Positions 1 through 64,000 of a stretch of 64,000 nucleotides of DNA are shown in pieces (position 1 is the stretch's first letter; each line of letters starts with the position of its first letter). The DNA is taken from assembly GCF_010725055.1 (NCBI RefSeq), contig NZ_BJKB01000013.1:62001-126000 (forward strand). Direction: 5' to 3'. This DNA is from Gelidibacter japonicus (GTDB lineage: Bacteria > Bacteroidota > Bacteroidia > Flavobacteriales > Flavobacteriaceae). The notes under the pieces were generated by a model that saw only the letters and a list, made by a program, of their open reading frames with translations, had not been told where the DNA came from and made no database searches. The translations under genes and the position numbers were made by a program.

Positions 1-180
1 AACGTTCACCGTAAATAATATCGCTACAACACTAGCTGCAATACCTATCCACCAATACATTGTTTTACTCTTCTTTTTATCGGCAGCATCCAATTGGCCG
101 GCCAAGGTATCCCACGATGTAGCAGATGGCTTGATTGTTCTATTCTCAAGCGTTTCCCTTATATTATCCTCCCATTTCAT
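1..180 (-). CDS. Partial membrane protein, putative anti-sigma partner
   Basis: This is the N-terminal 60 codons of a gene running off the left edge. It begins MKWEDNIRETLENRTIKPS, has a soluble stretch of about 40 residues containing TSWDTLAGQLD, then a hydrophobic segment (YWWIGIAASVVAILFTV, about residues 42-58) that looks like one membrane helix. The start overlaps the 3' end of the ECF sigma gene by 17 bp, so the two are probably translationally coupled. That layout is typical of flavobacterial sigma factor and membrane partner pairs, which is why I suggest an anti-sigma role. The remainder is not visible, so the function is inference from position and topology. Confidence 0.6.
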   Translation of the reverse strand, partial: MKWEDNIRETLENRTIKPSATSWDTLAGQLDAADKKKSKTMYWWIGIAASVVAILFTVNV

Positions 181-739
181 CTGTACCATTATTTATATTG
201 TTCCACTTGTTGATCTTGTATTGCAATAGCTGTCTTGCCTTAAACAATTGCGATTTTGAGGTACCTTCATTGATATTCAGCAAACTTGCAATTTCATGAT
301 GTTTGTAGCCTTCAATGGCATACATTACAAAAACCATTTTATAGCCTTCGGGCAATTCGTCAATATGCTGTTGGATCTCATTCACTTCAATTGCCGTTTG
401 GATGTTGCTAACCTGTTCAGGATTTACCTCTATATCTTCAACCGAAAACTCAATCTTCTTTTCCTGCCTCAAAAAAGAAATAGCTTCCCTGACCATGATC
501 CTCCGGAGCCAACCCTCAAAACTGCCTTCGTTCTTAAAGGATTTTAAGTTGACAAAAGCTTTAAAAAATCCGTTTAACATAACCTCTTCCGCTTTTTGAA
601 TATCCTTTACATAATATCTACAAATACTCAACATTTTTGGAGCATGGGCCTCATAAAGCCTGTGCTGCGCCTCACGATTGTTCTCGGCCGCTTTTTTAAT
701 GAGCGCGATGTTGTGGCTATGTAGTTGAATGACTTTCAA
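164..739 (-). CDS. ECF-type RNA polymerase sigma factor (sigma-70 family)
   Basis: A 191-residue protein with the two domains of extracytoplasmic-function sigma factors. Region 2 is at about residues 24-90 (EAQHRLYEAHAPKML, then GSFEGWLRRIMVREAISFLR). Region 4 is at about 122-175 (IDELPEGYKMVFVMYAIEGY, then HHEIASLLNINEGTSKSQL, the helix-turn-helix). It should direct RNA polymerase to a small stress or envelope regulon. Its 3' end overlaps the membrane-anchored gene next to it, consistent with a sigma/anti-sigma pair. The length is normal. Target genes cannot be deduced from this window. Confidence 0.9.
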   Translation of the reverse strand: MKVIQLHSHNIALIKKAAENNREAQHRLYEAHAPKMLSICRYYVKDIQKAEEVMLNGFFKAFVNLKSFKNEGSFEGWLRRIMVREAISFLRQEKKIEFSVEDIEVNPEQVSNIQTAIEVNEIQQHIDELPEGYKMVFVMYAIEGYKHHEIASLLNINEGTSKSQLFKARQLLQYKINKWNNINNGTDEMGG

Positions 740-951
740 AAATTGGTTCTATTAGGTCTTCTATTTATAAAGACGCAAAAATCACGTAAAAGGTTGCCTG
801 GGGAATTAATTTTTTTTTATTGAGTTGTTTAAAAAAAGACGAATGACACTGGATATAAGGAGGTTATCACAATGAATTAAACGTCTATTATTTTAAAAAA
901 GTCAAGCGCTTCGCACTTGTATCTTCATGCTTCGAGCTTCAAACTCAGCAC

Positions 952-1929
952 CTACTTCTTCCTGTCAATCACATAATTGACCATTAGTAGCAACGATGCT
1001 TTAAATTGAGATTCGGGATAGTTATTTAAAAGCAGTAAGGCTTCGTCCTGAAATTCGAGCATTTTAGAAACAGCGTATTCCAATCCCCCTTTATTTTTCA
1101 CAAATGCAATAACCTCTTTAACGCGCTTTCTATCTTTATTATGGTTTTTAACCGAATTGATCAACCAGGACTTTTCCTTTTTAGTAGAATTATTAATGGC
1201 ATAAATAAGCGGAAGGGTCATTTTTCGCTCTTTGATATCGATTCCCGTTGGCTTTCCGATAGCTTCATTACCATAGTCGAATAGATCGTCCTTAATTTGA
1301 AATGCCATTCCGATAAGTTCCCCAAATTTACGCATGATTTCCACATCAGGCGCATTGGGTTTTACGGAAGCCGCACCAAGACTACAACATGCTGCAATGA
1401 GAGTCGCTGTTTTTTGCCGAATAATTTCGTAGTAAACGTCTTCCGTAATATCCAGTTGACGTGCCTTTTCAATTTGCAACAACTCACCTTCGCTCATTTC
1501 CCTAACGGCTACGGAAATAATTTTAAGCAAGTCAAAATCATTGTTATCAATGGAGAGCAGCAAGCCTTTTGACAGTAGATAATCGCCAATAAGCACGGCA
1601 ATTTTGTTCTTCCATAAGGCATTGACCGAGAAAAAGCCGCGCCGTCTATTGCTATCATCTACCACATCATCGTGTACCAAGGTGGCGGTGTGGATCAGTT
1701 CTATGACCGCAGCGCCTCTGTAAGTCCGTTCGCTAACATTGCCATTATTGACCATTTTGGCGACGAGAAACACGAACATAGGTCGCATTTGCTTGCCTTT
1801 TCTATTGACAATAAAGGTGGTAATCCTATTTAAAAGTGCCACTTTTGAAGACATGGAGAGCAGGAACTTCTGTTCGAAAAGTTCCATTTCATAGGCAATG
1901 GGCTGCTTTATTTGTTCGTCAATTTTCAA
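952..1929 (-). CDS. ispB: Polyprenyl diphosphate synthase (trans-type)
   Basis: A 325-residue all-trans polyprenyl synthase. The first aspartate-rich motif is DDVVDD at residues 87-92, followed by the arginine patch SNRRRG. The second is DDLFD at 214-218. RQKTATL (171-177) supplies the lysine-threonine pair seen in the family. The enzyme adds isopentenyl diphosphate units in the cytoplasm to make a long prenyl diphosphate, most likely the menaquinone side chain in this phylum. Chain length cannot be read reliably from the sequence, so the symbol is a best guess. Confidence 0.85.
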   Translation of the reverse strand: MKIDEQIKQPIAYEMELFEQKFLLSMSSKVALLNRITTFIVNRKGKQMRPMFVFLVAKMVNNGNVSERTYRGAAVIELIHTATLVHDDVVDDSNRRRGFFSVNALWKNKIAVLIGDYLLSKGLLLSIDNNDFDLLKIISVAVREMSEGELLQIEKARQLDITEDVYYEIIRQKTATLIAACCSLGAASVKPNAPDVEIMRKFGELIGMAFQIKDDLFDYGNEAIGKPTGIDIKERKMTLPLIYAINNSTKKEKSWLINSVKNHNKDRKRVKEVIAFVKNKGGLEYAVSKMLEFQDEALLLLNNYPESQFKASLLLMVNYVIDRKK

Positions 1930-1957
1930 ATGGAGGTCGTCAAGCGAATTTCTATAA

Positions 1958-1965
1958 CAAACGTA
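1958..1965 (-). promoter_or_regulatory. Candidate -7 element for the polyprenyl synthase gene
   Basis: TACGTTTG on the minus strand fits the Bacteroidetes -7 consensus TAnnTTTG and lies 29 bp upstream of the start codon. No clear TTG -33 element is at the expected distance, so support is limited. Confidence 0.3.
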
Positions 1966-2055
1966 CTAAAAATGGGAATGATATGCTATCTAAAATTTCA
2001 GAAAGCTAAGTTTTTTTACGATAATTTCTACAAATAAAACAACAAGCAGCTTTAT

Positions 2056-3096
2056 TTATGACTTATTTGCCAACTGTCCGCAAGCCGCATCGATATCCTT
2101 GCCTCTTGAACGTCTTACCGTCACGGTGATATTGTTTGCTTCCAACATGGAAATATACATATCTAATGCTGCGTTATCCGCTTGTTGGAATTCGCCATCA
2201 TCAATAGGGTTATATTCAATTAAATTGACTTTGCTGGGAGCGAACTTGCAGAATTGAATCAAGGCTTCCACATCCTTTTTAGTGTCATTGATGCCATCCC
2301 ATACCACATATTCAAAAGTAATAAGGTTTTTTGTTTTGGCATACCAATGCTCTAAAGCCTCCCTTAAATCGGCCAATGGAAACGTTGCGTTAAATGGCAT
2401 AATGGAGGTGCGGATTTCATCAATGGCAGAATGCAAGGAAACGGCAAGACCGAATTTGACTTCGTCATCGGCCATTTTCTTGATCATTTTGGGAACACCT
2501 GAGGTAGACACCACAATGCGTTTTGGAGACATCCCCAAACCTTCAGGGGAGGTAATCTTATCAATTGCCTTCAATACATTATTATAGTTCATAAGAGGCT
2601 CTCCCATTCCCATAAACACGATGTTTGTCAAAGGTTTATTGAAATACAATCGACTTTGTTTGTCAATGGCAACAACTTGATCAAAAATTTCATCAGGATT
2701 CAAGTTACGCATGCGTTTGAGACGCGAAGTAGCGCAGAATTTGCAGTCGAGACTACACCCAACTTGCGAAGATACACAGGCAGTGGTCCGCTTCTTTGTT
2801 GGAATCAGTACGGACTCTACAATCAAACCATCATGCAGGCGTACGGCATTTTTAATGGTACCGTCATTGCTGCGTTGCATCTGGTCCACCTCAATATGGT
2901 TAATGACAAAATTGTCCTCCAACATAAGCCGTGTCTCTTTTGAGATGTTGGTCATGTCGTCAAACTTGTGGGCGCCTTTGTTCCACAGCCATTCATAAAC
3001 CTGATTACCCCTAAAATCCTTATCGCCCTGTGCGACAAAAAACTCACGAAGTTGCTCTTTGGTTAATGCGCGTATGTCTTTTTTTGTTGTTTCCAT
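2056..3096 (-). CDS. rlmN: 23S rRNA (adenine-2503-C2) methyltransferase RlmN
   Basis: A radical-SAM methyltransferase that methylates A2503 of 23S rRNA (and A37 of some tRNAs) at C2. From the chosen start the [4Fe-4S] cysteines are C114, C118 and C121 (GCSLDCKFCATS). The catalytic cysteine pair is visible as C107 (TACVSSQ) and the C-terminal cysteine in DAACGQLANKS. MGMGEPLMNY is the GEP SAM-binding motif. I start at METTKKDIRALT (346 residues). An upstream in-frame ATG at 3144 would add 16 hydrophobic residues not typical of the family. Confidence 0.93.
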   Translation of the reverse strand: METTKKDIRALTKEQLREFFVAQGDKDFRGNQVYEWLWNKGAHKFDDMTNISKETRLMLEDNFVINHIEVDQMQRSNDGTIKNAVRLHDGLIVESVLIPTKKRTTACVSSQVGCSLDCKFCATSRLKRMRNLNPDEIFDQVVAIDKQSRLYFNKPLTNIVFMGMGEPLMNYNNVLKAIDKITSPEGLGMSPKRIVVSTSGVPKMIKKMADDEVKFGLAVSLHSAIDEIRTSIMPFNATFPLADLREALEHWYAKTKNLITFEYVVWDGINDTKKDVEALIQFCKFAPSKVNLIEYNPIDDGEFQQADNAALDMYISMLEANNITVTVRRSRGKDIDAACGQLANKS

Positions 3097-3285
3097 TGAT
3101 GTTGCAAAAATAATGAAAGGTTTGACGAATTTCGAAAAGGTCAAGATATAATTTGAGAAAGTTCGAATTTAAAGATCCCTAGGGAGTTAAGTGAAATTCA
3201 AATTGAAGATGAAATTGAAGCGCCCAACCTGATATTGACGCCTATTCTACTGAAAACTGAGACTTCCGACTGTTGACTGCCTACT

Positions 3286-3315
3286 AAAAAAAAAGCCCCA
3301 TCCAAAGATGAGGCC
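3286..3315 (-). terminator. Rho-independent terminator after queA
   Basis: Read on the minus strand, GCCTCATC-TTTG-GATGGGGC forms an 8-bp stem with one G-U pair, followed at once by a run of T (plus-strand A run 3286-3294). It lies just downstream of the queA stop. Confidence 0.75.
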
Positions 3316-3336
3316 ATATTTAAAACAATCTGTTAT

Positions 3337-4386
3337 TTAGATAATCAACATGGCGTCGCCATAAGTATAGAAACGGTATTTCTCCTTAACAGCCTCTTCA
3401 TAGGCCTTCTTAATAAAATCATGACCGGCAAATGCAGAAGCCATCATCAACAAAGTGGATTTTGGCGTATGGAAATTAGTGATCATGCAATTGGCAATGC
3501 TAAACTCATATGGTGGGAAAATGAATTTATTGGTCCATCCTGAAAACTCATTCAACGTTCCACTTGAAGATACCGAACTTTCGATGGCTCTCATGGCAGT
3601 TGTACCTACCGCACACACTCTTTTTTTACGAGCTTTGGCATCATTGACAATATCGGCTGCTTGTTGTGTGATAAAAGCTTCCTCACTGTCCATTTTATGT
3701 TTGGATAAATCTTCCACCTCAACAGGATTGAATGTACCCAATCCAACGTGAAGGGTCACCTCGGCAAATTCGATACCTTTAATTTCCAAACGTTTTAATA
3801 GATGTTTAGAGAAATGCAAACCAGCAGTTGGTGCTGCTACTGCGCCTTCGTTTTTAGCGAAAATAGTTTGGTATCGCTCCTCATCTTCTGGTTCAACCTC
3901 CCTTTTTATGTATTTTGGTAACGGCGTTTCTCCGAGTAAGGTGAGTTTTTGACGGAATTCTTTATAGGATCCGTCGTAAAGAAAACGTAAGGTACGTCCT
4001 CTGGATGTCGTGTTATCTATAACTTCAGCTACTAAAGTTTCATCATCTCCAAAATACAATTTGTTTCCAATTCGTATTTTTCGGGCTGGATCAACCAAAA
4101 CATCCCATAAACGTTGTTCTTCATTAAGTTCTCTTAATAAAAAGACTTCAATTCTTGCTCCTGTTTTTTCTTTATTGCCGTATAAACGGGCTGGAAAAAC
4201 CTTCGTATTGTTTAAGATCATGACATCTCCTTCATCAAAATAATCAATGATATCCTTAAACATTTTGTGTTCAATAGTTTGTTTTTTTCTATCCAAGACC
4301 ATCAAACGGGATTCATCTCTAATTTCTGCTGGATGTTCAGCCAATAGTTCTTCAGGAAGTTTAAAATTAAAGTGGGATAATTTCAT
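3337..4386 (-). CDS. queA: S-adenosylmethionine:tRNA ribosyltransferase-isomerase QueA
   Basis: A 349-residue enzyme of queuosine synthesis that moves the ribosyl part of SAM onto 7-aminomethyl-7-deazaguanine in tRNA, giving epoxyqueuosine. Typical stretches are [19 protein letters not shown] near the N terminus, [13 protein letters not shown] in the middle and [18 protein letters not shown] near the C terminus. Length matches the family. A consensus promoter in the aroA-queA gap and a terminator downstream suggest it can be transcribed alone. Confidence 0.95.
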
Positions 4387-4519
4387 GTATTTATATGTTT
4401 TTTAATGATCAGATCTGTTTGCCAACAAATCTTAAAAATATCCTTTTCTATCAAATCGTATGCTAACAGCTTAATCATAAGTACGTCACAACACCATTTG
4501 TATAGATTTTTGCAGGCTG

Positions 4520-4551
4520 CAAAGATACAATCTCAAACTAGGCCTTGTCAA
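4520..4551 (-). promoter_or_regulatory. Bacteroidetes-type promoter for queA
   Basis: On the minus strand, TTG (4549-4551), a 21-bp spacer and TATCTTTG (4520-4527) give an exact TAnnTTTG -7 box. The predicted start of transcription near 4513 leaves a 5' leader of about 125 nt before queA. It lies just after the aroA stop. Confidence 0.55.
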
Positions 4552-4566
4552 GTAAATGAGCGTTTA

Positions 4567-5829
4567 TTATTTTGTTATTTTAAAACCGACAGTTTTAAGG
4601 TCTTTCCAGAAGGTGGGATAGGATTTTGAAACGACCATCGCGTCCTCTATTTGGAGATTCATTTTGAGACCTAAAGGTGCGAAGGCCATCGCCATTCTAT
4701 GGTCATGATAAGTACCAATAATCTCTCCTAACCCTTGATTCACATGGGATTTACTCCCAAGATCAAACAATTGATTCGGCTGTAACGTCAAGTTATTTTC
4801 TGTAATGGTAACCTTTGCGCCTAACTTTTCAAGTTCTGTTTTAAGAGCGACAAGCCTGTCCGTTTCTTTAATTTTTAATGTATGTAATCCTGTTAAATAG
4901 CAGCCAATTCCGAGTCCAAAACAGGTTACGGCTATCGTTTGCGCAATATCCGGAGCGTTTTTAAGCTCGCAGTCCATCTTTTTTAATTGGCATTCTTCTT
5001 TTTTCAAAAGGGTGATAGCATGGTTTCCAAATGTAGTCTCCACACCAAAATCAGTATAAATCTTGGATAGAATAGAGTCGCCTTGCAAACTGTTTTTTTT
5101 GTAGGAGGATAAAGTGATTTCAGTTCCCACAGGACTTAATGCTACAATAGAGTAGAAATAAGATGCAGAAGACCAATCACTTTCTACGGTGAGAGGTGGT
5201 TGATCAGGACTTAAGCGTTCAAGTGGACTTATTTTTATTTTATTATTCTCAAAATGGGTTTTCACCCCAATTTGATTAAGTAAGTCCAAGGTCATATTGA
5301 TATAGGGAACGGATGTAATCTCGCCCTCTAAGGTCAATTCCAAACCGCTTTTCAATTTTGGGGCAATCAATAATAGCGCAGAAATATATTGACTGCTTAC
5401 ATTGGCCTTTAGAGACACTTTCTCTTTTGACAGCAATTTACCGTTGATTTTTAATGGCGGACAGCCTTCAGTTTCCACATAAGAGATATCTGCGCCTAAA
5501 GCATTTAGGGCTTCTACCAATACTTGGATCGGCCGTTCTTTCATCCTATCTGAACCGGTTATGGTAATTCCTCTTCCTTCCTGTGTCGCAAAAAAAGCAG
5601 TCAAAAATCGCATTGCCGTACCAGCATGGGAAATGTCAATAAGATTTGATGCCGATTTTAATGCTTTTTGCATCACTTCAGAATCGTCAGAATTGGAGAT
5701 ATTATGAATCTTTAGTTCGGGATAAAGTGCTTGCAACAATAATAATCTATTGGTTTCACTTTTTGAACCAGTGATGACTATTTTTGGAGGATTTTCTACA
5801 ATGGTAGATTTATGTAGAGCTAACAACAT
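4567..5829 (-). CDS. aroA: 3-phosphoshikimate 1-carboxyvinyltransferase (EPSP synthase)
   Basis: A 420-residue enzyme of the shikimate pathway that joins phosphoenolpyruvate to shikimate-3-phosphate. Recognisable family motifs: ITGSKSETNRLLLLQAL (about residues 20-36; usual form GSKSxxNRxLLLAAL), HAGTAMRFLTAFFA, RMKERPIQVLVEALNALGA, KETDRLVALKTELEKLGA and YHDHRMAMAFAPLGL. It sits away from the aromatic operon at 12-16 kb and no attenuator is seen before it. Length is normal. Confidence 0.95.
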   Translation of the reverse strand: MLLALHKSTIVENPPKIVITGSKSETNRLLLLQALYPELKIHNISNSDDSEVMQKALKSASNLIDISHAGTAMRFLTAFFATQEGRGITITGSDRMKERPIQVLVEALNALGADISYVETEGCPPLKINGKLLSKEKVSLKANVSSQYISALLLIAPKLKSGLELTLEGEITSVPYINMTLDLLNQIGVKTHFENNKIKISPLERLSPDQPPLTVESDWSSASYFYSIVALSPVGTEITLSSYKKNSLQGDSILSKIYTDFGVETTFGNHAITLLKKEECQLKKMDCELKNAPDIAQTIAVTCFGLGIGCYLTGLHTLKIKETDRLVALKTELEKLGAKVTITENNLTLQPNQLFDLGSKSHVNQGLGEIIGTYHDHRMAMAFAPLGLKMNLQIEDAMVVSKSYPTFWKDLKTVGFKITK

Positions 5830-6103
5830 GGGATTTACGATTTACGATTTTTGATATACGATTTACGCCTGCCTGTTCTCAGCTTTTGCGGAGGCGAGAT
5901 TTATGATCTGCGAAAATAGAAAAGCTATTCCACAATGGAACACAAAAGAGGCACGAAGTTTCACAAAAATTTGTGGATTATTGATTGATTATTTTTGATT
6001 TAGGATTTAGGATCTACGCCTACCCTTCCTCAGCATTTGTAGAGGCGGGATTTACGAAAGTAAAAAAGTTATTCCATAAACTTTGAACTTCTGAAACTCT
6101 GAA
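5830..6103. repeat. Gene-free spacer with a duplicated 46-bp degenerate element
   Basis: No convincing ORF lies here. Two related 46-bp stretches (5861-5906 and 6011-6056) share the skeleton TACGCCT...CTCAGC..TTG..GAGGCG.GATTTA.GA, and short runs of GATTTACGATT are repeated next to them. This looks like degraded intergenic repeat sequence. Confidence 0.5.
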
Positions 6104-6140
6104 CTCATAACTCATAACTCATAACTCATAACTCATAACT
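6104..6140. repeat. Heptanucleotide tandem repeat (CTCATAA)5
   Basis: Five consecutive perfect copies of CTCATAA plus two bases, directly downstream of the MazG-like gene stop codon at 6149. The copy number could vary by replication slippage. Confidence 0.9.
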
Positions 6141-6148
6141 TAAAAAAA

Positions 6149-6475
6149 TCATTTCAACTTCTCATTCCCATGATGCCTATCGTGATCACGTTTTGTTTTT
6201 TGGTCCATCTTTTTGTCGAAAGCCGCCTGCAGATCAATTCCTGTCTGATTGGCCAAACATAAAACGACAAAGACCACATCTGCCAATTCCTCACCGAGAT
6301 CTTTGTCTTTGTCACTTTCCTTTTCACTCTGTTCGCCATAGCGACGCGCGATAATCCTGGCCACCTCTCCAACTTCCTCAGTAAGTTGTGCCATATTGGT
6401 CAACTCATTAAAATATCGGACACCATGGGTTTTGATCCACTCATCAACTATTTTTTGTGCATTTTTAAGCTCCAT
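6149..6475 (-). CDS. MazG-like nucleotide pyrophosphohydrolase
   Basis: A 108-residue protein with the metal-binding pattern of the all-alpha NTP pyrophosphohydrolases: EEVGEVARIIARRYGE followed by DLGEELADVVFVVLCLAN (the EExxE ... ExxD signature). Such enzymes hydrolyse nucleoside triphosphates, often non-canonical ones, to the monophosphate and pyrophosphate. It begins 1 bp after the end of the upstream DUF3857 gene, so it is probably the last gene of that transcript. The substrate cannot be told from the sequence. Confidence 0.85.
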   Translation of the reverse strand: MELKNAQKIVDEWIKTHGVRYFNELTNMAQLTEEVGEVARIIARRYGEQSEKESDKDKDLGEELADVVFVVLCLANQTGIDLQAAFDKKMDQKTKRDHDRHHGNEKLK

Positions 6476-6476
6476 T

Positions 6477-8483
6477 TTATATTTTTTTAAGCACTACTTT
6501 TTCAGTTTGCTTTTCTGTCATCAACTGATAGAACTGCCTGAAATTGGTATATTCAGTTGGAAGAATGAAGGATTGGTTGATATCCATAGTCACTAAAAAC
6601 TGTAGCATCTTCCCATTTAGCTTTGCAATATACTTAAACTCACCTGCATTTTCTTGAAATTGTACAACAGAACTTTCGGGCATGGACTCCACCATATATC
6701 CGTCAGGAATCATGACATTAATAGTATATTTATCGTTAAATGAATACACAAAATCAATTGGATATTCTCTTTTGTCCTGTTTAAACGGATTTTCTTTTGG
6801 AGCAAAAAACAACATTGGTGTTAAAAATACTTTATCTCCAATTTGCTCTATCCCACTCTTCAGATTATAATCATAAACGTAAATAATTGGATTATCTACA
6901 TTTTCCATATCAGTAATTTCATAATTTGACACTTCTATTTCGCCCTTATCCTTTTCAATGGCCATCAATTTTTCTTCGGCATTAAAATTTTGATATTTAC
7001 TCCTAAAGTTCTTGGCGGCAAATGAGGTCATATAACCCCTTACCTTACCTTCAATAGAAAGATCGTCATTAATTTTTGCACTTAAAAAGGTATTCTCTTT
7101 TACGACCTCTTTAGGTTTCAGATCAAACCATGCAGAACTACCAGACTCTCTTATAATCCGCCCTTGCCAGTTAATAGCTCTCACAGGAAGCACATTCGGA
7201 GTTGCATATTTGTCGGTTGCATCCAAAATAATGACATCATTGAGAACTTCTACTGCGGCAACAACATAATTAAAGCTGCCGGTGGCAGGAAATAGGGGAA
7301 TATCATTGCTTCTTGTACTAATCAACATCGGATTGGCATTTATTTTGGCATAACGCAACATTGCGGTGAGCATTAAATTAATATCGGCCACATTACCCAC
7401 ACCATCTTTATAGGCCTTTCTCACACCGTTATCTGTGGTGTATCCATTATAATCATTCCACTTAACTTTTGATTTTACAAAATTATAAATGAGTTTTATT
7501 TTTTCTGAATCATTTGTGACACCGTCGATCAATGCAGAAACATCCTGTTCAAAATAATTGGTCTGATTCAATTGCGCTCCAAAATCTTTGTCGTTGAAAA
7601 TTGTTTTTGTCACATCATCCCAGGTGGAAGCATAATTGGTAATTTGACCTCCGGGGTCTTTAGAAAAAGCATATTCCCATATTAATTTTGTTCTGTATGT
7701 ATTTAGATTACTCACAAAGCTTTCACTTCTAAGTGCCGGAATATTGGATAATTTTATTTCGGTTTTATTCTCTCTGAACTCCCATTTTCTTGAAGAAAAA
7801 GTTGTAGCTGAAACGCCACCAGCTTCTCTGCTCTTACTGCGAATTTCCTCAGTTCGGTTCACCTGACTTTCATTGATTTTTGGGATATAGACCGCTCTTG
7901 GATTAACATATCTATTAAAATTATAGAACTCAGGTATTCTTACGTACATATCCAATTCCTTTATTGGAATTCCATATTGCAAATTAATGTCGCCAATACT
8001 TATGTAAGGAGAAATAATCTTATATTCAAATTCTATGACGCATCCATCTTTAATATTTGGCATGGTGAACTTTGAGGTTTTCCAATATTTATTGTTTTTT
8101 TCGTCAAAAATGCCATCTTTCTTTAATTTGGTCTCCTCTATCTTTCCGTTCTCCAAAGTATAGGTAACTGCCTTTAAATTACTGACACTTTCGCCTTTTG
8201 ATCCAGCATCTCGTAATTGGATCTCTTCGGTAGCCCAATCATAACCATCTTTATTATATATTTTTATGCGTTTATACACTTCAGTAACCTGCACAAAACC
8301 TTCATTTTGCATAAAATTGTAATAGGTTTTTTGATTTAGGTATAAAACGGCTGCATTTGCCTCAGGATCTCCAGGATATACGGTTTCCTGAAGTTCGTCC
8401 TTCGATACTTTACCAAATCGGTAATCTTGGGCATAGGTCCAGTTAAAGGCCAAAACAATAAGTAGGTAGGTAATTTTTTTCAT
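6477..8483 (-). CDS. Secreted DUF3857/transglutaminase-like protein, catalytic residues lost
   Basis: A 668-residue exported protein with signal peptide MKKITYLLIVLAFNWTYAQ, an N-terminal DUF3857-type beta domain (about 50-260) and a transglutaminase-like core (about 320-430). In the core the catalytic cysteine position is valine (GVGNVADINLML, V365) and the histidine position is tyrosine (FNYVVAAV, Y406); only the aspartate (LDATDKY, D421) is kept. It therefore looks like a non-catalytic member of the fold. The intact paralogue lies 4 bp upstream. Role unknown; probably periplasmic or cell-surface. Confidence 0.85.
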   Translation of the reverse strand: MKKITYLLIVLAFNWTYAQDYRFGKVSKDELQETVYPGDPEANAAVLYLNQKTYYNFMQNEGFVQVTEVYKRIKIYNKDGYDWATEEIQLRDAGSKGESVSNLKAVTYTLENGKIEETKLKKDGIFDEKNNKYWKTSKFTMPNIKDGCVIEFEYKIISPYISIGDINLQYGIPIKELDMYVRIPEFYNFNRYVNPRAVYIPKINESQVNRTEEIRSKSREAGGVSATTFSSRKWEFRENKTEIKLSNIPALRSESFVSNLNTYRTKLIWEYAFSKDPGGQITNYASTWDDVTKTIFNDKDFGAQLNQTNYFEQDVSALIDGVTNDSEKIKLIYNFVKSKVKWNDYNGYTTDNGVRKAYKDGVGNVADINLMLTAMLRYAKINANPMLISTRSNDIPLFPATGSFNYVVAAVEVLNDVIILDATDKYATPNVLPVRAINWQGRIIRESGSSAWFDLKPKEVVKENTFLSAKINDDLSIEGKVRGYMTSFAAKNFRSKYQNFNAEEKLMAIEKDKGEIEVSNYEITDMENVDNPIIYVYDYNLKSGIEQIGDKVFLTPMLFFAPKENPFKQDKREYPIDFVYSFNDKYTINVMIPDGYMVESMPESSVVQFQENAGEFKYIAKLNGKMLQFLVTMDINQSFILPTEYTNFRQFYQLMTEKQTEKVVLKKI

Positions 8484-8487
8484 GGGG

Positions 8488-10407
8488 CTAAGATTTTTTT
8501 ATGAGTATAATTCTTGATTGATCTTGCTTAACAACTTCTAAATAAAAGTTTCTGAAGTTTTCATAATCTTCCTTGGTGTAATCACCTTTATTTAAAATAA
8601 AACTGCGTTTAAACATTAAGGTATGATCGTCGTTTTTAGTAATGGAATAGCTGTATTTCCCGAACTTATTTTCAATAAGAACGTCATTTTGAAGTGCTTC
8701 AATCTCAAAGTTTTCCGGAATTGAAATCACGTATTCATCCGTATCATGATAACCACGTGCTATTTGGAATGGCAGTTTTCTATCTCTATAACGTGTTGGC
8801 ACTTTAGAAAGCACATTGAAGAAATTAGGACTCAACAATAATCTGTCGCCAGTTTTGGATGCATATTTTTTTGCGGTCAGCTCAATGTCTTCGGTAAACC
8901 TTATCATGTCCTTATCATTACTGTACTTCATTAAGAGTATATCTACATTGCTGATATAGTTCCAATAGTCCTTGTAATGAAGGGTTTGATCTTTTAAAGT
9001 CCTATTTTGGATTCCCTCGTGATAACCATATTGGGTACCGTAGGAATTTAAATTAATTTTAGCTTCAATATCGCCCTCTTCTGTCAAGACGATATTTGCC
9101 TTGGTATCCAACAGGTTTTCCTCAGCAGTATAAACTTTTGTACGGACAATTTCGCCACCATCTGGCCTGATCACAAAGACATTTCTGTCGTCAGTAAAAT
9201 TGGCATTATACCCAAATGGCGAAGTTTGACTCGTGCATTCCAACCAGATATTTGTTCCTTCATAAGGTAGATTTAAAATAACATGGTTTGATTGCCCAAG
9301 AAAAGAGGCAAAATCCTTATTGATATCTACAAGATTGTTCGGAGATGCATAGACTCTTGTATAATATGATTCCACCCCAACAAGGTCCAGCAAGGCTTTG
9401 GTATAATTTGTAAGTCCTTTACAATCGCCATATTTGACTTCATCAACTTTTAAGGCATCAATAGGTTGTATTCCACCAATACCTTCCTGTACACTGATGT
9501 ATCTTGTGTTATTTTGAACATATTGATACACCACTTTAGCCTTGTCAATAGGATGGTCAAGTCCTGCAACCAAGTTCATGATTTCATTCTTGGTTTTTTC
9601 AGAAACTTGCGTTCTTCCTATCAACAATTGTTCATGCATCCATTTTCCCAATCCTTCCCAATCGTTCGAATTACCGACATAGCCTTCATAGGAGAAGTTT
9701 TTTAAGTTGAGCATGGCGTATGGCGTTATATCCTTCAAGTTAGGACTGTAAGCCTCATAAACGATAGCTTTAAGATTATTGGCTTCGTAATGGATCTCTC
9801 CTGGCTTGGATTGATTGACAACGCCAAACTCCTCGAAATTGGTTTCAGATTTATTCAATTCGTTGGAAGGGTCGTAACGAAATGCGTAGCGGCTATATTC
9901 AGTGCTTGTAGAAAATCCTTCTATAGGCATCCATCTCCTGATATAAGCCGTATAACTGTATTCCACCTCGGTTTCAAACAACACCGTATAAGGGTAATCA
10001 GTTGGGGTATATTTTAAATATTTGACACGACTGTCAGAATAAAGTGTGCCACCATCTACGGCGCTGACATCTTCAAAATCATTTCTTTTGATTCTTTTGA
10101 TTTCCTTTCCATGGGCGTTATAAATTCGTGCTTCCATTTTTTTGATGGAAACACCTTTATCATATCCCAAAAAAGCATCGACTTTAGAGTTTCCGGAAGA
10201 ATTTAATATGGTGACAATCCGTTTGTTGGTATGTGCCATTTTATTGGTTGCCTTGACTTCAATATAGGAGTCGTCCCATCTTACGACGGCATTGGCATTT
10301 TCTCTTAAGGCAGAAGGGATGGTGTGGGAGTTCAATAGTTCATCCTTTTGAGAAAAGCAGAGCATAGGAAAAACCAGAACAAAAATTAAGCGGTAAATTT
10401 TGATCAT
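8488..10407 (-). CDS. Secreted DUF3857/transglutaminase-like protein, catalytic residues present
   Basis: A 639-residue exported protein (signal peptide MIKIYRLIFVLVFPMLCFSQ) with an N-terminal DUF3857-type domain and a transglutaminase/protease-like core. It keeps the catalytic cysteine (KYGDCKGLTNYTKALL, C329) and histidine (GQSNHVILNL, H375), followed by WLECTSQTSPFGY. The C-terminal third is beta-rich. It is the first gene of a tight run with the degenerate paralogue and the MazG-like gene. The substrate is unknown; such pairs are common in Bacteroidetes but I know of no settled function. Confidence 0.87.
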   Translation of the reverse strand: MIKIYRLIFVLVFPMLCFSQKDELLNSHTIPSALRENANAVVRWDDSYIEVKATNKMAHTNKRIVTILNSSGNSKVDAFLGYDKGVSIKKMEARIYNAHGKEIKRIKRNDFEDVSAVDGGTLYSDSRVKYLKYTPTDYPYTVLFETEVEYSYTAYIRRWMPIEGFSTSTEYSRYAFRYDPSNELNKSETNFEEFGVVNQSKPGEIHYEANNLKAIVYEAYSPNLKDITPYAMLNLKNFSYEGYVGNSNDWEGLGKWMHEQLLIGRTQVSEKTKNEIMNLVAGLDHPIDKAKVVYQYVQNNTRYISVQEGIGGIQPIDALKVDEVKYGDCKGLTNYTKALLDLVGVESYYTRVYASPNNLVDINKDFASFLGQSNHVILNLPYEGTNIWLECTSQTSPFGYNANFTDDRNVFVIRPDGGEIVRTKVYTAEENLLDTKANIVLTEEGDIEAKINLNSYGTQYGYHEGIQNRTLKDQTLHYKDYWNYISNVDILLMKYSNDKDMIRFTEDIELTAKKYASKTGDRLLLSPNFFNVLSKVPTRYRDRKLPFQIARGYHDTDEYVISIPENFEIEALQNDVLIENKFGKYSYSITKNDDHTLMFKRSFILNKGDYTKEDYENFRNFYLEVVKQDQSRIILIKKS

Positions 10408-10458
10408 GGGGCTAAGTTATATAGCTAAAGTAACCCTTTTTATGAAATATCAAAATTG

Positions 10459-10911
10459 TTATTCAGAATTCTTAGAATCTATAATGATAGTTACTGGTCC
10501 ATCATTTAAGAGCTCCACTTTCATATCCGCACCAAATTGACCAGTTTGAACTGCCTTATTGAGATCTCCTTCCAATTGTTTTACGAAATGATCATATAAA
10601 GGGATTGCAATATCCGGCTTAGCAGCTTTAATATAACTTGGCCTATTTCCTTTTTTGGTGGACGCATGAAGTGTAAACTGACTGACTACAATGGCATCTC
10701 CATCTACCTCCAAAAGCGAACGATTCATCACGCCATTATCATCTTGAAAAACACGAAGATTGGCAATTTTTCTGGACAGCCATTGTATGTCCTCCTGTGT
10801 ATCGTCGTTGACAATTCCCAATAAAATCAGCAAGCCTGATCCGATCGATGCGACTTTTTCATTATCAATGGTGACACTTGCTCTTGATACTCTTTGGATG
10901 ACTGCTCTCAT
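10459..10911 (-). CDS. dtd: D-aminoacyl-tRNA deacylase
   Basis: A 150-residue deacylase that removes D-amino acids (and glycine misattached to tRNA-Ala) from tRNA. Both signatures are present: SQFTLHASTKKGNRPSY (about residues 78-94) and NDGPVTIIID near the C terminus, which holds the cross-subunit Gly-Pro pair. The start MRAVIQRVSRASVTI is the canonical one. Confidence 0.95.
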   Translation of the reverse strand: MRAVIQRVSRASVTIDNEKVASIGSGLLILLGIVNDDTQEDIQWLSRKIANLRVFQDDNGVMNRSLLEVDGDAIVVSQFTLHASTKKGNRPSYIKAAKPDIAIPLYDHFVKQLEGDLNKAVQTGQFGADMKVELLNDGPVTIIIDSKNSE

Positions 10912-10970
10912 GATAATCTATAGTCTTGTAGGGTGTTTAAAATGTTGATTTTGATTTTGGCTATTTTAAT

Positions 10971-11008
10971 TTTGAAACCTTGCAGGAAGTATTTGAAACC
11001 TTGCAGGA
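10971..11008. repeat. 17-bp direct repeat
   Basis: TTTGAAACCTTGCAGGA occurs twice (10971-10987 and 10992-11008), 21 bp apart start to start, in the gap between dtd and rsgA. It looks like intergenic repeat debris; no function is evident. Confidence 0.8.
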
Positions 11009-11069
11009 TTGCTGGTAAATTGTCAACTGAAAAATAAAAACTGAAGACTGCCTACTGAAGACCAAAAAC

Positions 11070-12017
11070 TCATTTCACCCATTCTTCGGTGCGGTAATGC
11101 TCATCATCTCCCTCCAAAATTTGCAGATAACTTCTATAGCGGGAGAATGAGATTTCATCTTTGTCCAATGCTTCTTTTACTGCGCATTGCGGTTCTTCAA
11201 TATGCAAACAATTATTAAATCTGCACTTATGTTTTAATGCGAAAAACTCTGGAAAATAATCGCCAACTTCCTCCCTATCCATATCCACCACACCAAAACC
11301 TTTAATTCCAGGTGTGTCAATAATTCTCGCGCCGAAGCTCAAGTCAAACATTTCCGCAAACGTTGTGGTGTGCTGTCCCTGCATGTGCTGCATGGATATT
11401 TCCTTGGTTTTCAGATTTAATCCAGGTTCAATGGCATTGACCAAAGTCGACTTCCCAACACCAGAATGCCCGGCAAACATGCTTGTTTTATCTTTCATCA
11501 AAGCTTTCAGATGTTCGATATTTTTACCGGTTACTGCTGAAGCTTCGATACATTCATAGCCAATTCGTCTATAGATGGAGGATAAGTACTTTACTTCCAT
11601 CACATTCTCCTCATCATAAGTATCCATTTTATTGAAAATCAGAACCGTCTTTATGCGATACGCTTGAGTAGTTACCAAAAACCGATCTATAAAACTGGTC
11701 AAGGTTGGAGGATTGTTAATGGTGATAAGCAAAAACACCTGATCGATATTGGCGGCAATAATATGGGTCTGCCTGGCGAGGTTAACCGATTTGCGTACAA
11801 TATAATTCTCCCGATCATGAATGGTATGGATAATTCCGGTAGTGACATTGTCCAAAACCTCCACATCAAAATCAACCACATCGCCCACTGCAATGGGGTT
11901 AGTGCTTTTGATGTCCTTGATTCTGAATTTTCCTTTTATGCGACAATCATAAAACGCACCGAGTTCAGTTTTTACGGTGTACCAACTTCCTGTAGACTTA
12001 TAAACGGTTCCTGTCAT
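11070..12017 (-). CDS. rsgA: Ribosome small-subunit-dependent GTPase RsgA
   Basis: A 315-residue circularly permuted GTPase that checks late 30S subunit maturation. Order of parts: an OB-fold N terminus, then G4 (FNKMD) before G1 (GHSGVGKSTLVN) and G3 (DTPGIKGFG), which is the permuted order. A C-terminal zinc knuckle follows, with HKCRFNNCLHIEEPQCAV giving Cys-x4-Cys-x-His-x5-Cys. Length and motifs are normal. Confidence 0.95.
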   Translation of the reverse strand: MTGTVYKSTGSWYTVKTELGAFYDCRIKGKFRIKDIKSTNPIAVGDVVDFDVEVLDNVTTGIIHTIHDRENYIVRKSVNLARQTHIIAANIDQVFLLITINNPPTLTSFIDRFLVTTQAYRIKTVLIFNKMDTYDEENVMEVKYLSSIYRRIGYECIEASAVTGKNIEHLKALMKDKTSMFAGHSGVGKSTLVNAIEPGLNLKTKEISMQHMQGQHTTTFAEMFDLSFGARIIDTPGIKGFGVVDMDREEVGDYFPEFFALKHKCRFNNCLHIEEPQCAVKEALDKDEISFSRYRSYLQILEGDDEHYRTEEWVK

Positions 12018-12262
12018 GCATCAAATTTAATAAACAAAATAACAATTTTTAAGTCGATAAAGGCTATTTCTACAATTTAATATTATGCCATAAGGCTAAT
12101 TGAGATAGTTACAAACAACACTTGCTTTAGTAGATTAAAAACTCAATATTTCACAGGATTTTTCCTGTTTCTTTCATAACACCCGTCAGCTTGAGCGAAG
12201 ATTGCCACACTTTTAGCTACAAAAACATTTCAATCCGCTCAATATGACAGTTGTTTTAAGGG

Positions 12263-13345
12263 TTAAGAATTAATAATCTTTTCTTGGTGATTAATTGATT
12301 CCTGGTGAATTGCTTTAAACATTTTAAGTATAAACTCTTCGCTCAAACCATTTTGTTCACCTTCCAAGACCATATTCCCCAAAATTTCATTCCAACGCTT
12401 GCTTTGTAAAACAGCCACGTTCTTTTTCTTTTTTAGAGCCCCAATCCCATCAGAAAATTTCATACGCTTGCCCAGTATTTCAATGAGCTGATTATCTACA
12501 ACATCAATCTGCGCTCTCAAATGACTCAATTCGGCATTGTATTCTTTTTCAGGATCAGATTCTTTCCTTATGCGCAAATCTTTCATAATTTGAATCAGGG
12601 TTTGAGGCGTTACCTGTTGGGAAGCATCACTCCAAGCTGCATCTGGATTTGTATGAGTCTCAATCATGAGCCCGTCAAAATTCAGGTCTAAGGCAGTTTG
12701 TGATACATCAAAAATCATATCTCGCTTTCCTGTGATGTGCGACGGATCATTGATCAAAGGCAAATCTGGAAACTTCGTTTGCAATTCAATGGCCAATTGC
12801 CATTCTGGATTGTTTCTGTACTTCGTTTTTTCATAAGTTGAAAACCCTCTGTGTATAGCACCCAATCTTTTGATATCTGCCGATGCCAAGCGCTCAATAG
12901 CTCCCAACCACAATGGTAAATCTGGATTTACCGGATTCTTCACCAGTACAATCTTGTCTGTTCCTTTTAGTGCATCAGCAATTTCTTGAACAATAAATGG
13001 GCTCACGGTAGAACGTGCACCGATCCAAAGCAAGTCGATATCATGCTCCAAAGCCAGTTCAACATGTGCTCTATTGGCTACCTCCGTTGCGGTTTTAAGA
13101 CCTGTTTCTTCTTTAACCTTTTGCAGCCATTTCAATCCCAATGCGCCAACGCCCTCAAACATTCCAGGACGTGTACGTGGCTTCCAAATTCCAGCTCTAA
13201 AATAACTAACATCTGTATCTTTCAATTCTTGGGCAATACCCAATACCTGTTCTTCTGTTTCTGCACTGCATGGACCTGCAATGACCAAAGGATGATCCAA
13301 TTTCAGATCATCTAACCATGTTCTTAATTCTCTCTTGTTTTCCAT
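12263..13345 (-). CDS. Bifunctional DAHP synthase / chorismate mutase (type II)
   Basis: A 360-residue fusion. The N-terminal part is a 3-deoxy-7-phosphoheptulonate synthase of the AroG/KdsA-related class (VIAGPCSAETEEQ, FRAGIWKPRTRPGMFEG, INDPSHITGKRDMI). The C-terminal 90 residues form an AroQ-type chorismate mutase (LRAQIDVVDNQLIEILGKRM, then GIGALKKKKNVAVLQSKRW). It carries out the first shikimate step and the chorismate-to-prephenate step, so it is the natural last gene of the pheA-aminotransferase-tyrA run. I start at MENKRELRTWL. An upstream in-frame ATG at 13399 would add 18 residues encoded by a palindromic repeat (MPACRQTG), a usual mis-annotation. Confidence 0.93.
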   Translation of the reverse strand: MENKRELRTWLDDLKLDHPLVIAGPCSAETEEQVLGIAQELKDTDVSYFRAGIWKPRTRPGMFEGVGALGLKWLQKVKEETGLKTATEVANRAHVELALEHDIDLLWIGARSTVSPFIVQEIADALKGTDKIVLVKNPVNPDLPLWLGAIERLASADIKRLGAIHRGFSTYEKTKYRNNPEWQLAIELQTKFPDLPLINDPSHITGKRDMIFDVSQTALDLNFDGLMIETHTNPDAAWSDASQQVTPQTLIQIMKDLRIRKESDPEKEYNAELSHLRAQIDVVDNQLIEILGKRMKFSDGIGALKKKKNVAVLQSKRWNEILGNMVLEGEQNGLSEEFILKMFKAIHQESINHQEKIINS

Positions 13346-13377
13346 AATACTTATTAATTTCCAAATTTTAAAATTCC

Positions 13378-13398
13378 CTGTCTGCCGACAGGCAGGCA
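13378..13398. repeat. Palindromic intergenic repeat (CCTGTCTGCCGACAGGCAGG type)
   Basis: A GC-rich inverted repeat just upstream of the DAHP synthase start, related to the perfect 20-bp palindrome at 44386-44405. Read as coding it gives the spurious peptide PACRQTG. Confidence 0.7.
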
Positions 13399-13466
13399 AA
13401 TTCCAAGGTTTACTCTATAAGCTGATAGTATTGGAATTTGGTGCTGTGATTTTCATTTATTTAATA

Positions 13467-14318
13467 CTATTGTATACCGTTTAATATTTCTTTTATGTGA
13501 TTTGTATTTTTCATTTGTGTATAAATGGCCTCAAAATCATCCTCGTGTATGAACTCCCTAAATTTTTGGAGATTGATGATGTATTCATCCAAGGTTTCTA
13601 AGACATTGACTTTATTCTGTTTGAAAATTGGCGTCCACATTTCTGGGGAGCTTTTTGCCAAACGGACGGTCGATGCAAATCCACTTCCTGCCATATCAAA
13701 AATATCGCGTTCGTTTCGCTCTTTATCAATCACTGTTTTACCCAACATAAACGAACTTATATGCGATAGATGCGACACATAGGCAATATGTTTATCATGG
13801 GCTTCAGGATTCATATAGCGGATGCGCATACCCAGATCTGCAAATAACGTAAGGGCTTTTTCCTGAAGTTTGAAAGCTGTCTTTTCAACCTCACAAATAA
13901 TATTGGTTTTGTTTTGGTACAATCCATTTATTGCGGCTTTTGGCCCAGAAAACTCCGTCCCTGCGATGGGATGCGTTGCCAGAAAATTACGACGTTTTGG
14001 ATGGCCGTCAATAGCTTTGCAGATTTCGGCTTTTGTAGATCCAACGTCCATGACCAAGGTATCATCTGAAACCAAATCCAATACCTTTATGATCTCATTG
14101 ACTGCGGCATCTACAGGTATGGACATAATGACCAAATCCGCCTTTTTCAGATCTTCATAAGTGGCTTTGGCATCGATAACATTGAGCTGTACAGCCTCTT
14201 CCAAATGGGTTTCGTTATGATCAATCCCAAACACCTTCACCTTTTGATGGTGTTTCTTAATATCAAGGGCCAAACTTCCACCAATCAAACCAACTCCTAT
14301 GATGTATATATTTTTCAT
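13467..14318 (-). CDS. tyrA: Prephenate dehydrogenase
   Basis: A 283-residue NAD(P)-dependent enzyme that oxidatively decarboxylates prephenate to 4-hydroxyphenylpyruvate for tyrosine. The Rossmann motif GVGLIGGSLALD is at the extreme N terminus, followed by VIMSIPVDA, DVGSTKAEICKAI and ATHPIAGTEFSGPKAA (substrate-site histidine region). I start at MKNIYIIGVGLIGG; the longer reading from 14348 places ten residues before the Rossmann strand. It is third in the aromatic operon. Confidence 0.93.
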   Translation of the reverse strand: MKNIYIIGVGLIGGSLALDIKKHHQKVKVFGIDHNETHLEEAVQLNVIDAKATYEDLKKADLVIMSIPVDAAVNEIIKVLDLVSDDTLVMDVGSTKAEICKAIDGHPKRRNFLATHPIAGTEFSGPKAAINGLYQNKTNIICEVEKTAFKLQEKALTLFADLGMRIRYMNPEAHDKHIAYVSHLSHISSFMLGKTVIDKERNERDIFDMAGSGFASTVRLAKSSPEMWTPIFKQNKVNVLETLDEYIINLQKFREFIHEDDFEAIYTQMKNTNHIKEILNGIQ

Positions 14319-14488
14319 TACTGATATTATGTCGTCCCTCTTGGACATTCTTCTTGTTTTCTTATTATTATTTTGATCTACAAATGGACCATCTCTCCAA
14401 GACTATAATTTTTGGATGTAATATCATTATCATTCGTTCTAACAACCGTAACTGCCAACTTCAATCTGACATCCGACAAGTGTTCCAC

Positions 14489-15634
14489 TCATTTCACCCT
14501 TGAGATTGCTTCGTGCAAGTCTTCCAATGGCGCACATAGTGAAAAGCGTATATAGCCTTCTCCATTGCTCCCAAAAATGGTCCCAGGAGCAATAAAAATT
14601 GAATGTTCCTTCAATATCTTATCGATATATTCTTCGGCCTTTATATGTGGCGGTAGTTTTGCCCAAACAAAAAGTCCTGTTGCACTTACATCATAGGTAC
14701 AATTCAATGCTGTGGCTAGTTCCCATACTTTTTGGCGACGCTCTTCATAAACACTGTTCAAACTGATAAACCACATTTTTGAACATTTCAAAGCTTCAAT
14801 GGCGCCCTTTTGAATACCATAAAACATTCCAGAATCCATATTACTTTTCACCTTTAAAATAGCGTTGATATATTCTGTTTTTCCTAAAACCATTCCAACT
14901 CGCCATCCCGCCATATTAAAGGTTTTACTTAACGAATTAAGCTCCAAGCAAAAATCTTTGGCACCTTTATATTTTAAAATGCTTCGTGGATAGTCATTCA
15001 ATACAAAACTGTAAGGGTTATCATTCACCACCAAAATATTATGTCTTTTTGCAAAAGCGATAATATCTTCAAAAACCTTATTACTTGCTGTAGCTCCCGT
15101 TGGCATATGTGGATAACTGACCCACATTAATTTTACTTTGGATAAGTCACTTTTTTCTAAGGCAACAAAATCAGGACACCAATCGTTTTCTTCCACCAAA
15201 TCATAAAAGACGGGTTTCGCACCCACTAGTTTTGTCACAGATTCATAGGTTGGATATCCTGGGTTTGGAATCAAAACCTCATCTCCCTGATTTAAAAACG
15301 CCATAGATATATGCATGATGCCTTCCTTACTTCCCATTAATGGCAATACTTCAGTCAGCGGACTTAAGTGGACACCAAAATGTTCCTTATAAAAATCCAC
15401 CATGGCCTCTCTCAACTCCGGCAAACCTTGATAACTCTGGTATTTGTGGGCTACAGCATCGTTCATGCTCTCATTGATAGCCATAATAACTCGGGATGGC
15501 GGTTCCAAATCGGGACTCCCAATCCCTAAATTTATAATAGGTTTCCCTTGGGATTTAAGTAAGTTGACTTCCCTCAATTTTTTTGAGAAGTAGTATTCTT
15601 CAACAGTGTTTAATCTATCTGCAAAAGTGATCAT
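14489..15634 (-). CDS. PLP-dependent aminotransferase (class I/II), probably aromatic
   Basis: A 381-residue fold-type I aminotransferase. Visible: NLGIGSPDLEPPSRV, YQSYQGLPELREAMVDFY, GSKEGIMHISMAFLN, NPGYPTYESV and the PLP-lysine segment SLSKTFNMAGWRVG. The start overlaps the pheA stop by 4 bp (ATGA). Its place between pheA and tyrA makes transamination of phenylpyruvate and 4-hydroxyphenylpyruvate the likely role. The sequence alone would also allow an aspartate or LL-diaminopimelate-type activity. Confidence 0.87.
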   Translation of the reverse strand: MITFADRLNTVEEYYFSKKLREVNLLKSQGKPIINLGIGSPDLEPPSRVIMAINESMNDAVAHKYQSYQGLPELREAMVDFYKEHFGVHLSPLTEVLPLMGSKEGIMHISMAFLNQGDEVLIPNPGYPTYESVTKLVGAKPVFYDLVEENDWCPDFVALEKSDLSKVKLMWVSYPHMPTGATASNKVFEDIIAFAKRHNILVVNDNPYSFVLNDYPRSILKYKGAKDFCLELNSLSKTFNMAGWRVGMVLGKTEYINAILKVKSNMDSGMFYGIQKGAIEALKCSKMWFISLNSVYEERRQKVWELATALNCTYDVSATGLFVWAKLPPHIKAEEYIDKILKEHSIFIAPGTIFGSNGEGYIRFSLCAPLEDLHEAISRVK

Positions 15635-16458
15635 TTTCGTGCATTTTTATATTCGCCCAAAACCTTGAAATTTTGTGCCATTATTTCCATTATTGATTTT
15701 GCTTTTTGATAATCCTGATACGCCTCAAAAGTGATATCCACAAAAAAAGCATACTTCCATGGGGTTTCAATTATTGGCAGGGATTGTATTTTGGTAAGGT
15801 TCATTCTACAGTCGCTCATCACGTTTAAGACCGATGCCAAACTGCCACGTTTGTGATCTACGTCAAATTTTAAGGAAGCCTTATTGATCTGTACTTCTTG
15901 CGCTTCAGAATTGTTGGTCACAGCAACCACAAAACGGGTTTCATTCTGTTTAATGGTCTGGATACTTTCTGCGACAATCTCCAGTTCAAACAATTCTGAA
16001 GCCAATTGACTGGCAATAGCCCCTACATTTTTAAGTTGTTTCTGCCGAATCCGTTGTGCCACTTCAGCGGTATCTTTATCCTCTACCAATTTGATATGAG
16101 GATAATTTTTAAAAAATTGTTTACACTGCAACAAAGCCATGGGATGTGAATACACTTCATGGATATCTTCAATGCTTTGACCTGGCAAGGCCATTAAGTG
16201 ATGTTGAATATCCAAATAATGCTCGCCAATAATATGCAATTTATTATCGTCAATCAACGCGTAATTTGGAATGATAGACCCAGCTATAGAGTTTTCAATG
16301 GCCATGATCACCGCATCTGTTTTATTGGATAAAACACTCTGCACAGCGCCATCAAAGGTCATGCACTCATCAATGTTCAATGGATTGTCAAAATACTGTA
16401 AAGCGACAATATGGTGGAATGATCCTTTAATTCCTTGTATGGCAACAGATTTTATCAT
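15631..16458 (-). CDS. pheA: Prephenate dehydratase
   Basis: A 275-residue enzyme converting prephenate to phenylpyruvate. The catalytic domain (about 1-180) has IQGIKGSFHHIVALQYF, AIENSIAGSI and QNETRFVVAV with the catalytic TRF. An ACT domain follows (RGSLASVLNVMSDCRMNLTK). The usual ESRP phenylalanine-binding motif of the ACT domain reads QSLP (TKIQSLPI), so allosteric feedback may be weak or different. It is the first gene of the aromatic operon and lies directly after a leader-peptide attenuator. Confidence 0.93.
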   Translation of the reverse strand: MIKSVAIQGIKGSFHHIVALQYFDNPLNIDECMTFDGAVQSVLSNKTDAVIMAIENSIAGSIIPNYALIDDNKLHIIGEHYLDIQHHLMALPGQSIEDIHEVYSHPMALLQCKQFFKNYPHIKLVEDKDTAEVAQRIRQKQLKNVGAIASQLASELFELEIVAESIQTIKQNETRFVVAVTNNSEAQEVQINKASLKFDVDHKRGSLASVLNVMSDCRMNLTKIQSLPIIETPWKYAFFVDITFEAYQDYQKAKSIMEIMAQNFKVLGEYKNARK

Positions 16459-16522
16459 GTGCTAAATCAATTTAATTTATTGTTTTTCATCATTTTTGCT
16501 GATTTTTCAAGTTTTTTGAAAC

Positions 16523-16548
16523 AAAAAAGTCCCGATTTTCATCGAGAC
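16523..16548 (-). terminator. Attenuator terminator in the pheA operon leader
   Basis: On the minus strand GTCTCGAT-GAAA-ATCGGGAC (seven of eight pairs) is followed by TTTTTT. It lies 65 bp before pheA, between the leader peptide and the first structural gene, so it ends transcription early rather than after a gene. Confidence 0.85.
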
Positions 16549-16594
16549 CTTTATATTAAATTTATTGTTCATAAATTACACATACGAAGTCTCG
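16543..16594 (-). promoter_or_regulatory. Antiterminator helix of the pheA operon leader
   Basis: CGAGACTT (plus-strand 16587-16594, inside codons 20-23 of the leader peptide) pairs with AGGTCTCG (16543-16550), which contains the 5' arm of the terminator. The two helices exclude each other. A ribosome stalled on the aromatic codons leaves CGAGACTT free. A ribosome reaching the stop codon covers it and lets the terminator form. Confidence 0.75.
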
Positions 16595-16653
16595 TCCCTT
16601 TTGCTAAAAAAGAAATAAAACCAGTTTTGATATGTATAATTAGCTGTTTGCAT
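16576..16653 (-). CDS. Aromatic leader peptide of the pheA operon (attenuator)
   Basis: A 25-codon ORF starting MQTANYTYQN and running through Trp-Phe-Tyr-Phe-Phe-Phe at residues 11-16, then SKRDETSYV and a TAA stop. Six aromatic residues in a row, three further tyrosines and its place just before a terminator/antiterminator pair are the hallmarks of a translation-controlled attenuator such as pheL in enterobacteria. Scarcity of charged Phe (and perhaps Tyr or Trp) tRNA would stall the ribosome and allow transcription of pheA, the aminotransferase gene, tyrA and DAHP synthase. Translation has not been shown; the call rests on the layout. Confidence 0.8.
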   Translation of the reverse strand: MQTANYTYQNWFYFFFSKRDETSYV

Positions 16654-16661
16654 AATTTGAT

Positions 16662-16678
16662 TTCGCTAAAGTAGCGAA
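16662..16678 (-). other. Hairpin just before the leader peptide
   Basis: TTCGCTA-CTT-TAGCGAA (minus strand) is a perfect 7-bp stem with a 3-nt loop ending 8 bp before the leader ATG. It may be a pause hairpin, as in classical attenuators, or protect the 5' end. The role is inference. Confidence 0.5.
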
Positions 16679-16691
16679 TAATTTTTATAAA

Positions 16692-16734
16692 CAAAATATT
16701 TTTTCGATTCTTTTTATAATACAACGATTTCGTT
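16692..16734 (-). promoter_or_regulatory. Possible promoter/operator region of the pheA operon
   Basis: TATTTTG (16692-16698) is one base short of the TAnnTTTG box. A TTG lies about 23 bp upstream of it, inside the palindrome AACGATTTCGTT (16723-16734), which also lies about 25 bp upstream of the divergent gldA -7 box. Weak, but it is the only candidate that would place the RNA start just before the hairpin and leader peptide. Confidence 0.3.
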
Positions 16735-16758
16735 AAATCATAACATGTGTAAAATGCT

Positions 16759-16766
16759 TATTTTTG
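16759..16766 (+). promoter_or_regulatory. Candidate -7 element for gldA
   Basis: TATTTTTG matches TAnnTTTG exactly, 17 bp before the gldA start codon. No good TTG is present at the -33 distance. Confidence 0.4.
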
Positions 16767-16783
16767 GGCAAACAATTTGAATT

Positions 16784-17680
16784 ATGTCCATTGAAGTCAC
16801 TAATATTAGCAAACTATACGCCGATCAAAAAGCGCTCAACAACATTTCCTTTAAAGTAGATAAAGGCGAAATCGTTGGTTTTTTAGGTCCCAACGGGGCT
16901 GGTAAATCCACAATGATGAAAATCCTGACCACCTATATTGAAGCTTCTGATGGTGAAGCAAAAGTAAACGACTTTGATGTTCAAATAAATCCGCGCGAAG
17001 TTCAAAAACGTGTCGGGTATTTACCTGAGCACAATCCCCTCTACTTAGAAATGTATGTCAAGGAATATTTGTCATTCAATGCGGATGTTTACAAAGTCTC
17101 AAAATCCAGAATTGAAGAAGTTATTGAGCTTACGGGACTAACAACAGAAGCCCATAAAAAGATAGGACAACTTTCAAAAGGTTATAGGCAACGCGTCGGA
17201 TTGGCGAACGCCCTATTACACGATCCGGAAGTGTTGATCCTGGATGAACCTACTACAGGATTGGATCCAAATCAGTTGGTGGAAATCAGACATCTGATCA
17301 AATCTTTGGGGAAAGAAAAAACAGTCTTTTTGTCCACCCACATTATGCAAGAAGTGGAAGCTATCTGTGATCGCGTCATCATTATCAATAAAGGCGAGAT
17401 TGTTGCTGACAAAAAACTTTCGGATTTAAAAGCCAACCAAGAGCAAATTATCGAAGTTGAATTTGATTATCGTGTTGAAGATATTCTGATGAACCGCTTA
17501 AAACACATACAAAACGTCAAAAATACGCACGATTTTATATATGAATTGACCTTTTCTACCAAAGAAGATATGCGTCCAATGGTGTTTGATTTTGCACATG
17601 ATAATGGCTTGAAAATTCTACGACTCAACCAAAAGAATAAAAACCTGGAAAGCCTGTTTAGGGAGTTGACCATGGAATAA
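16784..17680 (+). CDS. gldA: Gliding motility ABC transporter ATP-binding protein GldA
   Basis: A 298-residue ABC ATPase: Walker A GPNGAGKST (about 34-42), signature LSKGYRQRVG, Walker B LILDEPTTGLD and the switch histidine in STHIMQEVEAI. It closely resembles GldA, which in flavobacteria works with GldF and GldG in a transporter needed for gliding. The gldF and gldG genes are not adjacent here, so the assignment rests on overall similarity; a general ABC-2 type export ATPase is the alternative. It converges with the lipoprotein gene, leaving only 4 bp between stops. Confidence 0.8.
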   Translation: MSIEVTNISKLYADQKALNNISFKVDKGEIVGFLGPNGAGKSTMMKILTTYIEASDGEAKVNDFDVQINPREVQKRVGYLPEHNPLYLEMYVKEYLSFNADVYKVSKSRIEEVIELTGLTTEAHKKIGQLSKGYRQRVGLANALLHDPEVLILDEPTTGLDPNQLVEIRHLIKSLGKEKTVFLSTHIMQEVEAICDRVIIINKGEIVADKKLSDLKANQEQIIEVEFDYRVEDILMNRLKHIQNVKNTHDFIYELTFSTKEDMRPMVFDFAHDNGLKILRLNQKNKNLESLFRELTME

Positions 17681-17684
17681 AGGC

Positions 17685-18434
17685 TTATTCTAAAATCAAA
17701 CGTCCTTTATAATAAGTTTCAACCTCCACAATAGGAGGTTCATTTACCACAATAACATTGCCTGTACTTCTTATTTCTCCTCTTAATGATGCCTGCGGAT
17801 TAAGAATCATGTCATTACTACTGCGCTGAAATATTCTGATATTTTGTGCAATTAAGTGCCGGCCTTCAAATCGAGAATCGCCAGAATAGAAACCGATTTC
17901 CAAATTCTCTACCGTCCCGTTTAAAAATAAATGGGACAAGTTGTTAGTCACTACATTCAGGTTTGTGCAATTGACCTCCAATCTAAAATCGCCCACCGTA
18001 TGGTATTGGTCTTCAGCTTCAAAATCTTCAGAAATCAAAGTCAAATTTGGATAGTTTAAAACACCATCACTCAAAATAGGTAGTCCTGTACTGGATCTGA
18101 GATCGGTAATATTGGGCGCACTAACGTAAATTTTAGTAATGCCATAGTCTCGTGTGATATTGCAGCCGTTATGGTCTTTTAATAGCAATACATCATCTTC
18201 TATTTTTACTTCAATATCATTCCTCAAATATTCGCCGGTCTCGACGACGACCTTATGCTCTGGTGCTTCCTTAAGGATGAGTTGCACCCGCTCAAAAACA
18301 ATAATCTTACTAAACGCAGCCACAGGAACTTCCATCTGAATAATTGGTCCAGCATTCTGCAAACAATCAGGCATCACCTTGGCATTGCATGACAGCAAGA
18401 CTATTGCAAATAGGATGTAAATGTATTTTTTCAT
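17685..18434 (-). CDS. Head-GIN domain (DUF2807-type) lipoprotein
   Basis: A 249-residue protein starting MKKYIYILFAIVLLSC, a lipoprotein signal whose lipobox ends in LLSC. The rest is a repetitive beta-rich domain like the putative auto-transporter adhesin/head-GIN family (FSKIIVFERVQLILKEAPEHKVVVETGEYL, then a ladder of short strands such as LTLISEDFEAEDQYHTVGDFRLEV, positions 120-200). It is probably anchored in the outer membrane or periplasm. Function unknown. The chosen start puts the signal at the N terminus; an ATG 11 codons upstream would mask it. Confidence 0.75.
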   Translation of the reverse strand: MKKYIYILFAIVLLSCNAKVMPDCLQNAGPIIQMEVPVAAFSKIIVFERVQLILKEAPEHKVVVETGEYLRNDIEVKIEDDVLLLKDHNGCNITRDYGITKIYVSAPNITDLRSSTGLPILSDGVLNYPNLTLISEDFEAEDQYHTVGDFRLEVNCTNLNVVTNNLSHLFLNGTVENLEIGFYSGDSRFEGRHLIAQNIRIFQRSSNDMILNPQASLRGEIRSTGNVIVVNEPPIVEVETYYKGRLILE

Positions 18435-18639
18435 TATATTTCTTTCCGAATAACTACTATTGATCAAACCATTTTTCTTCGCGCTTCAAGCTTCGTTATT
18501 CCTATATTACTTATTTTTTATTTTTATTTGTTATTACAATTCTGTCTCTCATCTATGTACTATTTATTAACCTTCACATTCGACAAATCAGCAATCAACA
18601 ATCAATAATCGTCAATCAGTGCTCCCCACTTCCCACTTC

Positions 18640-19734
18640 CTACAATCGCACTCCCACGCCAAATTCAACCGCTTCTGCCTTTGCGCCATGGGCTTTTAAG
18701 GTAATCGCACCAAAAAACTGATCTCCAAAATAGCGTTTTAAGCCTATTCTGTTATAAACTCGACCTTCAAAATCGTAAGGATAGTACACGTAATAGCCCA
18801 GTTGAGCAATTACGGATAGTTTATTAATAAACAATTCATGCCCCACAAAAACGCCTACACGTTTGTAATCTGTATCAGGATCCACATTACGTTCTGGATA
18901 GGCCACCGAGTAGAAATAGATCAATTCCTTTAGAAACTGGGCAAAAAACATATCTGTTCCGATCTGAAATGCACTTTTCCTGTTGATGCGTTTATCAGCA
19001 TAGAACGATACGTTATAAAATGGAAATTGCCCAGTACCGATGATATCGCTCTCATTGACACCTGTCCTAAAGGCAAGATTGTATTTGATCTTTTCCGTGA
19101 ATTTTTTAGATTCAGTTGATGGTTGATAGTTGGGTTCTTTGCTATAATCAAATAAATAATTGGTTCCTATATTAAAAACAAACGTATTGGTGGAGTTGTT
19201 TGGAGCCCTAACATTTGCGTTGGAATAATGGATCACTGAAATCCCCGCCTGAAACCCCAAACCTTTAAAAACATTCTCTTTTTTATAATTGAGCATGAGA
19301 TAGGTAGTGCTCATCAAATCCGAGCCATAGGCCCCGTTCAAATAATTGGTTTCTTTTTGGTACGGATTGGTGGTGTAAGCAATACCCTGTCCAATTCTGA
19401 AGTTAAGATTCCGTTTTAAAAAATAGAAATTATAATGGGCATACACGCCGTAGTTCTCACCTAAATATTGGTTTTTCATATCCTGATAGATGAAAGAAGC
19501 TCCCCAATCTGGGTAATTGTAGCGACTTTCCCATGGCTTATGACCGTATGTTTTTTTGTTAAAGCTTAAAATCAGACCGGTGGGATGATCAGTGATGAGA
19601 TGGGCTATATCCGGATTGTGTTCAAGAATGGTTCCATAGAAATAATTGGCGTCTAAGGTAAACAGTCCAGGATTCTGTTGCGCAAACAGACATGAACTCG
19701 TTAAACAAAAAACACCAACTAGAAAATACTTCAT
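18640..19734 (-). CDS. PagL-like acyloxyacyl hydrolase, outer membrane
   Basis: A 364-residue exported protein (signal peptide MKYFLVGVFCLTSSCLFAQ) with alternating strands expected of a beta-barrel and a C terminus ending VEFGVGVRL. The segment GISVIHYSNANVRAPNNSTN carries the His-x-Ser pattern of PagL-type lipid A 3-O-deacylases (IHYSNAN). In that family the enzyme sits in the outer membrane and trims acyl chains from lipopolysaccharide. It is longer than enterobacterial PagL, as is usual in Bacteroidetes. Activity is inferred from the motif. Confidence 0.75.
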   Translation of the reverse strand: MKYFLVGVFCLTSSCLFAQQNPGLFTLDANYFYGTILEHNPDIAHLITDHPTGLILSFNKKTYGHKPWESRYNYPDWGASFIYQDMKNQYLGENYGVYAHYNFYFLKRNLNFRIGQGIAYTTNPYQKETNYLNGAYGSDLMSTTYLMLNYKKENVFKGLGFQAGISVIHYSNANVRAPNNSTNTFVFNIGTNYLFDYSKEPNYQPSTESKKFTEKIKYNLAFRTGVNESDIIGTGQFPFYNVSFYADKRINRKSAFQIGTDMFFAQFLKELIYFYSVAYPERNVDPDTDYKRVGVFVGHELFINKLSVIAQLGYYVYYPYDFEGRVYNRIGLKRYFGDQFFGAITLKAHGAKAEAVEFGVGVRL

Positions 19735-19751
19735 TCATTTGAGTTATACCG

Positions 19752-19759
19752 CAAATTTA
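19752..19759 (-). promoter_or_regulatory. Candidate -7 element for the PagL-like gene
   Basis: TAAATTTG on the minus strand fits TAnnTTTG, 18 bp before the start codon. No matching -33 TTG was seen. Confidence 0.3.
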
Positions 19760-19832
19760 AAAGAATAATTAAAACCGGAAGGCTTGTAGGAATCTATCTT
19801 TTTAAGTTGGTGTCTTAGATCTTAGCTTAAAC

Positions 19833-20789
19833 TCAAAAAACTTGAGATGCAATGGTTTGAATATTATCACTTTTCCCCATAGAATAGTAGTGCAGTACAG
19901 GAATTCCGGCTTTTTGTAATTCCTTTGATTGTTGGATGCACCACTCGATACCCACTTGTTTCACTTCAGAGTTGTCCTTGCATTTAATAACCTCAAGAAT
20001 CAAAGCTTCAGGCAAATCAACATGAAAACGATGAGGCAACAAGTTCAATTGCCTTTTGGTGGCAATGGGTTTTAATCCGGGAATTATCGGAATGGTGATG
20101 CCTTCTTTTCTGCATTTTTCAACAAAATCAAAATATTTCTGATTGTCAAAGAACATCTGGGTGACGACATATTCTGCGCCACTTTTTATTTTCTTCTTTA
20201 AAAAATGGATGTCACTGTCCAAGCTTGGGGATTCCATGTGTTTTTCAGGGTAGGCCGCAACACCAATGCAAAAATTGGTTTTTGAGGTATTTTGTAGTTC
20301 CTCATCAAGGTAGACTCCATCGTTCAGTGCATTAATCTGCTGCACCAAACCATTGGCGTACTCATGGCCTTCTTTTTCAGGGGTGAAATAGGTTTCAGTT
20401 TTAACGGCATCGCCTCTTAAGGCCATGACATTCTGAATACCCAAAAAATCGAGGTCGATCAGGAAATTTTCGGTATCTTCCTTAGTAAAACCCCCACATA
20501 AAATATGCGGAATAGCATCCACTTTGTACCTGTTTTGAATGGCTGCACAAATACCCACAGTTCCAGGCCGCTTCTTGACCACTTGTCGTTTAAGCAATCC
20601 GTTTTCCTGTTCTTTATAAATATATTCTTCTCGATGGTAAGTCACATCAATAAACGGCGGATTGAATTCCATTAACGGATCAATATTATCAAAAATTGAT
20701 TTGATATGTTGCCCTTTTAATGGGGGTAAAATTTCAAACGAAAACTGTGTATTTCCGTTGGCTTGTGCTATATGTTCTGTTACTTTCAT
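19833..20789 (-). CDS. metF: Methylenetetrahydrofolate reductase
   Basis: A 318-residue flavoenzyme that reduces 5,10-methylene-THF to 5-methyl-THF, the methyl donor for MetH. Visible: FSFEILPPLKG near the N terminus, IDVTYHREEY, LCGGFTKEDTENFLIDL, NVMALRGDA, FCIGVAAYPEKH and GAEYVVTQMFFDN. It follows metH on the same strand and so belongs to the methionine synthase transcript. I start at MKVTEHIAQANG. The longer reading (20828) reads through a palindromic repeat and adds KKRSPLSWGVD, probably spurious. Confidence 0.93.
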   Translation of the reverse strand: MKVTEHIAQANGNTQFSFEILPPLKGQHIKSIFDNIDPLMEFNPPFIDVTYHREEYIYKEQENGLLKRQVVKKRPGTVGICAAIQNRYKVDAIPHILCGGFTKEDTENFLIDLDFLGIQNVMALRGDAVKTETYFTPEKEGHEYANGLVQQINALNDGVYLDEELQNTSKTNFCIGVAAYPEKHMESPSLDSDIHFLKKKIKSGAEYVVTQMFFDNQKYFDFVEKCRKEGITIPIIPGLKPIATKRQLNLLPHRFHVDLPEALILEVIKCKDNSEVKQVGIEWCIQQSKELQKAGIPVLHYYSMGKSDNIQTIASQVF

Positions 20790-20796
20790 GTCAACT

Positions 20797-20812
20797 CCCC
20801 ACGAAAGTGGGG
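20797..20812. repeat. Perfect hairpin repeat abutting the metF start
   Basis: CCCCACGAAAGTGGGG is a perfect 6-bp inverted repeat with a 4-nt centre. On the metF mRNA it would form a hairpin ending 7 nt before the start codon. It is typical of dispersed palindromes that insert between flavobacterial genes. Confidence 0.75.
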
Positions 20813-20823
20813 ATCTCTTTTTT

Positions 20824-20841
20824 GCCACGAATACACGAATG
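20824..20841. repeat. Dispersed motif GCCACGAATNCACGAATG, copy 1
   Basis: The 18-bp motif recurs at 37147-37164 with one base difference, each time shortly upstream of a minus-strand gene (metF, metZ). It is probably part of a dispersed non-coding repeat. Confidence 0.55.
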
Positions 20842-20952
20842 TATTCTATGATTTACAATTAATATTTATTTTTTTACTCTGCGTTCCTCTGGGTCTCTCT
20901 GCGAAACTTTGCGGTATAGGTATTTCACAGAGAGACACATAGCATTTCATCT

Positions 20953-23628
20953 TTAATCCGCTAAATTTGGGTTCAACCATTTTTCAGCTTCTTCATTAGA
21001 AACGCCTCGTCTTTTCGCATAATCTTTCAATTGATCGTCGGTTATTTTCCCCAATCCAAAGTATTTGGCTTCCTTATTTGCAAAATAATACCCCGAAACA
21101 CTTGCTGCAGGCCACATGGCCAAACTATCCGTGATTTCTACACCAATATTTTCTTTGACCTGTAACAGTCTCCAAATGGTTTTTTTCTCCAAATGGTCAG
21201 GACAGGCTGGATATCCAGGTGCTGGACGAATTCCTTTATAGCTTTCTTTGATCAGTTCCTCATTAGATAAATCCTCATCAGTATCGTAGCCCCAATGATC
21301 AATCCGTACTTCCCTATGCAAATACTCAGCAAATGCCTCGGCAAGACGATCTGCAATGGCCTTGATCATAATGGCGTTATAATCGTCCAAATCCTCTTCA
21401 AATTTTTTCGCCAATTCTGCTGTACCAAATCCTGTCGATACACAGAAACATCCCATATAATCTTTTTTTCCTGAATCTTTTGGTGCTATGAAATCGGCTA
21501 AAGCGATATTTGGAACGCCTTCGCGTTTATCCAATTGCTGCCGAAGGGTTAAAAACGTAACTTTTGGTTTTCCTGATTCGTCATAAATCTCAATGTCATC
21601 ATCATTTATGGTATTAGCAGGGAACAGTCCAAAAATAGCTTTAGCTTTTAAAAGTTTTCCGTCGAAGACTTTTTTCAATAGTGCTTTTGCATCTTTAAAT
21701 AGTTCAGTGGCTTGTTCTCCCACAACCTCATCGGTTAGGATATCGGGATATTTTCCGTGCAAATCCCAGCTTCTAAAAAACGGACTCCAATCAATAAATT
21801 CCTCCAGCTTTGTCAATTCAAAGTCTTCGATAACCTGAACGCCCAACTGATTGGGTTTAATAATTTCTGCCGTATTCCAATCGACTTTATATTTTCTGTT
21901 TCGCGCTTCCTCAATCGTGATATAATTCTTTTGTTTGCCACGTTTTAAAAACTGCTCGCGAAATTTCTCATATTCCTCACGAATTTGTTCTTTATACACC
22001 CGATTGTCTTTTTGGAGCAAACTACCTACAACAGTCACTGCCCTTGAGGCATCGTTGACATGTACGGTGGTGTGGCCATAGTTTGGAGCAATCTTAACGG
22101 CTGCATGTGCTCTGGAGGTCGTGGCACCACCTATCATTAACGGAATGTTAATATTTTTCTTTTCCATTTCTTTGGAGACATAGACCATTTCATCCAATGA
22201 CGGTGTAATAAGTCCACTTAATCCAATAATATCGACGTTTTCCCTAATGGCCGTTTCAATAATTTTTTCAGGCGGCACCATCACACCCAAATCGATGATT
22301 TCATAATTGTTACATCCCAAAACAACGCTGACGATATTTTTACCAATATCATGTACATCACCTTTTACGGTTGCCATTAATACTCGTCCGGCAAACTCTT
22401 GCTTTCCATCTTTCTCGGCTTCAATAAAAGGTTGCAGATAGGCAACGGCCTTTTTCATCACTCGAGCCGATTTGACCACTTGGGGCAAGAACATTTTTCC
22501 ACTACCAAATAAATCACCAACCACGCCCATCCCAATCATTAAATGGCCTTCAATAACTTCAATTGGTTTTAAGGTTTCTTGACGGGCCTGCTCTACATCT
22601 TCTATGATAAAAGCTTCAATCCCTTTAACCAAGGAATGGGTGATGCGCTCTTGTAGTGGATCATTTCGCCATTCCAAAATCTTGGCAACATCTTCCTTTT
22701 TATCACCTTTAACCGTCTCAGAAAAGTCCAACAAACGCTCCGTGGCATCATCACGTCGGTCAAACAGAACATCTTCCACATGCTCTAATAAATCCTTTGG
22801 AATTTCGTCATAAACCTCCAACATGGTCGGATTGACGATGCCCATGTTCATTCCGTGCTGAATGGCATGGTACAGAAATGCCGAGTTGATGGCTTCACGA
22901 ACAACTGTATTCCCCCTAAAAGAAAACGAAACGTTACTCACACCACCAGAAACATTAGCATACGGAAGATTCTCACGAATCCATTGGGTAGCCTTGAAAA
23001 AGTCGAGAGCATTCAAACGGTGCTCCTCCATTCCTGTCGCCACCGGGAAAATATTGGGATCAAAAATTATATCCTGAGGTGGGAATTTGACTTTGTTCAC
23101 CAAAATATCGTACGAGCGCTTACAGATTTCGATACGCCGTTCTAAGGTATCGGCTTGCCCATCTTCATCAAAAGCCATCACTATGACGGCTGCTCCGTAT
23201 CGTTTCACCAATTTAGCTTGATGAATAAACGTCTCTTCACCTTCCTTCAAGCTTATGGAGTTGACTACCGATTTTCCTTGCACTACTTTCAATCCCGCTT
23301 CAATGATTTCCCATTTGGAACTGTCAATCATGATGGGCAATCGGGCGATATCGGGTTCTGAAGCAATAAGGTTTAAGAACTTGGTCATCGCATTCACGCC
23401 GTCCAACATGCCTTCATCCATATTGACATCAATAATTTGCGCGCCGCCTTCAACCTGATCTCGTGCCACATCTAAGGCTTCACTGTAGTTTTCGTCTTTT
23501 ATAAGACGTAGGAATTTACGTGATCCTGTGACGTTGGTGCGCTCGCCTACGTTGATGAAATTACTTTCAGGAGTTACGATTAATGGCTCGAGTCCTGAAA
23601 GTGTTAGATATTTATTTTGTTTCTTCAT
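20953..23628 (-). CDS. metH: Cobalamin-dependent methionine synthase, folate/B12/activation part
   Basis: About 891 residues lacking the homocysteine-binding domain, which is in the separate gene at 24458-25468. Order: pterin-binding domain ([18 protein letters not shown] to about 300), B12 cap (about 330-440), B12-binding domain with [20 protein letters not shown] (axial histidine in DVHDIG) and [15 protein letters not shown], and the C-terminal activation domain with SAM-binding [14 protein letters not shown]. It transfers methyl from methyl-THF to homocysteine via cobalamin. Start [16 protein letters not shown]; six further upstream codons (to 23646) are possible. SAM-I control through the upstream metH half is likely if they are cotranscribed. 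Confidence 0.93.
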
Positions 23629-23716
23629 TTTCTTTCTATTTCGCATGCATATGTATTCTCTATGACACTTTATTAAAATGCGATAATATTAAATATTTAC
23701 TATCCGTTTTATCATA

Positions 23717-23812
23717 TCAACAAGATTCCTGCCTTCGCAGGAATTTGCTTTCTGGGGTGACAACCAAGGGTTCTAATCCAGAAAGTGCTAAGTATTTGTG
23801 TTTTTTGCTCAT
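23717..23812 (-). pseudogene. Remnant of a second metH 5' end
   Basis: This 31-codon ORF starts MSKKHKYLALSGLEPLVVTP then ESKF, clearly homologous to the first 23 residues of the intact downstream metH ([24 protein letters not shown]). After ESKF it runs straight into a palindromic repeat (ATTCCTGC..GCAGGAAT) and stops. It looks like the truncated 5' end of a former or duplicated metH copy, cut at the point where the repeat inserted. Confidence 0.75.
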
Positions 23813-23858
23813 TATCATTCTATTCATAAGGTTTAGCAACGCTGAACCTAAAAGTTTA

Positions 23859-24484
23859 CTGCTCTAAGATGGCGATAAGTGACTCCATACTTTGGCTAAT
23901 TGTAACTGTCATAATTTTGCTTTTGTACATGAGATTCCTGCGTTCGCAGGAATTGGCTATAACTATCTTAATTTTGCTTTTGTTCACGAGATTCCTGCCT
24001 CCGCAGGAATTGGTTACTGCTCTAATTTGACCTAAAGTGATTCAATACTTAGCCAAACTTCAATTGTCATAATATTTCCTTTGTACATGAGATTCCTGCG
24101 TTCGCAGGAATTGGCTATAACTATCTTAATTTTGCTTTTGTTCACGAGATTCCTGCCTCCGCAGGAATTGGTTACTGCTCTAATTTGACCTAAAGTGATT
24201 CAATACTTAGCCAAACTTCAATTGTCATAATATTTCCTTTGTACATGAGATTCCTGCGTTCGCAGGAATTGGCTATAACTATCTTAATTTTGCTTTTGTT
24301 CACGAGATTCCTGCCTCCGCAGGAATTGGTTACTGCTCTAATTTGACCTAAAGTGATTCAATACTTAGCCAAACTTCAATTGTCATAATATTTCCTTTGT
24401 ACATGAGATTCCTGCGTTCGCAGGAATTGGCTATAACTATCTTAATTTTGCTTTTGTTCACGAGATTCCTGCCTCCGCAGGAAT
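23859..24484. repeat. 158-bp tandem repeat array (about four units)
   Basis: Three consecutive units of 158 bp (starting 24011, 24169 and 24327) look identical or nearly so. A fourth, leftmost unit (about 23859-24010) has a diverged first half and a matching second half. Each unit contains two palindromes, ATTCCTGCGTTCGCAGGAAT and ATTCCTGCCTCCGCAGGAAT, separated by about 37 bp of AT-rich sequence. The array ends inside the 3' end of the upstream metH half, whose stop codon is repeat sequence. No ORF is evident. Confidence 0.92.
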
Positions 24485-25468
24485 TCTACGAGGTTTATAG
24501 TTTTTTGCGGTTTCTGCTATTTTTTGAATATGCTCTGGGGTAGATCCACAACAGCCACCAACAATATTGATCAATCCATCTTTCAGGTATTCTTCAATAA
24601 AAGCGTTCATTTGATCAGGGGTCTGTTCGTATTCTCCAAAAGCATTTGGTAATCCTGCATTGGGGTGCGCTGATGTAAAAAACTCTGTTTCGTTGGATAA
24701 TCGTTGTAAATAAGGTTGTAATTGATCTGCTCCAAGCGCGCAATTAAATCCGACGCTGAGCAAAGGAATATGGGAAATGGACAGTAAAAACGCTTCCACT
24801 GTTTGTCCAGAAAGTGTCCGTCCAGAAGCATCTGTAATGGTTCCTGAAACCATGATTGGAATATCGAGGTCTCGTTCTTCTTTGACCTCATCAATAGCAA
24901 ACAAGGCGGCTTTGGCATTTAAGGTATCAAAAATCGTTTCTACCAGTAAAATATCGACACCTCCATCAATCAAAGCTTCCACTTGCTGTTTATAGGCAAT
25001 CCGAAGCTCGTCAAAGGTGATGGCTCGAAATTCTGGCCGATTGACATCTGGCGATAAACTTGCGGTTTTATTGGTAGGCCCAATGCTGCCTGCAACAAAT
25101 CGTGGTTTATTAGGATTGGCTTTGGTAAATTCATCGGCAACTTGTTTGGCTATTTTAGCAGATTCGAAATTCAGTTCGTAAACCAAATCCTCCAAATTAT
25201 AGTCGGCCATAGCGATGGTAGTTCCCGAAAAGGTATTGGTTTCTACAATATCTGCTCCCGCCTCAAAATATTTACGATGAACATCAGCAATAGCCTGTGG
25301 CTGGGTTAATGATAGCAAATCATTATTGCCTTTAAGTGAGCTTGGATAATCTTTGAAACGTTCGCCACGAAAATCTTCTTCAGAGAAGTTATAGCGTTGC
25401 AACATGGTCCCCATGGCACCATCTAAGATGAGAATACGGTCTTGTAAAATTCGATTGATATCTGACAT
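24458..25468 (-). CDS. metH: Homocysteine S-methyltransferase domain protein (N-terminal half of MetH)
   Basis: A 336-residue protein equal to the homocysteine-binding module of Met[17 protein letters not shown] at the N terminus, [15 protein letters not shown], and the zinc ligands in [12 protein letters not shown] and the CC pair of [13 protein letters not shown]. It acts with the separate B12/folate part encoded downstream. The last codons ([13 protein letters not shown]) are palindromic-repeat sequence, so the natural C terminus has been replaced or extended by the array. A SAM-I riboswitch precedes it. Confidence 0.92.
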
Positions 25469-25535
25469 TGTTTAATAAACTAAATAATGTCATCAGGAAA
25501 GTGAGGAGAAAAAACACTTTGGTTATCTGTCTTAA

Positions 25536-25553
25536 TTCTGAAACAATTCAGAA
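25536..25553 (-). other. Hairpin downstream of the metH SAM-I aptamer
   Basis: TTCTGAA-TTGT-TTCAGAA (minus strand) is a perfect 7-bp stem just 3' of the aptamer. No T-run follows, so it is a possible part of the expression platform rather than a clear terminator. Confidence 0.45.
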
Positions 25554-25555
25554 TA

Positions 25556-25662
25556 AAGTAGAATTTAGCACCTTCTTAAATTGAGATTCCTGCCTTCGCA
25601 GGAATTCGTAAGGGTTGCTAAGGCTTCACTGGGTCTAATCCCTCTGCCTTTCGTGATAACAA
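25556..25662 (-). promoter_or_regulatory. SAM-I (S-box) riboswitch upstream of metH
   Basis: Read on the minus strand, the S-box core is plain: GTTATC, then GGCAGAGGGATTAGACCC, AGTGAAGCCTTAGCAACC and finally AAGGTGCTAAATTCTACT. It lies 87 bp before the metH N-terminal half on the same strand. Binding of SAM should lower expression of methionine synthase. The P3-type arm between GCAACC and GGTGC is enlarged by an inserted palindrome. The metY copy at 42574-42660 has the ordinary short arm. Confidence 0.92.
25586..25605. repeat. Palindromic repeat inserted in the SAM-I aptamer
   Basis: ATTCCTGCCTTCGCAGGAAT, the same element as in the nearby tandem array, lies in the apical loop of the aptamer arm between GCAACCCTT and AAGGTGC. 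The conserved core is untouched. Confidence 0.85.
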
Positions 25663-25686
25663 ATTAATAATAGTATGAACTAAGGG

Positions 25687-25717
25687 CGAATTTAGTGTAT
25701 AAAAAATAGTCCACCAA
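25687..25717 (-). promoter_or_regulatory. Candidate promoter for the SAM-I/metH transcript
   Basis: TTG (25715-25717), a 20-bp spacer and TAAATTCG (25687-25694; one mismatch to TAnnTTTG) on the minus strand would start RNA about 15-20 nt before the aptamer. Confidence 0.4.
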
Positions 25718-25720
25718 CTT

Positions 25721-26611
25721 TTATTCAAATAAATCTGAAGATAAATACCGATCGCCAATATCACAGATGACGGCGACGATGATTCCCTTATCCATTTTTT
25801 GAGCGATTTTTAAGGCCGCAGCAACCGAGCCTCCACTGCTCATTCCTGCAAAGACACCTTCTTCTTTAGCCAATCTTTGGGTTGTGGCTCTTGCATCTTC
25901 CTCGCTCACTTCAATCACCTTATCCACTTTCGAGCGATCAAAAATTCGGGGAAGATAAGCTTCCGGCCATTTACGGATGCCAGGGATTTTAGCACCATCT
26001 TTTGGTTGTGCGCCAACAATGGTGATGTTTTTATTCTGCTCTTTTAAAAACGTGGACACGCCCATAATGGTTCCGGTGGTTCCCATAGCCGAAACAAAAT
26101 GTGTCACTTCACCATTAGTATCACGCCAAATTTCTGGACCGGTGGTTTTATAATGGGCTTTCCAATTGTCGTCATTGCCAAATTGGTTTAACATAAAATA
26201 GCCCTTGTCTTTTTCGAGCTTTTCAGCGACGTCTCGGGCTCCCTCGATTCCATCATCTGCGGAAGTCAGAATTAATTCCGCACCATAGGCCCTCATGGTT
26301 TTGATCCGCTCTTCGGTAGAATTCTCAGGCATGACCAACACCATTTTCACACCTAACAACTGAGCTATGAATGCTAAGGCAATTCCTGTATTCCCGCTTG
26401 TAGCTTCTACCAAAGTATCTCCTTTTTTGACATCACCACGTTTTAAAGCTTCCGAAATCATATTCAAAGCCGCGCGATCCTTAACGCTGCCTCCTGGATT
26501 TGTGCCTTCTAATTTTAAAAACAAACGGACGCCATCTTTCGAAATAATATGTTTCACTTCAACAAGTGGTGTGTTACCAATTTGGTCGATTATCGATTGA
26601 CTTTGAATCAT
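25721..26611 (-). CDS. cysM: Cysteine synthase B (O-acetylserine sulfhydrylase)
   Basis: A 296-residue fold-type II PLP enzyme making cysteine from O-acetylserine and sulfide. Key features: KLEGTNPGGSVKDRAALNMI with the PLP-lysine in SVKDR, EATSGNTGIALAF, MGTTGTIMGVS (phosphate loop) and GMSSGGSVAAAL. The EGTNPGGSVKDR form and short length fit CysM better than CysK. The start overlaps the cysE stop (ATGA, 26608-26611), so the two are cotranscribed and coupled. Confidence 0.92.
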   Translation of the reverse strand: MIQSQSIIDQIGNTPLVEVKHIISKDGVRLFLKLEGTNPGGSVKDRAALNMISEALKRGDVKKGDTLVEATSGNTGIALAFIAQLLGVKMVLVMPENSTEERIKTMRAYGAELILTSADDGIEGARDVAEKLEKDKGYFMLNQFGNDDNWKAHYKTTGPEIWRDTNGEVTHFVSAMGTTGTIMGVSTFLKEQNKNITIVGAQPKDGAKIPGIRKWPEAYLPRIFDRSKVDKVIEVSEEDARATTQRLAKEEGVFAGMSSGGSVAAALKIAQKMDKGIIVAVICDIGDRYLSSDLFE

Positions 26612-27369
26612 TTTTTGCGTGTGCTAATTTTTATTTCTGTTTGATAGGTGACTAACGAATTTTCAGGAACCGATTGGGTAATCCATACGTTCGCCCCAAT
26701 AATGCTATTTGCGCCAATGACGATATCTCCTCCCAAAATAGTTGCGTTGGCATAGATGGTCACATTATCTTCAATGGTGGGGTGACGTTTTGTTTCCGAT
26801 AGACTCTTTTTTATTTGAATGCCGCCCAAGGTCACCCCTTGATAAATTTTGACGTTGTTTTTAATGATGGCCGTTTCGCCAATGACAATTCCTGTACCGT
26901 GATCGATAAAAAAAGAATCTCCGATTGTTGCACCGGGATGAATATCCACGCCGGTTAAACCATGTACGTGTTCACTCATCATTCTTGAAATAACAAAATA
27001 GTTTAGCTTATATAGCGCATGACTTAATCTATAAATAGCAATGGCGTGAAACCCTGGATATGCCAGATACACTTCAGTTAAACTCTTGGCCGCAGGATCA
27101 TTTTGTTCTATGGCAATCGCATCCAAGTCAAGCTTCTCCCGAATAGTTCCAAATTGACTTTCAAATTTCGACCATGTTTCTTCACCGTCCTCCAATTTCA
27201 ATTTTGTCGCAATCTTAAGAAATGTGTCTTTTACAAATTGACAGTTTAGAGTCCGATATTCTTCATCAAATAGCATATAAAACAAGGCTTTTGTGAAGGT
27301 CTCGACAGGATCCTTTAAACAGATATTATAAGTCTGAAATTGATTTAATTGATTTGAAAGTATACTCAT
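26608..27369 (-). CDS. cysE: Serine O-acetyltransferase
   Basis: A 253-residue enzyme acetylating serine with acetyl-CoA. The C-terminal half is a left-handed beta-helix of hexapeptide repeats (VDIHPGATIGDSFFIDHG, GIVIGETAIIKNNVKIYQGV, TIEDNVTIYANATILGGDIV) with the catalytic His in DHGTG. The N-terminal helical part is LAYPGFHAIAIYRLSHALY. I start at MSILSNQLNQF; a further ATG lies 18 bp upstream. Coupled to cysM by a 4-bp overlap. Confidence 0.93.
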   Translation of the reverse strand: MSILSNQLNQFQTYNICLKDPVETFTKALFYMLFDEEYRTLNCQFVKDTFLKIATKLKLEDGEETWSKFESQFGTIREKLDLDAIAIEQNDPAAKSLTEVYLAYPGFHAIAIYRLSHALYKLNYFVISRMMSEHVHGLTGVDIHPGATIGDSFFIDHGTGIVIGETAIIKNNVKIYQGVTLGGIQIKKSLSETKRHPTIEDNVTIYANATILGGDIVIGANSIIGANVWITQSVPENSLVTYQTEIKISTRKK

Positions 27370-27432
27370 ATGATCAATATTACGCATTATTCATGAGGGT
27401 AATATCAAAATTAATCAATTATTTACAGCAAA

Positions 27433-28482
27433 TTATAGAATAGCTTGAACAACTGCTTTCGGCGCTTCCTTACGCGTGCCATCAAACCCATCTATGCCAC
27501 TGACCGTAGTATATTTAAGCACATATTTTTTACCGGGATTGATGATTTGATACGCCGATTGGCACATTAAGGTTGCTTCATGGAACCCACAAAGAATCAA
27601 CTTCAATTTTCCGGGATAGGTATTGACATCGCCAATGGCATAAATCCCTGGGATATTGGTTTGATAATCAAAAGTATCGACCTTTATGGCGTTTTTTTCA
27701 ATTTCCAAGCCCCAATCGCCAATTGGTCCTAATTTTGGCGACAATCCGAAAAGTGGAATAAAATGATCTGCTTCAAGCAAGATTCTCTCTCCTTCCTGTT
27801 CTATAGTAAGACCTTCCAATCTTTTATTCCCGTGTAATGCAGTAACTTCTGCAGGTGTGATAAGGTTTATTTTTCCAAGAAGCTTTAGTTCTTGGACTTT
27901 CTCAACCGAATCCAAAGCGCCTCTAAATTCAGTACGTCTATGAACAAGCGTTACTTCTGATGCGATATCCGCCAAAAAAATACTCCAATCTAAAGCGGAG
28001 TCACCACCTCCAGAAATCACCACTTTCTTATTTCTATAGATTTCAGGATCTTTGATGAAATAGTCCACCCCTAAATCCTCGTAATAGGCGATATTATCAA
28101 TCAATGGCTTTCTCGGTTCAAAGCTACCCAAACCCCCAGCTATAGCGACAATTGGCGCATGATGCCGAGTTCCTTTGTTAGTGGTTACAATAAAACTACC
28201 ATCTTCTTGCCTTTCTATAGTCTCTGCGCGTTCACCCAAAGTAAATCCAGGCTGGAATTGCTTGCCTTGTTCCAAGAGGTTATTCGTCAAATCTCCAGCC
28301 AAAATATCTGGCACTCCCGGAATATCATAAATGGGCTTTTTAGGATATAATTCTGAACACTGACCTCCAGGTTGTGGCAAAGCATCAATTAAATGACATT
28401 TGAGTTTCAATAATCCTGCTTCAAAGACGGTGAATAATCCTGTAGGTCCAGCACCTATTATTAATATATCTGTTTTAATCAT
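27433..28482 (-). CDS. Ferredoxin-NADP reductase-like flavoprotein (TrxR-like fold)
   Basis: A 349-residue two-dinucleotide-binding flavoprotein: FAD motif GAGPTGLFTVFEAG at the N terminus, ALPQPGGQCSELYPKKPIYDIPG, NAD(P) motif GGGDSALDW and C-terminal AIGDVNTYPGKLKLILCGFHEA. It lacks the CxxC redox pair of true thioredoxin reductases, which places it with type-2 ferredoxin-NADP reductases. Lying 2 bp from the siroheme gene in the sulfite reductase run, it probably supplies electrons (via ferredoxin) to sulfite reductase. That role is inferred from context; no CysJ flavoprotein is present. Confidence 0.82.
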   Translation of the reverse strand: MIKTDILIIGAGPTGLFTVFEAGLLKLKCHLIDALPQPGGQCSELYPKKPIYDIPGVPDILAGDLTNNLLEQGKQFQPGFTLGERAETIERQEDGSFIVTTNKGTRHHAPIVAIAGGLGSFEPRKPLIDNIAYYEDLGVDYFIKDPEIYRNKKVVISGGGDSALDWSIFLADIASEVTLVHRRTEFRGALDSVEKVQELKLLGKINLITPAEVTALHGNKRLEGLTIEQEGERILLEADHFIPLFGLSPKLGPIGDWGLEIEKNAIKVDTFDYQTNIPGIYAIGDVNTYPGKLKLILCGFHEATLMCQSAYQIINPGKKYVLKYTTVSGIDGFDGTRKEAPKAVVQAIL

Positions 28483-28483
28483 G

Positions 28484-29059
28484 TTATTTGCTTATTAAAG
28501 TTTCGGTAATTTTGTTGAGTGCATTCACTTTTTGCTCAAAATTGCCTTTAATTGTTTTTCTGTATTGGTTTAAATTTTCTACCAGAATATTGACATCGTC
28601 AGGAATGACTTCTTCAAAAAACTGACGTAAGCGTTTCGCTGTAGTGGGCGATTTCCCATTGGTGGAAATGGCTATTTTAACATTGCCTTTTGTGACAATA
28701 CCTCCTAAATAGAAATCACAAAATTCAGGGGTGTCTGCGACGTTGACCAATAGATTGCGGTTTTTGGCATCTTTATAGATTTTTGTGTTGACTTCCACAT
28801 TATCAGTTGCTGCGATGACCAAATCTTTGTCACATAAAAAAGACTCGTCATAAGCCGTATAGATTAAGTTGATGTTGAATTGTTCCGCGAGTGCTTTCAC
28901 CTCATCCCTGAAAAAAGGGGCCACCATTTCCACATTGGCGTCGGGGCTCGATTTTAATAAAAATGTGAGTTTTTCCAAACCAACATTCCCACCACCAACA
29001 ATTAAGGTTTGGATTTTATGCATTCTTAAGAAAATAGGGTATAAGTTATTTCGTTCCAT
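28484..29059 (-). CDS. Precorrin-2 dehydrogenase / sirohydrochlorin ferrochelatase
   Basis: A 191-residue protein equal to the N-terminal half of CysG (Met8p-like): TLIVGGGNVGLEKLTFLL (NAD site), VIAATDNVEVNTKIYKDAK, NVADTPEFCDFYLGGIVTKG (catalytic Asp region) and ISTNGKSPTTAKRLRQFFEE. It oxidises precorrin-2 and inserts iron to give siroheme for the sulfite reductase encoded two genes upstream. The methyltransferase half of CysG is the separate gene just upstream (2 bp gap). Confidence 0.92.
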   Translation of the reverse strand: MERNNLYPIFLRMHKIQTLIVGGGNVGLEKLTFLLKSSPDANVEMVAPFFRDEVKALAEQFNINLIYTAYDESFLCDKDLVIAATDNVEVNTKIYKDAKNRNLLVNVADTPEFCDFYLGGIVTKGNVKIAISTNGKSPTTAKRLRQFFEEVIPDDVNILVENLNQYRKTIKGNFEQKVNALNKITETLISK

Positions 29060-29061
29060 TT

Positions 29062-29829
29062 TTAAGCTGTTATGAGTTGTTGGTTGACTTCTGTATGTAT
29101 AGAATTTAGCTTGACCCGCTGGTTAACAACTTCACCAATGACGATGATTGCGGGATTGGATAAGTTCTGCTTTTCGACGATACCATAAATTGTTGAAATG
29201 GTTCCGACACCAAATTTTTCGTTTTCCGTGGTGCCATTTTGGATAATTGCCACTGGAGTATTTTGCTTTCCTTCCGAAGAAAACACGTCGACAATTTCGG
29301 ACAATTTGCCCATGCCCATTAAAATGACCACCGTTGCTGTAGATTGCGCGGCAAGTTTGACATCCTTTGATAATTGGTGGGATTTTGTGGTGCCAGTTAT
29401 CACCCAAAAACTTTCAGATGCACCTCGTTTTGTTAATGGAATCCCTTGGTAGGCAGGCACCGCCAATGCTGATGAAATGCCAGGAACGACATAGGTTTCT
29501 ATTCCATAGTGTCGCACAAAATCAATTTCCTCAGCACCACGACCAAAAATAAAAGGATCGCCACCTTTTAGTCGGACTACGTGTCCATGGGATTTTGCCC
29601 TGGCCACAATCAAGTCGTTGATTTGGTTTTGTTCGTAGGCATAACAGCCCTTGCGTTTGCCCACAAATATGAGTTCTGCATTTGGGGAAGCATAGTCCAA
29701 CAAAACTACGTTGATCAAGGCATCATATAAAATGACATCTGCAGATTCTATCGCTTTGATGGCTTTAAGGGTGATCAGTTCTGGATCTCCTGGACCTGCA
29801 CCTACTACGGTTAATTTTGGTGTTTTCAT
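29062..29829 (-). CDS. cobA: Uroporphyrinogen-III C-methyltransferase
   Basis: A 255-residue SAM-dependent methyltransferase making precorrin-2. Motifs: LTVVGAGPGDPELITLKAI, RLKGGDPFIFGRGAEE, YQGIPLTKRGASESF and MGMGKLSEIVDVF. I start at MKTPKLTVVG; the longer reading from 29874 enters a palindromic repeat region. Together with the next gene it completes the route from uroporphyrinogen III to siroheme. Confidence 0.94.
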   Translation of the reverse strand: MKTPKLTVVGAGPGDPELITLKAIKAIESADVILYDALINVVLLDYASPNAELIFVGKRKGCYAYEQNQINDLIVARAKSHGHVVRLKGGDPFIFGRGAEEIDFVRHYGIETYVVPGISSALAVPAYQGIPLTKRGASESFWVITGTTKSHQLSKDVKLAAQSTATVVILMGMGKLSEIVDVFSSEGKQNTPVAIIQNGTTENEKFGVGTISTIYGIVEKQNLSNPAIIVIGEVVNQRVKLNSIHTEVNQQLITA

Positions 29830-29841
29830 GTTTGTGGGTTT

Positions 29842-29893
29842 AAACCTGACAGGTTTTCCTCCTTCGGCGGACAAGTAAAAACCCGTCAGGTTT
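29842..29893. repeat. Inverted repeat of the AAACCTGAC/GTCAGGTTT family
   Basis: AAACCTGAC (29842-29850) and GTCAGGTTT (29885-29893) flank a 34-bp centre in the cobA-sulfite reductase gap. The same CCTGACAGG core forms the long palindrome at 37189-37221. It could form a cruciform or an RNA hairpin but has no T-run. Confidence 0.6.
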
Positions 29894-29895
29894 GT

Positions 29896-31989
29896 TTAAA
29901 TAGTTATGGCCTGTTTTTGTTTTCTAAAAGCTCTTGCTTTATCTAAAAACACCGTTGCATTCTCAATGTAATTTTGGGCGAAAGCTTGCGTTGGAGCATT
30001 CTTTCTTATTTGATAAATGACTTCCGAAAAGCTAGTTCCCAAATCAATTTTTTGGGATTCAACAAATTCAGCATCAAACTGACTTATAATTACGGCTTGG
30101 GTATTTGTGACAATGTCTTCTGAAATTAATAGTGCCTTTGCCGCGTTAACCATGGCCGTGTAGGCTAAATAAATGGCATTGGAATACACTTTATGTCCTA
30201 AAGCTTCCTTGGCGTTATCAATTTTTTCTTCACTTTCCAAAAACAAGGTTTCAATCAAATCGATCATCACCCCTGCACATTCTCCAATTCCAATGGCTTT
30301 TACATAATCTTCATTAGTCCCCCAATCAATAAAATCGTCTTGGGTTAAACTGGACACATCTGACAAGTCGGTTAAAAGGTTATAAAAGTATTTTTCGCCT
30401 TGTGCCAAATAATAATCCAAAAAGGACTTCCCATGGGCATTGGCTTCAAAATCATTTAAAATACGACGTAAAGCCTCTGGCCCTCTCTTACTCGGTACTT
30501 TCACCACTTTATCGGCATACACTCCTTTTCCGTTGCCCAAATTTCCGCCGCCAAGCAAAACTTGAAGCGCAGGCGCCACTAATTTATCTGGAGTTCTTAT
30601 AGACATGCCCTGAAATCCAATATTGGCCATGTTGTGCTGACCACAGGCATTCATACAGCCGCTTATTTTGATGACTAAATCATCATTGTTTAAATAGTGA
30701 GGATACTCAGTTTTGATCACACGCTCCAGTTCTTCCGCGATTCCAGTACTACTCGCGATTCCTAAATTACAGGTATCCGTTCCTGGGCATGCCGTGATAT
30801 CAACTGCTTTATTATAACCAACTTCCGCAAAACCGAGCTTATCCAATTCCTGATAGAAATAAGGCAACAACTCCTCTTTCACAAAAGGAATGAGGATGTT
30901 TTGACGTAAGGTCAACCGGATTTCTCCCGCGGCATAATTCTGAACCAAATCCGCTAACAAACGTGCTTTGTCCGTATAGAAATCGCCCAACAAGACTTTA
31001 ATTCCTATGGCCACATAGCCCTCCTGTTTTTGTGGAATGAGGTTGGTAGATTTCCAAACATTAAAAGCATCTTTATCTTTAAGGTTTACTTTCGGCACGT
31101 CAACAGTTACCGGGATGGATATTGGATAATTTTCAACATTAATGGGAATAGTGGAATTCGCAATCGCCTTCTGCTCTTCATCAACCAAAGATTTGAATTC
31201 TTCCAATCCAATAGCATTGATCAAGAACTTCATCCGTGCCTTGGCCCGACTTTTTCGCTCGCCATGGCGGTCAAAAACACGTAGCACCCCTTCCATCAAT
31301 GGAATTATCCGATCGGTTGGCAAAAATTCATAAAGCACATCTGCAAGGCGCGGTTGTGAGCCCAATCCGCCACCCAACATGACTTTAAAACCTCTGATGC
31401 CATTTTTGGTTTTAGCAATAAAGCCCAAATCATGCATGTAGGACAGGCCTGAATCTTCATCGGACGCCGAAAAAGAGACTTTAAATTTTCGTCCCATTTC
31501 CTGGCAGATAGGATTTCTTAAAAAGAATTTAAAAATAGCGTCGGCATAAGGCGATACATCAAATGGTTCATTGATATCGATCCCGGCAGTTTCACTTGCA
31601 GTCACATTTCTAACCGTATTCCCACAGGCTTCACGAATGGTCATCGTATCTTTTTCCAATTCTTCCCAGAGTTCGGGAGTTCTATCAATATCAACATAAT
31701 GAATTTGAATGTCCTGGCGGGTGGTGATGTGTAAGCGTCCTCGGGAATATTCGTCAGAAACATCCGCAATTCGTCTTAACTGTTGACTCAGAACTTTTCC
31801 GTAAGGCAATTTGATTCGTACCATTTGGACACCTTGTTGGCGCTGTCCATAAATACCTCGTGCCAAACGCACACTTCTAAATTGATCCTCGTCAATCTTG
31901 CCATATTTGAAGAGTTCAATTTTATTGGCTAAATCGATAATATCTTTTTCAACGACTGGATTTTCTAATTCTGTTCTAAAACTTTGCAT
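29896..31989 (-). CDS. Siroheme [4Fe-4S] sulfite reductase with C-terminal HEPN-like extension
   Basis: A 697-residue assimilatory sulfite reductase, with nitrite reductase as the alternative by family. Two ferredoxin-like half domains and the siroheme/iron-sulfur cysteines are visible: C401 and C407 (ACPGTDTCNLG), C445 and C449 (ISGCMNACGQHN). RGRLHITTRQDIQIH and IREACGNTVRN are siroheme-contact regions. Residues from about 560 on (GIGECAGVMIDLIETLFLE, VYSNAIYLAYTAMVNAAKALL) form an all-helical extension resembling HEPN domains, absent from the shorter classical CysI. Siroheme and cys genes around it make sulfite the likely substrate. Confidence 0.88.
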   Translation of the reverse strand: MQSFRTELENPVVEKDIIDLANKIELFKYGKIDEDQFRSVRLARGIYGQRQQGVQMVRIKLPYGKVLSQQLRRIADVSDEYSRGRLHITTRQDIQIHYVDIDRTPELWEELEKDTMTIREACGNTVRNVTASETAGIDINEPFDVSPYADAIFKFFLRNPICQEMGRKFKVSFSASDEDSGLSYMHDLGFIAKTKNGIRGFKVMLGGGLGSQPRLADVLYEFLPTDRIIPLMEGVLRVFDRHGERKSRAKARMKFLINAIGLEEFKSLVDEEQKAIANSTIPINVENYPISIPVTVDVPKVNLKDKDAFNVWKSTNLIPQKQEGYVAIGIKVLLGDFYTDKARLLADLVQNYAAGEIRLTLRQNILIPFVKEELLPYFYQELDKLGFAEVGYNKAVDITACPGTDTCNLGIASSTGIAEELERVIKTEYPHYLNNDDLVIKISGCMNACGQHNMANIGFQGMSIRTPDKLVAPALQVLLGGGNLGNGKGVYADKVVKVPSKRGPEALRRILNDFEANAHGKSFLDYYLAQGEKYFYNLLTDLSDVSSLTQDDFIDWGTNEDYVKAIGIGECAGVMIDLIETLFLESEEKIDNAKEALGHKVYSNAIYLAYTAMVNAAKALLISEDIVTNTQAVIISQFDAEFVESQKIDLGTSFSEVIYQIRKNAPTQAFAQNYIENATVFLDKARAFRKQKQAITI

Positions 31990-32036
31990 AAAAATGCCCT
32001 GCTAACCTCCCATCTGTACTGCAATCTATGCAAGTT

Positions 32037-32068
32037 CTGGAAGGTATTCTGACTCGGGTAAGCGAGAA
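32037..32068 (-). other. Cobalamin-riboswitch-like 3' signature (fragment)
   Basis: On the minus strand a CTCG-cttac-CGAG hairpin is followed by GAGTCAGAATACCTTCCAG, which resembles the 3' end of cobalamin riboswitches (AGTCAGgAgACCTGCC). The rest of the aptamer is not recognisable in the 60 bp between it and the cysN stop. It is at best a truncated element before the sulfite reductase gene. Confidence 0.3.
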
Positions 32069-32130
32069 TATTGTTAGTGATTTGTGATTATGAGCAATCC
32101 TGTTAGTTCACCAATTTAGGTTTGAGATTC

Positions 32131-33378
32131 TTATTGAATAAAGCCTGCCCCAACGGTATTATTGGAGTGTGAATCAATTAAGATAAAGGAACCATTGGTA
32201 CGATGGTGTTTGAACGGATCGAAAAAGATAGGCTTGTTCAATTTAAAGGTGACGGTAGCTATATCATTCATCCCCAAAGCCTTGATATTTTCTTCTATTC
32301 CAGAATAATCGGGATGGATTTTATGATGGATGGCATCTACTTTTGCTAAAACTTTATTGACACCATGTTGCAGCACATATTTGTTACCAGCGACTAAATT
32401 CTGAGAATCCATCCAAGAAATGGTTGCTGTGAATTGCTTATCAATAATTGGTAAGTCATCTACTTTCACCAACATATCGCCCCTGCTCAAATTGATATCA
32501 TCTTCCAAAGTGATGGTAACCGACGAGCGTCTTGAAGCGGTTTGATACAATTGGTCATATACAAAAATCTCTTTTATTTTAGATTTCGTTTGGGATGGCA
32601 AAGCGACCACTTCATCACCAATACTAAGTTCACCTCCATATACTTTTCCAGCATAGCCCCTAAAATCGTGAAATTCTTCAGTCTTTGGTCTTATGACATA
32701 CTGTACAGGAAATCTTGGCGTGCCCACATTGTAGATGTCTTTAGTGTCCAATTGCTCAAAATGTTCCAATAAGGTCTGTCCATCGTACCATGGCATGTTA
32801 TTGGATTTATGAACGACATTATCACCTTTTAAAGCACTTACCGGAATAAAGGTGATGTTTTGCTCTTGATAATCACGTTTATCCATTAAGCTTTTAAAAT
32901 CGGCTTTGATCTTGTTATAAATTTCTTGGGAAAAATCAACCAAATCCATTTTATTGATGGCGACGATCACATCTTTTACACGCAATAAATTATTAATGAA
33001 AAAATGCCGATTAGTTTGTTCAATCACCCCTTTTCGGGCGTCAATCAAGATGATGGCCGCTTGCGAAGTAGAAGCACCTGTCACCATGTTTCTCGTATAC
33101 TCCACATGACCAGGAGTATCCGCAATGATATAACTCTTGGTTTGTGTTGAGAAATAAATATGAGCGACATCAATGGTAATCCCTTGTTCTCTTTCGGCTA
33201 CCAAACCGTCTGTTGCCAATGAAAAATCAAGATAATCGTATCCTTTTTGTTTACTGGTATTTTTTATGGCGTCGAGCTTATCACTCGTTAAAGATTTTGT
33301 ATCGTATAGAATTCTCCCAATTAAGGTGCTTTTCCCATCATCTACACTTCCTGCTGTTGCTATTTTTAAAACTTCCAT
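32131..33378 (-). CDS. cysN: Sulfate adenylyltransferase GTPase subunit
   Basis: A 415-residue EF-Tu-like GTPase that drives ATP sulfurylase. G1 is TAGSVDDGKSTLIGR (residues 8-22), G3 DTPGHVEYTRN, G4 NKMD, then two beta-barrel domains. There is no APS kinase domain at the C terminus (the protein ends GAGFIQ), so it is CysN and not a CysNC fusion. It follows cysD on the same strand. Confidence 0.95.
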   Translation of the reverse strand: MEVLKIATAGSVDDGKSTLIGRILYDTKSLTSDKLDAIKNTSKQKGYDYLDFSLATDGLVAEREQGITIDVAHIYFSTQTKSYIIADTPGHVEYTRNMVTGASTSQAAIILIDARKGVIEQTNRHFFINNLLRVKDVIVAINKMDLVDFSQEIYNKIKADFKSLMDKRDYQEQNITFIPVSALKGDNVVHKSNNMPWYDGQTLLEHFEQLDTKDIYNVGTPRFPVQYVIRPKTEEFHDFRGYAGKVYGGELSIGDEVVALPSQTKSKIKEIFVYDQLYQTASRRSSVTITLEDDINLSRGDMLVKVDDLPIIDKQFTATISWMDSQNLVAGNKYVLQHGVNKVLAKVDAIHHKIHPDYSGIEENIKALGMNDIATVTFKLNKPIFFDPFKHHRTNGSFILIDSHSNNTVGAGFIQ

Positions 33379-33501
33379 TTTTTGTTTGATATTAAGTATT
33401 AAGTAGGTAGTATTAAGATTTTACCGGTTTTATACTTATATGTTTTACTTATAATTTTATAATTCTCTTAGTACTTAATTCTTTGTACTTAATTCCTAAT
33501 A

Positions 33502-34407
33502 CTAAAAGTACCCCTGTTGTTTGCGTTTTTCCATCGCGGCTTCTGAGCGTTTGTCGTCAATGCGTGCACCACGTTCGGAAATGGTGGAGTCTCGGATTTC
33601 TTGTACGACAGAGGCAATATCCGCTGCCTCAGAAAGCACCGCCGCAGTACAACTCATATCGCCCACCGTTCTAAATCGGACCACGCGTTCTTCAACCACT
33701 TCATCTTCGTCTCTGTATACCACGTCGTCGTCAGAAGACCAAATCAAGCCGTCTCTTAAAAAAGTCGCTCTTGTATGTGCAAAATAAATGGAAGGGATTT
33801 CAATATTTTCTCTTTCGATATACGACCAAACATCCAATTCTGTCCAGTTGGAAATCGGAAACACCCGTACATTTTGTCCCAATTGAATTTGTCCATTGAG
33901 CATATCGAATAATTCGGGACGTTGATTTTTTTCATCCCATTGTCCAAAATCATCCCTCACAGAAAAAATGCGTTCCTTGGCTCTCGCCTTTTCTTCGTCC
34001 CTTCTGGCACCTCCAATACAGGCGTCAAATTTGAATTCTTCAATAGCATCTAAAAGCGTCGTGGTTTGAAGGCTATTTCTGCTGGCATATTTGCCAGATT
34101 CCTCCTTTACCTTTCCTTGATTGATGGAATCTTGAACCTTCCGAACAATCAATTCCAGTCCCAATTCATTCACCAAGCGATCCCTAAATTCAATGGTTTC
34201 AGGAAAATTGTGGCCAGTGTCAATATGCATTAAAGGAAACGGAATTTTTGCAGGATAAAAGGCTTTTTGGGCCAATCTCACCAAGGTAATGGAATCCTTT
34301 CCTCCAGAAAACAAGAGCACAGGCTTTTCAAATTGTGCAGCTACTTCTCTAATAATGTAGATAGCTTCATTTTCTAAAGGATTAATTTTCGAGGTGTCTT
34401 TCTTCAT
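33502..34407 (-). CDS. cysD: Sulfate adenylyltransferase catalytic subunit
   Basis: A 301-residue PP-loop ATP pyrophosphatase: LLFSGGKDSITLVRLAQKAF (residues about 31-50), MHIDTGHNFPETIEFRD, FDACIGGARRDEEKARAKER and FPISNWTELDVWSYI. With CysN it makes adenosine 5'-phosphosulfate from sulfate and ATP. Length and order (cysH-cysD-cysN) fit an assimilatory operon. Confidence 0.95.
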   Translation of the reverse strand: MKKDTSKINPLENEAIYIIREVAAQFEKPVLLFSGGKDSITLVRLAQKAFYPAKIPFPLMHIDTGHNFPETIEFRDRLVNELGLELIVRKVQDSINQGKVKEESGKYASRNSLQTTTLLDAIEEFKFDACIGGARRDEEKARAKERIFSVRDDFGQWDEKNQRPELFDMLNGQIQLGQNVRVFPISNWTELDVWSYIERENIEIPSIYFAHTRATFLRDGLIWSSDDDVVYRDEDEVVEERVVRFRTVGDMSCTAAVLSEAADIASVVQEIRDSTISERGARIDDKRSEAAMEKRKQQGYF

Positions 34408-34429
34408 AATTTTACTTCTTGTCCCCCTT

Positions 34430-34456
34430 ACCCCGACGAGTAAATCTTTACTGGGG
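34430..34456. other. Hairpin between cysH and cysD
   Basis: ACCCC plus AGTAAA pair with TTTACT plus GGGGT around a 2-nt loop, with a 4-nt bulge on one side. It lies in the 109-bp gap between cysH and cysD and lacks a T-run, so it could be an mRNA processing or stability element or a decayed repeat. Confidence 0.45.
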
Positions 34457-34516
34457 TGGGTTTTGTTGTTGTTATATAGTTGTTAGCACGTGCTGACTGA
34501 GACTGCGACCTCAAAC

Positions 34517-35131
34517 TCAGGCGTGCAAGCCACATTCTCTGTTCTCCAATTGCTTTGTGGGATCAAAATATTTAAATTCATTGGGCAGGTTATGTTCAAT
34601 GAGATACCCATCAAGTTCTTCATCCGTCCAATAATAAAAAGGACTTATCTTTAAAATGCCATCAGCGCCTTGGGATACAATATCAATACTATTTCTAAAT
34701 GCGGTCTGTCCTTTGCGTAAATTTGTGAACCAAGCATCAGGTTGGTGCTCAGACATCGCTCTTTTAAAAGGTTCCAACTTTACCTGCTCTGTAAACACTT
34801 TATGATTTGGATCATCCACGTGAGGAATTCCCAACACGATATCCCGATGTGCAGTCGTTTGTTTAGGTACATATAAATGCACGTTCAAGTCGAGTTGATT
34901 TATAACTGCCTCGGCATGTTTGTAAGTTTGTGGCGTGTTATAGCCCGTATCGCACCAAATCACTTTAATATCTCGTTTTACCTCTGCAACGGCATGCAAG
35001 ATGGCGGCTTCATAAGGTCTGAAATTGGTGGTGACTACTGGATGATCAGAAACTGAAACGGCCCACAAAATAATTTCCAAAGGTGATTTTGTACGTAGAT
35101 CTTTATTGATCTGTTCTAAATTAATTTTCAT
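34517..35131 (-). CDS. cysH: Phosphoadenylylsulfate reductase-family protein (CysH)
   Basis: A 204-residue PP-loop reductase: TTNFRPYEAAILHAVAEVK, KVIWCDTGYNTPQTYKHAE, AWFTNLRKGQTAFRNSIDI and the C-terminal catalytic ENRECGLHA. The cysteine pairs that bind [4Fe-4S] in APS reductases are missing, so it looks like the PAPS (thioredoxin-dependent) type. No APS kinase gene is in this window. The ATG overlaps the stop of the DUF2061 gene (TAATG at 35131), which supports this start over two upstream ATGs. Confidence 0.9.
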   Translation of the reverse strand: MKINLEQINKDLRTKSPLEIILWAVSVSDHPVVTTNFRPYEAAILHAVAEVKRDIKVIWCDTGYNTPQTYKHAEAVINQLDLNVHLYVPKQTTAHRDIVLGIPHVDDPNHKVFTEQVKLEPFKRAMSEHQPDAWFTNLRKGQTAFRNSIDIVSQGADGILKISPFYYWTDEELDGYLIEHNLPNEFKYFDPTKQLENRECGLHA

Positions 35132-35400
35132 TATTTTCCCCATTTTATAGTATTCCAAGCGCGTTCATGAAAAAAGTACAGCGCCATTTTCGAAACCAAT
35201 TCTATACCGCCTATTGAGAAGGCCAATGCCAAGGTTCCGGTGATGACATAGGAAATGGCCACCGTGGCAAGGGTACCTACAACACGCCAACTAATGGTTT
35301 TTAGCAACGTTCGTTTGATGTTTTCTTTAGGTTCCGCGTCAGTACTGACGGTAGTTCCGTTTTGGCTATGTGATATGTTTGATTCTAAAACTGTTTCCAT
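35131..35400 (-). CDS. DUF2061 small membrane protein
   Basis: An 89-residue protein with the DUF2061 pattern: KRTLLKTISWRVVGTLATVAIS, YVITGTLALAFSIGGIELVSKM and FFHERAWNTIKWGK. Two membrane helices are expected (about 38-56 and 58-76). It is the first gene of the cysH-cysD-cysN run and overlaps cysH by 3 bp. This family often lies in sulfate assimilation operons, so a role in sulfate uptake or an associated membrane step is suggested; the function is not known to me. Confidence 0.85.
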   Translation of the reverse strand: METVLESNISHSQNGTTVSTDAEPKENIKRTLLKTISWRVVGTLATVAISYVITGTLALAFSIGGIELVSKMALYFFHERAWNTIKWGK

Positions 35401-35428
35401 TAATAATATATTTTACCTTTTACTTTTA

Positions 35429-35491
35429 ACCCTATAGATTTAGTAGGGTATCGTGCAAACCTAAGAAATAATTTTAAAACGGTACTCACCG
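35429..35491 (-). promoter_or_regulatory. Promoter with inverted repeats before the cys operon
   Basis: The -7 box TAGGTTTG (35456-35463, minus strand) fits TAnnTTTG. Where the -33 box should be there is the inverted repeat CGGT-N4-ACCG (35480-35491). Downstream, over the expected RNA start, is ACCCTA-N9-TAGGGT (35429-35449), which resembles Rrf2/IscR-type half sites. The adjacent upstream gene encodes an Rrf2 regulator. Operator function is inference. Confidence 0.5.
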
Positions 35492-35525
35492 AATTCAATA
35501 AAAATAACAGGTTTTTTTTGTGAAT

Positions 35526-35939
35526 TTAATAATTGATCAAATCAGCCAAAGATGTTTCTCCGTAAATTTTCAAATTACTATCGCGCACGCGGATCATCAA
35601 AAGGTGCACCGCACATTCCGTTTCAGTGGGACAATCATCACATTTTTCATAATAGTTTAAACTCACACATGGAATCATGGCAATGGGACCTTCCAATACT
35701 CTCATGACGGTAGTCATTTTAATATCCTTAGGATTTTTAAGTAAGTAGTAACCACCACCTTTTCCTTTTTTAGATCCTAAAAGCCCACTTTTGCGAAGGG
35801 TCAACAAGATACTCTCCAGAAATTTAAGTGAAATATTTTCCATTTCCGAAATGGTCGCAATTGACACAGGAACGTTTTGTTCTTGTCTCGCCAAATAGGT
35901 CAGCGCCTTAATTCCGTATTTCGTCTTTTTTGAAAGCAT
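35526..35939 (-). CDS. Rrf2-family transcriptional regulator
   Basis: A 137-residue winged-helix regulator: MLSKKTKYGIKALTYLAR, VPVSIATISEMENISLKFLE (helix-turn-helix), LRKSGLLGSKKGKGGGYYL (wing). The C-terminal part has four cysteines in PCVSLNYYEKCDDCPTETEC (C-x8-C-x2-C-x5-C). That could hold an iron-sulfur cluster as in IscR, though the spacing differs. Placed between metZ and the cys operon, it is the best candidate for sensing sulfur or iron-sulfur status and controlling one or both. CysR/CymR-like is the alternative description. Confidence 0.9.
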   Translation of the reverse strand: MLSKKTKYGIKALTYLARQEQNVPVSIATISEMENISLKFLESILLTLRKSGLLGSKKGKGGGYYLLKNPKDIKMTTVMRVLEGPIAMIPCVSLNYYEKCDDCPTETECAVHLLMIRVRDSNLKIYGETSLADLINY

Positions 35940-35957
35940 CCGGTAAAGATACTTTTT

Positions 35958-37130
35958 TTATACATATTCTAACGCTTGTTTCAAATCCGCAATAATATCA
36001 TCTCCATGTTCCAATCCCACTGATATACGGACCAATCCATCAGAAATACCTGTTTCAAGGCGCTCTGACTCGCTCAACTTGCTATGGGTTGTACTTGCAG
36101 GATGCGTAGCAATGGAACGTGTATCGCCTAAATTTGCGGATAGTGATAGCATTTTTAAATGGTTTAAAAATTGACGTCCAGCTTCTATTCCTCCCTTAAC
36201 CTCAAAAGCAACGACATTCCCTCCTTGCTTCATTTGGTTTTTGGCCAATTCATACTGGGGATGGGATTTCAAAAAAGGATATTTCACCAAAGCCACCTTC
36301 TCATGCGATTCTAAAAACTCCGCAACTTTGAGTGCATTATCACAGTGTCTATCAACTCTGACCCCCAAAGTCTCCAAACTTTTTGAAAGAATCCAGGCGT
36401 TAAACGGAGATAATGCGGGTCCGGTATTTCTTGAAAATAAATAGATTTCCCGAATTAAATCAGCTCTTCCCACGGTTGCCCCACCAAGAACCCGACCTTG
36501 ACCATCAATCAATTTTGTAGCCGAATGGATCACCAAATCAGCGCCAAATTTTATGGGATTTTGTAAATACGGCGTCGCAAAACAATTATCAACAATATAA
36601 ATCAGATGGTGCTTTTTGGCAATCTGTCCCAAAAGTTCCAAATCCAAAATATCTACTGCCGGATTCGTGGGACTTTCCAAATACAAAATCTTGGTGTTAG
36701 GCTGAATTAGACTTTCAATTTGATCAACCTCATCAATTTTGAAGTAACTGGTTTCTATATTCCACTTCGGGAAAAACTTTGTAAATAACGTGTTGGTAGA
36801 ACCAAAGATACTACGTGCCGACACAATATGATCGCCTGCATTCAACAAAGCCGCAAAGGTTGAAAACACGGCTGCCATTCCAGTAGCAAAGGCATATCCG
36901 CTTTCGGCTCCTTCCAGTTTGCACATTTTATCTATAAACTCAGAAGTGTTCGGATTCGTGAATCGGCTGTATATATTACGTTGTTTTTCCTCAGCAAAAG
37001 AAGCTCGCATATCTTCAGCATCTTCAAAAATGAAGCTTGACGTTAAATGCAAGGGGGTGGAATGTTCCAAAAATTCTGAACGCTCCATTTGGGTTCTGAT
37101 AGCGTCGGTTTCAAATTTGTTGCTGCTCAT
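35958..37130 (-). CDS. metZ: Cys/Met-metabolism PLP enzyme, O-succinylhomoserine sulfhydrylase-like
   Basis: A 390-residue fold-type I enzyme: HLTSSFIFEDAEDMRASFAE, RFTNPNTSEFIDKMCKLEGA, ESPTNPAVDILDL and the PLP-lysine in VIHSATKLIDGQGRVLGG. It most resembles MetZ, which makes homocysteine from an acylated homoserine and sulfide. Cystathionine synthase or lyase activity cannot be excluded. It is followed 18 bp later by the Rrf2 regulator gene. I start at MSSNKFETDAIRTQ, seven codons after the longest reading. Confidence 0.85.
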   Translation of the reverse strand: MSSNKFETDAIRTQMERSEFLEHSTPLHLTSSFIFEDAEDMRASFAEEKQRNIYSRFTNPNTSEFIDKMCKLEGAESGYAFATGMAAVFSTFAALLNAGDHIVSARSIFGSTNTLFTKFFPKWNIETSYFKIDEVDQIESLIQPNTKILYLESPTNPAVDILDLELLGQIAKKHHLIYIVDNCFATPYLQNPIKFGADLVIHSATKLIDGQGRVLGGATVGRADLIREIYLFSRNTGPALSPFNAWILSKSLETLGVRVDRHCDNALKVAEFLESHEKVALVKYPFLKSHPQYELAKNQMKQGGNVVAFEVKGGIEAGRQFLNHLKMLSLSANLGDTRSIATHPASTTHSKLSESERLETGISDGLVRISVGLEHGDDIIADLKQALEYV

Positions 37131-37146
37131 GTTCTGGTTTTTTTTA

Positions 37147-37164
37147 GCCACGAATTCACGAATG
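37147..37164. repeat. Dispersed motif GCCACGAATNCACGAATG, copy 2
   Basis: Second copy of the 18-bp motif found at 20824-20841, 17 bp before the metZ start codon. Confidence 0.55.
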
Positions 37165-37188
37165 TTTTTTCGGTTGGTGTAGCCTTAA

Positions 37189-37221
37189 AGACCTGTCAGG
37201 TTTTAAAAACCTGACAGGTCT
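37189..37221. repeat. 33-bp perfect palindrome between metX-thrA and metZ
   Basis: Arms of 16 bp (37189-37204 and 37206-37221) around one central A. The left arm reads AGACCTGTCAGGTTTT. It would give a very stable RNA hairpin between the two genes. Lacking a clean T-run, it may act as a partial terminator or an mRNA 3'-end protector; it belongs to the CCTGACAGG repeat family. Confidence 0.85.
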
Positions 37222-37246
37222 GAAAAGGTCTGCGAAACATTCTTTT

Positions 37247-40200
37247 CTAATTAATATGTTTTGACAATCTTAAGATATCTCCAAAAACACCTCTTGCCGT
37301 CACCTCCGCTCCTGCCCCCGCACCTTGAATGACAATGGGTTGCTCGCCATAAGATTCTGTGAAAATCTCAAAAATGGCATCGGAACCTTTGATATGGCCT
37401 AAAGTGCTATCCAATGGAATGGATACCAGTTTAACTTCCAAATTCCCTTTGTCTTTAGATAAATCGCCCGACAAATCGCCTACATAGCGCAGCACATGAC
37501 CTTCTTTTTGTTGGTCTTTTATGGCTTGGAATTTGTCATCCAAAACCTCCAATTGCTTCAGAAACTCTGAAGTTGGAATCTCTCGATAGTCTTCCGGAAT
37601 AAGATTTTCAACAGAAATATCCTCAAATTCATTCTGCAAATCGAGTTCTCTTGCCAAGATCAATAGTTTCCTTGCCACGTCATTTCCTGAGAAATCCTCA
37701 CGCGGATCTGGTTCGGTAAAACCTTTATCAATGGTCTCTTGTATAATCGTACTGAACGGTTTATCCTGTACTGAAAAATTATTGAACAAGTAACTTAAAG
37801 TACCTGAAAACACACCTCTAATTCTTGTGATATTTTCACCAGATTCATGTAATAGATTAATTGTATCTATCAATGGTAAACCAGCGCCAACCGTAGTCTC
37901 GTACAGGTAATTTTTCTTATTGTTATCTAAATTGCTTCTGAGTTTTGAATAGAAATCGTGAGAAATCGTATTGGCTATTTTATTGGAAGATACCAGATCA
38001 AATCCAGCCTCTACCAATGGGATATAATTTTTGTAAAATACAGAACTTGAGGTGTTATCCACAGCAATTAAATTCTCTAGGTGATGACTTTTTGCGAAAT
38101 CAATAATATCCTGAACGGTATATCCTTTTGAAGTCTGTTCTAAATCATTCTTCCAATTATCGTCAGCTCCCTTTTTGTTCAGCAGCACTTGTTTAGAATT
38201 GGCAATCGCGAAAACATTCAAGCTGATCCCTCTTCGGTTTTCAATATCATTCTTTGATTTTAGAATTTGATTGATCAAAGCACCACCCACACCTCCGTGT
38301 CCGAAAATAGCAATATTGATTTTTTTAGAAATTCCAAAGACTTCGCCGTGGATTACATTAACAGCTTTATGCAATTGATTTTTTCTGACTACCAAACTCA
38401 CGTTCTTACCCGTAACGGTGTTGTTGAACAACAACGGTGTGATCTGGTTTTTAATCAAGGCATTAAACGGCTTATGAAACGAGCCCAATTCAATACCAAT
38501 AATTGAAATTACCGAGACGTCATCAATCACTGCAATTTTACTCACATCTTGCGAATAAAAGTCGTTTTCAAACTCACGCTCCAATGCTATAACCGCTTGG
38601 GTTGCCTTTTCGGCATCAATCACCAAGCCAATGCCACGCTCAGAAGAACCTTGTGAAATAATACTCACACTGATATTATGCTGGCTTAAGGCTTTAAAAA
38701 TTCTGGCATCAATTCCAACCTTTCCTAACAAGCCTCGACCTTCAAAGTTGATCAAGGCCACATTATCCAATACAGATAAAGAAGTCACTTCCTTGGTATT
38801 GGCCTTTGCTGAAATTAAAGTGCCTTCATCTTCAGGATTAAAGGTATTTAAAATCCGAAGTTTGATGTTTTTTTCCAATAATGGAATAATGGTTTTGGCG
38901 TGTAAAACCGTAGTTCCAAAATTGGCGAGTTCATTAGCTTCTGCAAACGACAGTTCTCTTATTTTTTGGGCATCCTCAACCAACTCAGGGTTAGCCGTAT
39001 AAATTCCGTTGACGTGTGTATAATTTTGTAGTTCTTCAGCATCTAAGTAATTGGCCAATAATGACGCCGAATAATTACTGCCGTTGCGTCCAAGTAAGGT
39101 AATTTCATTATTAAGGTTAGAGCCTATAAATCCAGTCACAATATTGACGGTTGTTCCACCAAATTGTTTAAAATGTGCCAAAACATTTTCGCGAGATTGC
39201 TTTTGAAGGGGCTGTGAATTAAGAAAATCACCTTCAGTTTTAATCAGCTTTGTGGCAAAGGTTGCATTTGCATTGATCCCTTCTTCTTTCAATAAAGCGG
39301 TAATCAATTTGGCCGAAATAACTTCGCCAGCAGCTAAAACCTCAGCTTTTATTTTTTCACTGTAGTCACCTAAAAGCTTGACCCCCTGAAATATGTTTTC
39401 CAAAGCTGAAAACTCTGCAGTGAAATCGACACGCGAAGACGGCCCTGATTGATAAGTTTTGAAGGCTTCAAATTCTTCCTGAAAATCTTTTCTTCGAGAT
39501 GCTTTGGTTAAAATACTTTCCAACTCATCAGTTGCCTTACCACGTGCGGAAACGACAACCGCAATTCTCTCATGATCTTGTACTTTTTTCTTTATGATGG
39601 CGATGGTACGTTTTAGCCCTTCACCATTTGCTAATGATTTTCCCCCGAATTTTAATATTTTCATCTTTTTATGTGCGGTATGAGGTCTGAAAATAGGTTC
39701 AATAATTTTTTCCAATTGTTCAAATTCTATTAAAAAGGCATCGTGGCCATGGTCTGAATTAATTTCACTGTAAGTCACATTTGGATGGGTCAATGCCAAT
39801 TGTTTTTGAGTTTCACGATTTTCTTCAGCTGTAAAAAACAGATCGGAATCCACCCCAATGATGGTGATATTTGAATTGATGGCATTTAGAATATCGGCGC
39901 TATCCCCGTTGTTCTTTGTCACATCAATTGTTTTTAGCAATTGATTCATTAATTTATAGGCAGATAATTGAAAGCGTTCCTGTAATTTTTTACCATGGTG
40001 CAACAGCCAACTCTCCACATTAAAGATTTTTAAATCGTCATTTTTGCTGCGTTGAAAACGTTCTTTAAAAGATTTAGGTGTTCTGTAACACAACATGGCA
40101 TGCATTCTGGCATCGTGTACGGGATTACTTGAATTGACCAAAAACTGCTCTTGGATCTGGCAATTGGCAATGAGCCAATCGGTTGATTTCCAATCGGTTG

Positions 40201-40642
40201 CTACCGGAATTAAATGCTCGGCCAATTCTGGTGCTAAAAACGCCATTTCCCAAGCAATTCCACCACCCAACGAACCACCTATCAAAGCAAAAAGTTTTTG
40301 GATTTTTAATGCTCTCAATCCTTCCAAAAATAAACGGGCAATATCTCTTGCTACAAAATCTTTGTAGTTTTCGATCACAAAACCATCGTAGCCATTCCCC
40401 GGAATATTAAAAGATAAAATAGTATAAGCATTAGTGTCAATTACTTTATCAGGCCCAATTAAATCCAACCACCAACCTCCTTCACCTGCAACATTGCTAT
40501 TGCCGGTTAATGCGTGATTAACCAGTACAATTGGCGCGCTTCCTAAAGCTTGACCAAAAAGTTGGTAAGACAATTTTAAAGAAATTGCCTTACCACTCTC
40601 CAATTCAAAATCTTGAATTTGTATGAAATTTAATTGTGACAT
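37247..40642 (-). CDS. Trifunctional MetX-aspartokinase-homoserine dehydrogenase fusion
   Basis: A 1131-residue protein. Residues 1-320 are an alpha/beta-hydrolase like homoserine O-acetyltransferase MetX (NHALTGNSN at 43-51, nucleophile S124 in IGGSLGGG, D266, H300 in GHDAF). Residues 327-610 are an aspartate kinase (MKILKFGGKSLANGEG, LLGRNGSNYSASLLA). ACT domains span about 620-765. Residues 775-1131 are homoserine dehydrogenase (IAIFGHGGVGGALI at 777-790, VGAGLPLIDTINLLHESGE). One chain thus carries the first aspartate step, homoserine formation and homoserine acylation. It is in the SAM-I-controlled metY transcript. Confidence 0.92.
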   Translation of the reverse strand: MSQLNFIQIQDFELESGKAISLKLSYQLFGQALGSAPIVLVNHALTGNSNVAGEGGWWLDLIGPDKVIDTNAYTILSFNIPGNGYDGFVIENYKDFVARDIARLFLEGLRALKIQKLFALIGGSLGGGIAWEMAFLAPELAEHLIPVATDWKSTDWLIANCQIQEQFLVNSSNPVHDARMHAMLCYRTPKSFKERFQRSKNDDLKIFNVESWLLHHGKKLQERFQLSAYKLMNQLLKTIDVTKNNGDSADILNAINSNITIIGVDSDLFFTAEENRETQKQLALTHPNVTYSEINSDHGHDAFLIEFEQLEKIIEPIFRPHTAHKKMKILKFGGKSLANGEGLKRTIAIIKKKVQDHERIAVVVSARGKATDELESILTKASRRKDFQEEFEAFKTYQSGPSSRVDFTAEFSALENIFQGVKLLGDYSEKIKAEVLAAGEVISAKLITALLKEEGINANATFATKLIKTEGDFLNSQPLQKQSRENVLAHFKQFGGTTVNIVTGFIGSNLNNEITLLGRNGSNYSASLLANYLDAEELQNYTHVNGIYTANPELVEDAQKIRELSFAEANELANFGTTVLHAKTIIPLLEKNIKLRILNTFNPEDEGTLISAKANTKEVTSLSVLDNVALINFEGRGLLGKVGIDARIFKALSQHNISVSIISQGSSERGIGLVIDAEKATQAVIALEREFENDFYSQDVSKIAVIDDVSVISIIGIELGSFHKPFNALIKNQITPLLFNNTVTGKNVSLVVRKNQLHKAVNVIHGEVFGISKKINIAIFGHGGVGGALINQILKSKNDIENRRGISLNVFAIANSKQVLLNKKGADDNWKNDLEQTSKGYTVQDIIDFAKSHHLENLIAVDNTSSSVFYKNYIPLVEAGFDLVSSNKIANTISHDFYSKLRSNLDNNKKNYLYETTVGAGLPLIDTINLLHESGENITRIRGVFSGTLSYLFNNFSVQDKPFSTIIQETIDKGFTEPDPREDFSGNDVARKLLILARELDLQNEFEDISVENLIPEDYREIPTSEFLKQLEVLDDKFQAIKDQQKEGHVLRYVGDLSGDLSKDKGNLEVKLVSIPLDSTLGHIKGSDAIFEIFTESYGEQPIVIQGAGAGAEVTARGVFGDILRLSKHIN

Positions 40643-41095
40643 TTATTGAACTTCATATTGTTTTTCAACACTCACGTTTACAGGAGTGCTATTGGTTAAA
40701 TTGTCTTTTACCGGGCAGCGCTCTTGAACTATTCTTAACCATTCGGCCAAGGTCTCAATTGACGCATCTGTTTCTGGGACCAGCTTTAAATCTATTTTTT
40801 TAAAACCTGCCCTGTCATCACCAGGAAGTCCGAACAATTTATTGGCGTTGATATTTCCGGTCACCTCTATGTTTAACTTCGTAATTGTAAAGCCTAATTC
40901 TTTCGCTACCAAATGCCCAACTACGTTTAAACATCCTGCTAAACCCGCTAAAATATATTCAACCGGGTTGGCATTTTCATCCGTTCCACCCAAACCCTCA
41001 GGCTCGTCCACAATCAACTTGAACTGCCTAGTTTTGGCAACAAACTTTGCTGCAGAGGCACTTTCGCCCTGCACACTAAATATTAAATCGCTCAT
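40643..41095 (-). CDS. OsmC family protein
   Basis: A 150-residue OsmC/Ohr-fold protein with the two expected cysteines: GLAGCLNVVGHLVAKELG (about C55) and QERCPVKDNLTNSTPVNV. The family reduces organic hydroperoxides or acts on other thiol-reactive compounds. It sits between metY and the metX-thrA fusion, abutting the latter with no gap. Its role in methionine synthesis is unknown; protection of sulfide or thiol intermediates is only a guess. Confidence 0.88.
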   Translation of the reverse strand: MSDLIFSVQGESASAAKFVAKTRQFKLIVDEPEGLGGTDENANPVEYILAGLAGCLNVVGHLVAKELGFTITKLNIEVTGNINANKLFGLPGDDRAGFKKIDLKLVPETDASIETLAEWLRIVQERCPVKDNLTNSTPVNVSVEKQYEVQ

Positions 41096-41109
41096 AATTT
41101 TGGTCTGGA

Positions 41110-42414
41110 TTAGTTGGATGAATTATGTAAAAGTGTCTCACTCACGACTTTAAATGCCTGTTTTAAATCGGCTTTTAAATCATCAATATGCTCCAAGCCA
41201 ACTGACAAACGGATTAAGTCCTTGGTTGTACCTGTTGTTTCTTGGGCTTCATCAGATAATTGCTGGTGCGTGGTACTTGCAGGATGGATGATAAGCGATT
41301 TGCTATCGCCAATATTTGCCAACAATGAGAACAACTCGGTTTTGTCCGCAATAATCTTTGCAGCTTCGTAACCGCCAACAACACCGAAAGTCACTAGTCC
41401 GCTTTTACCTTCAGGAAGATATTGATCGGCTAATTTTTTATAAGGACTGCTGTCCAAGCCTGGATAATTTACCCAAGTCACTTCTTCTTGTTCTTGCAAC
41501 CATTTGGCCAGTTCCAAGGCATTTTTACTGTGTTGTTTGATACGCAATTCCAAAGTTTCCAAACCTTGAATAATTTGAAAGGCATTAAACGGGCTCAATG
41601 CAGAACCATAATCGCGAAGTCCTTCAATACGTACTTTCGCTATAAACGAAGCATTTTTCAAAACGTCGGTATAGACCAATCCATGATAACCCGGAGATGG
41701 CTCCGTAAACTCAGGAAATTTCCCATTGGCCCAGTCAAATTTCCCAGCGTCAACAATGGCTCCACCAATGGCCGTTCCATTTCCGTTGACATATTTCGTC
41801 AAGGAATGGATGACAATATCAGCCCCGTGTTCAATTGGTTTTACCAAATACGAAGTGGCCACTGTATTATCAACAAACAAAGGTACTTTATTAGCTTTGG
41901 CTACTTTGGAAATGGCCTTGATATCCAACACATCCAATTTCGGATTTCCTAAGGATTCGATAAAAATCACACGTGTATTTTCTTTTACTGCCTTATCAAA
42001 GTTGTCAGGATCTGAAGGATCAACAAATGTGGTGGTGATTCCATGTCTTGGCAAGGTCACATTCAACAAATTATAAGTACCTCCGTACAAACTACTTGAA
42101 GCCACAATATGGTCTCCCGTTCTCAAAAGCGTGAGCAACGATGTGGCAATTGCTGCCATGCCTGAAGAGGTTACAACTGCCGCGATACCACCATCAAGTG
42201 CCGCTAACCGCTGCTCTAAAATGTCATTGGTTGGATTATTGATTCGGGTGTAAATGTTTCCTGGTTCTGCCAATGCAAATAAATTTGCGGCGTGATCAGA
42301 ATCTTTAAAAACAAATGCTGTAGATTGATAAATTGGTACGGCTCTGGTACCTCCATTGGATTGAACATCGTGTCCTGCGTGCAACGCTTGGGTTGCAAAT
42401 TTTTGTGTACTCAT
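41110..42414 (-). CDS. metY: O-acetylhomoserine sulfhydrylase
   Basis: A 434-residue PLP enzyme that makes homocysteine from O-acetylhomoserine and sulfide. It has the longer C-terminal form typical of MetY (TRINNPTNDILEQRLAALDG, ESLGNPKLDVLDI, PLP-lysine in VIHSLTKYVNGNGTAIGG, GYHGLVYTDVLKNASF, ALSPFNAFQIIQGLETLELR). First gene after the SAM-I riboswitch, followed by osmC and the metX-thrA fusion that makes its substrate. Confidence 0.93.
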   Translation of the reverse strand: MSTQKFATQALHAGHDVQSNGGTRAVPIYQSTAFVFKDSDHAANLFALAEPGNIYTRINNPTNDILEQRLAALDGGIAAVVTSSGMAAIATSLLTLLRTGDHIVASSSLYGGTYNLLNVTLPRHGITTTFVDPSDPDNFDKAVKENTRVIFIESLGNPKLDVLDIKAISKVAKANKVPLFVDNTVATSYLVKPIEHGADIVIHSLTKYVNGNGTAIGGAIVDAGKFDWANGKFPEFTEPSPGYHGLVYTDVLKNASFIAKVRIEGLRDYGSALSPFNAFQIIQGLETLELRIKQHSKNALELAKWLQEQEEVTWVNYPGLDSSPYKKLADQYLPEGKSGLVTFGVVGGYEAAKIIADKTELFSLLANIGDSKSLIIHPASTTHQQLSDEAQETTGTTKDLIRLSVGLEHIDDLKADLKQAFKVVSETLLHNSSN

Positions 42415-42573
42415 TTTTCTAAATTTTTTGAGTTAATAAATGAATTAAAACAAAAGCCAATTGCGTCATCACTGACGAACCTAATAGAAAAATGTTAAAA
42501 AGAAAATTATAATTACAGATGAGTAATTACGTTTAGTTATCTATCCAATTACCTGATAAATGAATCAGTAATT

Positions 42574-42660
42574 AAGTAGAATTTAGCACCTTCTCCATTC
42601 CTAAAGGGTTGCTAAGGCTTCACCGGGTCTAATCCCTCCGCCTTTCTTGATAACACTTCA
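42574..42660 (-). promoter_or_regulatory. SAM-I (S-box) riboswitch upstream of metY
   Basis: On the minus strand: GTTATCAAGAAAGGCGGAGG, GATTAGACCCGGTGAAGCC, TTAGCAACC and AAGGTGCTAAATTCTAC, all conserved S-box blocks in order. The arm between GCAACC and GGTGC is short, unlike the metH copy. A 9-bp stem with one bulge (ATTACTGAT / ATCAGGTAAT) overlaps its 3' flank at about 42550-42574. SAM should repress metY, osmC and the fusion gene. Confidence 0.94.
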
Positions 42661-42685
42661 ATAAGTTATTTGAACTTTGTGAGCA

Positions 42686-42718
42686 CAAATATTGCAACAC
42701 AAATGTTACAATTCCAAA
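42686..42718 (-). promoter_or_regulatory. Candidate promoter for the SAM-I/metY transcript
   Basis: TTTG (42715-42718), a 21-bp spacer and AATATTTG (42686-42693; one mismatch to TAnnTTTG) on the minus strand. RNA would begin about 15 nt before the aptamer. Confidence 0.45.
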
Positions 42719-42865
42719 TTATAATTGAATTTTTTTTTAATTGCCTATGTTTTTTTGTTTATAAAATAAAACCTAACCCCCTATATTCATTGGGTATTTA
42801 TCATAGACAATTATTTTGAATCTTTTTATAAAACGTTAATTTTAGCTCAAAAGAAATTAAAACTA

Positions 42866-42895
42866 TTTGCCATCCATTTAATTTTTTTACTTTTG
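42866..42895 (+). promoter_or_regulatory. Bacteroidetes-type promoter for metK
   Basis: TTTG (42866-42869), 18-bp spacer, TACTTTTG (42888-42895): both boxes match the Bacteroidetes consensus. RNA would start near 42902, just before the SAM-II-like element. Confidence 0.65.
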
Positions 42896-42904
42896 CCACT
42901 TAAT

Positions 42905-43040
42905 AATAAAGAGGAAAGATTTGACTGATTGCAACCTCTTCTGAATCGGAAACTCCGAGGACGAGTCCCATAATCGATGTGGGATAAAAATGCTAAAGGC
43001 AGTGCAAACTACCTTCGACACGACACGTCAAATCTTCCGT
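42905..43040 (+). promoter_or_regulatory. SAM-II-like riboswitch with inserted hairpins and possible anti-aptamer strand, metK leader
   Basis: AAGAGG (42909-42914) pairs with CCTCTT (42935-42940) around a loop holding GATTTG...TTGCA. Further on is GCTAAAGG (42992-42999), and ACTG (42924-42927) can pair with CAGT (43000-43003). These are the P1, loop and pseudoknot features I recall for SAM-II aptamers. Between P1 and GCTAAAGG lie two extra hairpins (TCGGA-AAC-TCCGA and TCCCA...TGGGA). GTCAAATCTTCC (43027-43038) is complementary to the aptamer loop (42913-42925, 12 bp, one bulge), giving an alternative fold. Covariance has not been tested. Confidence 0.6.
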
Positions 43041-43063
43041 AAACATATAATACACAAAAGGTT

Positions 43064-44356
43064 ATGGCGTACTTATTTACTTCAGAGAGCGTATCTGAAG
43101 GTCACCCAGATAAAGTAGCGGATCAAATTAGTGATGCTTTAATAGACAATTTTTTAGCCTTTGACAAGGACTCAAAAGTTGCTTGCGAAACCCTGGTCAC
43201 AACGGGACAGGTTGTTTTGGCTGGCGAAGTGAAATCACAAACCTATTTGGACGTGCAAAAAATAGCACGGGACACCATCAATAAAATTGGCTACACTAAA
43301 AGCGCTTATATGTTTGATGGCAATTCCTGCGGGGTATTTTCAGCAATCCATGAGCAATCTGAAGACATCAACAGAGGAGTTGATAGAGCCACTAAAGAAG
43401 AGCAAGGAGCAGGAGATCAGGGGATGATGTTTGGTTATGCCACCAGCGAAACCGAAAATTATATGCCATTGGCCCTCGATCTTTCGCATCGACTGATGAT
43501 TGAATTGGCGGCATTACGCAGAGAAAATAAGGATATCACTTATTTACGACCAGATTCCAAAAGTCAAGTTACCATTGAATATAGCGATGACAACATCCCA
43601 CAACGCATTGATGCCATTGTAGTTTCTACCCAACACGACGATTTTATAAAACCAAAATCAAATTCAAAAGCCGATATCGATGCTGCTGAAACTGAAATGT
43701 TGGAGAAGATCAGAAAAGATATTATCAGCATCTTAATTCCGAGAGTTAAGGCAGGACTTCCTGAGCATATTCAGGTACTGTTTAGTGATGATATTACTTA
43801 CCACATCAATCCTACAGGAAAATTTGTTATCGGTGGACCTCATGGGGATACAGGACTAACAGGACGTAAAATCATTGTGGATACTTACGGTGGAAAAGGT
43901 GGTCATGGCGGTGGCGCATTTAGTGGAAAGGACCCAAGTAAGGTGGATAGGAGTGCTGCTTACGCGACGCGTCATATTGCCAAAAATTTAGTTGCTGCAG
44001 GTCTTTGTGAGGAAATCCTGGTTCAGGTAAGTTATGCTATTGGCGTAGTAGAACCAACATCAATTTATGTCAACACCTATGGCACTTGCCCTTTCAACTT
44101 GACCGACGGCGAAATTGCAGAAAAGATATTTGAGATTTTCGATTTACGTCCCGCGGCCATTGAAGAGCGTTTAAAACTTCGCCAACCAATGTACAGTGAA
44201 ACCGCAGCTTATGGCCATATGGGTAGAGTTAATGAAACGGTTTCCAAAACCTTTGAGCAATTCAACGGAACAAAAATAACGCTTGATGTAGAGCTGTTTA
44301 CTTGGGAGAAATTGGATTATGTGGATAAGGTGAAAGAAGCATTTGAAATTAATTAA
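43064..44356 (+). CDS. metK: S-adenosylmethionine synthetase
   Basis: A 430-residue enzyme making SAM from methionine and ATP in the cytoplasm. Motifs: [22 protein letters not shown] at the N terminus, [12 protein letters not shown] (ATP site), [20 protein letters not shown] and [22 protein letters not shown] (phosphate loop). It is about 40 residues longer than the E. coli enzyme, mainly in the middle. Divergent from the metY transcript; a consensus promoter and a SAM-II-like leader precede it. Confidence 0.96.
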
Positions 44357-44385
44357 AATTAAGACCGCTTCGCTTTAAGAATTAA

Positions 44386-44405
44386 CCTGCCTGCCGGCAG
44401 GCAGG
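44386..44405. repeat. 20-bp perfect palindrome CCTGCCTGCCGGCAGGCAGG
   Basis: A GC-rich perfect palindrome in the metK downstream region, related to the element at 13378-13398. It is a typical dispersed palindrome of this genome. Confidence 0.85.
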
Positions 44406-44427
44406 GAATCAAGACTTTATAAAGCAT

Positions 44428-44469
44428 AAAAAAACCTTCAACGTTGCTGTTGAAGGTTTTTTGTTTTTT
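44428..44469. terminator. Bidirectional terminator between metK and the M28 peptidase gene
   Basis: AACCTTCAAC-GTTGCT-GTTGAAGGTT (44433-44458) is a perfect 10-bp stem with an A-run on one side and a T-run on the other. It can end transcription from both converging genes. Confidence 0.9.
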
Positions 44470-44483
44470 TATACAGGCTTAAA

Positions 44484-46031
44484 TTAATCCAACCCACCTC
44501 TACGTTCTGGAGAACGCTGAGTTGGCCATTCCATTTGTCTACCAGTACGTTCGCTGACCGGCAATATGATTTTTTCACTTGACACTTTTGTCTCATCTTC
44601 ACTTGCCATATAGGCTAAAATTGCAGTCAAGATGGCGTTGCTTCTTACATCGTCAAAAACAATTTTATCATAGGTGTCCAAGTTAGTGTGCCATGTATAA
44701 TTCCAATATGACCAATTTAAAGAACTCAAGTTAAATGAGGGTGCTCCAACAGCTATAAAAGAGGCATTATCAGAACCACCTCCACTTGGTGAGCCAGGGA
44801 AATCCGTTTTAATATGTTTAGTAATATCTTTCGGAACTGCATTTAACCAACGCGTCAAATAATCATAAGCATGCAAATATCCTGCACCTGATAAATTAAC
44901 CACACGTCCGGTACCGTTATCTTGGTTGAACACGGCTTGGATCTTATCCATCATTTCTGGATGGTCTTCAACAAAAGCACGCGACCCATTCAAACCTTGC
45001 TCTTCACTGCCCCAATGGCCTACCAAAATGGTACGCTTAGGGTTTGGGTAAAACTTTTTCAATAAACGCATGGCTTCCATCATTACCAAAGTTCCAGTGC
45101 CGTTGTCAGTGGCTCCTGTACCACCATCCCAAGAATCAAAATGTGCTGATAGAACAACATACTCGTCTGGTTTTTCACTTCCTTTTATTTGAGCGATCGT
45201 ATTAAACGTTGGTGCCACTCCTAAATCTTTAGATTCGGCAACGATTTTTATCTTTGGTTTATTACCATATTCCACTAAACGATACAACATACCATAGTCT
45301 TCCAATTGTATATCCACAGTTGGAATTTTTTTGGTTCTTGATGCAAATATTTTATTGGCACCAAACCCTTTTGACCAATATGAAGAAACAATCCCTACCG
45401 CTCCTGCCTTCTCCAAAGCTTCATGAATGTTGCGAGTGGTGTATCCGGTACGTCGAATATTGGCATAAAATTCTTTGGATAAAGAATCACGCTCTCTTTT
45501 CATTTTCTCAAAAGATTCTGGTGTGGCAAATTCTTCCCAGTTATAGTCAGGCCTTCCAGTAATTTGGTATTCAGAAACCATGACGAATTTGCCCTTGGCA
45601 TTTTTCAGCCAATTTTGGAAATCCATAGAATCTTTTACCGTAGGTAGTGTAACCACTTCGGCAGTGACTCCTTTTGGACCTGTACTAGGACTCCAAGCCA
45701 ATTGTGTACCGGCCAAGCTTTGAACACGTGGTGAGATCATATCAATATGAGTAATGCCTCGCTCCCATGCCTTCCATTCGCCGTACTGTTGGTTTTCCGC
45801 TGGAATCCCCCATTTTTTATAGGTATCCACAGCCCAATCATGCGCTTGCTTCATTTGTGGTGTCCCAACCAAACGCGGGCCAATAACATCCATTAATTCA
45901 TGCCCCAACACCTCCAATTGTGAGTTCTCATTGGCTTCTTTTATGATGTTTTCAATAACTGCATTTTTCTCTTGTGCAGTAACAATAGACATTGAGCACA
46001 TTAGGAATGCCCCAAATAAAATTTTCTTCAT
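44484..46031 (-). CDS. Secreted M28-family zinc aminopeptidase
   Basis: A 515-residue exported protein (signal peptide ending VTAQ). A PA-like insert (about 130-280) precedes the catalytic domain. Zinc ligands read as H and D of SAHFDSWDGGTGATDNGTG, E-E in GHWGSEEQGLNGS, D in FNQDNGTG and H in NYTWHTNLDTYDKI. The family removes N-terminal amino acids from peptides outside the cytoplasm. It stands alone between a shared terminator and the TonB-type gene. Confidence 0.9.
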   Translation of the reverse strand: MKKILFGAFLMCSMSIVTAQEKNAVIENIIKEANENSQLEVLGHELMDVIGPRLVGTPQMKQAHDWAVDTYKKWGIPAENQQYGEWKAWERGITHIDMISPRVQSLAGTQLAWSPSTGPKGVTAEVVTLPTVKDSMDFQNWLKNAKGKFVMVSEYQITGRPDYNWEEFATPESFEKMKRERDSLSKEFYANIRRTGYTTRNIHEALEKAGAVGIVSSYWSKGFGANKIFASRTKKIPTVDIQLEDYGMLYRLVEYGNKPKIKIVAESKDLGVAPTFNTIAQIKGSEKPDEYVVLSAHFDSWDGGTGATDNGTGTLVMMEAMRLLKKFYPNPKRTILVGHWGSEEQGLNGSRAFVEDHPEMMDKIQAVFNQDNGTGRVVNLSGAGYLHAYDYLTRWLNAVPKDITKHIKTDFPGSPSGGGSDNASFIAVGAPSFNLSSLNWSYWNYTWHTNLDTYDKIVFDDVRSNAILTAILAYMASEDETKVSSEKIILPVSERTGRQMEWPTQRSPERRGGLD

Positions 46032-46101
46032 GTTTAGTTTGTTTTATAATGTAAATTTAAGTGTATGAAAATACGATTATTATTCAAGATTTTAAATATT
46101 T

Positions 46102-48858
46102 TTAAAGTGAGTAAATAACTCTAAAGGTCACAAATCGGGGCAGAATAAAGGTCTCTGAACTGTAAACCGAAATATTATTGGAGCCGTTATTAATATTAGA
46201 ATCTATATTCAATAAATTAGAGGCTTTTAATTCATATTCCCATTTGGCATCCTTATCTTTTCTATAGGCCAGACTTGCGTTCCATGTTTGGTACGAATCG
46301 GACGGACCAACATCACTGCTTTGCTTGGTATAGGAATAATCGGTTCTTGCGGTAAAGGCATTCCATATATAAGCATCAAATTCAATGGATGGTGCATTGG
46401 TTATAAACTTGGTGCTGTTTGTTCCTTGATTATTATTACTCACTCTGTATTGATATCTCAAAGACACATTTGGAGCTTTCTTAAAATTGGTCCTTAATTC
46501 TGGTGTGTAACTTTGAGAAAAACTTTCATTTACAGATCTTCGGTCCTGTATAAACTGATTGCTTTTACTGTAGTTATAATTCACACCCATGCTCGCTCTC
46601 AACTTGCCATAAGTACGCTGTATTCGACCAGATGCAGAGACACTTTCATCTGCAAAGTTTGAATTAAAGTAGGTGCTTGTTCTAATCACATTATCAAAAT
46701 TAGTCAGTGATCTAATTTGGTCTATATTTTTATTGTAGTTAAGAAATGCAAAAATATTGGTGTAATTAAACAAGTTAAAGCTAAAGTAACGCAAACTCAA
46801 ATTGTGCGATAGCGCATTCTGTAATTCTGGCTCACCGTATTGAATACTGTTATAGTTATTTAAAACCAGACCTTGAGCTAACCGCGTAACGTCTGTAAAA
46901 GAATTTTGCATACTATAACGAAAGGTTAGGCTTTCACTTCTTTTAAATTGAATCAAAGTTTCAAAATCGGGTAATACCCTAAAGAAATTATCTTCGTAAG
47001 TTTTGCCAAATTGGATGTTTTTATTGCCATAGGCATGAAGCGAGAAACCAGGTGTAAATGTAAATTTTCCGGATTTTAACCTGTAATGCACTCCCAAATA
47101 GATATCACTAAAATTGTATTCTGTGTCATTTTCATTGCGGAGAAGATTTCCTTCAATATCGGTTAAATTTGCAGTAGGATCAAAATAGGACCCATCGTCC
47201 AAAAATTGAAAAATATTGGAATTGAATTTTTGATTGCTCAAAATGGCTCCCAAAGTGAAATTGATATTGCTGGTAGCATTCAAAATATTATAATAGTCCA
47301 GCTTGGCATCGAGCTGGTTGGACTTAATACGTCGTTCTTGATTCAGATTATATCCAAATTGATCTCTGTTTAACCCTAAACTTTCCGCAGTGTTGTCAAA
47401 AGCATCTCTTTCATTTGGAGGAGCATCGTTGTTGGTGGGATCATTTACCAAAAGCGCATTGTAAAACGGGTCTTCGTCCTTGAGTAGATGCTGAGCTTCA
47501 AATGCAAAGATATTGGTTTCGTTTAATGTGTAGTAATAATTCACATTTTGATGGATACTAAAAGGCTTAGCCTCATCAAGTTGATCGGTATTTCCAACTA
47601 CCGATGAAAATACATTATTGACTTCAGAGTCGCTCGAAATTCGGCCTAAGATATCATAGTCCAACTGATTATTGACATTGGGCTTGTAACGTGCACTGAA
47701 CTTAGCCAAACCTTGATTTGTTGCTTCACGACCAGTCTCTACTTTTTCTTCGTCTGGAATTCCCAAATCTGAATCTGTATAGCGTACAAAGCTTTCTTGT
47801 CGGGTTTTCAATCTATTGCTATTATATATTGCAAATCCACTAATATCCAAGGCTTTATTGGGAGCATAACTGAAGTTGAGGGCTCCTAATTTCGATTCTA
47901 TGGTTTGCGCATTTCCAAGATTGGTCAACCCCCCTAAACTGTTATCGCCAAGATTGATCCGTGTTCCACTACTGTTACTTGGACTTCTAAAACCGCCTCC
48001 AAAATTTCTAATATCACGACCGGTAAGTGCAACTTCACCTATATTATTGATGTCGCCAATAACGTTAATACTGTATTTTGGACTGTAATAGAACAGCTTG
48101 GGCTGCACCAAATACAACTCATCATTTGGCGATGGCGCAACACCACCTCCTGCAGTCACATCACCAAACCAAAAATTCTCCTTGCCTTCTTTCAATTTAA
48201 TATTGATGGCGACATTGTCTTGATTGTTTTGCACACCACTTAATTGACCAACTTCGGAATAATTTCGCAAAACCTGTATTTTATCTACAGCACTTGATGG
48301 AATGTTTTTAGTAGCCAATTTTGAATCACCATCAAAGAAATCCTTTCCGTTTACCATTAATTTATTGACGACTTTGCCTTCAACTTCAATTTGTCCATCG
48401 GCATTAATTTCAACTCCTGGCAAATTTTTAAGGACGTCCTCAAGCTTTCTTTCTGTGCCTTTATTAAAAGAATCGGCGTTATAAGTCAAGGTGTCCCCTT
48501 TTATGGTTACGGGCATTTCATAGGTAAGTTGAATCTCGTCCAGAGTATTATCTTCCTGCATGGTGAAATTTTTGGTAAGATCAGACTCTTTTACGGCCAA
48601 AACTTCATCAACGGTTTTCATGCCGATATAACTCACCTGAACCAAGTAAGTAGTGTTTTTTGTAAGCGCCAATTTATATTGGCCCTGATCGTTGGTAATT
48701 CCGTAAGACTCTAAAGCTTTGGTCTCTTGATTGATGGCAATGACGTTGGCGAGTTCCAGCGGATTGCCGATACTATCTTTAACGACCCCTTCTACTTTTA
48801 TTTGAGCAAATGAATGCCCTACTACTAAAAGTAGTAAAAGCGTGATGAACTTTTTCAT
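46102..48858 (-). CDS. TonB-dependent receptor-like outer membrane beta-barrel protein
   Basis: A 918-residue exported protein (MKKFITLLLLLVVGHSFAQ). Residues 20-105 form a carboxypeptidase-regulatory-like beta sandwich (VEGVVKDSIGNPLELANVIAI). A plug-like domain follows (about 125-225, RKLEDVLKNLPGVEINADG), then a long barrel ending in aromatic RFVTFRVIYSL. It most resembles the outer membrane beta-barrel family without a clear SusC signature. Coupled to the GLPGLI gene 43 bp upstream. Substrate unknown; peptides or metal ions are common for such pairs. Confidence 0.85.
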   Translation of the reverse strand: MKKFITLLLLLVVGHSFAQIKVEGVVKDSIGNPLELANVIAINQETKALESYGITNDQGQYKLALTKNTTYLVQVSYIGMKTVDEVLAVKESDLTKNFTMQEDNTLDEIQLTYEMPVTIKGDTLTYNADSFNKGTERKLEDVLKNLPGVEINADGQIEVEGKVVNKLMVNGKDFFDGDSKLATKNIPSSAVDKIQVLRNYSEVGQLSGVQNNQDNVAINIKLKEGKENFWFGDVTAGGGVAPSPNDELYLVQPKLFYYSPKYSINVIGDINNIGEVALTGRDIRNFGGGFRSPSNSSGTRINLGDNSLGGLTNLGNAQTIESKLGALNFSYAPNKALDISGFAIYNSNRLKTRQESFVRYTDSDLGIPDEEKVETGREATNQGLAKFSARYKPNVNNQLDYDILGRISSDSEVNNVFSSVVGNTDQLDEAKPFSIHQNVNYYYTLNETNIFAFEAQHLLKDEDPFYNALLVNDPTNNDAPPNERDAFDNTAESLGLNRDQFGYNLNQERRIKSNQLDAKLDYYNILNATSNINFTLGAILSNQKFNSNIFQFLDDGSYFDPTANLTDIEGNLLRNENDTEYNFSDIYLGVHYRLKSGKFTFTPGFSLHAYGNKNIQFGKTYEDNFFRVLPDFETLIQFKRSESLTFRYSMQNSFTDVTRLAQGLVLNNYNSIQYGEPELQNALSHNLSLRYFSFNLFNYTNIFAFLNYNKNIDQIRSLTNFDNVIRTSTYFNSNFADESVSASGRIQRTYGKLRASMGVNYNYSKSNQFIQDRRSVNESFSQSYTPELRTNFKKAPNVSLRYQYRVSNNNQGTNSTKFITNAPSIEFDAYIWNAFTARTDYSYTKQSSDVGPSDSYQTWNASLAYRKDKDAKWEYELKASNLLNIDSNINNGSNNISVYSSETFILPRFVTFRVIYSL

Positions 48859-48901
48859 TGTAATGTATTTGATGGATTAGTTTAGGTTAGGTAATTGTAT
48901 T

Positions 48902-49777
48902 TTAACGACGGGAGCCACGACCTCTGCCACCGTACATTTCTTGCATTTCTTCCATTTTCTCCTTGACGATGTCCTCGTATTCCTTTTTGGTAACTACCTT
49001 ACCTTTTGATGGTGCTTTAATCTCTGTTTTATCGGTGGGATTGATCTCAATTTTTGAACACAGAATAGTGGTACGGCCTGAATTGACTTCCAAAATCAAG
49101 CCTGGAAGTCCCCAATACTCGCCTGGACCCTGATTAACGGGAATTTGTGGTGTGTACCACGCGGTAACAAGAATTTCCTTTGGCACTTCAATTTCATCCA
49201 TGAGATTGGTTGATTTTGCAGTGTCCTTCGATTTTTCACCCTGCCTTTGCTCGTTATCTCTATTACGACGTCTCATATTTGAAAAGTCCATGTCGTCAAC
49301 TTTTTTAACAGCGGTAGCTTTAAAACAAAGGTATTGTCCAATTTGCTTCGATTCACTTTCCATTTTCCATTCCAGTTTCGGAATTGAATCCTTGATTAAA
49401 AATTGCTTTCCGAAGAATTCTTGGTCTTGAATCAACTGTTGGTCTTTTACGTTTTTATATTGTGCGCCAGCTGTAAAACTGCCCATCATACCGCCCCATC
49501 TACCACCACCCGCACCTGGTGCTGCCAACTTCTCCTCTTCTTTATAAATAGATTCCGTTCTATTGAAGCTTAGAATAAAGGTTTTCTCCAGCATGCTTTT
49601 CATACGTTCGGCCATCATTTTCCTTTGCTGTTCAGTCATTTGCTGACCACCAAAATTGCTCATATCCATAGTGGTTTTTGATTGGTAATAGGCTTTGCCT
49701 TGAAAGTCTTGGGCCATTATCGTTCCAGAAATCAAAAAGATAAAGCTGGCAAGTATTTTAAAAGAGTGTGATTTCAT
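48902..49777 (-). CDS. GLPGLI family protein
   Basis: A 291-residue exported protein (signal peptide ending GTIMAQ) with the family motif in GPGEYWGLPGLILEVNSG (about 215-232), upstream QFLIKDSIPKLEWKMESESK, and a charged, Gly/Arg-rich C terminus (MYGGRGRGSRR). Its genes usually neighbour TonB-type barrels, as here. Probably periplasmic or surface-associated; biochemical role unknown to me. Confidence 0.9.
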   Translation of the reverse strand: MKSHSFKILASFIFLISGTIMAQDFQGKAYYQSKTTMDMSNFGGQQMTEQQRKMMAERMKSMLEKTFILSFNRTESIYKEEEKLAAPGAGGGRWGGMMGSFTAGAQYKNVKDQQLIQDQEFFGKQFLIKDSIPKLEWKMESESKQIGQYLCFKATAVKKVDDMDFSNMRRRNRDNEQRQGEKSKDTAKSTNLMDEIEVPKEILVTAWYTPQIPVNQGPGEYWGLPGLILEVNSGRTTILCSKIEINPTDKTEIKAPSKGKVVTKKEYEDIVKEKMEEMQEMYGGRGRGSRR

Positions 49778-49999
49778 TGTATTCGTTTTGTTAGTATGAT
49801 GTGGTTTAAGAAATATAACATTACAGTTGGACTATATAAACTCCAAATAGTTAAATCAACAAACGTTAAATTTTTCACAAAAACACCTGAGGAGAATATT
49901 ATCGCCTTTCTCAAATTCTAATACTTTTACACTTTAGAGGCCTTGGCCATAAGTTAATTTGCTAATTTGTGGTTCGATTTTTGTAAATTTCAATCCATA

Positions 50000-50779
50000 A
50001 TGAAAAGCCTTCTATATTTTTCCTTCTTTTTTTCGATAGCACTGTTTTCCCAAGAAAGAATCACTACCGAAATTATAGGTACGTTTCCCTTAACAGCGGA
50101 TCAGCTTATCCATATTGATAATTTCGGAGCACTTTTCTATACCGTTGGCAACACTTTCTACAAAAAAGAACCCAACCAGAACTATAGTTACAGCAATGTG
50201 CAATTGGGAGCAATCACCTCAGCAAATGCTTTCAATCCTTTAAAAATCAATATGTTTTATAAAAATTTCAACACGGTTTTGATTTTGGACAATCGACTCT
50301 CTGAAATCTACAAAATCGATTTCAACAACATCCAACCTTATAAAAACATTACCCACATTTCTACAGGATCGGATAACACCATTTGGATTTTCAATCAGGA
50401 CACACAGCACTTAGAGCTTTTTGATTATAAAACCAACAAAACAAGAGCCACTACCATGCCAGTAGAATCAAAAGTACTGGACCTTATGAGCAATTATAAC
50501 TACAGTTGGCTGCTTACCGAAAAATTCTTGTACACCTATAATTATTTTGGAAGTACCATTTCTAAAATAAAAAATGACGGTTTCATTCATATCGCGGAGG
50601 ACAACGGCAATTTAATTATCCAACGTGATCAGAAACTTTATTTTTTGGCCAAAGACACCCCCCAACTCATCCCTATCCACCTCCCTGAATTGTTAATAAA
50701 ACAGTTTTTAGTAACCAATGAAAGCTTGTATATTTACACCGATGAAACGCTTCATCAGTTCCAACTAAAAATCAGATAA
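50000..50779 (+). CDS. Secreted hypothetical protein, beta-propeller-like
   Basis: A 259-residue protein, signal peptide MKSLLYFSFFFSIALFSQ. The mature part is a row of short strands with spaced aromatic and Asn/Asp residues (HIDNFGALFYTVGNTFYKK, HISTGSDNTIWIFNQDTQHL, LTEKFLYTYNYFGSTISKI), suggesting a small beta-propeller. I do not recognise a named family. The stop is 2 bp before the deoxynucleoside kinase start, so the two are cotranscribed. Start chosen at 50000 because it gives the clean signal sequence; the ATG at 49967 does not. Confidence 0.7.
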   Translation: MKSLLYFSFFFSIALFSQERITTEIIGTFPLTADQLIHIDNFGALFYTVGNTFYKKEPNQNYSYSNVQLGAITSANAFNPLKINMFYKNFNTVLILDNRLSEIYKIDFNNIQPYKNITHISTGSDNTIWIFNQDTQHLELFDYKTNKTRATTMPVESKVLDLMSNYNYSWLLTEKFLYTYNYFGSTISKIKNDGFIHIAEDNGNLIIQRDQKLYFLAKDTPQLIPIHLPELLIKQFLVTNESLYIYTDETLHQFQLKIR

Positions 50780-50781
50780 AT

Positions 50782-51396
50782 ATGCATGTTGCAATCGCCG
50801 GAAATATTGGCGCTGGGAAAACCACGCTCACAAAATTATTAGCCAAACATTATAGATGGGAGGCGCAATTGGAAGATGTTGTTGACAATCCGTATTTGGA
50901 TGACTTTTACAATCAAATGGAACGCTGGAGTTTTAACTTGCAGGTCTATTTCTTAAACAGTCGATTTCGACAGGTCCTGCAGATTCGTGAAAGCGGGAAG
51001 GACATTATTCAAGACCGTACCATCTATGAAGATTCCCATATTTTTGCACCCAACCTACATGCCATGGGACTTATGACCAACAGGGATTTCGAGAATTACC
51101 GAGCGTTATTTGAATTGATGGAGTCCTTTGTTCAGGGTCCAGACCTCTTAATTTATCTTCGCAGTTCCATTCCTAACCTGGTCAAGCAAATCCACAGTCG
51201 GGGAAGAGAGTACGAAAACTCCATCAGCATTGATTATCTAAGCCGATTGAACGAAAGATATGAAGCTTGGATCCACGGATATAACAAAGGAAAACTCTTG
51301 ATTATTGATGTTGACAATTTAGATTTTGTTTCAAATCCTGAGGACTTGGGAAGTATTATCACCACGATTGATGCAGAAATTCATGGATTATTTTAA
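50782..51396 (+). CDS. Deoxynucleoside kinase
   Basis: A 204-residue P-loop kinase that phosphorylates deoxynucleosides for salvage. P-loop GNIGAGKTTL (7-16), substrate segment MERWSFNLQVYFLNSRF, IIQDRTIYEDSHIF (the DR motif) and the lid arginines in IHSRGREYE. It matches the dNK/dGK-dCK type found in bacteria. Base specificity cannot be read from the sequence. Confidence 0.92.
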   Translation: MHVAIAGNIGAGKTTLTKLLAKHYRWEAQLEDVVDNPYLDDFYNQMERWSFNLQVYFLNSRFRQVLQIRESGKDIIQDRTIYEDSHIFAPNLHAMGLMTNRDFENYRALFELMESFVQGPDLLIYLRSSIPNLVKQIHSRGREYENSISIDYLSRLNERYEAWIHGYNKGKLLIIDVDNLDFVSNPEDLGSIITTIDAEIHGLF

Positions 51397-51514
51397 GACC
51401 TTATCATTTTTCTAACACTCTTTTACGCTAAAAAGTGTATTTTTCCATTTCTAAATTTTTTTGAAATAAGTTTTAGAAAATTCTGAAAGAGAGATCGACT
51501 ATTGATATTCATTT

Positions 51515-53587
51515 ATGGCATTACCTTTATATAACACTAAATATTATCATCGTGATCTTTCATGGTTACGCTTTAACCATCGCGTTTTGCAAGAAGTTGC
51601 AGACAAGCGCAATCCACTTTATGAACGCATCAAGTTCATGGCCATTTTTTCATCCAATTTAGATGAGTTTTTCAGGGTCAGGGTTTCCGATATAAGGCAG
51701 GTCAAGGATTTAGATAAGGCCCTTCGTAAAAAATTGGTCAGCAAACCTAATCGCGTACTCGCCGAAATCAAAGTACAAGTCGATCTGCTCCAAGAGGAAT
51801 TCGGCCAAATTTTTCAGAACGAAATCATCCCGGACTTAAAGAAAGAAGGGATCCATTTGATAAAATATAAGGATTTTTCAGAAGCGCAAAAAAAGGTAGC
51901 TAAAGACTATTTCGAATCTAACCTAAAATCTAAAATTGATTTTAAAAATTCGATTTTTTCGACAAAAGATTCTGTCTTTGTAGAGAACGAAAGCTCCTAT
52001 ATAACAGCATCAATCTCAAAGGATAAATTTCAAGTGGTTCAAATACCAAAAGATGAACCTCGTTTCTTTGTGTTTCCAAGTCTTCATGCAGGTAAGAGTT
52101 CTCAACCAACTATAGAAAACGAAGCGCATTATATCACATTTATTGATGATATCATCAAATACAATCTCTACAGGACGCAACCGGAACTCGACTTATCCTA
52201 TTATGCCATCAAAATATCTCGGGATGCTGAACTTTATATTGAAGATGAGTTTTCTGGTAATCTCATGGAAAAAATTAAAGCATCGCTTCCTATGCGTGAG
52301 ACAGGTCAGGCCACTCGAGTCTTGATTGACAGGCGTATGCCAGAGAGTTTCCAAAAGATCCTGAAAAAAGCTTTGGATGTTACCAATGTAGATGTGGTCT
52401 TAGGAGGCAGTTATCATAATTTTAAGGATTTTTTCAATTTCCCAAATCCAACCAATAAAAACTTTTATTTTGAAGAATTTCCACCACTTGATCATCCGGT
52501 GACTTCAAAGTTTAACTCTATGTTTGAAGCTATTGACACTAAAGATCAATTGGCCCACTATCCCTATCAGTCCTTTGAGCCCGTTATTAAACTGTTGGAG
52601 GAGGCCGCAGAAGACCCGAAAGTGACAACTATAAAGATGACACTTTATCGGGTGGCGGAGGAATCACGTTTAAATAATGCCATTGCAAGAGCTGCCAAAA
52701 ACGGAAAAAAGGTCATTGTTTTTATTGAGGTCAAGGCACGTTTTGATGAAAAAAACAATTTGAAATGGGGTGAGATTTTTAAAGAAAATGGCGCTCAGGT
52801 GATCTACAGCTATCCTGGAATTAAAGTCCATTCCAAAATAATATATATTGAACGTCAAGTTGATGAAGTAATTAAGCCGTATTGCTATATTGGGACCGGA
52901 AATTTTAACGAAAACACGGCAACCCTTTATACCGATTTTGGGTTGATGACCAACAATAAAAAAATTACTGAGGATCTCAATAAGCTGTTTCTGGTCCTGG
53001 AAGGTATTTTTATCGTACCTAAAGCAAAAAAATTATTGATCTCCCCTTTTAACATGCGCAATAAATTTGTGAGTTTGGTTGAACGGGAGATCCACTTGGC
53101 CCAAGCTGGAAAAGAAGCTTATATGATCTTGAAGATGAACAGTCTGGAAGATAAAAAAATGATCAAATTGCTTTATGAAGCCAGCAATAAAGGAGTTAAA
53201 ATCAAATTGTTGGTAAGGGGCATGTGCAGTTTAGTACCAGGAATCAAAGGCCAAAGCAAAAACATAAAGGTCACCAGTATTTTGGATCGGTTTTTAGAAC
53301 ATGGCCGCATTTATATTTTCGGAAATGGAGGTGATGAAAAAATGTATATCGGTTCTGCCGATTGGATGACTCGCAATTTATCCCATCGCATTGAGGTGGT
53401 CACCCCTGTTTTGGATCCTGAGAACTTTAAAATCATAAGGGATGTGATTGACATTGAAATGGCGGACAATGTAAAGGCCCGAATTATTGATGCAGATCAG
53501 AAAAACGAGTACGTAAAAGCCGGAAAAAAACCGGAGATTCGGTCGCAGTATGAGATTTATGAGTATTTCAAGAGGCTGAAATCTTAG
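51515..53587 (+). CDS. ppk1: Polyphosphate kinase 1
   Basis: A 690-residue enzyme making polyphosphate from ATP. N-terminal and head domains: YHRDLSWLRFNHRVLQE (21-37) and FSSNLDEFFRVRVSDI (55-70). The catalytic phosphorylated histidine lies in GIKVHSKIIYIER (H439), and a second conserved histidine in FLEHGRIYIFGNG (about 600). GSADWMTRNLSHRIEVVTPV is also typical. Normal length. It may link to the pyrophosphatases and App1-like gene nearby only by general phosphate metabolism. Confidence 0.95.
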   Translation: MALPLYNTKYYHRDLSWLRFNHRVLQEVADKRNPLYERIKFMAIFSSNLDEFFRVRVSDIRQVKDLDKALRKKLVSKPNRVLAEIKVQVDLLQEEFGQIFQNEIIPDLKKEGIHLIKYKDFSEAQKKVAKDYFESNLKSKIDFKNSIFSTKDSVFVENESSYITASISKDKFQVVQIPKDEPRFFVFPSLHAGKSSQPTIENEAHYITFIDDIIKYNLYRTQPELDLSYYAIKISRDAELYIEDEFSGNLMEKIKASLPMRETGQATRVLIDRRMPESFQKILKKALDVTNVDVVLGGSYHNFKDFFNFPNPTNKNFYFEEFPPLDHPVTSKFNSMFEAIDTKDQLAHYPYQSFEPVIKLLEEAAEDPKVTTIKMTLYRVAEESRLNNAIARAAKNGKKVIVFIEVKARFDEKNNLKWGEIFKENGAQVIYSYPGIKVHSKIIYIERQVDEVIKPYCYIGTGNFNENTATLYTDFGLMTNNKKITEDLNKLFLVLEGIFIVPKAKKLLISPFNMRNKFVSLVEREIHLAQAGKEAYMILKMNSLEDKKMIKLLYEASNKGVKIKLLVRGMCSLVPGIKGQSKNIKVTSILDRFLEHGRIYIFGNGGDEKMYIGSADWMTRNLSHRIEVVTPVLDPENFKIIRDVIDIEMADNVKARIIDADQKNEYVKAGKKPEIRSQYEIYEYFKRLKS

Positions 53588-53787
53588 ATTTTATAGCGTT
53601 GTGGATGAGAGTTGATTACATAAGATTGCGGTCTGAACTCTGCTGAAAGCTATCTAACGAAATCAGTGAGAATCATAAACAATCAGCGTTATCTGCGTTC
53701 TATCAATCAAGAGGCTGGAATACAGACCTGCCCGTTCGGGTTTAGCTGGTGACGTTGAAACTTATTCAGACCTTTCTCAATATCAAG

Positions 53788-53807
53788 ATCCCGCTAAAAT
53801 GCGGGAT
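53788..53807. other. Hairpin in the ppk1/App1 convergent gap
   Basis: ATCCCGC-TAAAAT-GCGGGAT is a perfect 7-bp stem without a T-run in the 259-bp gap between the ppk1 stop and the App1-like stop. Could serve as a weak shared terminator or be a dispersed repeat. Confidence 0.5.
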
Positions 53808-53846
53808 TAGTTCAACCAACTATGTTGTATGCGCACATCGTGCCTG

Positions 53847-54884
53847 TCAAAATAGGGTTTCACTAATAAACCCATTCTCACGGGCATGCTCCATAGCTTG
53901 TTTACTGCTATCCACCAGAAGTACAGGCGTTGTTTTATAATTCTCATATATGCCTTTTACCCGTAGCATTTTCCTTTTGTGTTTAACGCTTCTTAAATAA
54001 ATGGCTAGAATCCGGTCAGGATGAAGCTCTGCTATTTCCAAATAAATATCAGCATCGTGTTCGCCACTGTCACCAATTAAAATGAGTTTCAGTTTCGGAT
54101 AAGTCTTTAAAATGTTCAAAATTTCTTGCTGCTTCCGAGGCTTTTCTTTGTTTTTCTTCCGATTGAGGAAGTTTCCGAAATCGCGAAGGAGAATTGGACC
54201 TTTTGGGAAATTGTTCTTCTTTAAAAAAAATTCCAAGTAGCGATACATATTCCACGGACTATGGCTGACATAAAAGATGGGATTTGCCTCATTGCCAGTT
54301 TTGCCCCGATGCAAAAGATGATAAAATTCAGCAGCACCTTCCAGCGGAGATCGTTTTGAAGCACGTTTCAAAAAAGTATTATAGATGACCCGCCATTTCA
54401 GTGTCGACACCAATCCCGTATGTAAAATGGTATCATCAATATCGCTCGCCACACCAAATGAAACCTCTTTTGAATCCTGTCCCTGACTCAAACCTGGAAT
54501 CAACATTTCTCCAGGAAATCGATTTTCCAATTGAATAATACGCTTGGATGTAAAATCCTTGTACGCCACTTCAAAAGACACCCAACCTTCTTCATTGGCC
54601 AAAACGTCTAAACCTTCCACCTTTTCATCCAAAAGAAAATAACCTTCATCATCGGTCACCGTTTCAAAAATCCGGCCGTCAGATAATTTCAACAGCAACC
54701 TGGCGTGTCTTATTTCATCCGATTCAAAGCGTTTATAGGCATTGATCAATAACTTAATGGGATGCTTACCTTCCAAATCGATAGATTCGTCTTCAAGAGC
54801 CCGTCCTCTTACATACAGATGTGATGAAGTGCCATAACTTTGAAAAACGATGACCTGCAAGGGGTCTTTTTTAAATAATCCCAT
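53847..54884 (-). CDS. App1-like phosphatase (DUF2183 family)
   Basis: A 345-residue protein. The N-terminal 140 residues form a beta domain. The C-terminal HAD-like domain has the DxDDT nucleophile motif in GVASDIDDTILHTGLVSTL (D148, D150) and ILIGDSGEHDADIYLEIA. Yeast App1 is a phosphatidate phosphatase; bacterial substrates are not settled. It follows the DUF4010 gene by 1 bp and is probably translated from the same message. Confidence 0.87.
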   Translation of the reverse strand: MGLFKKDPLQVIVFQSYGTSSHLYVRGRALEDESIDLEGKHPIKLLINAYKRFESDEIRHARLLLKLSDGRIFETVTDDEGYFLLDEKVEGLDVLANEEGWVSFEVAYKDFTSKRIIQLENRFPGEMLIPGLSQGQDSKEVSFGVASDIDDTILHTGLVSTLKWRVIYNTFLKRASKRSPLEGAAEFYHLLHRGKTGNEANPIFYVSHSPWNMYRYLEFFLKKNNFPKGPILLRDFGNFLNRKKNKEKPRKQQEILNILKTYPKLKLILIGDSGEHDADIYLEIAELHPDRILAIYLRSVKHKRKMLRVKGIYENYKTTPVLLVDSSKQAMEHARENGFISETLF

Positions 54885-54885
54885 A

Positions 54886-56151
54886 TTATAAATGCCATGA
54901 ATCCGGCCAAAGCCATAGTATCAGTAATCCTCCAAGAATGGCCGCTCCAAAAAAGAGGGCCATCCATTTTGTCAATTGTTTTGTCCCCAAGATGGCGCAA
55001 AGTACAATCTTGAATAATAAATTGGACAATGAAGCCACGACAATCAAGCGCCAGCCAAAGTTTGCATCCAGTCCGCTTCCAATACTTTTCGAGAGCGACA
55101 AGGTTATGGCATCCTTATTTGCCAAGCCCCCTACAAAAGCGGCAACATACAAACCTTTATCACCTAATTCTTGTTGAGTAAATGCAACCGCCAAAAGAAT
55201 AATGGCATAAATGGCACCAAACATCAGAGCGCTTGTTAGTTGCGCCGGATTTTTTGGTTTTGGCATGTCGTCAGACTTACTTTTCTTATTGATGAGATAA
55301 AAAAGAACGACGGAGAGGCCAATCATCATTAAAAATAAAGCCACGATAGGCAATACGACTTTAGAAAGTTGACTCGGGATAACCGCACCAATTTCTATCA
55401 TTACTCGAACCAACGACACCGTTGCCGCCGAGAAAATGACAAATGCAGAGGCCTTATGAATATTTTTACTTTTTTTGGTGAATCGGGCGTAACTGACTGT
55501 GGTTGCTGTGCTGCTGATAATCCCACCCAAGATGCCGTTGGATAAAATCCCATATTTTTTCCCAATAAATTTATAGATAAAATACCCAATAACGCTGATC
55601 CCGACAATTAAAGTCACCATAAGCCAGATATTCCGTAGATTTAATACGTCGAAGGGTCCGAAGGTTTTATCTGGTAAAATTGGAAGGATAATTAAACTGA
55701 TACCTGCCAAAATCATGATGGCTGAGACATCATTATCTTCCAAATCGCCAATAAACTTATGGAGATGATCTTTAACATAGAGTAGAATGGCAATGGCAGC
55801 ACCCATAATCACACCTACCACACGATCTCCAACCACCAAATAAGCTCCAATGGCAAACATCATCAGGGCGGCCATTTCAGTGGTCTGGCCCATGGTAGGA
55901 TTGTCCTGCTTTTTAAGCTTCATTATATTGGCGGTAATGAGCATAGCCGCCATCGCCAACCCAATAAGAGGCAATACATACGGATTGTCATAAAGCCGTG
56001 TCAAAAAACCAGCAATCACACCTAAAACGGATATAAGCGTAAAGGTTCTAACCCCAGCAATCTGATCCTTATTATGCTTCTCACGCTGCATCCCGACCAG
56101 AAGGCCAAGACCAAATGCGATTCCTAATGTGGTGAGATCCTCATAATTCAT
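54886..56151 (-). CDS. MgtC/SapB N-terminal plus DUF4010 membrane protein
   Basis: A 421-residue integral membrane protein with about twelve helices. The N-terminal part resembles MgtC (DLTTLGIAFGLGLLVGMQRE, AGVRTFTLISVLGVIAGFL). The rest is DUF4010 (ILGGIISSTATTVSYARFTKK, AAFVGGLANKDAITLSLSKS). Function unknown; transport or sensing across the inner membrane is plausible. The next gene encodes the App1-like phosphatase with a 1-bp gap. Confidence 0.85.
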   Translation of the reverse strand: MNYEDLTTLGIAFGLGLLVGMQREKHNKDQIAGVRTFTLISVLGVIAGFLTRLYDNPYVLPLIGLAMAAMLITANIMKLKKQDNPTMGQTTEMAALMMFAIGAYLVVGDRVVGVIMGAAIAILLYVKDHLHKFIGDLEDNDVSAIMILAGISLIILPILPDKTFGPFDVLNLRNIWLMVTLIVGISVIGYFIYKFIGKKYGILSNGILGGIISSTATTVSYARFTKKSKNIHKASAFVIFSAATVSLVRVMIEIGAVIPSQLSKVVLPIVALFLMMIGLSVVLFYLINKKSKSDDMPKPKNPAQLTSALMFGAIYAIILLAVAFTQQELGDKGLYVAAFVGGLANKDAITLSLSKSIGSGLDANFGWRLIVVASLSNLLFKIVLCAILGTKQLTKWMALFFGAAILGGLLILWLWPDSWHL

Positions 56152-56164
56152 AAGGACTAAGTTA

Positions 56165-56205
56165 ATAAAAAAAGAAAAGGCTACATCATGGAGATATAGC
56201 CTTTC
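56165..56205 (-). terminator. Terminator after the membrane pyrophosphatase gene
   Basis: On the minus strand AAAGGCTA...TAGCCTTT (stem arms 56197-56204 and 56176-56183) is followed by TTCTTTTTTTATT. It lies 24 bp after the hppA stop and before the DUF4010 start, separating those transcripts. Confidence 0.8.
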
Positions 56206-56228
56206 TTAAGAATTTTATTACAGATTAT

Positions 56229-58625
56229 TTATTTTTTATTCTCAGCTTGTAATTTGGCAACAGCTGTTTTTACTTCTTCCAAAGTACCTTCGAGAACACT
56301 CTCTTCTTCCATTACTTTACCATTATCCGTAAACGTCTTCGTCACGACAGCTTTAGCATTGTCAGCATCTACAGAAATCATTTCTATTTCTAAGGCCTCT
56401 GTAACGCCATTGGTAGTTTCGACAAATTGTGTACTAGTTACCGTACTTGTGATAGCGTGTCCTCCTAAAATAGGCGCGATTACCAAACCGATCAAACAAG
56501 TCAACTTGATTAAAATGTTCATAGATGGTCCAGACGTATCCTTGAACGGATCTCCAACGGTATCTCCGGTAACGGCTGCTTTATGCGCCTCTGAACCTTT
56601 ATAGGTCATTTCTCCGTTGATCAATACACCAGCCTCAAAAGATTTTTTAGCATTGTCCCAAGCGCCACCAGCGTTATTCTGAAAAATGGCCCAAAGAACA
56701 CCACTCACAGTTACTCCGGCCATATAACCTCCTAACATTTCGGCAATAGCCAAATTATTCATTCCGAAAATCATTGGTACGAAAGCAATGAGCAATGGAA
56801 GGCCAATGGTCAACAAGCCCGGGAGTATCATTTCTCTTAAGGATGCTTCTGTCGAAATAGCCACACATTTATCGTATTGAGGCTTTGCAGTACCTTCCAT
56901 GATCCCTGGGATTTCCCTGAACTGACGGCGGACTTCCTCAACCATCTGCATGGCCGCTTTTCCGACCGCATTCATTGCCAAAGCAGAAAATACTACCGGA
57001 ACCATTCCGCCAACAAACAACATGGCCAACACGGGAGCTTTAAAAATATTAATACCGTCAATTTCCGTAAAAGTAACATAGGCAGCAAATAAGGCCAATG
57101 AGGTCAATGCTGCTGAGGCAATAGCAAAACCTTTACCAGTGGCGGCCGTTGTATTTCCTACGGCATCCAAGATATCAGTACGCTCTCTGACAATAGGATC
57201 TTGCTCACTCATTTCGGCAATACCGCCTGCGTTATCCGCAATCGGTCCGAAGGCGTCAATAGCCAATTGCATTCCTGTGGTTGCCATCATTGCTGATGCC
57301 GCCAAAGCTACTCCGTAAAATCCGGCAAAAGCATAAGATGCCCATATTGCACCCGCAAATAAAAGTATTGAAGGAAATGTAGAAATCATTCCTGTAGCCA
57401 AACCTGCAATAATATTGGTTCCTGCTCCAGTACTTGATTGCTCTACGATTTTTAAGACTGGTTTTTTACCCAATCCTGTGTAAAACTCAGTAATTGAAGA
57501 AATCATCGCCCCGACAAACAATCCGACCAAAGTGGCATAAAACACACGCATGGAAGATATATCTTGAAGGCCTTCACCAAAGAAATCCATTTTCATGGTT
57601 TCCGGCAACATCCAAGTGACCAAAACATAACAAGAAATAGCAACAAGGGCAATAGACACCCAGTTCCCGAGGTTTAAAGCGCCCATAACCTGTGCTTCTT
57701 TGGCATCATTACTTGTGATTTTTACCAACATGGTTCCTATTACCGAAATGATAATACCTGCACCTGCAATGGACATCGGCAATAAGACAGGTCCAATCCC
57801 GCCAAACGCATCTGTAATGGCACCACCCATATCCTTAATTACATAATTCCCTAATACCATAGCCGCTAAAACAGTCGCCACATAAGAACCAAACAAATCG
57901 GCTCCCATCCCGGCAACATCACCTACGTTATCACCCACGTTATCTGCGATGGTTGCAGGGTTCCGCGGATCATCTTCCGGAATACCAGCTTCAACTTTAC
58001 CAACCAAATCAGCTCCAACGTCGGCTGCTTTCGTGTAAATTCCACCACCAACACGAGCAAATAATGCAATAGATTCAGCACCAAGAGAAAACCCTGCAAG
58101 AGTTTCCAAGACGATTGTCATATCCATAGTGTTGGTCCATGTACTATCCATAAAGAACCAAAAGAAAAAGATAAAGAATGCCGTCAAACCCAAAACTGCC
58201 AAACCGGCAACTCCAAGCCCCATCACAGTACCTCCACCAAAAGACACCTTCAGCGCATTTGGCAAACTCGTTTTTGCGGCTTGTGTAGTTCTGACGTTAG
58301 TTTTAGTGGCAATTTTCATTCCAATATTACCAGCAAACGCTGAAAATACTGCCCCAAAAATAAAAGCAATGACAATTAACCAATGGGTTGTTGGCACGAC
58401 AAAAGAAACAATGGCGAGCAAAATACTCACCACGACAACAAAAATAGATAACAAACGATATTCTGCATTTAAGAATGCGAGTGAGCCTTCGTAGATATAA
58501 TCTGAAATTTCTTTCATTCTACCATCTCCTGCATCTTGTTTCAACACCCATGATTTCTTAATGAGCATGTAAATTAACCCTAAGGCCGCCATTGCAATTG
58601 GCATATAAATCATCATTGATTCCAT
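56229..58625 (-). CDS. hppA: Membrane-bound ion-pumping pyrophosphatase
   Basis: A 798-residue protein with about sixteen helices that couples pyrophosphate hydrolysis to H+ or Na+ export. Catalytic loops are intact: GGIYTKAADVGADLVGKVEA, EDDPRNPATIADNVGDNVGD, DAFGPIADNAGGIAEMSEQD and GDTVGDPFKDTSGPSMNILI. Alanine in GNTTAATGKG suggests the K+-dependent class. A hydrophilic tail of about 65 residues (from about 735, ending KLQAENKK) is added at the C terminus. The next gene upstream is the soluble pyrophosphatase. Confidence 0.95.
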   Translation of the reverse strand: MESMMIYMPIAMAALGLIYMLIKKSWVLKQDAGDGRMKEISDYIYEGSLAFLNAEYRLLSIFVVVVSILLAIVSFVVPTTHWLIVIAFIFGAVFSAFAGNIGMKIATKTNVRTTQAAKTSLPNALKVSFGGGTVMGLGVAGLAVLGLTAFFIFFFWFFMDSTWTNTMDMTIVLETLAGFSLGAESIALFARVGGGIYTKAADVGADLVGKVEAGIPEDDPRNPATIADNVGDNVGDVAGMGADLFGSYVATVLAAMVLGNYVIKDMGGAITDAFGGIGPVLLPMSIAGAGIIISVIGTMLVKITSNDAKEAQVMGALNLGNWVSIALVAISCYVLVTWMLPETMKMDFFGEGLQDISSMRVFYATLVGLFVGAMISSITEFYTGLGKKPVLKIVEQSSTGAGTNIIAGLATGMISTFPSILLFAGAIWASYAFAGFYGVALAASAMMATTGMQLAIDAFGPIADNAGGIAEMSEQDPIVRERTDILDAVGNTTAATGKGFAIASAALTSLALFAAYVTFTEIDGINIFKAPVLAMLFVGGMVPVVFSALAMNAVGKAAMQMVEEVRRQFREIPGIMEGTAKPQYDKCVAISTEASLREMILPGLLTIGLPLLIAFVPMIFGMNNLAIAEMLGGYMAGVTVSGVLWAIFQNNAGGAWDNAKKSFEAGVLINGEMTYKGSEAHKAAVTGDTVGDPFKDTSGPSMNILIKLTCLIGLVIAPILGGHAITSTVTSTQFVETTNGVTEALEIEMISVDADNAKAVVTKTFTDNGKVMEEESVLEGTLEEVKTAVAKLQAENKK

Positions 58626-58684
58626 ATTATAGTATTAGATTGGATTGTTTTAAACGGGTGCTAAAGTAATAAAATCAATGAGAA

Positions 58685-58715
58685 ATAAAAAACCCCTTAA
58701 GCTTTATAAGAGGTT
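58685..58715 (-). terminator. Terminator after ppa
   Basis: On the minus strand AACCTCTTA-TAAAGCT-TAAGGGGTT (9 bp, one G-U) is followed by TTTTTATT. It lies between the ppa stop and the hppA start, so the two pyrophosphatases are likely separate transcripts. Confidence 0.8.
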
Positions 58716-58742
58716 CTTGATAATTATATGAAGTGAAATGTC

Positions 58743-59270
58743 CTAAATAGTGAAGTTTCCATTGGTTTTATGCTCACTATTTTCATAACGATCAACGCAT
58801 TTGTTGACGATGTCATAAGCCACTTCTGCAGTGCCCCAACCACCAACATCAACTTTTTTCTTTTCCAAATCTTTATAAACTTGAAAGAAATGCTCTATTT
58901 CCTTAACTTGATGTTGATTTACATCTGATAGATCGTTAAGCGTATTCCAAATAGGGTCTGAAACTGGCACACAGATAATCTTTTCGTCATTTCCCATTTC
59001 GTCCGCCATATGGAAAACACCAATTGGTTTTACTTCCATAACACACATTGGAAATGTTGGTTCGGTTCCTAAAACCAAAACATCCAACGGATCACCGTCC
59101 AAGGCTAAAGTTTCCGGAATAAAGCCATAATCGGCAGGATACATCATGGAAGAAAACAGCAATCGGTCAAAGCGGATTTTCTTTAATTCAAAATCGTATT
59201 CAAATTTGTTTCGGCTTCCTTTAGGTATTTCAATCAATACGTCAAATGTTTTTTTTCCTTTAGCACTCAT
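58743..59270 (-). CDS. ppa: Soluble inorganic pyrophosphatase (family I)
   Basis: A 175-residue cytoplasmic enzyme that hydrolyses pyrophosphate. Metal-binding signature DGDPLDVLVLG (about 65-75), with SRNKFEYD and YPADYGFIPETLA upstream and KKKVDVGGWG later. Normal length. It lies next to the ion-pumping pyrophosphatase gene but has its own promoter and terminator. Confidence 0.96.
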   Translation of the reverse strand: MSAKGKKTFDVLIEIPKGSRNKFEYDFELKKIRFDRLLFSSMMYPADYGFIPETLALDGDPLDVLVLGTEPTFPMCVMEVKPIGVFHMADEMGNDEKIICVPVSDPIWNTLNDLSDVNQHQVKEIEHFFQVYKDLEKKKVDVGGWGTAEVAYDIVNKCVDRYENSEHKTNGNFTI

Positions 59271-59341
59271 GGTGTTTATTTATTTTAATAGCCTTTTGAT
59301 TAGTGGCTTATGTTACTTGATCTTCATTTTTTTGCGGCGTG

Positions 59342-59371
59342 CAAAGATACGGAAGTGTTTGTTATGTACAA
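59342..59371 (-). promoter_or_regulatory. Bacteroidetes-type promoter for ppa
   Basis: TTG (59369-59371), 19-bp spacer and TATCTTTG (59342-59349) on the minus strand; exact TAnnTTTG. RNA would start about 65 nt before ppa. Confidence 0.6.
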
Positions 59372-59719
59372 TTGAATATGGGGCGAATTTTCATTTTGGG
59401 AGGTTAGCGCTCCTAAATTTTAACTCAAAGAACATTGATCACATAAACTTTCTTTGGATAAAAGACAATCAATTCATTTATTGACAATACTATAATGAAA
59501 TCGATGTTTTAGTGGTGTTTAAAAAAATTGCATCGTTACAGATGGGCAATCTACCAATTAATTAAAACATCATCATAGCATTTTTATCTATGACAGGAAG
59601 GTCAGAAAGAATATTTCTGTCCTATCTTAATTTTTAAAAACCATTCAAAAATATGAAGCACATAAGAAATGATGTCAATGTCTTACATAAGATTACCTTA
59701 TGAGCAGGATGACCTAATT
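59372..59719. other. Gene-free region upstream of ppa
   Basis: No ORF worth calling. A short inverted repeat, CAGAAA-GAATA-TTTCTG, lies within about 59602-59635, about 90 bp after the DUF5686 stop, and may help end that transcript, but it lacks a good T-run. Otherwise nothing recognisable. Confidence 0.4.
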
Positions 59720-62218
59720 TTAAAAATTAAACCCAAAACTTCCCGTTATCCCAAAATTACGAGCACCGGGAGTATCAAGATAGTTGCCTCTAAAGTTAAA
59801 ATCGATTCTGAAGACCTTAAAGATATTCCCTACCCCAACACTATATTCATAGTATATTTTATCTGTAGGTGCCAGATAGGTTAATCCAGAGGCATTCAAA
59901 TCTCTGTTAGCTTCTGAAACATCTCCCCAAACACCTCTTACTCCGACGATTTCACGAAGATTCAACTTGCGCAAAAATGGAATTCTTGAAAAAAACCGTC
60001 CATTGAAGTTATGCTCCAAATGTAAAGAGGTGTAGGTATCGGTCACAAACTCATAGTAATCCAACTGCGAAAAGGTATTGTATATAGAAAAATAAGATTG
60101 GTTACCTGGCACAACATTTAAAAGTCCCAAAGGCACTTCACCAAAAGTTTTACCGGCTTCAATCGTAGTGGTCAGCCTTCCGTAGGCACCTATATGCCAC
60201 GGTTGGATATAAGAAAACTGGACCTTGGTATAATCAAAATCACTTTTCAATATGGATTTATCTCCTCGAGTCACTTGCGCAAACAAACTTGGAAAGCCAT
60301 CATTGGAGATATGTCGCTCCACCCCAAAACCTGTCATCTTTCGTCCTGGATAATAGGAAACAGAAAAGGCATTTTCATACTGTACAATCTCAGATTCTGT
60401 GGTGGTTTGAGTCTCATCTGCGTAATAATCCAAGCTAAACGTATCCGAAGCGGAAATCAGCGTTTTATAAGTTCCACTCAGTCTGAATACCAAATTTCTC
60501 ACAGGTTCAAGTTCCATGGCCACGGTTGTAAAATTCACACTGGTCAGCTTATCGTTGGTACTGGTCCCAAATAGGGATGATGACGCCAAACTTCTACCTA
60601 AAACATCTGTGGATGAGGTTAGATTAACCCCTATTTGTTCGACATCGCGGCGATGACCCGCTGAAACAATAAATCGGTTCCGCTTGTCAATCAGCCATTT
60701 TCCAGAAATACCATATTTGAATTTATCATCTTTAAATCCGTAAGCTAAAAATCCCTCCAATCGCCAAAGATCGTTCGGACCAAAATATGTTCTACCTCCT
60801 GTTCTAAGCCGGATACCTTCCACTTCATTAAAACCAAAAGTGGAGAAAATAGGACCATAATCAAAATTGATATCCGTAAATTCAACGTAGCCTGATGCTA
60901 AAATACTTCCCAAATTATATAAGCGCTTGAATTTTTTGACAGTTTTAAGCGTATCCAACATTTTATAAACGCCCTTTTCATCCTGACTCAAGGCTTCCAT
61001 TCGGTTGGCTTCCCAGAAGTCATCACCTCTGTTATAAATATCTTCATTATAGTTATACACTTCTTTGCTATAAAATTTATCGTCTTTGGGAATGTCAAAC
61101 CTATAGTTATCATAAAGGGTGGTACGCTTTCCATAAATACCCCGTGATTTCTCTTTTTTATTAAAGGCGAAATCCGACATAAAATAATCTCGTTTAATCA
61201 AGAAAATGGAGTCATTCAAAACTTCAAACTCCTGTTCGATATAAATTTCCTTTACCCAGTTGATATTTGCACTTTTTGATGCCTGCATATTAATCTCCTT
61301 TATGGCGAAAGTGGTGTCATTGACCCAAAAATTGCCTTTAAAGGTGAGCTCGTTCTTTCGACGTGGATAATAGATAATGTTATAGCACCATTTATTATCT
61401 ATAAATGTACTATCGCGAAGGACATAATTATAGGTGTTGATACCCGTTCTTGACAAGGGGCTTACAAAGCTTTTATCAAAAAACTTGAGGTAGTTGTCAT
61501 AAATATCAAAGTCGGAATAGAGATCGTCTACAAAGTCAATAATAATCTGATTATTGCTAAATCCGGAATTTTTATTCCCTTTAAGATCTTCCTTTTCTCT
61601 CTTTTTTAAATTATCACCAAACACTTTGCTCCGTGCTTCGTTTATAAAAATGGGCAGATAGGTCTTCCCTGTGACCTTACTGGTATCAACTTGGTCAAAG
61701 ACAAACTCCATGCCCCTAAACAATTTGCTTTTGATCAAAGCACTGTCGATAGTATTGATGTCAAACTCCACTTTTTCGTACTTGTCATACTCGTATTGCT
61801 TAAATTGGCGCAATCCGTTTTGACGTTTGCGCTCCCAAATTTTCTTTAAAATGCCAATGGCAGGGTTTTCACTTTCTTTTTTAGACTGTTTTCCAGTAAC
61901 AATAAAAACCTCGTCCAATTGACCGGCATCTTCTTTTAAGATGAATTTTAAATCGTAGTTGACTTTCTTTGTCAGCGGAATCTCTAAAGTCTCATAGCCG
62001 ATAAAAGAGATAATGAGTGTATCGTAGGTGTGTTCAGATTCCAAATAAAATCGACCATTTTCATTTGTAATGGTTCCCTCGGTTGAACCTTTAAAAAGCA
62101 CATTGGCATAGGCAACGGAAACATCGTCTTCATCAAACACATAACCACTCACCTTGGTTTGGGCGAAGACGGAACATATTCCGAAGAAAAAAAGTAGGAC
62201 GCTAAGATTTAGGTTCAT
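59720..62218 (-). CDS. DUF5686/carboxypeptidase-regulatory-like outer membrane protein
   Basis: An 832-residue exported protein (signal peptide ending CSVFAQ). Residues 20-105 form a CarboxypepD-regulatory-like beta sandwich (VSGYVFDEDDVSVAYANVLF). The central and C-terminal parts match the DUF5686 pattern (LSRTGINTYNYVLRDSTFID, YYPRRKNELTFKGNFWVND) and end in a barrel with terminal FGITGSFGFNF. Probably an outer membrane barrel of unknown cargo. It begins 5 bp after the pdhB terminator; no separate promoter was recognised, so it may depend on read-through. Confidence 0.82.
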   Translation of the reverse strand: MNLNLSVLLFFFGICSVFAQTKVSGYVFDEDDVSVAYANVLFKGSTEGTITNENGRFYLESEHTYDTLIISFIGYETLEIPLTKKVNYDLKFILKEDAGQLDEVFIVTGKQSKKESENPAIGILKKIWERKRQNGLRQFKQYEYDKYEKVEFDINTIDSALIKSKLFRGMEFVFDQVDTSKVTGKTYLPIFINEARSKVFGDNLKKREKEDLKGNKNSGFSNNQIIIDFVDDLYSDFDIYDNYLKFFDKSFVSPLSRTGINTYNYVLRDSTFIDNKWCYNIIYYPRRKNELTFKGNFWVNDTTFAIKEINMQASKSANINWVKEIYIEQEFEVLNDSIFLIKRDYFMSDFAFNKKEKSRGIYGKRTTLYDNYRFDIPKDDKFYSKEVYNYNEDIYNRGDDFWEANRMEALSQDEKGVYKMLDTLKTVKKFKRLYNLGSILASGYVEFTDINFDYGPIFSTFGFNEVEGIRLRTGGRTYFGPNDLWRLEGFLAYGFKDDKFKYGISGKWLIDKRNRFIVSAGHRRDVEQIGVNLTSSTDVLGRSLASSSLFGTSTNDKLTSVNFTTVAMELEPVRNLVFRLSGTYKTLISASDTFSLDYYADETQTTTESEIVQYENAFSVSYYPGRKMTGFGVERHISNDGFPSLFAQVTRGDKSILKSDFDYTKVQFSYIQPWHIGAYGRLTTTIEAGKTFGEVPLGLLNVVPGNQSYFSIYNTFSQLDYYEFVTDTYTSLHLEHNFNGRFFSRIPFLRKLNLREIVGVRGVWGDVSEANRDLNASGLTYLAPTDKIYYEYSVGVGNIFKVFRIDFNFRGNYLDTPGARNFGITGSFGFNF

Positions 62219-62222
62219 AAGA

Positions 62223-62256
62223 CAAAAAACTTCATCAACACAAGTGTCAATGAAGT
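62223..62256 (-). terminator. Terminator after pdhB
   Basis: On the minus strand AACTTCAT...ATGAAGTT extends through GACAC/GTGTT with two G-U pairs to about 14 bp with a 2-nt loop, followed by TTTT. Strong. Confidence 0.85.
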
Positions 62257-62270
62257 TATAATAACGTGCT

Positions 62271-62291
62271 CCCGATAATTATCGTATCGGG
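62271..62291. other. Second hairpin after pdhB
   Basis: CCCGATA-ATTATCG-TATCGGG, 7-bp stem, immediately 3' of the pdhB stop and 5' of the terminator. Possibly an mRNA 3'-end stabiliser or repeat. Confidence 0.5.
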
Positions 62292-62298
62292 AACGATT

Positions 62299-63276
62299 TT
62301 ATTTATACATTACTTTTTTAACTGCTTTTACCACCTCATTGCTATCAGGCAACCATTCCCTAAAAAGTCCTGGTGAGTAAGGGGCTGGCGTATCGGCAGT
62401 ATTGATTTTTACGACCGGTGCATCCAAATAATCAAAGGCTTCTGATTGAACAATATAGGTTATTTCTGTAGAAATGTTTCCAAACGGCCACGCCTCTTCC
62501 AAAACAACCAATCTGTTCGTTTTCTTTACCGATGTTAAGATTGCTTCCTTATCCAAAGGACGAACGGTTCTCAAATCGATGATTTCACATGAAATGCCTT
62601 CCTTTGCCAATTCATCCGCAGCTTTGAATGCTTCCTTAATAATCTTTCCAAAAGAAACAATGGTCACATCTGAGCCTTCACGCTTAACCTCCGCAACGCC
62701 TAGTGGAATGGTATATTCACCTTCAGGAACTTCTCCTTTGTCACCGTACATTTGCTCACTTTCCATAAAAATAACAGGATCGTCATCACGAATGGCAGAT
62801 TTTAAAAGACCTTTCGCATCATAAGGTGTTGATGGTACCACTACTTTCAATCCTGGAGTGTTGGCAAACCAGTTTTCAAAAGCCTGAGAGTGAGTTGCTC
62901 CCAGCTGACCTGCCGAAGCGGTTGGGCCTCTAAATACGATAGGACATGGAAACTGACCTCCTGACATTTGTCTGATTTTAGCCGCATTGTTGATAATTTG
63001 ATCAATCCCAACCAAGCAGAAGTTAAAGGTCATATATTCCACAATTGGACGACAACCGGTCATGGTTGAGCCAATGGCTACACCAGCAAAACCAAGTTCT
63101 GCAATGGGTGTATCAATCACACGTTTGGGTCCAAATTCGTCCAGCATCCCTTTTGATGCCTTGTAGGCACCATTATATTCTGCTACTTCTTCACCCATCA
63201 GATAAATATTCTCATCACGACGCATTTCTTCGCTCATGGCTTCACAGATAGCCTCTCTAAATTGAATTGTCTTCAT
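62299..63276 (-). CDS. pdhB: Pyruvate dehydrogenase E1 component, beta subunit
   Basis: A 325-residue subunit of the thiamin-diphosphate-dependent E1 enzyme: MGEEVAEYNGAYKASKGMLD, DTPIAELGFAGVAIGSTMTG (the ThDP-activating Glu), FRGPTASAGQLGATHSQAFE and LEEAWPFGNISTEITYIV. The alpha subunit and E2 genes are not in the window; in flavobacteria they are often elsewhere. A branched-chain 2-oxoacid dehydrogenase beta subunit is the main alternative. Confidence 0.9.
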   Translation of the reverse strand: MKTIQFREAICEAMSEEMRRDENIYLMGEEVAEYNGAYKASKGMLDEFGPKRVIDTPIAELGFAGVAIGSTMTGCRPIVEYMTFNFCLVGIDQIINNAAKIRQMSGGQFPCPIVFRGPTASAGQLGATHSQAFENWFANTPGLKVVVPSTPYDAKGLLKSAIRDDDPVIFMESEQMYGDKGEVPEGEYTIPLGVAEVKREGSDVTIVSFGKIIKEAFKAADELAKEGISCEIIDLRTVRPLDKEAILTSVKKTNRLVVLEEAWPFGNISTEITYIVQSEAFDYLDAPVVKINTADTPAPYSPGLFREWLPDSNEVVKAVKKVMYK

Positions 63277-63369
63277 TCACATCTTCGCTTCACTTTGGTT
63301 TGCTCAGGACATTTGGCTCCGTCGTTCCAAAGAGAAGAACTTTTTTAGTTAATGTTATAAATCGAGTAG

Positions 63370-63402
63370 CAAAAGTAACAATTATTGATAATAAAATAAC
63401 AA
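63370..63402 (-). promoter_or_regulatory. Bacteroidetes-type promoter for pdhB
   Basis: TTG (63400-63402), 22-bp spacer, TACTTTTG (63370-63377) on the minus strand. RNA would begin about 85 nt before the start codon. Confidence 0.6.
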
Positions 63403-63893
63403 CATTTTTAAGCGAATAAAACTGAAGCTTCTAAAGTTCTTTAGATTTAAGGAAATCTAACATTTCTGTAAGCACAAAAAACACCCAAATTCACATTATT
63501 GCTCTAAGCAGTTCTCCACGAAGTCGCACAAAAAAATACGCTTGAATCAGAAATCAGACTAATGGAACGCCTCTATACTTAAGATTTCCGACTTAATGAA
63601 TCATAAAGAATATTCGCTTACTCAAAATAACCCATAATAGAATCAGATTTGATTCCTAAGTTCAAGTTATTATAGCACTCATTCATATAGAATCTTCAGA
63701 AATTCATTAGAATTTTATCGCATTAAGAACGAAATCGTCAAAAAAGTAATTTTTAGCAAAATTTATTATGCATGCATAGTAAGTATGTCGTCTAAAATAA
63801 TTAACTTCGTAACCTGTTCCGATAGGCAACAGTTTTCAGTGGAAGTTTCCTGTATTCTTCCCCAAAACTATTAATTTATTAAAATTATAAAAC
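63403..63893. other. Gene-free region between pdhB and etfB
   Basis: About 490 bp of AT-rich sequence between divergent genes with no convincing ORF. The etfB promoter should lie in its right part but no exact TAnnTTTG box was found; TAATTTTT near 63750 is the closest. No strong hairpin seen. Confidence 0.4.
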
Positions 63894-64000
63894 ATGAAAA
63901 TACTTGTATGTATTAGTCACGTACCTGATACGACTTCAAAGATTAATTTCACGGATGACAACACCAAACTTGACACAAATGGAATGCAATTTGTCATCAA
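63894..64000 (+). CDS. etfB: Electron transfer flavoprotein beta subunit (partial)
   Basis: The first 35 codons of a gene cut by the right edge: MKILVCISHVPDTTSKINF then TDDNTKLDTNGMQFVI. The KILVCISHVPDT start is typical of EtfB/FixA, which with EtfA passes electrons from acyl-CoA dehydrogenases to the respiratory chain. It is divergent from pdhB. Confidence 0.85.
   Translation, partial: MKILVCISHVPDTTSKINFTDDNTKLDTNGMQFVI

Follow-up and report, generated by a model that had tools for sequence, protein, structure and literature searches.

We analyzed a 64,000-nucleotide stretch of the Gelidibacter japonicus genome (hereafter the window), which carries on its minus strand an operon for the synthesis of aromatic amino acids. 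The first operon gene is pheA, encoding prephenate dehydratase (positions 15631 to 16458; Pfam PDT, PF00800), and it is followed by a class I/II aminotransferase (14489 to 15634; Pfam Aminotran_1_2) that overlaps pheA by 4 nt, by the prephenate dehydrogenase gene tyrA (13467 to 14348; Pfam PDH_N and PDH_C, with NF006307 above its cut-off), and by a DAHP synthase fused to chorismate mutase (12263 to 13399; Pfam DAHP_synth_1 and CM_2), for which the coordinates take the start of the open reading frame (ORF) as listed and the true start may be internal. These Pfam matches bear out a first-pass annotation of this DNA, which had described an operon containing both the Phe and Tyr branches together with a DAHP synthase-chorismate mutase. 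Of 35 relatives, 32 have the PLP-site motif of the aminotransferase within the pheA locus, and the motif is also present in 73 of the 80 named loci described below. On the other strand, gldA (TIGR03522 above cut-off) is divergent from the pheA operon.

Upstream of pheA, a minus-strand ORF of 25 codons plus a stop (16576 to 16653) encodes the peptide MQTANYTYQNWFYFFFSKRDETSYV, and 117 nt separate its stop codon from the pheA start. Translation of 16653 to 16576 confirms the reading given by the first-pass annotation, with six aromatic residues in a row at positions 11 to 16 (the putative control codons W11 F12 Y13 F14 F15 F16, at 16606 to 16623) and three further Tyr at residues 6, 8, and 24; both F and Y are kept in all of the leaders that we counted. 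Only 3 of the 1,030 ATG-initiated ORFs of 9 to 45 amino acids in the window reach six aromatics in nine residues, the pheA leader among them. When the 300 nt upstream of pheA from 115 family loci were shuffled, six or more aromatics were recovered in 16 of 1,150 shuffles and seven in 1, compared to 112 of the 115 real stretches with six or more, and all 115 reach this number without the 300-nt limit. The aromatic run of the pheA leader is not a product of chance, and the short ORF is rich in codons for the operon's own products, a feature expected of an attenuator at the level of sequence. The leader RNA is also predicted to fold more stably than every one of 200 dinucleotide shuffles (z = -4.26). 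As a separate observation, an ORF at position 55443 of the window encodes YFYFFW.

A predicted intrinsic terminator lies ahead of the first gene, which is the structural counterpart expected of an attenuator. It consists of the minus-strand hairpin AAAGGTCTCGAT-GAAA-ATCGGGACTTTT (16525 to 16552) and a U tract that then runs to about 16521; a terminator had been noted here at 16523 to 16548, and while its presence ahead of pheA stands, the stem at 16552 to 16525 is slightly wider than was claimed. Within the hairpin, arm 3 (AGGTCTCG, 16543 to 16550) could pair either with arm 4, giving the terminator, or with arm 2 (CGAGACTT, 16587 to 16594, codons 20 to 23), the putative 5' arm of an antiterminator, an assignment that draws on complementarity and on the comparison of arms between lineages. 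The proposal that a segment of codons 20 to 23 pairs with the 5' arm of the terminator proved correct, CGAGACTT being complementary to AGGTCTCG. Folding revealed a third element absent from the first-pass annotation, in which arm 1 (AATTATACATAT, 16630 to 16641, codons 5 to 8) pairs with GTATGTGTAATT (16574 to 16585), a segment that is partly also the inner strand of the antiterminator. Terminator-like sites in a 5-kb stretch are not above chance in number (5, versus 3.4 +/- 2.2 in shuffles), and of the five the pheA leader terminator has the longest stem. The terminator stem ends no more than 12 nt from the inferred pheA start in 65 of 209 loci (L012, L041, L054, L086, and others), and in these loci the hairpin may also mask translation initiation, which the hairpin in the window does not.

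At the gathering level, no Rfam family passes its cut-off at the pheA leader. A permissive search of 701 bases recovered Phe_leader (RF01859), whose model matches over its full length at the expected position with 27.4 bits (E = 0.025) and is the only sensible match there at E values up to 5, although below threshold. We rejected membership in RF01859 on the basis of this score, the cut-off being 55 bits, and likewise set aside a T-box or riboswitch at the pheA leader, for which there is no Rfam match at E values up to 5.

The aromatic leader is widely conserved. PheA is present in 9 of 9 genomes of the genus and in 360 of 397 genomes of the family, and we identified an aromatic leader upstream of pheA in all 115 near-family loci, which comprise the nine of the genus, 26 more, and 80 picked among the best matches listed. 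Among named loci, a leader is present in 80 of 80 (the best 80 of 593 candidate stretches, overlapping the near-family set), including those of Flavobacterium, Tenacibaculum, Maribacter, Polaribacter, Winogradskyella, and Kordia. Thirty further family loci were picked mostly from low-identity matches, and 26 of these have the leader; of the exceptions, L330 has a weaker leader and L332, L337, and L351 have none. At the class level, PheA is present in 78 of 295 genomes, some of them from the same family. Of 40 class-level loci (39 outside the family plus L128), 24 have a leader by strict rules (ATG start, 6 of 9 aromatics) and 5 more on looser grounds (L119, L123, L124, L144, and L150). The other 11 are without an accepted leader: ten have none, and L151 has a doubtful ORF without a terminator. 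In at least five of these (L116, L117, L118, L120, and L121) another coding sequence, judged by eye, reaches near pheA, and the leader may sit further upstream; the stretch of another, L139, is shortened by the end of its contig. Loss or frameshift of the ORF with the helices kept was not seen in the 115 near-family loci.

The arms of the putative antiterminator are different in different lineages, and they remain complementary. Two main types occur in the family, with arm 2 CGAGAC and arm 3 GTCTCG in one and arm 2 CGGGAC and arm 3 GTCCCG in the other; Flavobacterium has AGGATT/AATCCT, additional pairs within the family are GAGGCTTT/AAAGCCTC and ACGAGGTT/AGCCTCGT, and those in other families include AGGCGGGA/TCCCGCCT and GAGAACTTC/GGAGTTCTC. 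We defined arm 3 from the terminator alone and sought arm 2 from 3 to 26 nt past the last aromatic codon, which yielded 162 unique arm pairs from 209 of 235 loci with related sequences. Pairing of arm 2 with its own arm 3 scored 16.94, versus 13.41 for swapped arms, and the best of 200 swaps reached 13.94. With one hand-picked locus per family the values were 17.78 for own arms and 13.63 for swapped ones (0 of 20,000 permutations); 12 of 16 families were usable here, the terminator finder having missed the window locus (L001) as well as L125, L135, and L142. Considered locus by locus, the pairing of arms 2 and 3 reached a p of 0.05 in 112 of 129 and 0.01 in 63 of 129, with 17 of 129 missing 0.05. 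In 16 of the 235 loci a leader was called and the finder gave no terminator; terminator counts are lower bounds, as the finder missed hairpins that are visible by eye in several class loci.

An alignment of type A leaders, comprising 60 of 90 unique stretches, has an invariant arm 3 and shows no covariation of the 2:3 helix beyond that of shuffles. Because the 2:3 and 3:4 helices hardly vary inside type A, covariation cannot show there, and the test was therefore moved to the arms of different lineages. Support for the predicted 2:3 helix comes from this between-lineage replacement of arms: a mutually exclusive antiterminator kept by compensatory change is apparent between lineages, not within type A alone. 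Together with the aromatic ORF in 115 of 115 near-family loci, this complementarity is what the first-pass annotation had asked of related genomes, namely a conserved aromatic ORF with compensatory changes in the helices, and the check was passed. In the 60 relatives, 93.1% of cells of the 3:4 helix pair, with one double change, a result matched by 27 to 28 of 500 shuffles. For the 1:2 helix, 85.7% of cells pair and 17 have a double change, a number reached by 0 of 500 shuffles, and controls slid by +2 and +3 gave more, 20 and 28, respectively.

The position of arm 2 is more constant than its sequence. It starts 9 to 11 nt past the last aromatic codon in 132 of the 162 unique pairs when 3 to 26 nt are searched, and the same pattern is recovered when the whole stretch up to arm 3 is searched; a ribosome with the last aromatic codon in its A site would leave arm 2 just uncovered. 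The two families that have tandem leaders (see below) often show a longer spacing of 12 to 16 nt, in a few loci up to 24 nt, and some of their pairings are weak. We folded the leader of the window on the assumption that the ribosome covers the RNA up to 12 nt beyond the first base of the codon in its A site. With the ribosome at codons 11 to 16 and arm 4 unmade, the RNA is predicted to form a composite antiterminator of -17.5 kcal/mol, in which an AU-rich hairpin stacks between the paired arms 2 and 3; a ribosome at codon 20 or beyond covers arm 2, and the RNA then folds into the terminator instead of the antiterminator. The geometry originally suggested for this locus, in which a stall leaves arm 2 free and a ribosome at the stop codon covers it, is thus upheld by the spacing and by folds with this assumed footprint. 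At equilibrium, and with arm 4 synthesized, the terminator is the more stable fold (-21.9 or lower, versus -17.5 for the antiterminator before arm 4), so a working switch must depend on kinetic trapping. Nine of the 115 near-family ORFs (L027, L033, L044, L057, L069, L070, L093, L095, and L105) end no more than three codons past the aromatics with the RNA arm still in place beyond the stop, and therefore past codon 16 the RNA, rather than the peptide tail, seems to be under selection.

Ahead of the leader ORF we identified a putative -7 box, TACTTTAG (16666 to 16673, minus strand), of the TAnnTTTG type that is the -7 consensus of Bacteroidetes (PMC7366714, PMC9723704), and a putative -33 element, TTTG (16692 to 16695, minus strand), read from the sequence. 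By eye, TTTTG recurs about 18 nt ahead of the -7 box in many of 35 relatives. Of 141 family leaders, 131 have a TAnWTTWG box in the 60 nt upstream of the leader ATG, compared to 151 of 2,300 control windows; the median gap between box and ATG is 16 nt, and this proximity indicates that the 5' untranslated region of the leader mRNA is probably about ten nucleotides long. An A is present at -3 of the leader ATG in 116 of the 141 family leaders. We dropped as a candidate the palindrome TTCGCTA/TAGCGAA, which overlies the -7 box in the window, as it is not kept in L002 to L004.

Other amino acid operons of the same genome have leaders of their own, and these count in favor of an attenuator ahead of pheA. 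A His leader, MNFIQSHHHHHHICTQAN (HHHHHH; L314, 1141 to 1197), lies ahead of hisG, and a Trp leader, MYTTLNHTWWWNFSKQHS (WWW; L317, 1320 to 1376), lies ahead of trpE, the latter matching the Rfam family Bacteroid-trp at 53.7 bits (cut-off, 49). Two Ile leaders in tandem, MKKQNLNIISIISAVIISQR (L319, 99 to 161) and MNQNIIIISVIIINSS (L319, 231 to 281), precede a 300-codon ORF and then ilvD, each with a terminator of its own and an arm that is complementary as judged by eye. Both Ile leaders and both terminators are found in 8 of 9 Gelidibacter genomes (the others being L352 to L354, L357, L358, and L361 to L363), and L360 has neither. No leader was found upstream of thrA of the same genome at a threshold of 6 T or I in 10.

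Taken together, the conservation of the leader, the complementarity of arms between lineages, and the spacing support the attenuator interpretation of the first-pass annotation, and we are highly confident that the leader acts as a ribosome-mediated transcription attenuator, which would permit read-through into the pheA-tyrA operon during a shortage of charged Phe- or Tyr-tRNA. Every leader counted contains both Phe and Tyr codons, and F and Y interchange across families by eye; Trp occurs in 83 of 115 near-family leaders, in 16 of 26 from low-identity family loci, in 4 of 24 at the class level, and in 36 of 80 from the named loci. The likely joint signal is therefore charged Phe- and Tyr-tRNA, fitting an operon with both branches, and of the several aromatic tRNAs that one leader was suggested to sense, Trp appears to be optional. 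Read from the anatomy, conservation, helix complementarity, and spacing that we observed, the promoter, ribosome stalling, termination, and physiological response would work together as follows. Transcription would begin just upstream of the leader ATG. Under scarcity, the first ribosome would stall at codons 12 to 16 (F-Y-F-F-F) and hinder arm 1, leaving arm 2 free to pair with arm 3, with the AU-rich hairpin stacked between them, ahead of the synthesis of arm 4, and the polymerase would enter pheA. A ribosome that reaches the stop codon would instead cover arm 2, permitting arms 3 and 4 to pair and transcription to end. In an untranslated leader, the 1:2 helix would sequester the inner strand of the antiterminator, giving termination by default.

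We also considered whether the ORF might encode a functional micropeptide, or an arrest peptide of the TnaC type that senses free Phe or Tyr in the exit tunnel, in which case the peptide sequence itself would be selected; we regard this as improbable. The type A peptide is strikingly uniform (..YTY..NWFYFFFSKRNETLYV), but its tail coincides with arm 2 and the 1:2 helix, so that constraint on the RNA can explain the uniformity of the tail, and in type B the tail changes completely (to KRGTGLL) along with the arms. Moreover, the nine shortened near-family ORFs retain the arm, and across the class only the aromatic nature of the residues is kept, with F and Y interchanging by eye. Slightly harder still to credit is an effect proposed by Korolev et al. 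2016 (PMC4833913), by which the leader would boost translation of pheA through re-initiation or coupling and not act on transcription. The 65 of 209 loci with terminator stems ending within 12 nt of the inferred pheA start would be in keeping with this, but the pheA start in the window is 117 nt past the leader stop, compared to a Bacteroidetes peak at 11 to 14 bp and a requirement of at least 40 bp for attenuators in that study, and re-initiation has no need of terminator-type U tracts or competing helices. That an ordinary terminator or other conserved RNA element lies beside a chance ORF can be virtually dismissed: AT-rich DNA has TTT and TAT codons in abundance, six aromatics in nine residues also occur in two other ORFs of the window, and terminator-like sites are not above chance in number, but this number of aromatics occurs in only 16 of 1,150 shuffles versus 112 of 115 real stretches, spacing and complementarity are maintained across families, and no Rfam family is above cut-off at the pheA leader.

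The attenuator ahead of pheA is doubled in some lineages. Among 58 loci sampled from two other families, 23 (10 of 30 and 13 of 28; L256 to L264, L271, L286 to L294, L296, L300, L304, and L306) have two aromatic leaders in series, roughly 125 to 175 nt apart, and in 19 of the 23 the finder recovered a terminator for both leaders, one of them weak. A wider reading, which we consider somewhat more likely than not, is that the aromatic attenuator is an old device shared by the class containing Flavobacteriaceae. In this reading, whole helices were exchanged repeatedly in the course of its history, with the codons and an almost constant distance from ribosome to arm preserved, and at least two families have doubled it in series ahead of pheA, as Gelidibacter has done with the Ile leaders upstream of ilvD. 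If so, gates in series for one signal would steepen the response, and tandem gates would require a second ribosome closely pursuing the polymerase, in a phylum whose translation initiation does without Shine-Dalgarno sequences.

Attenuation by leader peptides is classical; the direct analogue of the leader described here is the enterobacterial pheL-pheA system, in which a leader peptide with Phe codons lies ahead of pheA and a terminator competes with an antiterminator. The Gelidibacter leader shares the Phe codons ahead of pheA and the competing terminator and antiterminator; unlike pheL, it has Tyr and often Trp beside Phe, the operon carries the Tyr branch, and the host belongs to a phylum without Shine-Dalgarno sequences (PMC6847099). 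A 2021 study of F. psychrophilum (PMC9723704) reported a structured 5' element ahead of pheA, the same gene in the same family, that is conserved in other Flavobacteriaceae genera and without Rfam hits, and it noted strong clues for leader-peptide attenuation ahead of the amino acid operons of that species as a group. We found no pheA leader peptide, arms, or codons given in that study, and no mention of class-wide spread, helix replacement, or tandem copies. The remark in the first-pass annotation that such control of this operon is not known to have been described in flavobacteria holds for the pheA peptide and arms, of which we found no description, and does not hold for the structured pheA element and the clues to leader peptides. 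Bacteroid-trp (RF01692), listed in PMC2864571, is a leader-peptide RNA of the same phylum with one member ahead of trpE in this genome; it has Trp codons and is a different RNA, with no match at the pheA leader. The Salmonella mgtCBR leader, which PMC3641672 presents as a singular case of attenuators in tandem that respond to different signals, resembles the pheA and ilv tandems in having two leader ORFs and attenuators in one leader mRNA, but it senses ATP and proline, whereas in the pheA and in the ilv tandems the codons of both leaders specify the same amino acids. Within what PMC8305728 relates of his genes in the same superphylum, there is nothing on leaders. Among the open-licence PMC papers listed, we found none on class-wide Phe/Tyr leaders, helix replacement at near-fixed spacing, or same-signal tandems, parts of which may be in Lopatovskaya et al. 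2010 (cited in PMC4833913).

The attenuator in the window follows a textbook principle and is itself partly foreshadowed in print, and the wider pattern, old, swapping its helices at nearly fixed spacing, and sometimes doubled, is the more interesting result. On comparative grounds, it suggests that amino acid control in a phylum without Shine-Dalgarno sequences depends on the first ribosome being tightly coupled to RNA polymerase, and the roughly two hundred natural leaders described here (some sets overlap) are offered as evidence for such coupling. Nearly fixed spacing across unrelated helices provides a ready-made measure of ribosome reach, and the tandems allow a test of what is gained from a second attenuator that has the same amino acid as its signal.

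The window also contains three riboswitch matches, all away from the pheA leader. A SAM-I match (42534 to 42656, minus strand) and a SAM-II match (42905 to 43006, plus strand) lie back to back on opposite strands in the same intergenic region, whose flanking ORFs end at 42414 and begin at 43064, and a second SAM-I riboswitch lies at 25520 to 25662 on the minus strand (70.4 bits).
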